This document shows, one piece after another, positions 1 to 64,000 of a DNA stretch of 64,000 nt. This DNA is from Acanthochromis polyacanthus (Eukaryota; Chordata; Actinopteri; Pomacentridae): the NCBI RefSeq assembly GCF_021347895.1, contig NC_067124.1:17412521-17476520 (forward strand). The letters are read 5' to 3'. Below the pieces are notes generated by a model. It saw only the letters and a list, made by a program, of their open reading frames with translations. It searched no databases and had not been told where the DNA came from. The stretch's first letter is position 1, and each line of letters starts with the position of its first letter. Made by a program: the position numbers and the translations under genes.

Positions 1-41
1 TTACTGTGTACTAGTACTACAGAGCTGATATATGACATCAC

Positions 42-3000
42 CTTGGAACTGGATCAGCTCAACTGATGTCATTCTCTCCCCATTTCTGAAAGAAACTGGA
101 CCCTGAAAATACACAGAGATGTTGAAATCATACCTGTAAACACACCTACAGCTCACTAATAAATAGTAATTAATCACTTAATCAATTAATGACAAACTAA
201 CACATGACACAAAACTGTTCCAGTAGCTTTAAATTAAATCACAAACTCCTGTTGTCACATTTCTGCCTGTGTAATTAAACACGATGTGAGTCAGTGAGAC
301 TTACAGGTGTGCTGCTGAACTTCACCTGAGCAGCTAGCTGCTTCCCCATTAGCTTACCGTCTCTATGTTAAGCTAAGCTAACCACATTTTCTTCTCATCT
401 CAAAATCATCGCCTCATTTAACCCTCTGACCCTCAGGTGTATGCTTCAGGTGTGTTCTGGTGTGTTTCAGGTGTGTATTTCAGGTGCATTTCAGATGTAT
501 TTCAGGTGTGTTTCCAGTGTGTTCAGGTGTATTTCTGGTGTATATTTCAGTTGTCTTTCTGGTGTATGTATCAGGTGTGCTAAAGTGTATTTCTGGTGTA
601 TGTTTTAGGTGTGTTCAGTTCACCGTGACTCCTTGGAACTGGGAGCCCTTCAGGACCTCCAGCAGCATCCTCTCCGTCGCCTCCTCGCCGACCGTCACGT
701 TCCGGTTGTACTTTTGTTGGTGTTTTTGCGCTTCCATGACCTGAACCAGAGCTCGGGCTGCGACCCAAACAGCATCGTAGACGAAGGAGTGCAGCGGGCC
801 GAGCTCAGAGTTCTGGTCCAGATGTCGCAGATATGAGTCCTGGTAGTCCTGAGGAGTCTGCAGGACGACAGTCACAGTTTCATCTGGTTGGTTTAGTTCT
901 GTTCTGTGTGGGCCAGACTGAGTTCTGCTTTTCTGCTGTGGAGATTCGGGAAACTAAACTCTGTAACAACCTGCAGCTTAGAAATTGATTTCACATGGAA
1001 CATAGTCAGTTTAATGTATGAAGGAAACAGATTAGTCTCATTTATCAAACTGCATCAGGGACCTGCTTTCTGTCTGATCTGATCACCAACATATTGCTTG
1101 GCTGCCTTGCTTCTGAAACTCAGCAGCTTCAGTGTGACGGAGGGTCAGCTGGCTCTGCCCAAAATTTGTTCAAAATGAGTTCAAATTTAGCCAAAATTAA
1201 TTTAAATTTATACAGAATGACTTGAAACATCACATCAGTAGGAAGTGGAGTCCACAGACAAGGAGCTGAATCAACTTTATGTCACTTTGGACCATTTTAT
1301 GTGTGCTTCTATATAATCATATCATAATATATAATAATCTTACTTTTTCTATAAAGTTACCAAATCAAATATGTCATTTTGGAACATTTTTTTGTTCTTT
1401 TGATCAAATTAAGAATAATTTTGGACAATTTTTATTTGTTCTGAACACATTCTAATTAAATTCTTAATTTTTGAATCATGTGGAACAAGTTTCAAGTCAT
1501 TTATGGAAAGTAGAGTCAGCCAGCAACTCTTTGTCTGAGTTACTTTGGGCAAATTTAGATTTTTAGAACAACTTTTTTCACTTTGGAGAAGTGATGTAAT
1601 TTAGAAGAAACATTTTGTGGGTCATACTATCCATCCATTCATTCTCTATACACCGCTTTATCCTCACTAGGGTCACGGGGGTGCTGGAGCCTATCTCAGC
1701 TGACTCAGGCGAAGGCAGGGGACACCCTGGACAGGTCGCCAGTCTGTCGCAGTCATATTCATACCTACTGGCAATTTAGAGTTATCAGTTATCTTCAGCA
1801 TATTTTTGGACTGTGTGAGGAAGCCGGAGTACCCAGAGAAAATCCACGCATGCGCAGGGAGAACATGCAAACTCCATGCAGAAAGATCCCAGGCCCAAGC
1901 CAGGATTTGAACCGGGGATCTTCTTGCTGCAAGGCGAAAGTGCTAACCACTACGGCACTGTGCAGCCCCTGGGTCATACAAGACTATTTCAAAATATTTT
2001 GAAGAAGTTTTTTCTTAATTTTGGACTCATTTCATGTCAGACTGTAACAGAAGTTCTGACCCGTCCAGAGACTCCGACTGTGTTGGTTCTGCTCAGCAGT
2101 CTGATCTGCAGCCTGATGGATCCGTCTGCAGCCGTCAGTAGACTGTTGGCTGAGCAGCCGGAAGCCTTCCAGCCGAGCCTCCAGCCCGGTCCTGTTCCGG
2201 ACACGATCCACTGGTACCGAGGTCCGAACAGGTTCAGTCTGTATGCCTGGACGGAAACACTGACAGTCAGAACCTGCTCTGACTGAACTCTGGACTTTAA
2301 TCTTGACACACAAAGGACAGAAACATGAGGGAGTGTGGCCACTGTGTGTCTCTGTGGTTGTTTTGTGTTGTGTTTGTTCTATGTTGTGTTGTTTTGTGTT
2401 GTTCTGTATTATGTTGTTTTGTGTTGTGTTGTTCTGTGCTGTGTTGTGTAGTTTTGTGTTGTGTTGTGTTGTTCTGTGCTGTGTTGTGTTGTGTTGTTTT
2501 GTGTTGTTCTGTGTTGTTCTGTGCTGTGTTGTGTAGTTTTGTGTTGTGTTGTTCTGTGCTGTGTTGTGTTGGTTTGTGTTGTTCTGTGTTGTTTTGTGTT
2601 GTGTTGTTCTGTATTGTGTTGTTCTGTGCTGTATTGTGTTGTTTTGCGTTGTTCTGTGTTGTGTTGTTATGTGACCTACGCAGCAGAAAACCTCCGACGC
2701 TGAATCATCTTCAAAGTGTGCGATGATGATGCGAACGTCTCGATCCTGAAATATCAGAACAAATGATGTGGCTGTAAATGAGGAGCTCTGATGGACTGTA
2801 AACTCAGAGTGTTCAAACTTGTGGTTCCTCCAGAACCTTCAGCTTCTTCAGGCTGCTGCAGGCGTCTGCAGAGAAACTTTCTGAGGCCACAAGCTGCACG
2901 TCGGCCTTCAGCAGCTGTCGGAGCAGATCCTTCTTCATCTGTTCACAAACAGAACACCTGAAGTGAGACGAGGACTGAACACGTCCAGAGGTTTTATGAG

Positions 3001-4760
3001 AGCATCAGCTGATCTGGGACCCAGTGCACCAGCTGCTGCTTTCACAAGTTTTCATACGAGTTTCAGTGTTTTAAAGTTTCAGAGATTCATAGTTTTGGGT
3101 TTAGAGTCACCTCAGAGAGTCGGGCTCCTTCTTGTGTGATGACTCCAACTCTGGTCCACCTGAAGCGCTGCAGCAGCTTCACTGCAGCCTGATTCAGGAC
3201 TCGGTCCGACGGCATGGTGCTGAACAGGTTCCCGAACCACTTCCTGTTGGACAGACTGGGGGACGAGGCAGCAAAGGACACCTAGGACAGCAGAGGTTAC
3301 CATGGTTACCTGTCAGAGCTTCACCACAGCACAGCACAGCGGCTGGGTGGTCCTGACCTGCACCAGGTGAAGAGCCGGCAGAGAGCGAGCGATGAGCGCT
3401 GTCACAGGTGGACACACCCCTCCAATCAGCAGCAGGTGCTTTGGCCCTGCCCACATGGCGTCAAACAGAGCTTTGAGCGCTTTGGCAGGATCACACTGAA
3501 GAACATGAAACAGCTGCAGTTACTGATGAAGATGTTCATAAAAACACACAAAACAACATCAGATCTGATGTTTCCTGTATAATAACACACATAACACATT
3601 ACAATATTTCATTACAGTTTCTCAACTGTGAAAATTTACTTCTTTGCCTTTAAATTACTTTAAAAATTTGTGTTTATTCATTTTAATCATCTAGCGGTTT
3701 ACGTTTACTAATTCTATTTTTCAAAATGAGACAGTTCTATTAATGAACCTGTACATGTAAATACGAGAGATTGTGAGAGATTTTTGCATACAGCTAATGT
3801 CCATCTCAAATTCCATTAGTTTATATCCACAGTAAAAAATAGTTATAGTTGCAGCTCTGTTACTTCATAAGGTCAACCTTCTCCTGCAGCGCCCCCTGCT
3901 GTGTAAGCCTCCACACAGCAGGGGGCGCTGCAGTCATGACATTAAGTTAAATTCACAGTTAAAACATTCATTTACAGTGGAGTTTATTACCACTTTAATC
4001 TACACTAAGGTCTGTATCAAACAAATACAGCTCAAAAAGTACAAATATTAGAAATCAGATGTTTACAATGCATGGCACAGCTGTATAATGAATAAATAAT
4101 GTCTTTGAAAAATAACCAAGAATACAGCTAAACCATTACAATTATGTATTTGTCAAAGCAGCATCACGTGACTTCACATTGAGACGTACATTATGTGACT
4201 CACACTGATTTTTCATGACTGATGACTTATATTTTGATGATGGTTTGATGCTTTAACACACTTTAATCTTATTTAGATAGTTATACCTTCTGTCAGCTGT
4301 TGAACTGCTTCTACTCTGAGCTGCGGTGAAACAAACCTTCTCAAGATTCAGTCAAAATATTTCACAGAACTAAACAACCAATAAATAAATACGAACAGAA
4401 AGTGAGACGGTGCAGCAACATGTTTCCTGAGTTTAGTTGTAAAAAGTTTCTGCACGGGTTCCTCAGTGAAGGTGAACACACTCAGACCAGCTACCTGTGC
4501 ACAGGTGAGACACCCACCTGAGAGTCCAGCAGCTGCAGCTGGACCTCGTAGTTTCCTAGCGGTGGTGGTTGGTCCTCCAGATCCTGCAGAGCCAGTCGGA
4601 CAGCAGGTAGCACGTCGGCCGTCAGGTTCTGCTTGCCCGACCCGGAGCTCAGCGGCATCATCCAGAGCACTGGCAGAGGGTGTCGAACCTGTGCCAAAAC
4701 CGGGTCCTGGGTCAGCCAGCAGAACCCCAGTAGCAGCAGCAGTCGTCCACAGAGAGCCAT
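42..4760 (-). CDS. GABA-B receptor subunit 2-like, N-terminal part (exons 1–8, 3' part beyond the window)
   Basis: Eight exons on the minus strand, in transcript order: 4518–4760, 3358–3495, 3111–3281, 2837–2938, 2680–2745, 2061–2246, 624–857, 42–102. All have AG/GT borders; exons 1–7 are whole codons and exon 8 ends in phase 1. The start MALCGRLLLLLGFCW is a signal peptide. About 400 residues then follow the Venus-flytrap ligand domain of class C receptors. Landmarks are GGVCPPVTALIARSL, VSFAASSP, TRVGVITQ, KKLK-DRDVRIII, RYQWIV and SFRNGERM, each aligning with GABBR2 in the right order. GABBR1 fits less well, because its GCSS motif is GVCP here. The family forms the G-protein-coupling half of the GABA-B heterodimer at the plasma membrane. 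From memory, similarity to mammalian GABBR2 is only about 40% in places, so I infer a divergent paralog rather than the true ortholog. The transmembrane and coiled-coil parts are not in view. Confidence 0.85.
1628..1970 (-). mobile_element. tRNA-derived SINE, full copy with target-site duplication
   Basis: Read on the minus strand, the element begins GGGCTGCACAG. It carries an A-box-like sequence (complement of 1939–1952) and a B-box-like GGTTCAAATCC (complement of 1903–1913), the RNA polymerase III promoter of a tRNA-derived SINE. It ends near GGATGGATAG. A 9-bp direct repeat GGGTCATAC at 1619–1627 and 1971–1979 flanks it. It lies in intron 6 of the GABA-B-like gene, in the same orientation as that gene. 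A second copy lies at 48333–48854. Confidence 0.85.
2335..2668. repeat. TGTTGT/TGTTC-rich simple repeat
   Basis: About 330 bp of degenerate GTTGTGTTGTTCTG units on the plus strand. It fills intron 5 of the GABA-B-like gene, whose transcript therefore carries an AC-rich tract here. Long reading frames in it are products of the short repeat and are not genes. Confidence 0.9.
3884..3933. promoter_or_regulatory. Perfect inverted repeat with paired CTCF-like motifs
   Basis: A 21-bp arm at 3884–3904 is repeated exactly in inverted orientation at 3913–3933, with an 8-bp spacer. Each arm contains CAGCAGGGGGCGCTG, which fits the CTCF core consensus (CCASYAGRKGGC type). The left copy lies on the minus strand and the right copy on the plus strand. 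It lies in intron 1 of the GABA-B-like gene, on the side facing tg. Binding is inferred from the motif only. A small foldback transposon tip is an alternative. Confidence 0.6.
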
Positions 4761-5038
4761 CCCGGTTTCTCTGCTCCCGATCCTGCAGAGAAACTTAGTA
4801 ATCCTGAGGATCTGTAAGCGGCTGAACTCAGACTGAGGAGATAAAAGGATCAACGTGGAGCCAAGAACCAGCTGGACTCTGACAGACTGACCAACAAAAC
4901 AAAGCCTAAAATGCAGCTCTGCACCGCCACAAATAAAGCTCTGATTCACTGAACAATTCACTGCTATTTTACAGATTTCCCTGTTTTGTTTAATCGCAGA
5001 TAATATCTATTGCAAAAAAAAAAAAAGAAAGAAAGAAA
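4761..5038. other. Upstream flank of the GABA-B-like gene
   Basis: About 280 bp between the start codon of the minus-strand receptor gene and the first composite transposon. It should hold the 5' UTR and proximal promoter of that gene. I see no clear TATA box. It ends in an A-rich run that became the transposon target. Confidence 0.4.
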
Positions 5039-5545
5039 GGACAAGGTACGTTTTATCCGTTTGATTCCCGGCTATAAAAGACACAAGCAGAAACAAAAAA
5101 TCAAGCCATTTTTTCGTTTTTTCGTTTTGAGCAAAAAACAAAAAAAACAGGAAACGGTTCGTTTTTTCGTTTTTTCGTTTTGAACAAGAAACAAAAAAAG
5201 AGGAAACGGTTCGTTTTTTCGTTTTTTCGTTTTCACCCCCAAAATGAAAATACGACTCAATATTCCGTTTCATTGGTGGGCGGGGCTTCGGAGCCTGCCA
5301 GTGCACAATAAAGCTCCTGCCCATCACAATAAAGCTCCTGCGCTGGCATTCATAGACAGACTGACTTTCATTGTATTGCCTGCCCCCACTGCACTTCCCC
5401 TAACTCTAAATCAAAGCAAGTCGTGTACACAGTAATGACAGTCATAACCAGTGGTGTAGTCTAGTTTTTTCTACTGGGTATACTCCAACCTCATAAACCA
5501 AAGCCAGGTCAGGTTCTCATATATGTGCGCGTGCACTCACATGTC

Positions 5546-5549
<4 letters not shown>

Positions 5550-5604
<55 letters not shown>
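5550..5604. repeat. (CA)n microsatellite in copy A
   Basis: Alternating CG then about 25 CA dinucleotides just inside the left inverted repeat. The equivalent tract in copy B is about twice as long. Confidence 0.95.
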
Positions 5605-5606
<2 letters not shown>

Positions 5607-6125
5607 CAGCAGCAGCTCCTTTATTTCAAACTACCAATTAGATACTTATAGACATTATAGCGTCAGCAGCTCCTCCTGCCATCAGGTAGAGCTGGTGTTT
5701 CCTCTTCATCAGGTAGAGCTGATGTTTCCTCTTCATCAGGCTCCCTTTCCTAAACTTTAACCTTAGCTCCAGCTGTAGTGTTCCCTAAAGCGGCAGTATT
5801 CACAGGACAAGCAACAGGCTTATTAAAACACTGAAATAGTTTCATTTTGCTTTGCTTTCTTTTTCTTATTTTTTCTCCACTGACTGATGTTGGATCATTA
5901 GAAGTTCTAGACTCATGTCCCTCTTCTTCTAAGCCAGGGGTATTCAGCTAAAATTCAGAAAGGTCCAGTCAGCAAAGGTCCAGAACATCATAATGTCTAA
6001 CTTGAGTTACTGTGATATATGCTGATGTAACCTGGTAGTTTTATTAGAGTCTGCCTGTAATCAAAAACTGACCGTCAAATAAATTCAGTACGGTTCAAAA
6101 ACATTTTGACATTTATTAATAAATA

Positions 6126-7040
6126 AGATACAAAAGATACGACTCTCAGAGCCGATGCTTTGTAGTGAATCTGAAGAGCCGACTCCTAACGTATTTAATG
6201 GAGTATGGAGTTTAACACTGTCCTCGCAGAAAACATGTTACTGGATCCTAGATTAAAGAAGCTTGCCTTCAGTGACAACAGAGCTGTTGATGAGACACTT
6301 CAGAGAATAAGAGCAGCAGTCTGACACCTCCACCATTAGAGGACCAAGTGGAGGAGGAACCTCAAACTTCTGCTGTGTGGAGGCTCTTTGATGGAAGAGC
6401 TACAGGAGATGATTCAAGAGAAATCCTACAGCTGATGTGGTAATGGAGGATCATATCTAGAGGAAGCCCTCATCCAACCAGCAGACGACCCACTGAGCTG
6501 GAGCAGGACAAGGCCTCGGTCTGCCCCACCTGGTGAAGGTGATGGAGGAGAGACAACTTCTTCCATCTGAGAGAATCTTCTCAAAAACACGGCAGATATT
6601 CACTGAAAGAAGAAATGTATCAGCTCATCCAAGCTCAGCCATCTGATTTTTTCTAAATGTCAGCCTGCTCTGAGGACATTTATACGGTTTGAATACTGAG
6701 TCTGGTTCTGTTTCTGTTCTGGTTCTGTGGGTTCATGTGCAGAGTTTTGTTCATTTATTTTTTGTGCAAAAAAGTTTGGTTGAAATAATAAACAAAAGCA
6801 AGAATACCTGTTTTTGTAACAGAGCAAATGTACAAAATGAGTCAATTATAAGGCTTCTCATAAAAACACTGAATGAAAAAGAGTTTGTCAAAACACAAAT
6901 GATTCATATTTGCCAGGTTAGGCAAAAACATGAGGCTACAAAGAATAATAAATTAGGAGCCATTTGGGAGCCGAAAGAACCGGCTTTTCTTTGGAAGCAG
7001 TGCCAAAAGCTGTCTGAAAAGAGCCGAACTTCCATCACTA
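6126..7040 (+). mobile_element. Nested hAT remnant in copy A, left end deleted
   Basis: The right end CATCACTA followed by CTGTCCTC matches the complete hAT copy at 9783–10708. The left terminus is missing because of a deletion relative to copy B. Plus-strand decayed coding reads LLDPRLKKLAFSDNRAVDE and then a broken C-terminal segment, like the hAT transposase dimerisation region. Stop codons interrupt it, so no functional protein is expected. Confidence 0.7.
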
Positions 7041-8240
7041 CTGTCCTCTCTGTCCCTCATCTCTCAGCTGCTTTTTGAAGGCAGAGCTGCGATGCGATTC
7101 AGCGACGTCATTGGCTGAGTAGCATCACGTGGGATGCCTGAACTCGTACATAATTGGTCTGTGCGTTTCTGAGCCGATAGACCAATGATAAACACTGGAA
7201 AGCTGTACCCTGCACCGGTAAAATAGAAGCGACCTGTCAAATTTACACCCGTATAGACGGCGTCTGGGTCCGGATCCGGACCGCGGTCGGCCTTTAGTGA
7301 ACCCTGTTCTCAGCCAGACACCTTCCCCCGTCCCATACAGCTTCACCGCTTCCTGACACAGAGAAAAGTGAACGTTATGTCAAAAAAACATACTAATACA
7401 TGTGTTTGCGCATTTTTAAGTGGTTATATGGAAATTCGGGACCTTTTCTAGTGGGTATAAGGCGTATACCTGCGTGTTTACACCCCTGGGTATACGTATC
7501 TTTGCGCATTTTTAAGTGGGTATACAGAAATTTGGAAAATTTTCTAGTGGTGGGGTGTATACCTGCGTATCACGTAGACTACATCACAGCTACATGTATG
7601 ACGTTTGTAGCAAAAACATAAAAATAAAAAAACGCGTGAAAATCATTTTAATTTTCAGAGTTAAGATGGATTAAATGCGCTGTCAAACAGCGCTGAGTGG
7701 AGCGGCTGACCGGACCAAGACGGCGGCCGTATTTCTCGCTGCACAATACCCCGAGCAACGTTGACCTGACCTGGCTTTGGTTTATGAGGTTGGAGTATAC
7801 CCAGTAGAAAAAACTAGACTACACCACTGGTTATGACTGTCATTACTGTGTACACGACTTGCTTTGATTTAGAGTTAGGGGAAGTGCAGTGGGGGCAGGC
7901 AATACAATGAAAGTCAGTCTGTCTATGAATGCCAGCGCAAGAGCTTTATTGTGATGGGCAGGAGCTTTATTGTGCACTGGCAGGCTCCGAAGCCCCGCCC
8001 ACCAATGAAACGGAATATTGAGTCGTATTTTCATTTTGGGGGTGAAAACGAAAAAACGAAAAAACGAACCGTTTCCTGTTGTTTTTGTTTTTTTGTTCAA
8101 AACGAAAAAACGAAAAAACGAACCGTTTCCTGTTTTTTTGTTTTTTGCTCAAAACGAAAAAACGAAAAAACGGCTTGTTTTTTTGTTTCTGCTTGTGTCT
8201 TTTATAGCCGGGAATCAAACGGATAAAACGTACCTTGTCC

Positions 8241-8338
8241 AAGAAAGACATTGTACTCCGAGTCCTAGCGTAAAATTGACATTGTTTTCAGGTGTTTGAC
8301 TTAAAAAAATGTAAACAAAAAACATTGTACAGATATTT
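8241..8338. other. 98-bp spacer between the two composite transposons
   Basis: Unique AT-rich sequence separating copies A and B. Its left edge carries the right target duplication of A (AAGAAA) and its right edge the left duplication of B (ATATTT). The two copies are therefore separate insertions, not one element with an internal repeat. Confidence 0.75.
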
Positions 8339-8837
8339 GGACAAGGTACGTTTTATCCGTTTGATTCCCGGCTATAAAAGACACAAGCAGAAACAAAAAA
8401 TCAAGCCGTTTTTTCATTTTTTCGTTTTGAGCAAAAAACAAAAAAAGCAGGAAACGGTTCGTTTTTTCGTTTTTTCGTTTTGAACAAAAAACAAAAAAAC
8501 AGGAAACGGTTCGTTTTTTCGTTTTCACCCCCAAAATGAAAATATGACTCCATATTTCGTTTCATTGGTGGGCGGGGCTTCGGAGCCTGCCACTGCACAA
8601 TAAAGCTCCTGCCCATCACAATAAAGCTCTTGCGCTGGCATTCATAGACAGACTGACTTTCATTGTATTGCCTGCCCCCACTGCACTTCCCCTAACTCTA
8701 AATCAAAGCAAGTCGTGTACACAGTAATGACAGTCATAACCAGTGGTGTAGTCTAGTTTTTTCTACTGGTTATACTCCAACCTCATAAACCAAAGCCAGG
8801 TCAGGTTCTCATATATGTGCGCGTGCACTCACATGTC

Positions 8838-8953
<116 letters not shown>

Positions 8954-9782
8954 GCAGCAGCTCCTTTATTTCAAACTACCAATTAGATACTTATAGACAT
9001 TATAGCGTCAGCAGCTCCTCCTCCTGCCATCAGGTAGACCTGATGTTTCCTCTTCATCAGGTAGACCTGATGTTTCCTCTTCATCAGGCTCCCTTTCCTA
9101 AATGTTAACCTTAGCTCCAGCTGTAGTGTTCCCTAAAGTGGCAGTATTCACAGGACAAGCAACAGGCTTATTAAAACACTGAAATAGTTTCATTTAGCTT
9201 TGCTTTCTTATTCTTATTTTTTCTCCACTGACTGATGTTGGGTCATTAGAAGTTCTAGACTCATGTCCCTCTTCTTCTAAGCCAGGGGTATTCAGCTAAA
9301 ATTCAGAGCGGTCCTGTCAGCAAAGGTCCAGAACATCATAATGTCTAACTTGAGTTACTGTGATATATGCTGATGTAACCTGGTAGTTTTATTAGAGTCT
9401 GCCTGTAGTCAAAAACTGACCATCAAATAAATTCAGTACGGTTCAAAAACATTTTGACATTTATTAATAAATAACTTTTATGTAACTGTATATCTTAGAA
9501 TAAAGTGCAGAACTTAAAAAAGCATGACCGAACAACCTGAATCAACTTCTATACATCTTTAACAATACATAAATCTCATAAATGTAAACATTTGAACACT
9601 TTTACATTTTTGTCTGTCTCATATCACTCCCCTAATATCTCTGCTGCTTAATGGGAGAACTGAGCTGCTGCTTGTTTGAGCCGTTCTCAAAACATATTTT
9701 GATTATGTTCATAGTTGAGAAAGCTGCCTTACAGCTGTTTGCTGAGCCAAACGTGGTCAGCATGTGACCACAGTCTGTCCTC

Positions 9783-10708
9783 TAGAGATGTATAAGGCAC
9801 AAAAGATACGACTCTCAGAGCCGATGCTTTGTAGTAAATCTGAAGAGCCGACTCCTAACGTATTTAATGGAGTATGGAGTTTAACACTGTCCTAGCAGAA
9901 AACATGTTACTGGATCCTAGATTAAAGAAGCTTGCCTTCAGTGACAACAGAGCTGTTGATGAGAAACTTCAGAGAATAAGAGCAGCAGTCTGACACCTCC
10001 ACCATTAGAGGACCAAGTGGAGGAGGAACCTCAAACTTCTGCTGTGTGGAGGCTCTTTGATGGAAGAGCTACAGGAGATGATTCAGAAGAAATCCTACAG
10101 CTGATGTGGTAATGGAGGATCATATCGAGAGGAAGCCCTCATCCAACCAGCAGACGACCCACTGAGCTGGAGCAGGACAAGGCCTCAGTCTGCCCCACCT
10201 GGTGAAGGTGATGGAGGAGAGACAACTTCTTCCATCTGAGAGAATCTTCTCAGAAACACAGCAGATATTCACTGAAAGAAGAAATGTATCAGCCCATCCA
10301 AGCTCAGCCATCTGATTTTTCTGAATGTCAGCCTGCTCTGAGGACATTTATACTGTTCGAATACTGAGTCTGGTTCTGTTTCTGTTCTGGTTCTGTGGGT
10401 TCATGTGCAGAGTTTTGTTCATTTATTTTTTGTGCAAAAAAGTTTGGTTGAAATAATAAACAAAAGCAAGAATACCTGTTTTTGTAACAGAGCAAATGTA
10501 CAAAATGAGTCAATTATAAGGCTTCTCATAAAAACACTGAATGAAAAAGAGTTTGTCAAAACACAAATGATTCATATTTGCCAGGTTAGGCAAAAACATG
10601 AGGCTACAAAGAATAATAAATTAGGAGCCGTTTGGGAGCCGAAAGAACCGGCTTTTCTTTGGAAGCAGTGCCAAAAGCTCTCTGAAAAGAGCTGAACTTC
10701 CATCACTA
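9783..10708 (+). mobile_element. hAT element nested in composite copy B
   Basis: Terminal inverted repeats TAGAGATG and CATCACTA follow the hAT pattern. An exact 8-bp duplication CTGTCCTC (9775–9782 and 10709–10716) is the hallmark of hAT insertion. Decayed plus-strand coding includes LLDPRLKKLAFSDN and a C-terminal dimerisation-like stretch, both broken by stops. At 926 bp it is much shorter than an autonomous hAT, so it depends on a transposase supplied elsewhere. Confidence 0.85.
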
Positions 10709-11968
10709 CTGTCCTCTCTGTCCCTCATCTCTCAGCTGCTTTTTGAAGGCAGAGCTGCGATGCGATTCAGCGACGTCATTGGCTGAGTAGCGTCACGTGG
10801 GATGCCTGAACTCGTACATAATTGGTCTGTGCGTTTCTGAGCCGATAGACCAATGATAAACACTGGAAAGCTGCACCCTGCACCGGTAAAATAGAAGCGA
10901 CTTGTCAAATTTACACCCGTATAGACGGCGTCTGGGTCCGGATCCGGACCGCGGTCGGCCTTTAGTGAGCCCTGTTCTCAGCCAGACACCTTCCCCTGTC
11001 CCATACAGCTTCACCGCTTCCTGACACAGAGAAAAGTGAACGTTATGTCAAAAAAACATACTAATACATGTGTTTGCGCATTTTTAAGTGGTTATATGGA
11101 AATTCGGGACCTTTTCTAGTGGGTATAAGGCGTATACCTGCGTGTTTACACCCCTGGGTATACGTATCTTTGCGCATTTTTAAGTGGGTAAACAGAAATT
11201 TGGAAAATTTTCTAGTGGTGGGGTGTATACCTGCGTATCACGTAGACTACATCACTGATCATAGCTACATGTATGACGTTTGCAGCAAAAAATAAAAAAA
11301 AATAAAAAACGCGTGGAAATCATTTTAATTTTCAGAGTTAAGATGGATTAAATGCGCTGTCAAACAGCGCTGAGTGGAGCGGCTGACCGGACCAAGACGG
11401 CGGCCGTATTTCTCGCTGCACAGTACCCCGAGCAGCGTTGACCTGACCTGGCTTTGGTTTATGAGGTTGGAGTATACACACTAGAAAAAACTAGACTACA
11501 CCACTGGTTATGACTGCCATTACTGTGTACACGACTTGCTTTGATTTAGAGTTAGGGGAAGTGCAGTGGGGGCAGGCAATACAATGAAAGTCAGTCTGTC
11601 TATGAATGCCAGCGCAAGAGCTTTATTGTGATGGGCAGGAGCTTTATTGTGCACTGGCAGGCTCCGAAGCCCCGCCCACCAATGAAACGAAATATGGAGT
11701 CATATTTTTATTTTGGGGGTGAAAACGAAAAAACGAAAAAACGAACCGTTTCCTGTTTTTTTGTTTTTTGTTCAAAACGAAAAAACGAAAAAACGAACCG
11801 TTTCCTGTTTTTTTGTTTTTTGTTCAAAACGAAAAAACGAAAAAACGAACCGTTTCCTGCTTTTTTTGTTTTTTGCTCAAAACGAAAAAATGAAAAAACG
11901 GCTTGATTTTTTGTTTCTGCTTGTGTCTTTTATAGCCGGGAATCAAACGGATAAAACGTACCTTGTCC

Positions 11969-14034
11969 ATATTTGCTGTCATTTTCCACATTCTACAGTT
12001 TTTGAACATTAATGTGACATGCAAAAACTTGTATGTTTACAAATAATTTGTTTATTCACCATGTGTGACTGTATTTTTTTTTTCATTTTTAACGTTTCTA
12101 CAGATATTTGACATTATTTTCACAATTTTTACAGTTTTAAACATTTAAAATAAAACTTGGTAAAGCCTGAGTCTGTTGAGTTTTCATATTTTTATTTATT
12201 TATTTATTTAGTTAGTTAGTTTGTTAGTTATTTGGAACAGTTTTATCTGATCGACACTGAAAATGAGTTTTAATAGTCAGTAGAAGTTTATTTCAGACGG
12301 TTCACCGCCAGCCCGCAGGAGGCAGCAGAGAGCGAAGATGTTCCCGCTCAGACAAAATGGCAACCCGGAAACAAAGTTAAACAAACAAGAGAACGGTAAG
12401 GTTTGTGCTTTATTAAAAGTGTTCTCTGATTGCAGTTTTTATGTATAAGACAAGCAAACAATAAAACCGTAAAAGATAGTGTCCTAAATGCTACAAGAAG
12501 ATGTAAACAGGAGCCAAACCATCGATAACTGGGTGGCTAAACTGGATTTGATTGTGCCTCCAGTGCTCACCTGTTAACTGTTACTGTACAGGTGTTGGCA
12601 CATTTAATGTTTTTAGCAGCTGAGCTAAATAGCTAATTACACAATTTATACATGTTCTCCCATCTAGAGGATAATTTTAATATGAGTTTTGCATTGTCAT
12701 CTAATTTAGTTGTTGTGCATAAACTGTCTGAAATGTCCATTTAATCTATGCTAATTTTACATGATATTTAAATCAACATGTGTGGAAGAAATGAGATGAA
12801 TGTTCCAGATTTACCTGAGCAGTCTGAAGCAAGCACCCTTCAGTGTTATTTATTATGTACATTTACCTGAATAATTTACATAAAATGTGAAAGACCCCAC
12901 AGTATCATAGAAAATGCAGATTTACCTGGCTAATTTAAATATTAGGGTTGAGATTTTACATTATTATTATCAAACATGTAAATTTCACTAACTAATGTAA
13001 GTGTAAAGCTTCAAAATCTACAATTTTACAATTTTTTAAAAAACAGATTTGTAGCGACTTTGTTTATAAATATATATTTTTAGTAAAAAAAGAGGGTGAA
13101 ACAAACTGGGAGTCAGTTTAAAGGTGCTGAATGTTTTCAGAGTGTCCATCTTATTCTTGTGAAAGTGAGCTTTCTTGAACATCTTGAACACTTGTACTGT
13201 ATTCAACCTGACTACAATCTTCAGCTCTATAACTCAGGAACATGTGGACAGATGGATGTAAACTACAGCCTGATTGTGGTTTCTTTCTTAAATAGTACAA
13301 AACAAAAAGAACACACATATATTGCTTCGAATGTTTCATCTTCACCCTTGTGCTTTTTGGAGATGATCTTTTACTCACTCAACTGTCCACAGGAACAGAT
13401 ATGTTGATCCAGACTCCACTTGCTACTCATCGCAGTAAATACCTGCTCACCTGTCCTCCTCAGGTGTTCAGTGACCTCTCAGGGTTTCTGGCTCAGTTAC
13501 ACCAGCGAATAAAGTGGCAGTAAAGATTTATTTGGCTTCTCCTGTTCAGGGCTTCAATCTGCTTCTAGTTGTGTTACTGTATTTCTGTGAGTTGTTTTTG
13601 TTCTGTTGTGTTTTGGGCTTCAGTGTGTATAAATTGTTGTGTTTTGCGTTACTTAATTTGCATTTAATTGAATTTTGTGTGTTTAAAGGCCGATCGTTGG
13701 ATCTGACAATGCTGGCGTTTGTTGTGTCGTGTCTGATTTGTCACGTTGAACTGTTAGAATGAAACTTTTTCACGTGAAACCGCTTCAGTGTGCTGGAATA
13801 AAAACAACACACATCATGCTGAGTGCTGACCTCCGTCATTCGCGTTTTAGAGATCATCATCGTCCAATCAGAGAGCTTCACGGCTCGCCGCCCGCCTCCT
13901 GAGTCGTAGTGAAGTACACCTGGTTCCAGAGACATGGACAGAAGAGGGACGAAGGTCCGTCCTCCTCACGCTGACTCAGCAGGTCTGCAGCTTTATAAGG
14001 AGGCGGTGATGTTCAGTCCGTCACCACCGAGACG
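11969..14034. other. Intergenic stretch upstream of tg
   Basis: AT-rich and unassigned. It holds a short (TTTA)n/(TTAG)n tract near 12190–12230. A small GC-richer island near 12300–12395 contains CAAAATGGC and is followed by a GTAAGG donor-like site; it could be a lone non-coding first exon but cannot be proven. Reading frames here (for example about 100 codons at 13096–13407) show no recognisable family. The last 150 bp should be the tg promoter. Confidence 0.5.
13994..13999 (+). promoter_or_regulatory. tg: TATA-like box of tg
   Basis: TATAAG lies 36–41 bp before the tg start codon. Mammalian TG also has a TATA promoter. The start would lie near 14024, giving a very short leader. The ATG at 14035 has A at −3 and G at +4, a strong initiation context. 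Confidence 0.5.
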
Positions 14035-17000
14035 ATGGCCTGGCTGCTCGGCATCACCTGCATCCTGGTCTGCTGCCCGGCGCTGCTGCAGGGCAAAGCT
14101 TCAGGTAAACTCCTCTCTGCTCTGTTCCTTATTGCTGTTTCTGCTAGTGTCCTGCAGCATTTTTGAAATCTGAGTGGTTCTGTGGAGCTTTTTCTCACAT
14201 AACTTCAGATTTTAGTAAAGTTGGTTCAGTTCTACAGTCAGCGTGCACAATTATTTGCCTTTGCTGGCTCTTTATGTGGATCCTGCAGATGTTTTAGCTT
14301 CTGTCTCTTTAAAAGCTCACTTTCTTCTGATTGCCAGCTTTGGTAAGTGTGTTTTAGATCAGCACCCAGTGTTCACAAACATTTAACTCATTATTTAACA
14401 CTTTAGTAACATTTAATAAAATATCCAAGACTGCATTATTATTTATCAATTACAGAAAATAAGGAAAAGTTTAAAGGCATTCATTTAAGTGTTAAATTTA
14501 ATTTAGTAAACCTTCCAGAAACCTGGACTTTAGAGGGTTCTGTAAAACCTGTTTGTGCTGTTTACACTTTGCTAAAGATGAATTTGTTCATGACTCTATA
14601 ACCTGTTTCATGTTAAACAGAAGAAAAGTAACGCTTAACATTTTATTGTGCGTTTGCTGCTGTGGCTGAATTACTTCTTTAAGCTGTTGTTTAAAATGTT
14701 CTTACTCTTCTGAAACTCCACTTTGAGTTTTTTTTGAGAATTTTTCCTCTGATGCTCCTCAGACTGACGTGACACAGAATCAAATGCAGATTAAAACCAG
14801 CATCAACAAACAAACAAACCTAAAGTGTAGATATTTGTACTTGTATGACAGTAAACAAAATAAAAAGACATTTCTTTCAAATACTGAACAAACTCACAGC
14901 TGTTGTCGCTTCTTAAAGGCCCACAGTGAAGGAAAAACAGGATCCAAACATCCTCTGAACATGTCAGCCAGCAGGAGCGAGTAATAATCAGTTCTGCTTA
15001 GGAAAATAAAAACACTGAAGCTGTATTCATCTCTGCTGGTTATCGATGATGCCGCTGTCTTTATTCAGAGTACCAGCTGGACTCGGAGACCCTCAGCCAA
15101 TGTGAGTCGCTGAGGGGCGTCGCTGTTGCCAAGCAACAAGGTCACATCCCTCACTGTACAGAAGATGGCAGGTTCAGGTACTGATATGAATGCATCTATA
15201 TTTATGAAGTTTAACTGGAACTCCTGTTTCAGCCTCTTTACTCATATTCTCATTATGTTTATGGACTCTGAGATTTTGCTTTATTTTACTTTAACCCAAA
15301 AGCCTTTCAGATTCTCTTTGAGTTTTGTTCCCTTTAAATTGTCAATCATTTCTTTCAGTAAGGTTTCTACCTCCTCAGTCACTGTGTTGATTTTAATCAG
15401 AATGTTATGTGTTGAGCTGTGTTTTAAATTTTGAGGATTTTAACAAAATTCTGATTCATGAGACAATCCAATCTAACAGCGATAGTCACTGTTGAACAGA
15501 AAGCCTCAAAGGACGAAAACATGATCAACACAGAAACATGTCTTCTCTCAGATAATGTGAAGGCAACATTAAGTTCTTAATCAATAAGCTTTATGTATGG
15601 AATGCTTCAGACGATATGACCCAGAGATAAATCAAACTGTCCTGACAGATAAAGGTGTCTGACAGACACAAATTTGTCTTTATTGCAAGTTTTTATCAGC
15701 GTATTTAAGTGAATCATCCCGTTGTGTTTTTTTTAAAAGTTAGATGAAAAAGTGTCTTTATTTTACCGTTATTCACATTAAGATGCAAATAAATAGTGCG
15801 CGTGTGTGTGTGTCTGCGTGTGTGTATAGACCTGTGCAGTGCAGTGGGCACAGTCAGGAGTGTTGGTGTGTGGATGCTGAAGGTCAGGAGGTCGCCGGGA
15901 CTCGAACCAACAGCTCTGTGCCTCACTGTAAGAAACACAACAACAAACCAACACCTTGAAGTTTAAGAGCACATGTCGTATGTGTGTGTTGTTTATATGT
16001 GTGTGCTGTGTTTTGTCTGTTTTGGGTGTCCAGTCCAATCCAGTGTCAGGAGCAGAGGGTTTTTCAGGTGCAGGTGTTTAGAGATCTCTGATGCAGATCT
16101 CAGGTTGTGTGTTTGTAGGTTTTTTTGCGTCCAATAATATACAACAATTTCCTGATAATAACAAATGAAACACAAAATTGACAAACTTGAATGACGTTCT
16201 GTTTGATGTCTGGTTATACTCAAATCATCCTTACATGAGGCAGAGATAAAAATAAGAATAAATGATAAATATGCAGCACTACACCTGTCCCTGTTTCTGA
16301 TTGGTCATCTGGTGCTCCACCTCTTTTTTGAGCAGTTTCAGAAAGCCAGAATCATGTGACTGATGACAAAATGATACTCTGATGAACTTGTATATGTTCT
16401 AAACTTTTTTTTACAACATGAAACAGTGAGATCAGTCATTATGGGACCAATTAAAGGCTCAACTGTGATTGTATTTTTGCGTTATTTTTATTTAAAAAAC
16501 ACATATTGATCTGATCTCTTGTTAATTGAAGTTAATAAACATGCAGGCAGCACCACAGATCAGAACTAGAAAAGCACTCAGAGTGCAGACCTCCGCCAAG
16601 GATAGAGAGGAAACAGGAAAGCCATGCAATAAAGGAGAATGAGCTGGAATCGAACCTGCATCTATGACACAGTTCTGTTTACGAATCACCTTCCTAACCA
16701 GTTGAGCTATCTGGACACCTTGCTCCAATTTTCCTGGACGACATACCAACCTATGATGTTTTCGTCCTATTTTGGACCACATACTAAGACATACTAAAAA
16801 TTTGAAAGTGATCCAGAATCCAGAATCCTTTCCGGATTACCACCAAAATTAAATCAGCTCTTCCTCTTACCATAGTCTACATCCCCTCAAAAATTTCATC
16901 TGAATCTGCCCAGGCGTTTTTGAGTTATCTTGCTAACAGACAGACACACAAACGCCGGCTTCCTTGGCGGAGGTAATAATAAAGCAGCTTCTTAACGTGT

Positions 17001-18072
17001 GTCGCTGCAGGTCCTACGGCCTGCCAGCTGCAGTCGCTGCTGCGCTGTTCTGCTTCAGGCCAGTTTGAGGAGGTGCAGTGTGAGGCCAGCAGGGGGCAGT
17101 GTTGGTGTGTGGACCAGGACGGCATGGAGCTGTACGGGACCAGACAGAACGGGAGACCCACCCGCTGTACGTACCGATACTCCTGATACTGCACTAAACG
17201 TGGAAGTACCTCAGTCATTAGAACGTTGTGAAAATATTCAACAGTTAAAAAAGGGAATATTTAATACGTTCTAGACTCATTACACTCATTGTGAAATATT
17301 TTCAAACCTTATCTTTTTTTAATCTTGATAATAATGGCTTATAGCTCGTGGAAATCTAAAACCCAGTATCTCAATTTATTAGACTATTTGAGTTTTACTA
17401 AATTAGTATTCAAACAGTATAAGTCATCAAGTCATTAAAATTTAAACTAGAAAGGCTTAAAATATCTCACTTTATGTGTAATGAATATAGAACATATCAA
17501 AGTTTGCTTTTTGAACTAACTAAGGGTGGAAACAGTTTTTTGGGGAGGTTCACATTTTTTGATATTCACTAGTAATATAAACTGGGGAGAACAATAAACA
17601 AAGTGTGTTCTCTTTTAAAATATCAGTATTATATTTACACAAGAAATATGCTGAAGTGAGCAGATTTTAAAGGTAGTTAAATCATACCAGAATACACATT
17701 TGTTACTATAAAACGAAATATGAAACCTTATAAAGAAGCATCTTCTGTTGGGGTGGCAGGAGATCAGGAGAAGATGAACCTGGGATGTAATTTAACATGT
17801 GAAACATGAAACTCTGCAGCAGCCAACAACTCTGTACTTTTTGTGTTTAAAATGTCTTTATGTCCGTCTGAGGTAACCAGCTGACTCACCTGTGTGCTGC
17901 AGGTCCCGGCAGCTGTGAGGTGAGGACGAGGCGTCTCCTCCACACCTCCATGTCTCCTCCTCCTCCTCAGTGTGATGAAGACGGCAGCTTCCTCCCTGTT
18001 CAGTGTAAATTCATCAACACCACAAACAGAGCAGAGCTGGACCTGCTGCATGCTTTCAACAGGTAACACACC

Positions 18073-18113
<41 letters not shown>

Positions 18114-18336
18114 TTGCTTTTCGTTTAATTGGGTTTTTGTGTATATATTTCTGTGTTTCTGTGTGTGTACATTTATGTGTGTATACCGGTATTTGTGTCC
18201 ATATATTTGTGTGTGTGTTGTTTCAGGTTTCCTGAAGCCTTCGAGACGTTCAGTAGTTTCAGGAAGCTTTTCCCACTGGTTTCTTCGTACTGTTTCTGTT
18301 CAGACAGCAGAGGACGAGAGATGGAGAACACAGGTA

Positions 18337-18387
<51 letters not shown>

Positions 18388-18941
18388 CGCTAAACCGAAC
18401 AATAAAAACTATGACAATGTATATCTAGTGTGTAAAAAGTAGAAATTCTAACCTTAAAACTGCATCTGAGACATCGATGACGGTGATGATGGCGGTGATG
18501 ATGATGATGATGAAGGTGAACCTGTTGTCCAGGTGTGGAGCTGCTGCTGTCTGAGGTGTATGACTCGGCGTTCTCAGGTCTTCGTTCTGGTCGCTCCTTC
18601 GCTCAGACCAACATCTACAGGGTCCTGCAGAGGAGGATGCTGGGAGTTCGGCTCGCGCTCACCGGACACTTCAGATGTAAACTCTTCTACATCAGTGGAT
18701 TAAAACGGGGTGAAACCTGTTTCAGTGGTTTAAACAGTTCCTCCCTGTCTCTCAGGCCCCTCTCCATGTGAGGAGGAGCGGCGGGCCGCGGTGGCGGCGT
18801 CCAACGTCTTCGTTCCGTCCTGCGAGTCCGACGGATCCTTCACCTCCAGACAGTGTCAGCAGGGGGAGCAGTGCTGGTGTGTCGACCCCACAGGCAGAGA
18901 GCTTCCTGGGACACGACAGTTTGGAGACTCCCTGGTCTGCC
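14035..18941 (+). CDS. tg: tg exons 1–8: signal peptide, N-terminal hormonogenic site, type-1 repeats 1–4
   Basis: Exons: 14035–14104, 15069–15177, 15830–15927, 17011–17166, 17903–18062, 18227–18333, 18533–18676, 18756–18941. Exon 1 encodes a roughly 20-residue signal peptide. Exon 2 begins the mature protein with EYQLDSETL, whose tyrosine matches the main T4-forming acceptor. Type-1 modules show [16 protein letters not shown], the variant CFCSDSRG and [16 protein letters not shown] retains the tyrosine matching the known donor site (human Tyr149 in preprotein numbering). Type-1 repeats are disulfide-rich and often bind or inhibit proteases. Splice phases match from exon to exon. Confidence 0.95.
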
Positions 18942-21900
18942 GTGAGTAGTTCAGCCTCAGCTGGTCTCTTCCTCTAAAACTCCCTCAGTTCTAGTATCGT
19001 TTTATCACCAGTCTCTCCATCTCATCATCTGTTTTTCTTCCTGTTTTTCATCTTCCTCACATCATCTCCTCTTCTCTCTGTATTTCATCATGTTTTTCTA
19101 TTTTTATTTCTTCTTCTCTTAAATCCTCTGTTCGTTTATCATCTCACCTCCTTTCATTCACTATTGCATCTATATATCTCATTTCTTTTCACTTCAAGTA
19201 AACAAAATGATGGTTATGCTTGTTTTGCTTTGGAGTGAATACACCCAGCTCCATGGTATCATCAGAAGGTGGCGCTGTGAACTACATTAACTGTAATTAT
19301 TAAAGTAGAAGAGGACGAAGCAAGAACCAGTCTGCTGCTAAAAAACCTCAGAGAAGAAAGAAAAAACAGACTTTGTTCAACGACAGTGAAAAATCCTAAA
19401 CAGTGAATGAAAACGTTTTTCATTTTAAATGTGATTGTTTTTTCTATTTGTCACCATTTTGTGTGTTTTGGTTTTTGTGTTGAGTAATTTTGTGTGTCTT
19501 TGCTGTTGTTTTGTGTGTTGACGTGGTGTCAGTTAGTTTCCGTCTCTCTTTGTTGTTTCTTTCTGCTCTTTTTTTTTTTTGCATCTTTATCACAGTTTGT
19601 ATTTGTTTTTAGTGATTTTTTGGTTGTTTTCTGTTTGTGCTGTTTTTTCTGTGTTTTGTTCCTTTTGTGTCTCTTCTGATCTCATGTTGTTTCTTTTCAT
19701 ATTGTATTTACGCCGTCTGTCCTGGTCCAGGTTCTGGTCCGGTTGACTGCCTGTCTCAGCGGCGCCTGGCTCTGTCCCGGCTCTTCTCCGGTCCGGTTGA
19801 ACCTCCTCTCCAGACCTCCTCTGACAGATCTCCAGCCTCCTGCCTCTCTCTCCTCCGTCCTCTCAGGAACCTCCTGCCAGCAGAAATGGATCCGACCTCC
19901 TTCCTCTCAAGCCTGGTCCAGGTCCTCCACGGTCTCCTGCCCTCGGTGGGCGGGGCTCTGCAGGCTCTGACCCGATCCTCACCGCAGCGTCTCCAGGAGA
20001 ACCTGTTTGGAGGAAAATTCCTGAAGAGCGCTGCAGCCTTCAACTTCAGCGGGTCGGTGGGAGCTCTGGGAGCTCTGGGTCTGGACCGGCTGTCCTCTCA
20101 GACCACCGTCCTGCAGAAGAACCAGGACCTGGTCCAGTCTGTCAGCAGGGCCCTGGAGGACGCTGCCTTCCTGTCTGCCCTCCAGAACATTCTGATGGGT
20201 CTCAGCAGCTCTCAGTCTGCCTCACTGCAACAGGTCCGACTCTACAAGTCTGCTGTAAACTAGACTAGACTAACCTGAACCAGGTGTCAGGGCTTACTGA
20301 GCACCAGTGGATTCACATTACATCAACTATGGCTCATGAACTTCAAAGCAGTTAACCCAGCTAGAATTATTTTGTTCTAAAAATGTTCTGAGAAAGCTCT
20401 GTAAAGTTCTCATAAAGTTTTCAGGAGGAAGTTCTTCTGTAGTTTCCAGAATGTTCTTCTTGAAGGCAGGATGAAGTTCTCCAAAGACTTTTCTCTAAAA
20501 ATGTTTCTGAAACATTTTGTGAACTTTGCATTGAGAATGCTCTTTGTTGTCAAGAACATCGTGTAAACCATCATCTGAGTCCTCGACAACATCTAGTTAG
20601 ACTGTTATATTCCCTTTACACCAACACTAGTGGAAATTAAAATATTCTTAGGTTCAAGATAGTCAGTAGAACCTTTAGGTAATGTGGAAACGTTCCCTGC
20701 TCGCTTTGACTCCTCAGACTCTAGTGACAAACTGCAGCCTCCCTGATGATGGATTTCAGAATAGATACTGGTTCTGTGTTCTCCAGGTTCTGACTCCTCT
20801 GCTGCGTTCCTGCTCCGGTGACCAGGAGGGTGAAGGTTCCATCTTTGTTCCCAGCTGTACGTCCAGCGGTGGTTTCCAGGACGTCCAGTGTGGCGGTGCA
20901 GAGTGTTGGTGTGTCGACTCTCAGGGTCAGGAGGTCGCCGGGTCGCGGACCGCCGGTCGTCGGCCTCGCTGTCCGACCCACTGCGAGATGGCAAGAGAGG
21001 TGGCCCTGAGGGTAAAATCGAACATGGCTGCCGGCGCTGAAATCTACATCCCAGCATGCTCGGAGGACGGAAGCTTCCTGCCGCTGCAGTGCGTCGGATC
21101 ACGCTGCTTCTGTGTGGACGCTGAGGGGAAGACGATGATTGGCGGGCCAACAGGGGGCGCCGTCACATGTAAGGTGTTCAGTAGGCTCAGTGAGCAGTTC
21201 CACCTGCCAAAATACATCACTTAAACTGATGAACTGATTGTTAAAATAGTTGGCAGTAGTTGTCAACTAATCGATTAATTGCTGATGCTCTAATTTGACT
21301 GTAGTTTCTGTCAAAATTGTGTCGTTTTCTAGTGTTAACAATTTGTTTCTGTGTTTTAGGTTCAACAAAAATGACACAGAATCTTCAGTCCTCTGCAGGT
21401 CAGATCAGGTTAAAATCAAACTAATCTCACATTCACTACTGTGCTTTTTAATACAACCTCTGGTGTCGTATTTATAGAACCAGCCCCACTTTCTATACCT
21501 GTTTTAATAGTAATAATGTTTCTTATTCTGAACAATATGCTAAATGCTTCACTCTGGGCTTCAGTTCTGAATAAAGACAGCTGATGTTAAAGAGTGATTT
21601 TAAGTCGACGCATCACTTTTCCAGCTATAATCCTGACGATATTGATTGATTTCATGACGAAGAATTACTGTTAGATACAGCTGGGAAGTCTTCACAAAGA
21701 TAAAGTATAATGATAAATAAAAATATTTATAAAATGATGCACTCCTCATTTCCTGTCATTGCTTGACACGTAAAATCATGTGAAGGATCTTAAACTGCGT
21801 CGATACTCAAATTTAGTTTAGTGCTGCAGAATCTCGGTTTTCCCTTTTTGGAAGAAAATTCTCAGACGTGCAGCCACTAATTTGTGAAATGCAGAACTGC

Positions 21901-24900
21901 TGACCGGCTAACTAATGAGTGTGATGTTAACCAGTTAACTAATCACTCTCGTATTAACCAGCAGGCCGGTGCTCGCAGGCGTTGGCTGAGGTCACAGCTT
22001 TCAGACAGGAAGTGAAGAGCATCATCGCCCTCTCTAACTCCTCCCACCTCCCTCTGGGTTATGGATTCTTACTGGCCGAAGGTCTGCGTCTGACCTCTGA
22101 TGAGCTCCAGATCGGCCAGTCAGAGGAGGAGCTGCGGCTCTCTGATAGGCTGCTAAGCCGATCCAAAGCTGCTCTGCGATTGGCTGCTTTCTCCAGTGAG
22201 TCACAGTTACACGTAGACTGCAGTTTTACTGATTTAAATCACCTGAACAGATCATTATTTTTCAGGTAATTTCTGTTATTGTTCACTGTTTTTACTGTTT
22301 TGAACGTTAAAGTATTGCACATTTTTTAACATATCTTTTCTGGTGCCTTGCTGCAAAATATTCATCATTGTTTTATTATTATTATTGTTATAATTGTAAC
22401 AGTATATGTCACATCGTCACGTGGTCTTCCACAACTACAAACAAGTTTGAACGTCTGATTGAGGTGCACTGTTATGACACAGTATTCTGTCTCAGCTGTA
22501 TAATACTGCAGAAACAGTAGTGCTTTGTGAGGGCAGCTGTACAGAAAGTAAAAATATAAAATATGTGATTTAACCCTTTAAGCTTCAGTCAATTCCAGCC
22601 GTTTTCAGTACAAAAAATCGCTAATATTCTATTTTTAAATAAAAAAAATTACGAAAAATACGGGGAATATTGGACGGGCATCGCGAGGTGCATTTCCTTG
22701 AAAAGAACCGATTCGGGGATTTTATACCGACTTCAAGACATGTTTTGGACAAAATAGTTTCCTGGCTTGTGTCATCTGATGTAAAAGGTTGGATTATGAC
22801 CGTTTTTTGTGGAATCTTTTTTTTGTGTATAATAATGAACCCGGAAATGTGAGTCGCGCTGTGTGCGTTGAAGCCGTGTATAGAGAACGGAAGGATGAAT
22901 ATTTGTTTTTGTCGGACAAATGTGTTTTTCTCACCCGCTGTGGTAATCGCATCTGAAAGTGGTTTATACCGGCAGATTCATGAGAATCTAAGCTTTCCAT
23001 CGGTGTATAGTGTTTGTATAAGCGCGTTTGCGGCCGTCGGACATTCTTGAAATTCCTATGCAAATTAGTAGGTGTACCGCCGGCGGTACACTGAAGCTTA
23101 AAGGGAACACAGTCTAAGTTGTAAACACGGAGGTCCAGCTGCCTCCATCAGTGGTTCTGAATTAAATGAAGCTTTGCTGTTAGTTATCATCATGTTTTTC
23201 TTCCTCAGCGGTCCAGATGTTGCTGCCTCCTCATCGTCGCTCCTACCAGATGTTCACTCCTCAGTGTGACGCTGACGGACACTGGATGGTCACACAGTGC
23301 TACCACAGCACAGGTAACACACCTGTATTCTACCTGTGTGGATGTTTAGATATAATCCATCACCTGGTCACATCTGCATGTCTCACTGCTGCAGCAATCA
23401 CAAAGTAAACAGTAGAAATACCGAGAAAAGCCTCCACAAGGACTCAGCAGTTGGATGTACTTCATTTGGTTCAGAGATTATTAGCATTATTGTGAATTAT
23501 TCCTGTTGGAACGTTCTGTGTTGGCTTTGTTCCCTCATTGGCCTCATTCACATCAATAGGAGGCCTGAGTTTTATCAGTCTGAACGTAGTTTAACAGTGA
23601 ATCTAAACTGAAATCCTGAGGCTCTGTCCCTCTGTCCTCACAGAGATAGATAACCACCAATACACATTGTAATAAAACCTGCACTGTGTGAATGTTGACG
23701 TGTTTTTGTGTATTCAGGTCAGTGTTGGTGCGTTGATGAGGATGGAGAATACATCCCCGACTCTCTGACCAGCCGCTCGGTCCGCCTGCCCAGATGTAAG
23801 ACAACACACATACTTAGACACACACACACACTTTACAGGAGTCACATGAGGTTATAACTTCATTCAGAACTACACAGTGTGAGTTCTGTCTTTATCAGCT
23901 GCTACCACCTTTACTTCATCTGATATTTGCATCCAAGGACTGATCTGTTTATCAGTTAAAGGTTAGAACCCAGAGAGCCAAAATTCTAACAACTAATTTA
24001 ATCTAGTAAATGTATTTGTGTATTTTTTTTATTGTTGCATTACGATTAAAACTTATAACTGATGTATCTCAAAAAATTAGTAGAAATAAAAAAAACTAAA
24101 TTAAAATTAAAAACCAGAGAAATCTTAAGAAATGTTTACAGTTGGTCAAGTTGTTGTGAGTCTTTGATATCAGCTGATGTCAGCCATGTTTGCTGATGCC
24201 AGAAATAGCGATTGTGAGCCATGTGAGCATCTCTCATGAAGCTCATTAACTCCTGAGAAAAAAGTCAGAAAGCACCTCAAGAGAGCAAAAAACAAAAATC
24301 AGCCAATCAGTGGCTGTGTTGCGTAAATGCAAACACAGTCGGAGTGACGTTTGTTGATCAGAAGACAAATCTAGTATAACAGCAGCTGTGGAATATGATG
24401 CTGCTACGGATGTTTTACAGACAGAGAAACTCCTGCAGCTTTTATCAGCTAAAGAGCCTCATATTTCCCTCAGGTGGAGATCAAAAACTGAGGTAAAAGA
24501 GAGTAAATGCTAGAGGTCAAAATGAGACCCTGTTGAAGTTCTGTTTGAGATGATACAGCAGCCTGACATCATACAGGAATGTTTAATTCTTTATATGTCA
24601 TACCAGCATGTTTAGCTCCACAAACTGCTGCATTTGTCTGCCTGCTTTTCTTCATAAAGACTGGTTTTGTGTTTGTGCTGCAGGTCTGACTCGCTGTCAG
24701 AGAGCTGAGGCTCACTATTTGCTGTCTGGTTGGATGAAAAGCTCTGACATGACCGCCACATCAGCCTATCAGCCACAGTGTGAGCAGGTACAAACACACA
24801 CCTCACAATCCTGCTCACGTTATGAGCATCCATCAGTTGTTGCTGCAGAAACTTGATGAAATAAGATGGAATAAACCCGTACTTGTATTTCACACCAGTC

Positions 24901-27900
24901 TGCCAGCAGAAACAGTGAACTTCACTGCACCCACTGTGAACGTGTGATTAATGAGTCCTCATATATGAACTCTGTTTAAGTTACTCTGGTGAAAATGAGG
25001 TTATATTATATTCTGTCTGTTTCAGGACGGTCAGTTCTCAGTGCTGCAGACCGGAGGTGCTACAGGATGGTGTGTGAACCCTCAGACTGGAGAGACAATA
25101 CGAGCAGCGTTGCCGAACGCCGCTGGACAGCTGACATGTACGCACACAACCACACACACACGCTCTCAAGCTGCCGTCAATGATGCGTTCACTGTCAGAC
25201 TTCACTAGTAAACTGTGGTGTGTTCAAGGCTTCACTCTGTAAACCGTGGTGTGTTCAGGTCCCAGCTGGTGTGAGCTGCAGGGACTCCAGTGTCGCCCTG
25301 ACGGCTCCTTCGCCCCACTGCAGTGCGACGCCGCCACCTGCTGGTGTGTGTCAGAAGACGGACAGGAAGTGGGCGGGACTCGAACACCTCAACAGGCGGG
25401 TCGCTCACCGTCATGTGACCGTAAGAGTTTTAGTTGTCTCTGGTTGGATGATCAGTGTTTGGACAGTTTACATGTTCTGAAGCTTCATTCAGTTTAAATG
25501 AAACAAACAAGAAGCGTAAACTTAAGACTGAGCAGATTTACATCAATGTAAAAAACAATCGAGTAGGAGATAAAACCCTCATTGTTCACACTGTAAAATA
25601 TAAAATGTAGAAAGAAATCTGTCAGCAAAGGAACCAAAAATACATTTCCAAACCATGTACTGTTCCAAAACAGCAAAGTGGTGGAAATACTGTTTTTGTA
25701 AAATATTGATGTTGTTTGGTTGGTCCTAATGTCTGTCTGTCTGCTGTCCAGGTCCCCTCTGTCCCACCCCCATCATTACCCATGGTGCACTGCTGTGCCG
25801 CCCGGCCGCCAACGGACGCCAGAGCTGTGACCTCGTCTGTCACCACGGTTACCAGAACTCCCTTGGTGTCAGCAGCTTCCAGTGTGAGACGGCGACTCAG
25901 CGATGGGATGACGGACCGCTGGGCTCCGCCTGCCAGAGTAAAGACGACGCTTTAAAGGACCACAACACTGTTCAGTAATGCCTGTCTGCAGCTACAGGAC
26001 CCAAACTCTGGGACTGTTCATTTTACAACAACCCACCTACTGAACTGGGTGATGGGTGATTGATAAAGTACACCCAAAATCCATCCAGATCCTACATTTT
26101 GCTCATGTACTTGTAGTTTTAAAGGTTAATTTCACCAAAATGATACTTTCAGTCTGACTCCTTACTGTCTTAAAGTTTTGTGTTTTTTGCCCACCAAAAT
26201 ACTACTTTCAGTCCATGTACTTACAGTTTACAAGATTTGTTCCACTCAGTAGTTGGCGCTGTTACACAAACCTCCTCTGCTGCAAATAGACACTACACAT
26301 TATTATCTGATCTCCTGTCATCACATTTAAAGGAGCTTCATGTTGTGTTTGTGTTCAGTCTCTCAGCCTCTCCAGTCGGTGTCGTCCTCTCAGCTCTGGA
26401 TGTTGTCATCGTCCTGCTCTCAGATCAGCTCTTTGCAGTCTCAGCTGTCCAGCATGATGACCAGCAGGGGGCTCTGCTCTGCACAGGTGGGCTGATTGTA
26501 CAAAGCTTAAAAAAATCCTGTTGATCTCAAATCTTTTCCCTGAATTAACTTTCACTAGAACACAAATTGTTGTTTCTGTCTAGTAAACTGTGTTTTTGTG
26601 TAGCTTCCTGTGTCGGGCCGCTCTGTGTCGCTGTGTGACGACTCCTCGCTGAGCCTTCGCTGTGACGCCGACGACTCGCTGAGGTTAACGCTCACCTGGA
26701 CCGCCGCCATGTCTGACCTGCCGACTGCCGACCTCCCCGACCTGCACGATGTTGGTGAGTCCAGGCAGAGGCAGAAACACAAATGGAGGACTCAGAAAAC
26801 ATGTCGCCAGAGTAAATAAACAGATGTTAAAGAGTCGTGATGGAAGATAAATTCATTCTATTCAGTATAAATACTCAACTACCAGGGAAAGGCCTGTATT
26901 TAAACAATAGAAATATGTAAGAATGGGAGTTACTGGAACTGGATCATTAGATTTCCATTACACATGCATTCATTCAAAAGATCTGATTATTTTCTTAACT
27001 AATAAATTGTTGGAGGCAGGAAGTTATTCCCGCTGCACATTAAGAGAAGACATCATTCAACTTTAATTTGCACTGAGAGTTTTTATCTTATTCAAAATCC
27101 TTTTTTTGTTATTCTGTCTGATTTAGAAATGTTTCATCTTCCATATATTTTTAAGAAAGTATTTTTAATGTGTTTTTGTGATTTTTAAACTGCTGCTGCA
27201 AGTATTGATTTAAACATTTTTTTTTAAATAGCACGAAAATCAACACATTCATAACATTTTTGTCCGACCAACAGTTCAAACCTCAGTGTTAATAAAAATA
27301 CATTTAAAAACGTTTTTACATCTAAACAATTGTCAGACTAGCTGCTAACTAAATGTTTATCTCAGAGGACTCACTAACAACATCAGCTCTTCCTGTATTT
27401 ACTGATACATACTTTAAAGTACCATAACTTTGTCTACTTACAACATTTACCTGTGGACTATGGTGGAATACAAGCACATAAAATTACTTAAAAAGTAAAA
27501 GTTAGAGACCAGCACAGAGAAACTGATATTATATTAGCAGATGTTTGAATGAATTTGGATGTTTAGATGTGAATGCTGGTTTACCAACATGTAGAGTAAT
27601 ATTATTTTCACTGATGATTAATCTGCTGATTATTTTCTGAACGACCTGATCAGCTGTTTGTGAGAAAAATGTGAGAGTTTCATTTAATGTCTTGTTTCAT
27701 TTAAAGATCTTGAGTTTGCTGTCACTGAGGAGGAGAGACACCCGAAAATAGTCACACTAAAGAAGCTGTAGAGGTTTAGCACTTTTCCCTTAGATATTAT
27801 TAAACTTAATTATCAAGACAGTTGGCTAGCTTAGTAGTTGTTAACTAATTAATGAATCATTGAAGGTCTGTTTAGAATTGACGGAGTTTGTTCTGTTTAA

Positions 27901-30900
27901 ACAGATTAACTTACATTTTTAGGAATTAAGGTCTTGTAGTTTTCTCTTTGATCGTCTTCTAAAGATTCTCCTGTTTCTGTTTTTGCTGTCAGGACTCTTC
28001 CTGAATGAATCCAGACTTCTGGAAGGAGTGCAGGCAATTCTGGGTAGTGTCCGCTCCATGCTCACATCAGAGCCAACACTGGTTTCCATGACAACACCGA
28101 ACTTTGGCTGTTCCCGTGGTTACCGCCTGAGCAGTGATGGCGACGGCTGTGGTGAGTCTGTTTATGTGCTTTAATGTCTTATATGTGATCAAAATAAATA
28201 CGTAAATAAGAACAAAATTAGTTCAAATTTTGAACGTAGTGAAATTAAATACACGTGACGTAAATTTCATAATTTAACAAACTACTTCAGCAGAGTTCCT
28301 TAAAATGTAGCCTTTGTATGTAATTAGTCAACAGCAAAAAAAAGTGTTAAAAAATGCCATTAATCCATAAATATGCAGAAAATTAAGTAGGAAGTCAGTA
28401 TCATATCAAACAATACAAAAAATGTAATTTAAATTATATTTCCATAAAATACTGCCTATTAAAGGTCTTTGCTCTTCTTCAACTCTGTTGGATTTTTAAA
28501 CATCAGCACATGGATCTGACTTAACACCTTTTGCCTTTCGACTAAAGTGATTAACAGGCTTGTTTATCCTGATGTGGGACGTTGTGATGCAATTGAATAG
28601 AGGATTGTGGGTCAGAACATCCAGAAAATGCAGCAGAACCTTCTGGTGTTTCCGCCCGTTGATGTCCTGTGTGTTGGAACATATTTAATCTTTTTCTGGC
28701 TCTACAGTGTAGATATTATAACTCACCTTTAATCTCGTCTCTTTTTTCACAGTGGTTTGTCCTGCCGGTAGTTTCTTCAGAGAGGGGGCGTGTCTTCTGT
28801 GTCCTCAGGGAACCTACCAGGATGAAGAAGGGCGGGGCTTCTGCAACAGGTGTCCCAGCGGCTCCTCACCTGCCGGAGCTTCATCCATCGATCTGTGTGA
28901 GTCTCTGTGATTTCAATTCAAAGAATTAACTGATTGACAGAAATAAATGAGTTGTTGATAATGGATTTTTATTAGAAATTTTCATTTCATTATCATGTAA
29001 TATTAATTTACTACTTTCGTGTCACTGTTAGTATTAGTTTTCTATCCTAGTTTTATTTTAGCTCACTTATTTTTATTATTATATATTTTATTATTATTTT
29101 CAATGATGTTGTACTTCTGTCTTCCTGCCGTTCTATGATTTACTGCGTTTATTCTAATATTCTGTCATTTTGTTTTCTAAACAACAGCTGGCAAAATAAT
29201 TTCCTTTAGGATTAATAATTTTATGTTGTTTTATCTTAATATTTTATTCTCTGCTGTCTTTGGATCTGATGCTACAGTAAAACCTCCACTGATGCTTATT
29301 AAGAATAATAATCTATAATAATTACATTTTTTATATATATGATGTGAGGTTCACCTGTGTTTGTGTCTCAGGTGTGACAGAGTGTCATGGCCGGGGTCTG
29401 CGGTGTTCTCAACGAGGCGACTTCCTGCCAGCGCAGCCCGACCTGCAGTCCGGCCGGTGGAGATGTTTCAGCAGCGAGGGGGCTGAGCTCAAGTGGACGA
29501 GCAGCGATGCGACTCTGACCGATGCTGAGTGCTCAGGTGAGGACTCAGCGACCAATCACAGCGCAGCAGTGAGTTTGTGTCGCCTGTTCATCATTCTGTG
29601 GTGTTGCTTTAGTTCTCAGGAAGTTCGAGGAGGTTCCTCGATCAGATCTGACAGTCGGCGCTGAAGACGCCGAAGTCCTGCAGACAATGTCATCTGACCT
29701 CACAACCTGTATCCAAGGTAACACACACACACAGAGAGTACAGTTACTTGTTGTGTACAGCTCAGTGTTTCTACAATAGAATAGAATGTCATCTTTTTAT
29801 CAGTGTCAGTCATTTAAAAAAGGACCAAAATACATTATAAATAAAATAAAGTGAAATAAATAAAACATATCAACTGGCAGTAGTGCAACATAGGACAGCT
29901 TTCTACAGTGTAATCTGATTACTTGTACATCAGTGTCTGGTGTTGCTGTTTGTCTCCAGCCTGTGCAGCAGAGCCATCCTGCCACCATGTGGCGCTGTTC
30001 AACAGACAGACTCAGTGTGAACTGTACAGCACAAACACAGTGAACACACACTGCAACACCTCCCAACAGGTACCTTATTAGCAGGAATATCAGTAAATAC
30101 TTTGTGTGTGTGAGAAGACATTATTTATGAGGAACCATTTTAATGTCACAGTAAACAACATACCTGCAGCTCTGATTAGTGGAACTATGGCCCCTTCTAA
30201 ACCTCTTGATTACTGCTGACATTGGAGTTCACAGATTTTTACACTCAGCAAAAATATAAACGCAACACTTTTGTTTTTACTCCCATTTTTTGTGAGATGA
30301 ACTCAAAGATCTAAAACTTTTTCCACATACACAACATCACCATTTCTCTCAAATATTGTTCACAAATCTGTCTAAATCTGTGATAGTGAGCACTTCTCCT
30401 TTGCTGAGATAATCCATCCCACCTCACAGGTGTGCCATATCAAGATGCTGATTAGACACCATGATTAGTGCACAGGTGTGCCTTAGACTGCCCACAATAA
30501 AAGGCCTCTCTGAAAGGTGCAGTTTTATCACAGCACAATGCCACAGATGTGGCAAGATTTGAGGGAGCATGCAACTGGCATGCTGACAGCAGGAATGTCA
30601 ACCAGAGCTGTTGCTGGTGTATTGAATGTTCATTTCTCTACCATAAGCCGTCTCCAAAGGCGTTTCAGAGAATTTGGCAGTACATCCAACCAGCCTCACA
30701 GCCACAGACCACATGTAACCACACCAGCCCAGGACCTCCACATCCAGCATGTTCACCTCCAAGATGGTCTGAGACCAGCCACTCGGACAGCTGCTGAAAC
30801 AATGGGTTTGCATAACCAAATGCGAACACCAAGACACACCTGTGCACTAATCATGGTGTCTAATCAGCATCTTGATATGGCACACCTGTGAGGTGGGATG

Positions 30901-33900
30901 GATTATCTCAGCAAAGGAGAAGTGCTCACTATCACAGATTTAGACAGATTTGTGAACAATATTTGAGAGAAATGGTGATATTGTGTATGTGGAAAAAGTT
31001 TTAGATCTTTGAGTTCATCTCATAAAAAATGGGAGCAAAAACAAAAGTGTTGTGTTTATATTTTTGTTGAGTGTAATTGCTCATTGATCTTCCTGGATCC
31101 TTTTCCATCTTTTGTTTAGTTCTGACTCCGTTTTGAACCTATGGACTGTGTCTATTTGTGTCTGCATCATGGCTCCACATGGAAAAGTTGATAGTTCACA
31201 GAGCTTTGTTGTATATTTAATGTTAGAACAGTTAAAAGTTCAGTTATTGTTTAATATTTTCTGCATTAAACTAACCTGCAGTCAAACCTGGTTAAAGTGT
31301 TTTTCTCTGACCTTCAGTCCAGCGGGTTTCTGGGTAATCTGCAGGCCGAGCGATTTGATGGCCTCAGCTGCTCTCTGAGAGTGAGAGGCGGAGCTTCAGA
31401 TCTGCTGGTCATCAGGAAAAAAGGTACTGTTACCATGGCAACCAGCTGCATGATTTGTCTGTCTTCATATCTGTGTACCTGTGTGTTTTCCTGTGTGTGT
31501 ATACCTGTTCGTGTACCTGTGTGTTTCAGGGGCAGAGTTTTCCTCACGGCAGCAGCAGCAGACCTATGTGAGGATGAGGATGATGAAGGCACTCTCAGGT
31601 GTGTTCAGGACTCAGGTGTTCTCCTCCAGACGAACATCTCTCTCGGACGTTCACCGTTTCTGTCAGGATGGCTGCAGCCGCGACGCCTGTTGTGACGGGT
31701 TCATCCTCAACCAGAACGTCCTGGACGGAGGTATGTTACCATGGAGACTGCAGCATGTGACTCCAGTAAAAACAGCTCAGGGTTAATGGGATAACTGAGT
31801 GAACAAAAGAGTAAGTAATAACCGAATTAGATGAGCATTTTGAGGACTAATTAAATCAATGACTGAAATGAATGAAAATTTAATGCTGTAAATAAACAAA
31901 TGAATGAGTGGATGAATCAGTGAGCACATGAAAGAATGAATAATGAGTAATTTGCCTTAATTAGTGTATTACAAAGTGAATTGAACACTTTTGTAAATGA
32001 AGGAATAAATCAATGAAAGCGAGGGAATGAACTGGATGCCCCGCCCACCGCAGGTACTCTGCTCTGTGGTTGGCTGAGAGCTCCGTCAGTGCTGATGTGT
32101 GGGGAGCAGGACTGGGATGTGATTGGACAGGGAGCGGCCAATCGGATCTGTGGGGCAGGGCTCACCTACAACAAGGAGCAGCGCAGCTTCGTGTTCGACT
32201 TCGGAGGACAAAAGTTCACCATCAGTGAGAAAATAAAGTCACAGCTAAGACACCTGAACACAAACTGACCTTTTGTTTGTTTATTCTTCTGCACAGCTGA
32301 CTTGACTGTTTATTTGTTTGTTTGTTGTTCTGCTCAGCTGATTCGGCACTGCCAGCCGACAGTAAGAACAAGAAAGACTACCAGGCCTCTATCATCAGCT
32401 TCCAGTCCATCTACCTGAACTCTGGTACACCTGGACACATCTGGAGATATGAAGCTCTGTTTAATGAAGCTGTGATGGTTGTTTATCTTTGTTTTGTGGT
32501 TATTTGTAGATTCAGCTGTCAGCAGTCCTGGTTCTGGTTCCTCTTCCTGCCCTGCAGCAGAGCCCAGTCCTCCCCTGGATGGTTTGTGATTCTTAATGTG
32601 GAAACAGAAACAGATGAACACATGAATGAATGTGAATGAATGAGTGTTTGTGTTTCAGAATCGGTGCAGCAGAAATTTGAGTCTCTGTCTGCTGATGACG
32701 TCCTGGTGGATCCTCAGAGGAAGCTTCCTGTTCTGTCCTTCCTGCTCAACAAGAACAACTACAACTCCCAGCAGGCTTTGCTCTGGTGTCTCACACGTAG
32801 GTCACATTAACTCCTCTGCAATGTTCGTCTATTAGAGCTACATTTACTGTCAAACACACAATACAATAATAATCAATTTACACGTTTGCTAGAACAGTTG
32901 CTGATCCAGAGTTTGACTGTTGGTTTATTTCCAGAACAGATGTTCATTTTTATTGTTGTTGTGTTGTTATCAGATATACACCAAATAAAAATAATTTGGG
33001 TTCTAGTGAAGTTCTGTTTGTGCAGTGGATGTTTATCTCATATGTGTGATCTTTTTATGATCTGTTAGATGAGATAAAACCAGCATCTGTTCACTTGGCA
33101 GTCTTTCAGGTTGTGTAGTTTTCCCCTGCTTTCGTTTTTCATGGACAGTTTATCGACTCCGAGAATCTGGAGGCAGCAGAAGTAAATAAAATGCATCGTC
33201 TGTGTTTCAGGCTGTGATACAGAGCAGCAGTGTTCGATCGCTGACCTCAGAGACGCTGCAGGTTTCTTCAGCTGCTCATTGTTTCCTGACAGCAGCGTTT
33301 GCGGCGCCTACGACAAACCTCTGAGACGGCCGTGTCGCCCCGTGCTGGACCGGACGCCCAACAACACCTACAGCAAGAAGGGTGAGGAGAGGAACTGCTG
33401 TTCATTCACAGTGGAAACAGAAAACTGCTCTGAACATGCAGCCGCATGTTAACAGATATTAATCTGTTAACAGTTCATGAACTTCTGGGTCCCACACAAT
33501 CCACATTTACACTGATTTAAACCCAACAGATATAAATACTCCTGTTGTCCCCAGTGATGTGTTCAGAAGCATCAGCAAACATTCAATTCACTGAAAAACA
33601 TGAGCTATTTCAAGTGTGCAGGTAGTATTAAAGCAGCCCACCTCCACTAAATCCATCATCAGGTTTGACATTGTTTTTCTTTAAGCAGACAAAAAAAAAA
33701 TCTAAAATGGTCTAAATTCTGAACCTTCCCTTTTTTGAGTGAACTGTCTGAACTAAAGGCACCACACAGAGCAAGTGGATGTTTGTGGGTTGTAAAGGGA
33801 CATTCTGGTGTTCTTAAATCTCAATTTGTTTGTTCAGTGAACCTGTCTGGACCAGTGAAGAGTTTCTACGAGAGAGTTTCTTTCCAGAAGATGGTTTCTT

Positions 33901-36900
33901 ATTCGGTTCGCAGCAGAGTCTCCCTGAAAGCAAACACTCCGCTGTCTGAAGGGTAACACAACAAACATGCATCACTCCACACTGATTCATTTCTAACCTG
34001 AACCTCAGAACTAAACTTCAGATTTACATCAAGTTCATCTGCGTTTATGTTTTGCAGGCATTTTGTAAAGTCTTCATTTTGTCTGTTTGTTCAGGTTCAT
34101 GGATTGTGAGCGGCGCTGTGATGAGGATCCTTGTTGCCGTGGTATCGGCTTCGTCCGTGATACAAAATCACCAGGTAACCATGGTTACCAACATCCAGCT
34201 TTCTTTTTTTTTCAGTTATTTTTTTGGGCCTTTTTAGCCTTTATTATAGAGGACTGTGGAGAGAGACAGGAAACGCGAGGAGAAGAATTGGAGAATGACA
34301 TGCAGGAAATGGCCATGAGTCGGACTCAGACCCATGACCACTGTGTCGAGGACTATGAAGCCTGTTTATGGGTCGGCAGCTCAAGCTGTTGAGCTACCTG
34401 GGCAACATCCAGCTTTCTGGACTGGATTCTGTATATACCGTCCTGAAATAGACTGAAAATGCTTTACAAATGTTTTTTTCAAACCTTAGTTTAACATAAT
34501 ATATTCATAGTTGATGGTAAATGTCAGTGATTAGCACCAGTGTTGGTTTGATACATTATTATTTTCAGTGTCAGATTTAAAAAAAAAAAAAAAAAAAAAA
34601 ACCTCACTCAGGACCGTAAAGACAAACATGTCCCTGTCAAAACAACGTGCTTAAAAATGTTCTATATTGTTATTTTTCACTTTTAATGGCTGATTTATTT
34701 CAATTTACATCACTCTGGATCATAACAATCTTTCCATGATTGCAACCATTTAAATGCTGGTTTGTTTACATGATTCCACTGTTATTTTATATGTAAACGT
34801 CTGTCTGTCTGTCTGTCTGTCTGTCTGATTGATTGTGTGTGTAGGTGGATCAGATGTCGTGTGTCTCGCCCTCATCAGTCTCGGCATTCAGACCTGCAGT
34901 GATGTCGACTTGACCACATGGATGACTCAGGACTGTCGACCATCTGCAGTAAAGACATCACCAGAGCCTTTCGGCTGGTACCTGAAACCTGGTACTCAGT
35001 ACACACAAGTACGCACAAATACACACAGATACACAGAGAGACTCAGTGTGTGATGTGTTTGTGTTTTCAGTCAATCAGTGGAGTTCATCTCCGGCTCTGT
35101 GTCCTCCATTCGACCTGCCGCCGACCAAAAACAACGGTAACTTTACTGCAAGCACATCTGTAGTTCTAGTACTGCAAATATACCACTAAACACACTATAA
35201 CAACATAGTACTGCTCCTACACCACTGCTCCTACAGTAGTACTAACAACAGATTACTGTCTCAGTGTCAATGGACGAATGGCGTCTCCTCTCTGACTCAT
35301 CAATCGCCATCGATCCATCTCTCGCTACGTATGATGTTATCCACGTGAGCCGTGACATCGCCACCAACCATGACAAGACCAGGGACTGGTGTCTCCATGG
35401 TAACCACAGCTAATAAAAACTCTGACATTAATGACCTGTTGTTCAGGTTTTTCTGATCGCCTGTACTGATGATGCTTCAGCCTGTCAGGAGGCGGAGTCT
35501 TGTGCTGCCGTGTCACTCAGACAGGTGGAGTCTGCTACGCGCTGTGTCCTCTACCCCGATACGACCACCTGTGGGTTAAGCTCTGCCCCCGGCTCCTCCA
35601 GCCCCACCTACTCCTGCCAAACGGTTCTCAGAGAGCCCGCCTCCCAGGTGTACCTGAGAGCAGGTGAGCCAGTCGTCCAATCACAGCGAATGAGCAACCG
35701 GTCCTACGCTGTCACTCACGGATGTATTTGTTTCCTCAGAGCGGTTGCCATCAGTTACGTCCGTCTCCATCCCGGGTCATGGCATCCTACAGGGCATTGC
35801 GATGGAAACATCGCTGGGATCAGACAGGAGGACGGTGGTTCAGTTCCTTGGAGTCCCGTACGCTCGTCCTCCAATAGGATCGCTCCGCTTCGAAGCAGCT
35901 CAGCCAGCTGATTGGTCGGGAACCTGGGACGCCACAAAACCACGGTAACTAATGAACCAACATCTGCTAACGTTACCTACAAGTTCCATAAACGTTCTAA
36001 AGAGAGCATTTTAATTTAATGTTCAAATAATGTTTTTAGGAACTTTATCATTTTAAATGATATTCCTTTGGGCTTAAACGTTAACTAAGACGCTGTGACA
36101 TTCAAAGGATGCTATCAGATTATGTTCCGTTGCAGCTAAAGAAGAAGTCTTTAGGGACCTTAAACTTGAATCTTTTCCTCTCAGCTCCAGCTGTGTTCAG
36201 CCCGGTGATGTTGAGTCAGCAGCCTCCAGTGAGGACTGTCTCTACCTGAACATCTTCACTCCTGCTGCTCTGGTGAGTAAAACATCATTTATTTCATTTC
36301 AGCAGTTTCTGGAATCAGCTTTGGGTCGTTTATTTCAGTTACAACATTTCAATAAATTCTCTCATCTAATGACAGGTGTGATCTTTTTTCATCATGTAAG
36401 TCATTAAGGTCAACGTAAAACTGTCAAACACTCCCCATTTTGAGTTGGTTAATTGGATCATTTGGAATGTTCAGGTTCTCTAGATTCAGACATTTTCTCA
36501 GTTTTGTGACATTTTAGACACTAAATGATTTATTGATGGTGTAAACAATCCTCAGCTGCTTCCACATTTACAGACTAAAGAACCATTTTGAGCATATTTA
36601 TTCTGAATTTGATTTAGATGTATTACCCGCCCGTGTAGAGGGATAGAGTTACATCAAAGAATATTAGAATAAAATATGATTTTTATTTCATAGCAATATG
36701 AGAACATTGGAATACTCCACTGTTTGCTAAAGTAAAGTCTAGAAGAGGAAATAATCACAGAAGACTGAACACATCTGAGAATAAATGTTACTGAAAACTC
36801 TGTTTTGGATTTATGACTTTTGTTTGCTGCCACAACCACTATTATTGTTTATTTCTTCAGTTTTTAAAATCTGTTTTAATGTCTAACATGTTGTCGTGTT

Positions 36901-39900
36901 TTAACTGACTGTGCCTGATAAAACTGTATTTGCAGCATGTTGTACAGTTTATATCAGAGTTAAAGCAGTGTGATGTCATCAGTGACTTCACCTCCCCTGT
37001 ATCTGTGTGTCTCAGAGGGGGCGTGTCCCAGTCCTGGTTTTCTTCTTCAACCCTTCAGCCAATCAAAACCCAGGACTGATGGATGGCTCTGCCCTCGCAG
37101 CTGTGGGTAACATCATCGTGGTAACAGCCAATTATCGGACAGCAGCAGTGGGATTCCTGAGCACAGGTAACCACACGCTAACACAGGTAGGCACACTCTA
37201 ACTCAGGTAAGCACATGCTAACTCAAGTAAATACATGCTAACTCAGATAAGGACATGCTAACTCAGATAAGGACATGCTAACTCAAGTAAATACATGCTA
37301 TCACAGGTAAACACATGCTAACACAGGTAAACACACGCTAACTCAGGTAAACACACGCTAACTCAGGTAAACACACACTAACTCAGGTAAGCACACGCTA
37401 ACGCAGGTAAAAACACGCTAGCAGGTAAACACACGCTAACTCAGGTAAGCACACGCTAACACAGGTAAACACACGCTAACGCAGGTAAGCACACGCTAAC
37501 TCAGGTAAGCACACGCTAATGCAGGTAAGCACAAGCTAACTCGGGTAGGCACACTCTAACTCAGGTAGGCACACACTAACGCAGGTAGGCACACGCTAAC
37601 GCAGGTAAACACACGCTAACTCAGGTAAGCACACGCTAACTCAGGTAAGCACACGCTAACGCAGGTAAACATGCTAACGCAGGTAAGCACACGCTAACTC
37701 GGGTAAGCACAAGCTAACTCGGGTAAGCACACACTAACTCAGGTAGGCACACTCTAACTCAGGTAGGCACACGCTAACACAGGTAAACACACGCTAACGC
37801 AGGTACACACACGCTAACTCGGGTAAACACGGTAATGCAGGTAAGCACACACTAACGCAGATAAGCACACGCTAACGCAGGTAAGCACACGCTAACTGAG
37901 GTAAGCACAAGCTAACGCAGGTAAACACACGCTAACTCAGGTAAGCACACGCTAACTCAGGTAAGCACACGCTAACGCAGGTAAACACATGCTAACGCAG
38001 GTAAACACACGCTAACTCAGGTAAGCACACGCTAACGCAGGTAAACACACCCTAACGCAGGTAAGCACACGCTAACGCAGGTAAAAACACGCTAACTCAG
38101 GTAAGCACACACACAGGTTTGATCACCTGGCTCCACTTTTCCTCCGTCTCCAGGTGCAACTGGTCTCCGCGGTAACTATGGCCTGTCGGACCAGGAGGCG
38201 GTGCTTCGTTGGGTCCATGCCCACATCTCCCTGGTGGGCGGAGACAACACCAGGGTGACCGTGGGGGCGGAGCGTGGTGGCGCTGACATCACCAGCCTCC
38301 ACCTGCTGTCGTCTTCACCTCCTCTGTTCCAGCGGATGATGCTGATGGTGAGAATCTCCCTCTTCGTGAACTTCTGGGTCCTACACAGACAACAAATCAA
38401 GATTCAGCACCACACTGGACCTGAAGGACTGAACAGTAGTAGTAGTTTAATTTACCACAAGGATGGCGGAACCTGAACACACCATGATAAGTTTAACTTG
38501 TTACAGAACAGACTTCACTGTTTGTACAGCCTCAAACAAGAATAATAATTTGTGTTCAGATTGTCAGATAGCAGCAGTGGATGACTTCAACTATCTGAAC
38601 CCCAAAACCTGATGACAGGTTTAAAAAGCATGTTATCTTTAAGAAAATCTCCAAATGTAACTATTTATCAGCCATACACTGTAAAAACTGAAAGAATAAT
38701 CAAAATGTTCAACTTTCCAATAGTCCAAGAAACAAGCCGGTGAATTTTGATTTCAAATCTAAAAATCTAGATGTTTAATCAAAATCACTTATTGTACCTC
38801 TGTATCTCTTATTTTCTAAATTTGCCAAGAATAAACTGGAAGAAAGCAAAATTTCTTCATTCTTATGTGCAACCAAGAGGCCGTCACTGACTCAGCCATG
38901 AAAAACAGTCATGAGAAGAAAGTTGAGGGACTATTTGGCTGAACTGCAAGCAGTGTTTCCACTGAGCAGAGAGGAAATGAGGATGGAAACTAATTAAAGC
39001 TGCAAATAGTTAAATATCTGCAGTATGCGGAGCCTCCATTTGTTCCAGTGTTTTAGCCTATGTGGGACACTGAAAAACTGGAATCAAAAAGTCCAGTGTT
39101 ATTCAGTTTTTGTAGAATAAGTAATTAAAACTTTTTCTCTGGTTTCCACCATTCTAACTGAATCCTACTGACAAAAGACATTTCTGAGTTCTCTCTCCTT
39201 CATGTTGTTCTGTGTCCGTGGAGTTGCAGGACTTTAGATTACAGTGGAAAATGAACACAGTGACGAAAAAAGAGACAAGCGCAGAAAACACCCAGAAAGA
39301 TTCAGACGGTTGATGAACTTTGTATTCTCAGAGTTTATGGTCTTGTGTCTCTCACCTGCTGGATCTTCTTCTCTTCCTACAGGGCGGTTCTGTGTTTTCT
39401 CCGGCACTGGTCCAGACTCCCTCCACCTCCAGACGTCAGGCCATCGATCTGGCCACAGAACTCGGCTGTCCAACCTCCGAGGACGACAAGATGGCCTCCT
39501 GCCTCAGAGCGGTTCCGATGCAGCAGCTGAACACCGCCCAGACGAAGGTAGAACCTGAACTTTGAGGTTTGTGGTTCTGTAGTCGTGGTTTTGTTTCATG
39601 TCTCGGCTATGTTCTGTCCTGCAGCTGCTCGCCGTCAGAGGCCCGTTTCAGTCCTGGTCTCCGGTCCGTCAGTCCGTCTCCCAGCCGGCGTCCTTCCACA
39701 GAGTCGACCTTCTGCTGGGAACCTCTGAGCACGACGGTCTAATCAGCCGGGCTCGCAGGATAAAGGTCAGAGGTCCACTGAGGTTCATCCTGAACCGTTT
39801 GTTCTGTTGCTGATCATCATGTTCTCTCTGTCCAGGACTTCGAGGTTCTGCAGGGTCGAGCCGACAGGAAGACGGCGTTCTACGAGGCTCTGAGCCGCTC

Positions 39901-41919
39901 ACTGGGTGGAGCCTCTGGAAACCCGCTGCTGAAGGAGGCAGCGACCTGGTTCTACTCTCTGGATCACAGTCCTTCAGCTGCTGGATACAACCTGTTCTCC
40001 AGAGCACTCAACAACGCCACCAGGTGGGAAACACGGAGAACACGGCTGAAGAACTGGAGTCCAGGAAGATCTGTTACTGTTCAGCGGTTAATGCAAACAT
40101 GACTGGTTTGGAACACAGTCGATATTCATTTAATGTTTATTAATCATCTCTGCGCTGAAATTAGAAGATGATCAATCCATTCATCCGAAAAATGCATCAA
40201 AATTAATGGATTAAAGTCAAATTTATTAGCTTCAAAATACGAACCAACAGGTAAAACTCTCAAGAAAAATAAACCGAAAATTAGGGGAAGAAAAACAGAA
40301 TTATACAAAACCAAAAAGTTCAGAAGAAAGTCCGGTAAATATAGATCAACAAAAGCCAAAAGATTCTGTGTTATGAAGTTAAAATTTTGAGGAAAGAGTA
40401 TAAATATTGCAGGAAAACATCCAATAAAACTACATTTTAAATTTTAAGTAATTTAGAATTCTAATATTTGTTAAGAAAAAGTCTAAATTTTAGGGTAAAA
40501 AAAAATATATATTTTCTTTCTATATTTTTAAACTATATAGAAAAAAGTCAAAGTTCAGTTTAAAATATTAAAAATCAAAAACCTTCAGTTTCAAATCTTT
40601 TCTCTACTCTTCAGCCTATGAAGATAAACATTAATGCACAGTTATTAAAGTAATTATGTCAACGGCTGATGACAGAATTATTATTATTATTATTAAGAAC
40701 TAACAATAAAAAATAGTTTGTTTATCCAGTTCTATCAGTTGGGGTTTCATTTACTTGCTCATGGTGGAAATAAATATCAGAGGAGTTTGAAGTTCAAAGA
40801 CACGAGTTCTGATCCTGTTTTGACATGTTCCTCTTCTTCAGTGGAGCAGGTAAATACAACACCTGCACAGGTGTGTGTCAGCTGTTTGTGTGTTTTATGT
40901 TGCAGAGATCTGTTCATCATCTGTCCAACACTGCAGATGGCCAGTCACTGGGCGAAGAGCAACGCCAACGTCTTCCTGTTCCACCAACCAGACACTAGCG
41001 CTCACAGCAGGTGATCAGGAACAAAATTAGTCACAGTTTAATAAAAAATCAGTCACAGTTTAATAAAAATCAGACATTTCAGCTTCCACTCATAAAAAAC
41101 AGTCCAGGTAGATAAACTCACCTGGTTTCAGGTAAATGTGCCATCAGAACTCTGTTCAAACTAATGTTTGGTCTTTGAGCTGCTGCAGTAACCAATGGAG
41201 AGTGTTTAGGGAACATCTGTAAACTGCAGTTTCTGGTTCTTCTGTGGTTCTGATCCACCATGTCTATGTCTGCAGGACTGATGTGTCGGTTCCTCTGGAC
41301 GTCCAGTTTGTTTTTGGGGCTCCTCATCATCCAGTCAGCTCTCAGCGTTTCAGCTCCTCTGATCGCCGCCTCTCATTGGCCATGATGAGTTACACCTCCA
41401 GCTTCATACGGACCGGGTCAGACAGTAAACCTGGATCAAGTTCTGCACTGGGAGGGTTTCACACAGTGCAGCTGATTTTTTCCTGTTTTCTCTTCAGGAA
41501 CCCGAACCCATCACGTGTGTGGGTGGAATCAGCGCTGCCCCGCTGGCAGCCCGTCCTGTCCTCTGAGGCCCCACCCACCTACCTGGAGCTAAGCCCCGCC
41601 CTCCGGCACCAGGAGGGTCTGAGTCAGAACGCCTGCTCCTTCTGGAGACAGCTGGGAACCAGACTGACCAGTTCAACAGGTGAACGAGTTCTACTGGACC
41701 AGAACATGTCAGCCTTCAGATATCCAGTTTAACACCAGAGTTTCACTGTTTCATTTGGAGCTGATCAATCAGTTCTGCTGATTGATTGATGGATTGATTG
41801 ACTAACAAACTTCTTCTATGACTACAGGAGAGTTGGGGGCAGAGTCTGTCCAGCCTGCTGAGCTCCCATTGGCTGCTCCATCCAGCCAATCACAGACCGA
41901 GAAAGATGCCTACAGTTGA
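14035..41919 (+). CDS. tg: Thyroglobulin, complete gene (48 coding exons, about 2392 aa)
   Basis: Thyroglobulin is the secreted follicular scaffold whose tyrosines are iodinated and coupled to T4/T3. The 48 exons (listed in the block entries) all have AG/GT borders and compatible phases, and total 7179 nt including the stop. Order: signal peptide [16 protein letters not shown]-terminal hormonogenic EYQLD, type-1 repeats, hinge, GCC2-like type-2 repeats, one more type-1 repeat, type-3 repeats, cholinesterase-like domain, C-terminal KDAYS and stop at 41917–41919. Human thyroglobulin is about 2768 residues. The shortfall is mainly one missing type-1 module and a short exon 9. Tyrosines at the N-terminal acceptor, the ELYGTRQ donor region and the C-terminal site are all present. 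No frameshift or internal stop was seen. Introns carry several transposons, and I saw no gene nested in them. Confidence 0.97.
16589..16974. mobile_element. Short element with 14-bp inverted termini in tg intron 3
   Basis: ACCTCCGCCAAGGA at 16589–16602 is repeated exactly inverted at 16961–16974. Between them, on the minus strand, lies a tRNA-like module: the complement of 16693–16709 reads TAGCTCAACTGGTTAGG (A box) and the complement of 16646–16656 reads GGTTCGATTCC (B box). This suggests a tRNA-derived SINE or MITE-like composite. No coding. Confidence 0.65.
18064..18112. repeat. (CTGT)n microsatellite in tg intron 5
   Basis: About ten CTGT units begin just after the exon 5 donor. Another (CTGT)n run lies just before exon 34. 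Confidence 0.9.
18338..18385. repeat. (CA)n microsatellite in tg intron 6
   Basis: About 22 CA dinucleotides start within 10 bp of the exon 6 splice donor. Confidence 0.95.
19731..20233 (+). CDS. tg: tg exon 9: linker between type-1 repeats 4 and 5
   Basis: A 503-nt exon with acceptor CCAG and donor CAG|GTCCGA. It encodes a leucine- and serine-rich linker with the family landmark [12 protein letters not shown] followed by FNFSGSVG. The equivalent mammalian exon is, as I recall, about 1.1 kb, so this linker is roughly half as long. The reading frame continues in phase 0 into exon 10. Confidence 0.93.
20787..21168 (+). CDS. tg: tg exon 10: type-1 repeats 5 and 6
   Basis: A 382-nt exon encodes two complete type-1 modules. 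The first has [17 protein letters not shown] and [15 protein letters not shown]; the second has [17 protein letters not shown] and CFCVDAEGK. It ends in phase 1 on a split cysteine codon at GTCACAT|GTAAGG. Mammalian proteins continue here into a large seventh module; in this gene the next exon is already module 8. Confidence 0.93.
21965..25420 (+). CDS. tg: tg exons 11–16: type-1 repeats 8, 9 and 10
   Basis: Exons: 21965–22195, 23209–23313, 23718–23795, 24684–24787, 25026–25137, 25259–25420. Exon 11 holds [19 protein letters not shown], which aligns with the module 8 insertion of mammals. Exons 12–13 supply the [12 protein letters not shown] and [12 protein letters not shown] halves. Exons 14–15 make the ninth module, with GWCVNPQTG lacking the first cysteine of the usual CWCV, as in mammals. 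Exon 16 is a whole tenth module with [15 protein letters not shown]. Module numbers follow the human scheme. Confidence 0.93.
22574..23105. mobile_element. MITE-like element in tg intron 11
   Basis: A 16-bp terminal inverted repeat CCCTTTAAGCTTCAGT (22574–22589) is matched exactly by its complement at 23090–23105. TTAA precedes the left end, as in piggyBac insertion, but the right flank AACA does not match, so the superfamily is uncertain. The interior has no long open frame. An 18-bp perfect palindrome lies against the right terminus. Confidence 0.7.
25752..28896 (+). CDS. tg: tg exons 17–21: hinge region and type-2 repeats
   Basis: Exons: 25752–25937, 26359–26486, 26604–26754, 27993–28151, 28753–28896. 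Exons 17–20 form the hinge, with [16 protein letters not shown] and the conserved LPDLHDV. The position matching the human internal hormonogenic tyrosine (CSADYADLLQ) reads CSQISSLQ here, so that tyrosine is absent. Exon 21 encodes cysteine-rich type-2 (GCC2/GCC3-like) repeats: [31 protein letters not shown]. Confidence 0.92.
29372..29536 (+). CDS. tg: tg exon 22: type-1 repeat 11
   Basis: A 165-nt exon encodes the isolated type-1 module downstream of the type-2 repeats: [19 protein letters not shown], then [18 protein letters not shown] is degenerate (WRCF), as it is in the mammalian module at this place. Phase 1 at both ends. Confidence 0.9.
29613..35663 (+). CDS. tg: tg exons 23–37: type-3 repeats
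   Basis: Exons: 29613–29717, 29960–30069, 31318–31423, 31530–31730, 32054–32224, 32338–32424, 32510–32581, 32659–32796, 33211–33381, 33838–33952, 34095–34174, 34845–34991, 35071–35136, 35265–35399, 35481–35663. Landmarks in order: [113 protein letters not shown]. Each aligns with the mammalian type-3a/3b series. Exon 23 uses the TTTAG|TTCTCAGG acceptor and exon 37 the GCTTCAG|CCTGTC acceptor; nearby alternatives break the frame. Confidence 0.92.
30242..31073 (+). mobile_element. Non-autonomous Tc1-like transposon in tg intron 24
   Basis: An 832-bp element with terminal inverted repeats of about 240 bp (30242–30484 and 30835–31073) and TA at both flanks (30240–30241, 31074–31075), the Tc1/mariner target. 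The middle encodes about 80 residues of a transposase N-terminal helix-turn-helix, including [20 protein letters not shown] and the AT-hook-like SHRPHVTTP. The catalytic DDE part is gone, so it can move only with outside help. Confidence 0.9.
34205..34403 (-). mobile_element. SINE-like retroposon in tg intron 33
   Basis: Flanked by an exact 15-bp direct repeat AACATCCAGCTTTCT at 34190–34204 and 34404–34418. The minus strand begins with a tRNA-like GGTAGCTCAACAGCTTGAGC and ends in an A-rich tail (the T run after 34204). It begins 30 bp after the exon 33 donor. Confidence 0.75.
34576..34600. repeat. Poly-A run in tg intron 33
   Basis: About 23 A residues in a row, perhaps the tail of an old retroposon. 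Confidence 0.85.
34798..34827. repeat. (CTGT)n microsatellite before tg exon 34
   Basis: Seven CTGT units end about 18 bp before the exon 34 acceptor, within the pyrimidine-rich region. Confidence 0.9.
35740..41919 (+). CDS. tg: tg exons 38–48: cholinesterase-like (ChEL) domain and C-terminal hormonogenic site
   Basis: Exons: 35740–35944, 36185–36272, 37016–37166, 38154–38347, 39383–39547, 39625–39765, 39836–40023, 40906–41010, 41276–41416, 41498–41679, 41828–41919. The alpha/beta-hydrolase fold shows [16 protein letters not shown] and the type-B esterase signature [10 protein letters not shown]. The nucleophile elbow reads GAERGGADI, with Arg where active enzymes have Ser (GESAG), so it is non-catalytic like mammalian ChEL. 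In the family this domain acts as folding chaperone and dimerisation and export signal. [14 protein letters not shown] keeps a tyrosine near a known hormonogenic position, and the end KDAYS resembles the mammalian C-terminal T3 site. Confidence 0.95.
37162..38118 (+). repeat. 20-bp minisatellite of splice-donor-like units in tg intron 40
   Basis: About 47 tandem units of consensus ACACGCTAACTCAGGTAAGC. The array begins at the true exon 40 donor (GCACAG|GTAACC) and runs for about 950 bp. Most units contain a near-consensus 5' splice site (CAG|GTAAGC or CAG|GTAAAC) and CTAAC, which resembles a branch-point sequence. All units are in the transcribed orientation. Confidence 0.95.
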
Positions 41920-42006
41920 ACTGATGACATCACCACATCACCTTAGATGACATCACACAGCTTTGTTTCCCATAATTCACTTTGATTCAAGCAATTTCTA
42001 ATCATC

Positions 42007-42012
42007 AATAAA
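42007..42012 (+). terminator. tg: Polyadenylation signal of tg
   Basis: AATAAA lies 88 bp after the tg stop codon, giving a short 3' UTR. Confidence 0.75.
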
Positions 42013-42895
42013 AGCATCTTAAACTCTGATCGCCTGATACAAACTGACTCCCTGAAGTTTTTAACAGAACACAGACTGATCAATATCTACCTGATCATTA
42101 CATCTGTTGTTCTAACTAATAGCTCTGAACATAAACAGAGTTTAAAGCAGAGCGATTCTCAGAAGGTTTAAACTCCGCGTGAACAACTTTATATTTGTAA
42201 AATGCAGGACAAACTATAAACCAGTATGAGTTTAAAATATATTAATGGATAAAATCAACAAAACTGAACAAACTAAGACTGTGGTTGTGATTATTATTCT
42301 GCTTTTAATATCTGAGTATCTAAATATAAATAACATCTAAAAACTTCTGAAAGATTCAAGATTCAGACTAATCAAAATCACAGATTTAGATCCTTTATTT
42401 CATTCAGCTGGAAATGTTCCCAAAATGTTATCCGAATGTCCAGTCTTTTCCTTTGAAGAGAAAATTTCAGTCAAATGTTGAAAGAACATTTTGAGAATAA
42501 TTTCACTTCAATAGTGTTCTTATAAAGTTAATAATAAAGATGTTCTGACATCAACATTCAGATAACGTTGTCTGGAACACAGTATGTTCAATGATCACAC
42601 AGGAGGAACGTTCTCAAAACAACATTCAAAAGATGTTTTCCAGACGTTATCGAAGCCTCTGATGATTTCCATAGATTGTTCCTGTCATGAAATATTAACA
42701 AAGGTGAAACTTTCAACACATTCTGCATCATTTTTGATTATTTGTTCTTTGGGATCTCGTTTTTTGAATTCTGCTGCTGGTAAAATGTGTCGGCCTGTCG
42801 TGCTGCGAGCACAGGGTGGCACTGTGCTGTAGCTGCAGATCCCAGTGCATGCTGGGAGTGAGCCAGCTCCGCCCCCTCCCACCTGTGTGCAGGTG
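42013..42895. other. Intergenic stretch between tg and the mucin gene
   Basis: About 0.9 kb, AT-rich, with several degenerate AACGTTCT/AGAACATT words that also occur near 20400–20560 and 35980. No gene seen. The end, from about 42840, becomes GC-rich (CCGCCCCCTCCC, GCATGCTGGGA) and is the likely mucin promoter. Confidence 0.5.
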
Positions 42896-42901
42896 TATAA
42901 A
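42896..42901 (+). promoter_or_regulatory. TATA box of the mucin gene
   Basis: TATAAA 78 bp before the start codon, preceded by a GC-box-like CCGCCCCCTCCC. A transcription start near 42925 and a leader of about 50 nt are inferred. Confidence 0.6.
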
Positions 42902-42978
42902 GGAGTCTTTCTCTGGATGGAAACAGACTCCAGCTGCTGCTCACACTGAGATCTTTGTCAGACGATTTCCTGCTGAAG

Positions 42979-45900
42979 ATGGAGAAGCTCCTGGTTCTGT
43001 GTGTGGCTCTGAGCGTCGCCTCAGGTAACAACCAGCTTCACCTGCTCACTTTCTTTAGGTTTGTTCCACTGCAGCAGAAAGATGAACGCCTGAGACACTG
43101 ACAGAATCATCCTTCAGTTTACACATGACTGGAGAGAATGCTGATTGTTTTCATTATTACCTCAACAAACAGAAAAGAGTGAAAGTGAGTCTTTAGGTCT
43201 CATTTAGTCACAGAGATTCTTTTTCCTGTGAATCTTGTTTCAGAAACTCGTTGACTTTATCTGATCACCTGCAGCAGAACAAGATCAGATTCTAACAAAC
43301 TAAAATCTGAAGCTTTGAGCTGCTCGAATGTTCCGTCTTTTCTTTGAGCTTTCAACAAAGGAAACTGAAGATGTCTCAGGGTGGAACACTCTAAGGACGT
43401 TTTATTGACTCAGTTTTCTGTGTTGACCTCACAGACTCAGAGATTAGATCCTGAATGTAAGTCAGATAATTCTGCTTTCAGGTCCATTTGGTTCAGGATT
43501 AATCTGCTGCTTCAGCTGGATCAGACACTTTAATATATTTCAGCACTGAAAGGTTAATGAAGGTTTATTTTCAGTTTTTTGCTGTAAATATAAATGTGCT
43601 TTTTCCTTGACACCCTGAAACAAACATTAGATGTTTATCCACTAACAGAGAACCTGAGCTCTGGTCAACAGGTGAGTTTTGTTCAGCAGGATCACAGTCC
43701 AACACCTACAGCCTCAGATCATGTTTGTGGACAAACTGCTGCTGAGTCAACCACATTTATCTGATTTATTTGCTTTGTAATTGTTTTTCTATTGATATTG
43801 TTCTTGGTCATTTTTCCTTTTTTTGTCATTTTGAAGACATTTAATTTTTTAAGATATTTTTTGGATTATCCTGGATTTTTTTTCAAAAATCTTTTTGATA
43901 CATCTTCATCAGAATGAAGATAGCACATTAAACATATAAAACAGTCTATTTTCTATTATTGTAGTTATTTTCTTCCATTTACTGTTTCTATGTCAGTTAA
44001 AGTTTGAGTCATTTTTAAATGTGTCCATTTTTGGACCCATTTTCAGTGATTTTTGGACACGTAAAGTTATTGTGGATATTGTTTTTGGTCACTTTGGACT
44101 TATTAGAGGAAATAGTTTTTGTCAAATGTGAAGACTTTATAGTTGGTGCGATCTATAGACATACAATTAACACAATAAATAGTCCTTTTCTGTTGTTGTG
44201 TTGTATAAATGCTTTGTGTATGTAAAAGGTCTGCAAACTGGAGTTCCATCCGTCATTCTGGATGGGTTTGGAGCTGCTTTATACAGCTCTAGGTCATTTT
44301 GTACAATCTTTGAGTCCTTATGGAAATACAAGCAACAGAAAAAGTTATTTACAAAAAAGTTAAGCTATTTAATCAACAATTCATAGCTTTATATTTCTAA
44401 ATATTTATCTAATTTAGTAAAAAGCAAAGTTTCTCAAAGTTTTCTTTGAGAGAAAAAGATTTTTTTTTTGAGGAAAATATTTTTTTCTTCTTCTTCCATT
44501 AGTTTCCTCACAAACGACTGTTGTTTCCATAACTACCTCACCTACGACGACCAGTAGGCCTGATGTTTCAGCACAACCTGTATCCATGACGACCATCACA
44601 ACCACCAGGAGTGAAACCAGCAGCTCCACCTCAGACCAGTCAGCTTCCTCTCAACCTCCCAGTAACACCAGTAGCACTACAGCCGCTCCCAGTAACACCA
44701 GTACCCCTTCAGCTACTTCCAGTACCATCACAGTTGCGACCAGTAACACCAGTACTATCACAACTACTCCCAGTAACGCCAGTACCATCGAAGCTACTCC
44801 CAGTAACGCCAGTACCATCGGAGCTACTCCCAGTAACGCCAGTGCCATCACAGCTACTCCCAGTAACGCCAGTGCCATCGGAGCTACTCCCAGTAACGCC
44901 AGTGCCATCACAGCTACTCCCAGTAACGCCAGTACCATCGGAGCTACTCCCAGTAACGCCAATACCATCGGAGCTACTCCCAGTAACGCCAGTACCATCG
45001 GAGCTACTCCCAGTAACGCCAATACCATCGGAGCTACTCCCAGTAACGCCAGTACCATCGGAGCTACTCCCAGTAACGCCAGTGCCATCACAGCTACTCC
45101 CAGTAACGCCAGTACCATCGGAGCTACTCCCAGTAACGCCAATACCATCGGAGCTACTCCCAGTAACGCCAGTGCCATCACAGCTACTCCCAGTAACGCC
45201 AGTGCCATCACAGCTACTCCCAGTAACGCCAGTTCCATTGGAGCTACTCCCAGTAGCGCCAGTATCATCACAGGCACTCCCAGCAACACTGGTAACCCTT
45301 CAGCTTCTTCCAGTAACATCACAGTTGCTACCAGTAACACCAGTACCATCAAAGCTACTCCCAGTAACGCCAGTACCATTACAGCTACTCCCAGTAACAC
45401 CAGTACCATTGCAGCTACTCCCAGTAAGGCCAGTACCCATTCAGTTGCTTCCAGTACCATCACAGTTACTCTCAGTAACACCAGTACCTCTTCAGCTGCT
45501 ACCAGTAACACCAGTATCACCGGAGCAACAACACCGTCTCCAACACACTCTGGGATCCCCGGCAACAACACCACCATCAACACCAGCATGACAAAATCGT
45601 CCTCTGCCACGGCAACAAGCAGTGCTGCTGCTGTGTTGCCCAGCAACCGTGGGGGTGTTCCTGGGTGGGGCATCGCTCTGCTGGTTCTGGCTGCTGTGGT
45701 GGTGCTGCTGGTCCTGCTGATCCTCATCGGTCTGGTGAGTCTCACAAATTCATGTTGTGATTCCTATTTTACTGTTGAAATTGCTGAAGTCGATGCAGCG
45801 TTGACTTTAGCCAACCGCTTAAAACAACTCAAAGAACAAGAAATGAAAAAGTTCTCAGGAATTGTTTTTAATCTGGAAAGTTGTAGTGATTTCCTTCATG

Positions 45901-48900
45901 TCAGCTGATGTCGGCCATGTTTGATGCTAACAGAAACACCTTATCAGTCATGTGACTCAAATGTTGGCTAGGTTAGAACTTTACATAAGCTATTATAATG
46001 TTAGCTATACATCACCTAATGTAGCATTAGCCTCATATCAGCAAATGTAAAGTTAGCATTACATCAATTAATATAATGTTAGCTTAACATAATCTAATGT
46101 ATAGCTTACTTCAGCTTGTAAAATGTTAGCACCAATTCCGCTAGTATAATGCTAGCCCTACATCAGTTAATGTAATGTTAGCTTTCTTCAGCTCGTATAA
46201 TGTTAGCCCCACATCAGCTAATGTAATGTTAGCTTTACATAGGAAAATAGAGCATTTTTCTTACATCATCTAATATAACGTTAATTTCACAGCAGCTAAT
46301 ATATTGTTAGTCTTACATCAGCTAATGTAGCATTTGTTTTACATCATCTAATGTAACATTAGCTTACTTCAGCAAGTATAATGTTAGCCCCACATCAGCT
46401 AATACAATGTTAGCTTTACATCATCTAATGTAACGTTAATTTACTTCAGCTAATATAATGCTAGCCCCACATCAGCTAGTATAATGTCAGCTTTAGATCA
46501 GAAAATATAATGTTTGAGGTCAGCTGATGTGGGCCATATTTGATGCTGTCAGAAACTGCTGATCAGTCATGTGACTTAAATACAACTCAGCCATTAACAG
46601 AAGTTCTTTCCATTACCAGTGAAACTCATTAAGTCTTTACGGGAAGTAAAAAAACACGTATAGGGCTAAAAATAAATAAATAAATAAATAATGATCCCTT
46701 TATTTGTTTTATACAATGATTTAAAATGAGCACAAGAATTCGTTATCAGATCATTGCGTATTGGTTTTTATCTGCTGTGACACTAACAGCCATCAAGTGA
46801 TCAAAATCAGGAAGTGGTTCAAAGACTTTACATCCAAAAACTGTCTTTTTTTTAATTTTTTTTTTTTTTTTACAGTGTACAGTTTATAATTAATCAAAGT
46901 TGAGCAAGAACTGCTGGTAAAATCCAGACTGAACTGTGAGCCTGCTTCCATGTTTTATCTCACACTTCTTTTCCATTCATTAAGTTTCTTTTAATATCTT
47001 CCTCAACAGTTAAACTCCAGATGTTAGATTTATGTTCAGTCACGGAGGAAGAAGCAGCAGAAAGATAAAAAGGAAGCCAGCAGCCCAGAGAGGAACTAAC
47101 ATGAAGAAACACTGAAGCCATTTTGTTCTGCAGTTTATGAGGGACAATCATTTGTAAAACAGGAAACTGAACAGAGCTGCAGCAAATTCAACAGTTTGTT
47201 GCCAAAACAGGACACAAATCAGTGATGCAATTTATGAAGTTCATCTGAAACTGTTATTGAAAAACCTTCAGCAGGAAACCAAAGCAGTCTTTTAATAATT
47301 ATCTGTGTATCACTGAAAACATGCTGGAGGACCCTGTTTAACAGTGACTGTGTGTGTGCAGTTGATCTGGTACTGCTGTAGGGGGCGCTACAACGGCTTC
47401 AGCACCTACGACCACAATACCCACAGAGACGACCTCCCTCTCTACACCACCCACAGCCGCTTTGAGGCCAACGGCAGGCCATACGTAAGTCCAGCATCAC
47501 ACTAATGTTAACATGGGTTTTGTTTTTCACGGCAGAAACCAATTATTGTTGATCAATTAAAGTCTATTACCAATATTAAGAACCAATATTCATTAAAAAT
47601 TGCGTACTAACACCTTGTGACAGCAAGAACCAGTCATTCATAAGTAGACTTCTTCATTCGTGAGGATTAGTGTGATTGATTATGTGCAACAGAAATGAGA
47701 GTGATGACATCAGAGTGTCACATGATGTCAGAACGTTCTCTGTTTACTGACTGATCCATCGATTGAGATCAATATCAGTTCTGTCTGGTGTTATTCTGTT
47801 TTTATTTCTCACTAAGGTTTGGATCTTACAGCTTTATTAGCTATCGCTTTCCAAATTCAGTTTCAGTTTTTCTATGGCTGCCTGCTAACTGAGCTGCTAG
47901 CCGTTAGCATAGCCTTAGCCACTGTGGCAACTGCTAATGTGTTTATTAGTGGCAATGTTTGTGCTTCTAGTTCAATTTCTGCACGGTGTTTTTCTGTCAG
48001 TCAAAGTTAATCTGACTTTAGAAACATATTACGGTGCTCCAGATAGCTTTAGCACCAGGCTAAGCGGCACAGCTAACTCCTCACTGTTAGCATTAGCCTA
48101 GCACCATCAGAAGAATCAGTTCCTGACACCAACAGGTGAATTATTCAGGTGTTTATTAGAACTTCTGATAATGTGCTCATCTGTCTTTCCGTGTAAACAA
48201 CAGCTTTCAGTAATTGGCTGTTACTGTGACATGTCACCAGTCAGATCGTTCTGTGGGCGGGGCTTTGCTGAGAGCACAGAGTGACATCAGACAGACAGCA
48301 GCTGCAGCAGAGCCAAAGAGAACATTTAATATCCATCATTGATACACCACCTAATCCTCATTAGGGTCGCTGGAGCCTATCCCAGCTGACTTAGAGGCGA
48401 AGGCAGGGGACACCCTGGACAGGTCGCCAGTCTGTCGCAGGGCTACATACACAGACAAACAATCACACTCACATTCACACCTATGGGCAATTTTAGAGTT
48501 ATCCATTAACCTCAGCATATTTTTTTGGACTGTGGGAGGAAGCCGGATTACCCGGAGAAAACCCACGCATGCACAGGGAGAACATGTGAACTCCATGCAG
48601 AAAGATCCCAGGCCCAGACCGGGATTTGAACCGGGGATCTTGTTGTCTGTGTAGGTTCTCATTTATCCAGGTCATGGTTATCCAAAGTTGTTTAAATCAA
48701 TCCACTGGACTTTAAGAAAGTTCCTTGAAGACGTTTCACCTCTCATCCCAGAGGCTTCTTCAGTTCTGGTGGTGGTTGGTGTTACCTCAGCTTTTAAACA
48801 GGGATCTTCTTGCTGCAAGGTGAAAGTGCTAACCACTACGACACTGTGCAGCCCAACATTTAATATATTTTATTGAAAATTGCTATTTGAAACAAGAAAA

Positions 48901-49863
48901 ATTATTCAACCTGTTCAAGAAATGATCTAATGTATAAATGAGATTCAGAATGTGAGAAGTATTAGAATTCTTTAAACCAATCACAGTTATGGGCGAACTG
49001 TCATTAAAAATCCAAAATTCACTGATAAAACTAGCAGCGCTGGCTGACTGTACATGCTCAGTTTGTCGTTTTCAGTGTGAGTGATCTGTCAAGAGGGAGT
49101 GTTGGAGCTGTAACAGTTAATCAGATGTTTGTTCTGTCATGAGTCAGAGTTTAAACAGCATGAACTCCTTCCTGTAATATGATTAATATCACTGCCTCAA
49201 CAGAAAACAAGAGCTGAGAGTGATGAATGAGTGTTGACTTTAGCAGTAAAAATAGCTCTGATTATCTTTAACTTTTGTTATTAGCACATTAGCTCGGACT
49301 ATTTATGTTGCTGTAAATCATTACTGTCAAGCCTGAATTTGAAAAGTTACATAAAGGTCCTGAAAGACCCAAACAGTGATGTAAAAATAAAAACCAAACA
49401 TTCATTCAGTTTCAGGAATTTAATTTACATGATGCCACTATTGGTTTTCATAGAAACTACGCAAAAAATAATTATTTGCCATAAAATAAGTGCTAACTGG
49501 AAGAAACATTTCTTGAGTGAGTCACTGATTGGCACCTACGCTGATTCAACCTAAATGTTTTCACATCTTTATATGTTGTTTCCATCTGATTTCCTCCATT
49601 TTCACATAAAAATTGAATCTGACTGAACTTAAAAAAATGCAGTAAAAGTACAAAGGGAAAATCTCCCTTCAAGAGGGAAAATCTTCATTTGAACTGTTTC
49701 TACCACTGAGGAGGAGAAAGACATAAATGCAGATTTTTCAAAATGTAAATTTATTTAAATTGTGTCTTTCATGTAAATATTCACTCCCATAATTAATCTT
49801 TTTCAGGAACAAATGGACAAAATGTCGACGAACCGAACAGGATCGTACACCGTCAACAAATAA
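42979..49863 (+). CDS. MUC1-like transmembrane mucin without SEA domain (4 exons, about 485 aa)
   Basis: Exons 42979–43024, 44503–45734, 47362–47484, 49807–49863; AG/GT borders, 1458 nt in frame, stop TAA at 49861–49863. Exon 1 is a signal peptide (MEKLLVLCVALSVAS). Exon 2 encodes about 400 residues rich in Ser/Thr/Ala/Pro with a 10-residue tandem repeat, then GVPGWGIALLVL and a hydrophobic span ending in exon 3 with LIWYCC. GVPGWGIALLVL is, from memory, the start of the human MUC1 membrane segment. The 57-residue tail has LPLYTTHSRF, PYEQM and SYTVN, resembling MUC1's YHTHGRY, YEKV and SYTNP in order. I see no SEA domain, so it would not be cleaved like MUC1. A protective or signalling surface role is inferred; unrelated mucins converging on this membrane motif are possible. 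Confidence 0.85.
44755..45300 (+). repeat. 30-bp coding tandem repeat (about 18 copies) in the mucin
   Basis: Each unit encodes ATPSNASTIG or close variants. It gives Thr/Ser for O-glycosylation and, in the NAS form, an N-glycosylation sequon. Divergent S/T-rich copies extend to about 45530. Because 30 is divisible by 3, the repeat stays open in other frames and on the other strand, which produces false long ORFs of 326 and 364 codons. Confidence 0.95.
45990..46515. repeat. Degenerate ~25-bp tandem repeat in mucin intron 2
   Basis: About 20 imperfect units around ACATCAGCTAATGTAATGTT followed by AGC. It is bounded by two similar segments of about 60 bp (45897–45960 and 46511–46575). Confidence 0.85.
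48333..48854 (-). mobile_element. tRNA-derived SINE (second copy) with an insertion, mucin intron 3
   Basis: Same family as 1628–1970. A 12-bp duplication AACATTTAATAT flanks it (48321–48332 and 48855–48866). The tRNA-like head is split by a 159-bp insertion, described separately. Confidence 0.85.
48642..48800. mobile_element. 159-bp insertion inside the SINE
   Basis: Flanked by an exact 8-bp duplication GGGATCTT (48634–48641 and 48801–48808). It contains TTGAAGACGTTTCACCTCTC, a sequence I associate with a common dispersed fish repeat. The 8-bp duplication points to a hAT-type or similar mechanism. No coding. Confidence 0.65.
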
Positions 49864-50319
49864 CCAGAGAGGAGCAGCTCGTCAGACACGAGGCTTTTTC
49901 TATTTTATCCACTGTTTTAACTTTAAATTCTGATTCAGATTTTTGTTGAACATTTGACATCGTCACTGTTTATATCATGAACTTTTATTTATTGTCTGTA
50001 AAGAAGTGAGGAGCTTTGGGTTTACAAAAAAATACTGAATACAGTTTATTATCAGCTTATTACATTTAATCACTATTATAACAGAAAACACATTTAAAAA
50101 CATAATTATTGTGATTGCTATATTTTTAGTAAATCTTATAAAATACATCTGGATTCATAATACATATTTTGCTGTGGTCCCTTTTATGCTATTTTCATTT
50201 ATTTTTTATTTTATTGTCACTAGTATTTTTTTTTTAAATCCTGTAATTATAACTAACTCATACAGATTTTCAAATATCTAAATTAAAAAAATCCCATTTA
50301 TTTTTGGTATTTTTTTGTA

Positions 50320-50351
<32 letters not shown>

Positions 50352-52364
50352 CACTAATTTGACATCACATATAACACTTTCTGTTAACTATAATTATTTA
50401 TTATTTTATTGCATTTTTAAATCATGTTGCTATCACTGCCACTGATGTTGATGATCATATTTCATTTAATTAAATACTATTCCTTCCATATAAAACAGAT
50501 AAATGTTCTCCATGTATGCAATGAGAACGGTAATATCTGTAATTATTTATGAAACTGTCAAAGCATAACATGTTTTTGTGTTTAATAAATGTAAAAGATA
50601 TTCTGCTTTAATTCCTGTTTTACGGTCTCGCATGTTTGTGTCACAACTGATAGTGTTTTTTATTTAATAATTAAAGTTGCATTACTTGTACATGTTCAGA
50701 CTGACCTGAGCTCATATAAAAACACTGTGGTGAATAGAATTATAGTTTAACTGCTACTATTATTAACCCTCAAATGACCCAGTGAGGTTGTTTTCTTGCA
50801 ATATCTCTATAAAGACAAGTTTTTATAGATTCCCTTCAAAAATGCGTTTTTGATATCATTCAATTAAATTTTTTGGGTTACCTTTTATACTTTAAAAGAA
50901 ATTGTGATAGTTCTAGTACTACCTCAAGCTCTTTATCACTGATGACGATCATACAAGAAGTGATGCACAAGCTTGTAGGGATAGAGAGCAGCAACAGCTG
51001 GAGGAAAAGAGTGAAAAATGTCTACAAAATTAGTTTTAGCATTCTTCTATTGCTGTTCTGTTTAATAGTCTTCTTTTTAAGTCATTAAAATGTTCAAAAT
51101 CTGTTATAAAGTGAAAAATAAACATGTTTAAAACATGAAATCGTTCTAACGTGGACAAAAAATACCATACAAACAATAATACTAATGATTATTTTTCACC
51201 AAAATAACAAAAATGGCATAAAAACACATTGATTCTTATACAGGTCATTTCTGACCCACTTCTAGAAGAGTGTAGCATCCAGTCAGTATTAACTGTAAAT
51301 TTAGTCTCTTTTAAATAGACATAGTTTGAACAATTTCAACCCCTTTTTCTGATTAAAACACTGCGTATGATAAAATATTGACTCTTATTATTGCATCATT
51401 TTTAAAGCTGTAGCACTTGACCTGGTTTCAGTCTGACTGGCAACTTTACAAGCTGAATATTCTTCATGTTTCTGGCGGATCAGACTTCCGTTTGGCAGCA
51501 ACTGTGTCCCACTTGGTTCTTTATTGTGCTGCAGCAGGAAAATTCCAGTGTGAAAGTGGATCTTCATTGTTGCAGGTTCGAGTCGTTTTTCCAGCCAAAG
51601 TCCAAGTTTATTCTTTTTTCTGAGCTTCATCACAAAGAGCTGCACAAAGACGGAAAGAGAAGACGAAGGCGTGTCCAGAGGGTTTGGTGGAATAAAGACA
51701 CTGTGAGTCAACAAACATTTGTTCATTTCTGAGTTCTTTGTTCTGTTTTTCTGCCTGAATTAATCTTTAAACACATCTGAATATTTTGCTTTCTGGAGGA
51801 TTTTCATCTTAAACTCTGATCCAAGTTTATCCAACGTATTTAATTCCTCTTCAGCTCTCTGCTTATTGTTCACCTGCCTCTGGTTTTCTGGGCAATGACT
51901 CTTCTATCACTATGGTAACAAGCTGAACACCTGAGCTGATTCCAGAACAGGTGATGTTCCAAGACATCAGGTATTAAAACAGCTCCTGAACAATCAGATC
52001 TCTAGGAAAGATCCTGCAGAGCATCTTATGCTGTCTTTACTTTACGCTTTCCCTAAAGCTCCAGTTCTGAAAGGTTCTAAAGTCACAGCGAGTCGCCTTC
52101 ATCTCCTCAAACACCTGGACAACACCAACTGACCGGTGAGTCAGAGTGATTGCTAAATCTTGTTTCTTATCAAGGAATTTCAGGGCTTGGCTCCTCCGTC
52201 ACTCTCTGGCTTTTACGTTTTATTTATTCTCTCCTGACGTCAGTCTGTTTTATACTCACCTCTTACAAAACCCCCCATTTATTACCTCAGTAACTCATTT
52301 TAATTCATTTAGTCCAAGTGTCTAACCTTTTTTTGGAAAACTACTTTAAATTTCCAAATTTTTT
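49864..52364. other. Mucin 3' UTR and intergenic sequence
   Basis: AT-rich. An AATAAA at 50584–50589 is the likely mucin polyadenylation signal. (ATT)n lies near 50320–50350. TAACCCTCAAATGACCC near 50763 and GGTCATTTCTGACCC near 51243 are loosely inverted and could be old DNA-transposon ends. Reading frames of up to 112 codons near 51388–51732 match no family I know. Confidence 0.5.
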
Positions 52365-53925
52365 ATATCGGAGGCTGTCAGATATAGGCCTATCAGATCA
52401 AGCTGTTGGCTGGTTCTCAAATTATCTCACCAATCGTAAGTAATATGTGCAGCTCAGTGGTCTCTCCTCCAGCTTTCTTGGTGTTCCAAAAGGTGTGCTG
52501 CAAGGTTCTGTCTTAGGACCCACTCTCTTTACTATTTATGTCAACAATGTGGGTCAAAACATAAATGTTCGTCTTTACGTTGATGACACCATCATTTACT
52601 GTTGCACAAACGCTGTTACCCTTGTGTTTGAATATCTTCAGGCAGCATTTGACATCATTCAATCACATCTGTTACGCCTGATATTACAACCGCACGAGGT
52701 ACCCCTGTTGAGTTGGTGGCCTCTTACAAATACCTCGGCATCACAATTGATGATAGCTTCCGTTTTAAAACCCACATCGAAAATCTTCTAAAGAAACTGA
52801 AATTAGAATTGGGTTTCTTTTTTTAGGAACAAATCCTGTTTTTCTTTTAATCCCAGGAAATGGTTTGTTGTTGTCACCTTCTTGCCTGTTGTTGATTATG
52901 GAGATTTTATTTACATGAATACCTCGACCCACTCTCTCAGACTGTTGGATGCTGTTTTCCATGGAGCACCTTGATTTAGAACGGACAGTAAACCTCTCAC
53001 ACACCACTGCACTTTGTACTCCCTGGTTAACCGGTCACAACTGTACACAAGCAGACTTCTACACTGATATTTCATTTACAAATCCGTCCTTGGTTTGCTG
53101 CCCACATATTTATCCTCTTTCATGTCAAAAAAACAATTCAGCTATACGTTCCCAGGACTCTGTCCTCCAATTCATACGACCGCATCGGTCGTTTGCACCG
53201 TGCACCGGAATACGACCTATGCGGTCGTATGAACGTTTGCGCCCCTACGGGGAAAACGAACGCATTACGGGATTTAATTCGCGAAACGGCTTTTCCGTCG
53301 CAAAACGGCTTTTTTCTCACTTTCCCAACACGTTTTTAGGGTTATGGTTAAGGTTAGGGATAGGGACAGGGATAGTGTTAGATAAAACTTGATGATGACG
53401 TTTCACCTGCGACTCCAGAGTGTCGATATTTACTCAACCACCAGAGGTCGCATAGTCAAAACGTAACACTGGGTCGTAATACGGGCGTGTACAGACGACC
53501 TATGTGGTCGTTTTTGGTTTGAGGACAGGCTCCAGGACTCCATTACTTTCACCGTCCCCTCAGTCCACACAGAGCTCACCTAAACAGCTTTTTCTCACTA
53601 CAGCAGTCTGAAGCTGTCCTACTTGACTCCCCTGGAGGAATTCAAATGTCATCATTATGGAAGTATCATCTTTTAGGACTTGCTCTTAGTGTTTTTACAT
53701 TTTAACTTCATTGCACATCCATTTTGATGTCTATGTTGTGTTTTGTCATGAACCTGTCTGGAACTCAATGTTATATTGTGTCGTACATGTCCCTTAGCGT
53801 TTGTCATTGACTCAGTGTTGTTTTGTTATTTGAGGACAGGTCTGCCTTGAGAATGAGACCCAGTGTCTCAGTGAGTTTACCTGTATAAATAAAGGCTAAA
53901 AGAAAATAAAAAATGAACAGCAGCT
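52365..53925 (+). mobile_element. Decayed non-LTR retrotransposon (LINE), 5'-truncated
   Basis: Reverse-transcriptase fragments in order: RLSDIGLSDQAVGWF, GVLQGSVLGPTLFTIYVNN (motif B) and LYVDDTIIYC (catalytic YVDD motif C), then a C-terminal region. Frameshifts and stops break the frame. The 3' end is AATAAAGGCTAAAAG followed by an A-rich tail near 53925. A MITE splits it at 53161. No endonuclease domain remains. Confidence 0.8.
53161..53531. mobile_element. MITE inserted in the LINE
   Basis: 371 bp flanked by an exact 9-bp duplication CCAGGACTC (53152–53160, 53532–53540), and it interrupts a LINE reading frame that resumes after it. The ends share TGTCCTC in inverted orientation, with a 4-bp offset on the right. 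It holds three ACGACC–GGTCGT palindromes and a telomere-like GGTTAAGGTTAGGGATAGGG stretch. Confidence 0.75.
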
Positions 53926-53945
53926 GACTGAGGAAATAATGTATC

Positions 53946-55046
53946 TGTCAAGGTTGTGGGGTGTGGAGAACCCAGGCGCAGACATAGTAGACAGACAACC
54001 AGGCATTATAGTGAAAAGGGTTTATTAAATAAAGCTACTGCAAACTGAAAACGAGACTGAAGTGGCTACAACTTAACAGTGGCGAAACAACCGGGCTGAG
54101 GACAAATACTCACCCACAAGGGAACTATGGCTGATGGCAAAAACAAACTGAAGTCTACAAAATCACAGTCCAAAAGGTGTAAATCCATAAACAGGGAAAA
54201 GCAGAGTAGTCCAGTAAGCAAGTGTAATACAGAGGTAAGGAGAGAGCGGAGTCTGAAACAAAATGAATCCAGTACAATGAGCCAACAACAACTGAGAGAA
54301 ACGGCAGGGCTTAAATACAGAGGGGAGGACCAGGTGAAATGAGTCTGAGCTTGATTGCATCAGGTGACAACAATCAGAGGCCAGGTGCAGAGTAGGCAGG
54401 GAGCAGCAGACAGAGGGAGACAGAGAGACCAGACAACACAGGAGGAAAAAACTAGCCTAGCCGCGCTAGACAACCCACGGCAACGAATTTAATTCTCTGT
54501 CAGGGTGGGTCTAGTTACCCTCCATAAGGCTCGAGGCTGGATTCTCCTAAAACTGGCCGGACGAATCACCATGAAGTGTAGAGTCAGAAGGCGGGCGTAC
54601 TTAAGTGACGACAGAGGCGCGACGATTCTGACAGAAACAACCAGAAACAACTAGCCTAGCAGCGCTAGACAACCCACGGCAACGAATTTAATTCTCTGCC
54701 AGGGTCGACAACAAAAATGACAACAGTCGTTGAGCTCCATTAGCACCGACTCTGAATAATCTTTCTCTTAACATGTCTGTAATATACTTGAGCTTCACCC
54801 ATTGACAGTATAAATAAGGCTTCACCAAACTACCGCATCCTCTGATTTCCTGCGCTCTAGGAGCCTATTCGTTGCGCTGATTGGTTGTATACCTACCCAA
54901 TTGCTGCAGAGGGATTTGATAGACAACCTTATAGCCCGCCTCCCTCCCTAGACCCTTGTGCCTTCAGAACATGGGTCTAGCAGGGCTAGGCTAGGAAAAA
55001 ACAGGAAAAGCAACAAAAAGGGAGTAACAGAGGCAGAATCCTGACA
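53946..55046 (-). mobile_element. Solo LTR, minus strand, split by another element
   Basis: Begins TGTCA and ends TGACA, with an exact 5-bp duplication GTATC at 53941–53945 and 55047–55051. Read on the minus strand it has a TATTTAAG promoter-like box and AATAAA near its 3' end, as an LTR should. No internal retroviral genes or second LTR are seen. Without the nested element it is about 550 bp. Confidence 0.75.
54453..54993. mobile_element. DNA element nested in the solo LTR
   Basis: 541 bp with inverted ends TAGCCTAGCC..GCTAGAC (two mismatches between ends) and an exact 9-bp duplication GGAAAAAAC (54444–54452 and 54994–55002). The left terminal 50 bp is repeated directly inside, at about 54652–54705. 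No coding capacity. Confidence 0.75.
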
Positions 55047-55051
55047 GTATC

Positions 55052-57029
55052 TGTTAAATACAGAAGCTTCTTGTCTCCTGAAGAGACGACTGGAGCCTTC
55101 AGAGAACCAGAGCAGATCTCAGTGAGGAACCTTCCTCCTGTAGAACCTGGACTGAGATGTTTGAGGACAAGTTCAACCTCCTCAACAGAGCCAGCACAGC
55201 AAACAGAGAAATTAGATCAAATCAGGCAAGAAAAATAATAAAATAAAACTCTAACTTTCTGTGTTTTTGTGTTAAAAAAAAAAAAGTAATTTACTAACAG
55301 ACCTGGATGATAAACAACAACGTGAAAATCAACCAGAACCTCCTCAGGACCCTCTGGTTCTGTATCTGCAGTAACTTTCTTAATGATCAAAGTTTTACCT
55401 TCATTCTATGATTATTTACAGAGTTCCAGGTCCTTGAGGTACATAGAGGTAGGTCCAGATTGATCACTTTTTAATGGACTTTTTCTTTCATTTCTGAGCC
55501 TCAGAGCTTCATCAGTACAGCAGAGAGACACATTTTAGGATGAAAAACACATTTAAGTTGTGGTAAAAACTGACACCAGATCAGTTTTACATCCATTCAG
55601 GTCTCACAGTCAAAACACTGAATCTGGTTTCTGTTCATTTTCTCTAGAACCAACTTCATGGGATGTAACATAGTTTGAACAGTTTAATGTTTGACATGGA
55701 GTCAAAGAAACAATCATTGGTTCCCTAGATGTGTTTCTGGTTTCTGATAATTCACCAGAAAGGAAACTGATCACAGTCATCATCAGTAGTATTTATAATG
55801 AATTAACAGTTTATCACCGTCAGTTCTGATAAGATTCACAAAAACTTCTTTATTTTTAAACTGACCTGCAGTTGTGATTTTACACTTTTGGGAAGGGCAA
55901 GTAATTTTAAACTCTTTTATTTAGTATGTTCTATTAATTTTTCATCACAAAATACAAGCAGAGAAAGAAGTATTCAGACCCTTTAATCTAATAAAAGTAC
56001 AACAAAGTAAAAATACTCTACTACAGCAGCAGAAAGTAGTTTTCGGTTAAAGTTCTGTTTGTTCCTGATAAATGATCTGATTATTAACTTCATTATTTCT
56101 TCTGCTTTACACCCACTTTATACATTTATTTTACATTTCTGGGACTTTTTATTTTGTTATCTGTGTTTTTATGAACATATTTTGGACATTTATTAGTTAT
56201 TCACAGGTATGCATTTTAACATCTGACTACATTCACTCAGTTAACTTTCCACTGAAAACTATCAGAGGAAGAGAAGAAATTGAACATTAAGTCCGTTTAA
56301 CAGAAATAAGAAATAATCATCTGCTGCCACCTGCAGGTCAGAGCACTAAAATAATCTTAAAATGGGATTATGAAATCAAGTCTGGTGCAAATAGTGTTAA
56401 GGTATTGACGTTGTGAAATGTTTGCTGCTACAAAGAAGACAACTAGGAGTCATTTTTGTCAATAATCAGTAATTGATGAAAGAGTGAAAAATGTGGATCC
56501 AACGATAAGATGATTTTTTTAAGGCTCAAATTGATTAATTGATAAATAAAACAGACGGTGACTAAAGCAAACAGTTTAAACAGATCGATGAACACCAGCT
56601 AACTGGAAGACTTTGTGTTATTTTACATCCAAAAAATAATAAGAACAAATGTATAAGTAACTCAAGGGAAAGAAAATAGCAGCATTTAGCTTTTCAAGGT
56701 TCAGATGACCAAGGTAAGGTCAGAAAGCACTGCTGACACCAGCCTTGTCACGTTTTAATGGATAAATCTGATTGTTTTACAGATTTGCTGAGCTGTGGCG
56801 TTTCAACATGAAGCCGTGATGGAAGCTGCCGACGTTCACCGTTATTCCTCAGAAGCAGCTCGTCTGATGAAAATCAGCAACACAGCAACAGAAATGAAGA
56901 AAACAGATGAACAGAAAATTAGAAAACAGCTGTTGGGTTGCAACAGAGGAAGTCAGAAAGAGACTTAAATAGCTGCAGTCAGTCTGTTACTCAGTTTATC
57001 AGCATCTGGACCATCAGAACAAAACAGAC
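55052..57029. other. Intergenic stretch before the Ig-receptor gene
   Basis: AT-rich, no recognisable gene or element. The final 200 bp should include the promoter and leader of the Ig-type gene, but no clear TATA box is seen. Confidence 0.45.
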
Positions 57030-60000
57030 ATAAAGACTTTCTGCTTCCTTCTGTTTCTGCTGGCAGGTAAGATAAGATAGACTTTATTGATCTCACAAAG
57101 GAGAAATTTACCATTACAGAGCTCTTAGGAACAAACAGAGGGGTGCAAAAAGTCACGAAAGGTGCAAGTACAAGATAACTCTTATATTCATTGTTATAAG
57201 ATAGAAAACTTTTCTCATATACATTGTTATAAAATAAGATATTGCACATAATAACAACTACACAGTAGTGTTATACAGTCTGATGGCAGTGGGGATGAAG
57301 GACCTGAGGTAGCGCTCCTTCTTGCACTGAGGGTGTCTGAGTCTCGTGCTAAAGGAGCTGCTCAGCTCCACTACAGTCCGGGGCAGTGGGTGGGAGCTGT
57401 TGTCCATGATGGATGAGAGCTTGGCCAACATCCTCCTCTCGCCCACCTCCATCACAGAGTCCAGTGGGCAGCCCAGGACAGAGCTGGCCCTCTTGGTCAG
57501 CTTGTTCAGTCCCTTCTTCGTTCTGTGCTGCCCGGGGCCCAGCAGATGACAGCGTAGAGGAAAGCAGAGGCTACCACAGTGTCATAGAAAGTCCTTAGTA
57601 GAGGTCTGCACACTCTGATCTTTAAACATGTGTGTACTAAAAAATCCACTGGTCCTGATGGCATTTCTGCACTGCTTTTAAAGGCATGTGCAGAGGAGCT
57701 CACTCCAGTTTGGTGCTCCATCTTCCAGCGGTCTGTGGATACGCACACTGTTCCTGCCCTTTGGAAAAAATCTACAATAGTTCCTGTAGCTAAGAAACAA
57801 TGTCCTGCTGAAAACAATGATTTTAGACCTGTGGCCCTGACTTCAATCGTAATGAAATGCTTTGAGAAGTACATGTTGTCCATACTTAAAGCAGAGGTTC
57901 ATTTGGCACTTGATCCATACCAGTTTGCCTATAGGCAGGGGAGAGGCACTGATGATGCCATCAACAGCATCACCCACTTGACTGTCAAGCACTTGGAATG
58001 CCCAAAAGCATTTGCAAGAATTTTATTTATTGATTTTAGTTCAGCTTTTAACACACTCCAACCCCATCTCCTCATCCTAAAAATGAGACAGATGAGTGTT
58101 AACCCTTTTTTAATTAAATGGTATCTTTCGTTTTTAACAGGTCGAAGTCAGCAGGTGAGAGTCAATAACACCCTTTCAGAATGCAAATCAATCAGTACAG
58201 GTGCCCCACAGGGTTGTGTCAGCTCCCCAGTGCTTTTCACACTTTATACAAATGAATGCACAAACAGTCTCCCTGGGAACCTTGTTTTTAAATTTTCTGA
58301 TGACACCGCCATCCTCAGCCTACTGCACAGAGATTCAAACCTTTCAGCCTATTTCTCTGAAATAGAGCACTTTGTGCAGTGGTGTGATGCCCACCATCTC
58401 ATCCTTAACATTCAGAAAACTAAAGAGATGATCTTAGACCCGAGATCAGTAGGGGACCACAGTCCTGTTGTTATACATGACTCACCCGTTGAGCAGGTCA
58501 GCTCATACAAGTATCTTGGAGTTCATTTAGACAGCTCTTTTACTTGGATTGTCCATGTGGAAAGCCTGTGTTCCCGTTTACAGCAGAGACTGTACTTCTT
58601 GCGCAGGCTTAGACTGTATGGTGTGAACAAAAATGTTATGTTTTTATTTTATCAAGCAGTACTGGAGAGTTTAATCCGCTATGGGATGTCAGCCTGGTAT
58701 GGAAACCTGACTGTAAAGATGAGAAGCAAACTGGCTCGTTTGGTGCACACGGCCATGAAGCTGATGGGGAAAAATGACTACCAATCCTTGCAGTCCATTT
58801 ATGAGCGAACGGTTCTAAGGCAAGCTCAGAGGATAGTGACTGAACCGTCACATATCCTTCACTCAGAATACAAGCTCCTTCCCTCAGGCAGACGGTACAG
58901 AGTCCCCAACTGCAGACTCAACCGTTTTAAGAACTCATTTGTTCCCACCTCCATCAAACTCCTAAATAATGCTGCTTAGGCCGAAGATTGTGCAATTATT
59001 TTTAATTTTCTATAGCGTATGTTTGTGTCGTGTGACCTTGGGACATGTGCAATACTGTTTTAATGTATGTGCAATACTGTTTTTTGTTTGTTTGTTTGTT
59101 TGTTTTTTGTTTGTTTTTATAATGTGTTTTATGTGCAATACTGCTTTTATGTGTTTTTATGCACAATATTGTTTTTATGTGTTTTTTGTGCAAGACTGGT
59201 AGCACAGCTTTAAGTCCAACACAAATTTCCCCAAGTGGGACAATAAAGTATATTGAATTGAATTGAATTGAATTGATGATTACTGGTTTATATGTTGAAT
59301 AAGTTCACATGTTAAATATGTTTACATGTTTATCTTCGTATGTTCATATATTTTTATGTTCACATGTTTATAAATTCATATTTTTAAATGTAGTTTTCCT
59401 CAGCTGTGTTGGTTTTTGTTTACATCAGATCAAATGTGAAGCAGCAGCTCAGAAACTCTGAATTATTTTTGATATTTCTTCCCATTTTCACGTTTCTGTT
59501 CATTTGCTCGAATTTCTTCTTCTTAAATATCCTCACTCTAACCAAAGTACACAAAAAACAATCAACATTTTTAATTAAAGGCATTGTACTGATTTTCTGG
59601 GTTTGTTGAACTAGTAAAATCGTTTATTATTCATTTATTTTACACATTTATAATTGCATTAAAATCATCAAGCCTTTATTTTACAGATATTTGAAGTCTA
59701 TTAGTAATAAAAATGTTTTAAATACTTTATCCAATAACTAGTAAAAAAAGAGAGAAAAGAAAATATTAAAATTTTAAAAATAAAATGTATATGTTGTGCA
59801 TTAAATAAACACATAATGTCCCCATCACAAATCTGTATTTTTAAAAATAATAATTTGTTCATTTATGTTAAACTACCCTTTTTTTCTGTTTTGAAATTAG
59901 CAAAGAAATTATTATAGCATATATATTTTGTTGGAATTTACAGATTTCCCTGTAATTTTATAAATAATAATTCATTCTGTTTTGTATTTTAATCAACAAA

Positions 60001-63000
60001 AGTAATGTTACTTTACAGATAATTTCTTATATTTTAGAGAAAAAAATAATACATTAAGAACAAAACTGGAGACTATGTCACATCAATAATCTATATTTTT
60101 ATAAATAGTAATTTTATCTTTCACAACATCTGACTTCAAAACTTCTTTGTACTGTATTTAAATCTGAAAAAAAAAAACTGCAAAAAAGAAAACCAAGCCA
60201 AAAAATAATGTCCAAAATTGATTTGGATCTGTATATTTACAAACAGTACTTTGTTCACAGTGTGTGACCAGAAAATTACACTATTTTATTGTATCCAAGT
60301 CAGATAAATGTATCAGTATTGTAATGTGTTTTCATCATTTTTAGTGTCTGAATGATCTAGTATTTGCACTAAATTAAAGCAGAGTGTTTTCTTCTTTATT
60401 CCAGGTGCAGAGGGTCAATCCGTGACCTATAAACACTCAGATATCTGTGCAGTGAGGGGATCAACGGTCACCCTACCCTGCACCTTCACTCCTCCATTGG
60501 AAACATCTGGAGGAGTAGACAACATTAACAGAAGTAGGATGGAGATCATCAGAGTGGTTTGGTGTAAGAACCATCCTATGTGTCAAGGTTCTACTCCGTC
60601 TGTCTATGACAGTGAGTCCACAGCCAAGCAGCGTCGCTACAGATACCTCGGAGACAAGAAGGGAAACTGCACTTTACAAATCTCAGACCTGCAGAAGGCC
60701 GACGACGCAACCTTTCGTTTCAGAATGGAAACCAAGTATCTCAGTTTTTTAAAGAGTTTTACCGGGACGACAGGAGTGAATATCACTGTTGTTGGTGAGA
60801 TATGAGATAGAACATTTCTACAACCACTAGGAAACCAAACAGGAACTACCCTTTGGACTGTAGCCTCTTAGCTCCTCTGCTGCTCTAAAACTAAATTTCT
60901 GATCTATAGATCAGCTGATTATTGGAGCCAATGTTATTAATTTTTCTGATGATCGGATTTAGTATTTTTATTAGTTGATTATCACTAAATATATTAACTG
61001 TTGTCTTTGGTTCTGATGCAGCTGCTCTGTCTCAGTAAAGCACCGCCCACGCCTTCCTCTGATTGGTCACACGTCACAGTAACAGCCAATCACTGAAAGC
61101 TGTTGTTTACGCAGAGAGACAGAGGAGCAGATTATCAGACTGTAGCAGCAACAAGATGACCTTCTAGTAACACCTGAATCATTCACCTGTTGGTGTCTGA
61201 AAGGTTCCTGCTGCCAGAAGTTACCTTAATGTTTATCAGTTCTGGTCTGTGTCGTGTTCTCTTACATCTGGAGATAGGATTTGTAGCATCACACACTTCA
61301 TTTTAAGCATTTCATTCAGGTTTGAGTAATATTTATTATTTAAAATATTTATTTAGAGTGTTGAGTTTTATTGCCCTGCTGAAGATTTAAAAAAAGGGAA
61401 CACGTTCAGAGGAAGGATTTCAGTCTGATTGTTTCTGTAATTATTCTCACAGACTAATATGTTTTAATTTTAACCAGTAATATCACTATTATTACTGACA
61501 GCATACAACTGTGTCTGAAACTAATTAATTTCTTTACTTTCTTTAATCCACTCACTTCTATAAATATTTTTAACCATTTAGGCCATAAAGCTTTGAAAAT
61601 GTGAAAAAAGAATCAATTTGGCGTCTTTTCTTTTTAGTCCAAAACTTCAATGTATTCAATAATTTATTTTATGGCAAGAAAAGCCGTAAAATATTTTATT
61701 TGAACAATTGAAACCAAAGAATTTTGAGCAAAAAAAAGAAGAAATAAAAACAAAACAATTATCAAAATGGTTGCAGATCATTTTCTGATGGTGAACTTGC
61801 ACCATCATTTCTGATTATAATGAATTACTGAGTATTAAAGTGACGTTAAAATGTTCCAGATGATCCCAGAATGGAGGTGGTTGGCTCCAGCCGTGACTTT
61901 AAAGAAGGTCAAACTGTCACCCTGCGCTGCTCTACAACCTGCACCTTCCACCAGCTGGAGGTCAGCTGGCTCAAAGATGGCTATGCCCTCTCACAATCTG
62001 GCCCCACCATCCGGGTTGGGCCGCTGACTGCAAAGGATTCTGGGAACTACAGCTGTGCTCTGAGGATGAACTCGCCGTCAGAGCTGTTCAGTCTGCAGCT
62101 GGAGCCTGAAGGTCGGTTTCATTTCATTCCATCTGAAAGCTTTATTGAGCAAAGTTTAGTTTTTATAGCAAGAAAGATCCACATTTTATAATTCATCTAA
62201 TAACTACAAGATAATTTGGTGTGTTTTGTGGTGATCATACATATTTTTGTGATAATTCTATGTCCTTTTATACTTCACTACTGAAATAACAAGAACAGAC
62301 TGGGAGTGGAGCAGCTGTACAGATCAAAAACAGTGTGATGTTTTACAGGAGAACATGGAGGAACAGTGCCAGTTGATCGTGTGGTTCTCTTCACTCTGCA
62401 CACGGTTCTCATCATCACTGTCACGTTGGTTGTCATCAAAAGGTGAAAACTCACCTCCAGAACACACATCACTCCAGAACCACGGAACCTCCCAGGTTAA
62501 GTCCTAGTGTCACTAAGAAGCAGATCAAAGCCAACACTTCAAACCTGTTTATACTGAAATGTGCTCCTTAGAAGAAGATCCTCAGAGAACCGTCTGCTGG
62601 AGGAATCCTCAATAACTAGAATCAGTTTCTACACTAAACCATTGACAAGTTCAAACTTCAAAACTTCCTGTAGTTTTTTGTTTCAAAATATTTCAAAAAA
62701 TATGTTTAATGGCAGATTTCTAATACTCCGGTTGTTTACAGTGTGATGCTGTTAATATCTCTCAAACACCTCACAAACAAGTAGTTTGATCTTTAGTTTC
62801 TTAAAACAGCATCAATAATCTGCACCTGAGATCTTGTGCTCATCTTCAGCTCCTCTCAAATTAATGTTGATTCTTTCAGCAGCTGCCAATAAAAACTGTC
62901 ATGTTTCTGGTTCATCTGAATCGTTGACGTGTTTATTTATAACTTTTCTTTTACAGATGAAACCTAAATTTAATGACAAATGGCAAAATTATATTTATAC

Positions 63001-63723
63001 AATCACAATTATCTTTAAAAGTTGAAACTTCTCAGTGACTCTGTTTTTACCTCCTTCTTCACAGAACTTTGCTCACCAGAAAACTACAGCAGAAAGCTGA
63101 AGGAAGTGACAGAGCAGGTGAGTCACCACCAGCGACTCTTCCTTCCACTTCCTGTTATATTTATAAGACTATAAATACTGATGGACGTTATTTTTGCCGA
63201 ATATTGTGATACAACGCGCTCATATGGCGAGTTTGAAGACGTTTTTAGAAAGAAGTGCAACACCGCTGCAGCTGCAAAAGAGAGGGAGACGGCGTGGAGA
63301 ACACTGCTGCCCGGATCAATGCGTAAGTTTAAATGTAGTCCTTTGTAATCGTAATAATATTACAGGGAATAACTGTCTGAATGGTAGCCTAGTAAGTTAT
63401 TTCATTTAGGTGGAATCCCGCGGGGGAGAAGCGCACGGGGCAGCAGCTTAAGATGAAATATAAAAACATTGTTCAAACAGGTCAGACCTCGGCATTATTT
63501 CATGGAGGTACTTCATGTTGATCATGTTTTACATTGTAAAGTAGCCTAAATATTAAGTGGCTGTTTGACTGTGCAGTTGTTTTATCCACACAAAGCCTAA
63601 ATGTCTGCATCCATATCATGTCCTGTTAAATAATTAAGCCTATTTAAACTAACGCAAACTTCTGCTCAGCCAACAGAAAGAAAGCAGATGCCTGTAAAAC
63701 GGGTGGAATAAAAGGTCATGGAT

Positions 63724-63775
<52 letters not shown>

Positions 63776-63982
63776 GATTATTTAGTTCTCTTTTGTGTCT
63801 TTTTTTGTCTTTTGGCTCCTCCTTCACACCACAAGAGACCTTGTAATTTTAAGTAGGCAACACTCCAAAGATTTATCCAAATGGTAGTTTAAGTGTACTG
63901 AAACATGTCACTGATCTTGGATGAAGAGGATGAAACTGTGTCTGCTGCCTTTACAGAGGGGGATCCAGAAAGGCATACAGAG
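57030..63982 (+). CDS. Ig-superfamily receptor, CD22/Siglec-like, partial (continues past the window)
   Basis: Exons: about 57030–57066 (signal), 60405–60794 (V-type Ig), 61860–62111 (second Ig), 62349–62442 (membrane), 63065–63117 and 63957–63982 (cytoplasmic start). All borders are AG/GT and phases agree. The V domain runs GSTVTLPCTFTPP, VVWCKNH, YRYLGDKKGNCTLQISDLQK, as in fish CD22/sialoadhesin-like proteins. The second domain has VTLRCSTTCTFHQLEVSWLK and DSGNYSCAL. The membrane span is VVLFTLHTVLIITVTLVVIK. Signalling motifs, if any, lie further right. The signal exon reads KTFCFLLFLLAG but the expected ATG is ATA, so the start is unresolved. A role in immune cell adhesion or inhibition is inferred from the family only. 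Confidence 0.8.
57067..57625 (-). mobile_element. 5'-truncated LINE (CR1/L2-like), minus strand
   Basis: The minus strand encodes the C-terminal reverse-transcriptase region (RPLLRTFYDTVVASAFLYAV, then VGERRMLAKLSSIMD and KKERYLRSFIPTAIRLYN) with one frameshift. It ends in a microsatellite-like tail whose complement (GATAAGATAGACTTTATTGA) abuts the signal-exon donor. It lies in intron 1 of the Ig-type gene. Confidence 0.8.
57626..59276 (+). mobile_element. 5'-truncated LINE (CR1/L2/Rex1-like), long open reverse transcriptase
   Basis: An open frame of about 449 codons (57630–58979) covers the reverse transcriptase: STGPDGISALLLKAC, NDFRPVALTSIVMK, DPYQFAYRQGRGTDDAI, ILFIDFSSAFN (motif A), TGAPQGCVSSP (motif B) and FSDDTAIL (motif C, Ser where Ala is usual). 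The endonuclease half is missing. The 3' UTR ends GGGACAATAAAGTATATTG with an (ATTGA)n tail at about 59252–59276. The intact frame suggests a fairly young copy, though a dead-on-arrival one. Confidence 0.9.
59277..60404. other. Rest of intron 1 of the Ig-type gene
   Basis: AT-rich intronic sequence after the LINE; no exon or element recognised. Confidence 0.6.
63725..63770. repeat. (CA)n microsatellite
   Basis: About 23 CA dinucleotides in the last visible intron of the Ig-type gene. Confidence 0.95.
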
Positions 63983-64000
63983 GTATGTTACTGATAGTTC

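Follow-up and report, generated by a model that had tools for sequence, protein, structure and literature searches.

The intron that follows a coding exon of the thyroglobulin gene (tg) in Acanthochromis polyacanthus opens with a 20-bp minisatellite whose units repeat the splice donor, and in the present study we concluded that this array is probably a donor-seeded minisatellite, with extra copies that are tolerated decoys, and one of a kind that recurs at exon edges. The window, meaning the whole stretch of 64,000 nucleotides analysed, holds the tg locus, which lies at 17.4 Mb of its 41.6-Mb contig. A sequence-only reading of the window had described about 47 copies of 20 bp beginning at the real 5' splice site, and this observation is confirmed. 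TRF placed the array at 37164-38110 (period 20, 47.7 copies, 86% matches, score 1243), and its consensus CAGGTAAGCACACGCTAACT holds both a splice donor and a CTAAC word. The upstream exon, putatively exon 40 according to that reading, and the next one (37016-37166 and 38154-38347) were joined and matched three solved thyroglobulin sequences of the PDB (E 8.9e-29, 8.9e-29 and 7.5e-27). The junction 37166|38154 was free of indels in both alignments shown (7n4y and 7qtq), so that the simplest assignment of the true donor is the first one, CAG|GTAACC. More tg exons flank the array-bearing intron on both sides. An assembly artefact, that is, a collapsed or expanded repeat, is very improbable: the copy number rests on one assembly and near-identical inverted pairs exist for several similar arrays, but the tg units are diverged, as the proportion of matches indicates, and the array is flanked by correct exons. 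In the intron segment that follows the array, TTGAT near 38120, read by eye, is a possible branch site. Folding of the intron RNA gave a single value of -207.7 kcal/mol over 1041 nt, from which we draw no conclusion. The features of the window and the similar arrays found elsewhere in the genome are collected in the table.

Table. Features of the tg region and of the window (positions in the window), and similar arrays of the genome by locus
Feature	Position or locus	Strand	Basis or remark
Thyroglobulin ChEL-domain coding exon upstream of array	37016..37166	+	PDB thyroglobulin alignments; acceptor tctcag|agg; 151 nt
True 5' splice site CAG|GTAACC, junction after 37166	37164..37172	+	protein alignment, matrix 7.01, U1 duplex -8.5
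20-bp minisatellite, 47.7 copies, consensus unit CAG|GTAAGCACACGCTAACT	37164..38110	+	TRF; unit columns
Array-bearing tg intron, 987 nt, nearly all array	37167..38153	+	sequence; TRF
Intron 3' end without repeat, pyrimidine-rich acceptor ...CTCCAG	38118..38153	+	sequence
Next thyroglobulin coding exon	38154..38347	+	protein alignment
Short repeat of TGTTTACCTGTG type just ahead of a further thyroglobulin acceptor; reverse-complement type at 3' splice site	31472..31526	+	TRF; sequence
CA-rich array from intron +7, GABA-B-receptor-2-like gene (exon ends 2680)	2357..2673	-	TRF; sequence
Array from about intron +9, ANF-receptor-like exon (ends near 624, by eye)	433..615	-	TRF; sequence
Donor-edge, sense, homology-backed: tg	L001		PDB thyroglobulin
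Donor-edge, sense, homology-backed: ELF-type exon	L046		Pfam Elf-1_N
Donor-edge, sense, homology-backed: LDL-receptor class A exon	L043		Pfam
Donor-edge, sense, homology-backed: formin FH2 exon	L084		score below curated cut-off
Donor-edge, sense, homology-backed: threonyl-tRNA synthetase (TARS) exon, start at intron +7	L042		PDB search
Donor-edge, sense (12)	L040/L041, L044, L045, L055, L066, L081, L086, L087, L095, L096, L104, L108		open frame/splice sites only
Acceptor-edge, antisense, homology-backed, within ~4-12 nt: C1 domain	L047		E 0.008, below cut-off
Acceptor-edge, antisense, homology-backed, within ~4-12 nt: kinesin	L079/L080		below cut-off
Acceptor-edge, antisense, homology-backed, within ~4-12 nt: ankyrin	L083		Pfam
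Acceptor-edge, antisense (2)	L002; L003/L005		open frame; exon neighbouring L003/L005 matches FH2, below cut-off
No edge or not judged	L004/L006-L008		~100 nt inside putative intron
No edge or not judged	L009, L012/L038, L039, L082, L085, L089, L090, L091, L092, L093, L094, L105, L106, L107, L109		
No edge or not judged	L048		hardly an array, 1.9 copies
No edge or not judged	L088		after stop codon

Within the array the donor is repeated in the sense direction, as had been claimed. All 47 GT sites, the true donor included, had a positive matrix score, and only one of the 153 GTs of the antisense strand scored above 5. The commonest nonamers were CAG|GTAAGC (16), CAG|GTAAAC (13) and CAG|GTAGGC (5), and CTAAC occurs 43 times. 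In the 3957-base tg locus, the pattern CAGGTRAR was found 31 times on the + strand and once on the other strand outside the array, against 0.59 expected, and a count of 32 was reached in none of 200 shuffles. Scored with a human donor matrix, the true donor has 7.01, and 39 of the other 46 GTs score higher (best 11.08). Duplex energies with the U1 5' end were -8.5 kcal/mol for the true donor, with 29 of the other 46 stronger, 9 equal and 8 weaker. The earlier claim that many units match U1 better than the true donor is supported. Since most copies match or exceed it, strength could not select the true donor, and its position or exon definition would have to do so.

The use of a downstream donor had been said usually to bring in a stop codon, and our computation went further: each of the 46 alternative donors leads to a premature stop, the same stop in the second unit for 45 of them and one by frameshift for the remaining donor. 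Together with the higher scores of most copies, these stops favour a functional ladder, in which U1 is bound at the array donors, or these are spliced at a constant rate, and nonsense-mediated decay (NMD) of the stop-bearing products tunes tg output. We consider such control quite unlikely. Computed from the 44 units of 20 bases, with the five that deviate in length set aside, mean entropy was about 0.41 bits over the nine donor columns vs about 0.33 over the other eleven, so the donor columns are no more conserved than the rest. The donor +5 position was the second most variable column (G 27, A 16), and fixed columns occur in the donor part of the unit (T, A) as well as in the remainder (ACA, CTA). 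This pattern is what homogenising turnover gives, with no sign of selection on the donors, and the suggestion that the ladder sequesters U1 is unsupported. Moreover, unrelated genes carry similar arrays, which argues for a general process rather than control of tg.

The closest system among those compared is the human IFI6 gene (G1P3, 6-16), where, according to Turri, Cuin and Porter (1995), a minisatellite reportedly provides multiple splice donors. In both genes a minisatellite sits at the exon end and its units supply donors in the sense direction; in tg the 20-bp, 47.7-copy array overlaps the exon end and the real donor. The tg unit differs in its length of 20 bp against 12 bp in IFI6, and the in-frame unit of IFI6 giving protein isoforms, perhaps not a defining trait, is absent in tg, with stops from all 46 donors. 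Two downstream repeat units of IFI6 are reported as used donors, which yield three mRNAs (PMC4526556), and this speaks for the functional ladder; tg can be likened to the IFI6 kind at most. On the array near the LDL-receptor class A exon (L043; reverse complement, 1197-1720), the 21-bp unit corresponds to seven codons and its consensus, read by eye, is free of stops in the frame of the exon. If downstream donors of L043 were used, repeats of seven residues might be added to the protein, much as in IFI6. In the introns of both the ELF-type exon (L046) and L043, the donor copies are equal to the first donor.

Recursive splicing, in which each unit (CTAAC...CAG|GTAAG) would act as a ratchet point and the intron would be removed stepwise, had also been proposed. 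Recursive splice sites are ratchet points with juxtaposed AG|GT, and most tg units do hold a branch-like word, an AG and a GT, the latter two side by side. Unlike such sites, the array has dozens of copies 20 nt apart in an intron of 987 nt, a length that gives no general reason for subdivision. Only about 5 nt separate the CTAAC of each unit from the AG that follows. The 48 YAG sites of the array are preceded by a mean of 6.2 and at most 8 pyrimidines in 12, vs 11 at the real acceptor; this argument is weak, because four other tg acceptors have 6, 8, 8 and 11. The proposal is unsupported, and we regard it as extremely improbable.

To place the tg array among others, the window's own genome (956.8 Mb, 81 contigs) was searched with the tg array, the array of a second gene and two donor patterns, the listed matches of which were mostly on contig C1. 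Among the matches listed, 40 distinct arrays were obtained, 17 with the tg array, 13 further ones with the second-gene array and another 4 and 6 with the donor patterns. Each near-identical inverted pair entered the count as one array, and of the pairs on C4 and the C1 37.0/69.2 Mb pair only the first member was read. Array starts were read by eye with open frames listed, most loci being covered at the start in donor orientation only. Read in this way, 22 of the 40 arrays start at an exon edge, 17 in sense at donors and 5 antisense at acceptors; 8 of these calls are backed by homology and 14 by open frames and splice sites judged by eye, and the least certain donor calls are L044 and L086. The remaining 18 had no edge or could not be judged. 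For one of the two donor patterns (ACAGGTAAAC), a query that is not a whole array, an edge was found in 5 of the 9 distinct arrays listed (L002, L066, L096, L104 and L108). Pfam gave no match for several edge exons, including the TARS exon, which a PDB search then named, and only a weak, unrelated-looking match for the exon of L095; the exons of L044, L086, L087, L104 and L108 were left out of the family searches. The interpretation given in the sequence-only reading is partly supported; its functional part is less likely than a tolerated donor-seeded expansion. The neutral local expansion set against it fits best in being neutral; "local" does not hold, as similar exon-edge arrays lie in other genes. 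This recurrence is, in our view, a more interesting result than the tg ladder itself.

How far chance could give such an edge count was estimated roughly. By an uncomputed estimate, exon edges with 10 nt on either side make up about one per cent of such a genome, while for arrays bearing CAGGTAA perhaps a fifth would be expected at donors, a rough and equally uncomputed figure, raised because such words are to a good extent real donors. The queries were CA-rich and donor-bearing, and CAGGTAA arrays are likelier to be donor-seeded, so the 17 of 40 at donors are not all a surprise. The TARS and GABA-B-receptor-like units contain no donor, and neither these nor the five acceptor-edge arrays are explained by a donor-word bias. 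Tandem triples of ACAGGTAAAC numbered 706 vs 0 for the reversed pattern and those of CAGGTAAG 605 vs 55, counts of overlapping triples that long arrays inflate. As a control, the window minisatellite 45979-46514 matched only itself in the genome and gave no control sample. For a second control, a CATCAACATGCTAACTGATA-type array on C4 served as query, and similar arrays turned up at six more places, their starts being read by eye; none of the four readable starts lay within 15 nt of a recognisable exon edge, in what is a small control. In it, the array start lay outside the stretch at L100 and L103, about 20-30 nt from a putative acceptor at L101 and well inside an intron at L102. A codon-based exon test trained on 698 tg codons, whose weak discrimination allows rough support only, ranked array starts against 400 window positions: of 28 starts, 10 reached the 90th percentile or better and 18 the 80th, and these 18 include L088 and L092, neither of which we call an edge. 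The test fails the edge calls of L083, L086, L087 and L095, and gives the wrong edge type for L081 and L096.

The window itself offers a sample free of motif choice. Six TRF arrays exceed 150 bp and comprise three copies or more (433-615, 2357-2673, 11722-11900, 37164-38110, 44719-45516 and 45979-46514), and three of them, that of tg, 2357-2673 and 433-615, start within about 10 nt of a donor; 44719-45516 is in a long open frame, and 11722-11900 and 45979-46514 lie elsewhere. For 2357-2673, a PDB alignment with GABA-B receptor subunit 2 crosses the exon junction of the array without an indel (E 7.9e-11). The ANF-receptor-like exon next to 433-615 matched Pfam PF01094 with E 0.006, below the curated cut-off, and this array probably belongs to the same GABA-B-receptor-2-like gene. 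The open frame 44472-45908 (+) has in 44719-45516 a 30-bp (10-residue) repeat rich in Ser, Thr and Pro, followed by a hydrophobic stretch, and by eye appears mucin-like. A 52-bp-type repeat was seen in four copies and two orientations (5109-5233, 8045-8172, 8407-8525 and 11722-11900) and a 27-bp repeat in two (5680-5740 and 9028-9088), which suggests a mobile element, or segments that were duplicated or inverted locally.

Of the 40 arrays, 26 are no more than 5 Mb from a contig end, including two on C24, where nearness means little because that contig has only 6.6 Mb. The other 14 include 10 from the middle of C1 (35-39 Mb), which is favoured among the matches listed. Many arrays of a type that elsewhere sits near contig ends form this cluster in the 69.3-Mb C1, and C1 may look like a fusion of two chromosomes, or the cluster may be an effect of which matches were listed. 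Near-identical inverted pairs on one contig were seen on C4 (3.78/2.32 and 3.82/2.29 Mb), C22 (1.19/29.12 and 5.46/7.67 Mb), C19 (31.97/33.05 Mb) and C1 (37.04/69.24 Mb), representing either large inverted duplications or an assembly effect.

The anatomy of these arrays bears on how they arose. In 8 of the 14 donor-edge loci compared, the exon shares its last 9 or more bases exactly with the consensus of the unit: L043 has 13 such bases, with 10 in L055 and L096, 9 in L066, L081, L087 and L095, and 18 in L086, whose exon is doubtful. By eye, the unit of L108 also appears to carry its exon tail. Exon tails inside units indicate that the duplication spanned the exon-intron boundary in those genes. 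The match is 3-6 bases in the other 6 of the 14; tg is among them, with 3 exact bases, or 5 with one mismatch, so that for tg itself this point is weak. An ordinary minisatellite born inside the intron, which grew up to the exon and matches the donor only secondarily, would agree with the 3-5 tg exon bases that fit the unit and with edge arrays that start at +7 to +9 without a donor (TARS, GABA-B-receptor-like). Growth from inside the intron would not copy exon bases, and the 9-13 exon bases held by the units of L043, L055, L066, L096 and others count against this origin, which we consider unlikely. In the donor-seeded origin that we prefer, a short CA-rich stretch across the exon-intron boundary, to judge from the anatomy, would have been duplicated in tandem. 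Growth by slippage or unequal exchange would then have put a donor copy in nearly every unit, and since selection would bar growth into the exon, the array would begin on the boundary and extend into the intron. The first tg donor would still be used, as the conserved protein suggests, and presumably be defined by the exon and its upstream acceptor; the other donors would be tolerated decoys, leakage to which would lead to the computed premature stops. Because a duplicated tail plus donor would leave the mRNA unchanged while the first donor is used, such duplications could survive. A 22-bp repeat of 2.4 copies at 41023-41073 (+) begins about 13 nt past another tg donor, and possibly it represents an early stage of the same process.

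Fish introns bounded by (AC)m/(GT)n have reportedly been described by Lin et al. (2016) together with a bridging model. The present genome is similar in that intron 5' ends bear CA-rich arrays and 3' ends bear TG-rich reverse complements, but the repeats here are minisatellites, often with a donor inside. Among the other tg introns, some boundaries of which were set by eye, CA steps were 10.0 vs 9.3 TG steps per 60 nt at the 5' ends (10 introns), and TG steps were 15.6 vs 6.3 CA steps per 60 nt at the 3' ends (7 introns). A GT-rich partner near the acceptor of the array-bearing tg intron is absent, its 3' end being gtttgatcacctggctccacttttcctccgtctccag, and therefore the bridging model does not apply to this intron. 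The growth hormone (GH) introns of Sparus aurata likewise carry minisatellites in a fish gene, which are polymorphic between individuals, and the passages on these introns state no link to splice donors (PMC3045353). The literature was searched for tandem repeats, minisatellites included, that sit at splice donors or within fish introns, and among the matches listed, which covered few subscription papers, IFI6 was the only case found. None of these matches described donor-edge minisatellites as a genome-wide class, which is no proof of absence.

The choice of one 5' splice site among near-identical neighbours is a classic question, usually approached with two or three sites in constructs. In tg and other genes of one vertebrate, dozens of tandem donor copies would form a natural series for such splice-site choice, in which the spliceosome would have to choose the first of dozens of look-alike tg sites, although this first site is weaker than most of its copies. 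Array copy number can be expected to vary between individuals. Furthermore, exon-edge arrays bear on the origin of minisatellites and invite wrong exon ends in gene prediction. We tentatively suggest, with somewhat less than even confidence, that exon edges, above all donors, are preferred birth sites of minisatellites in Acanthochromis polyacanthus, tolerated through the use of the first donor. If this is true, a whole class of introns in this fish would carry, in tandem, tens of donors that match or surpass the first, and the reverse-complement type would sit at acceptors.
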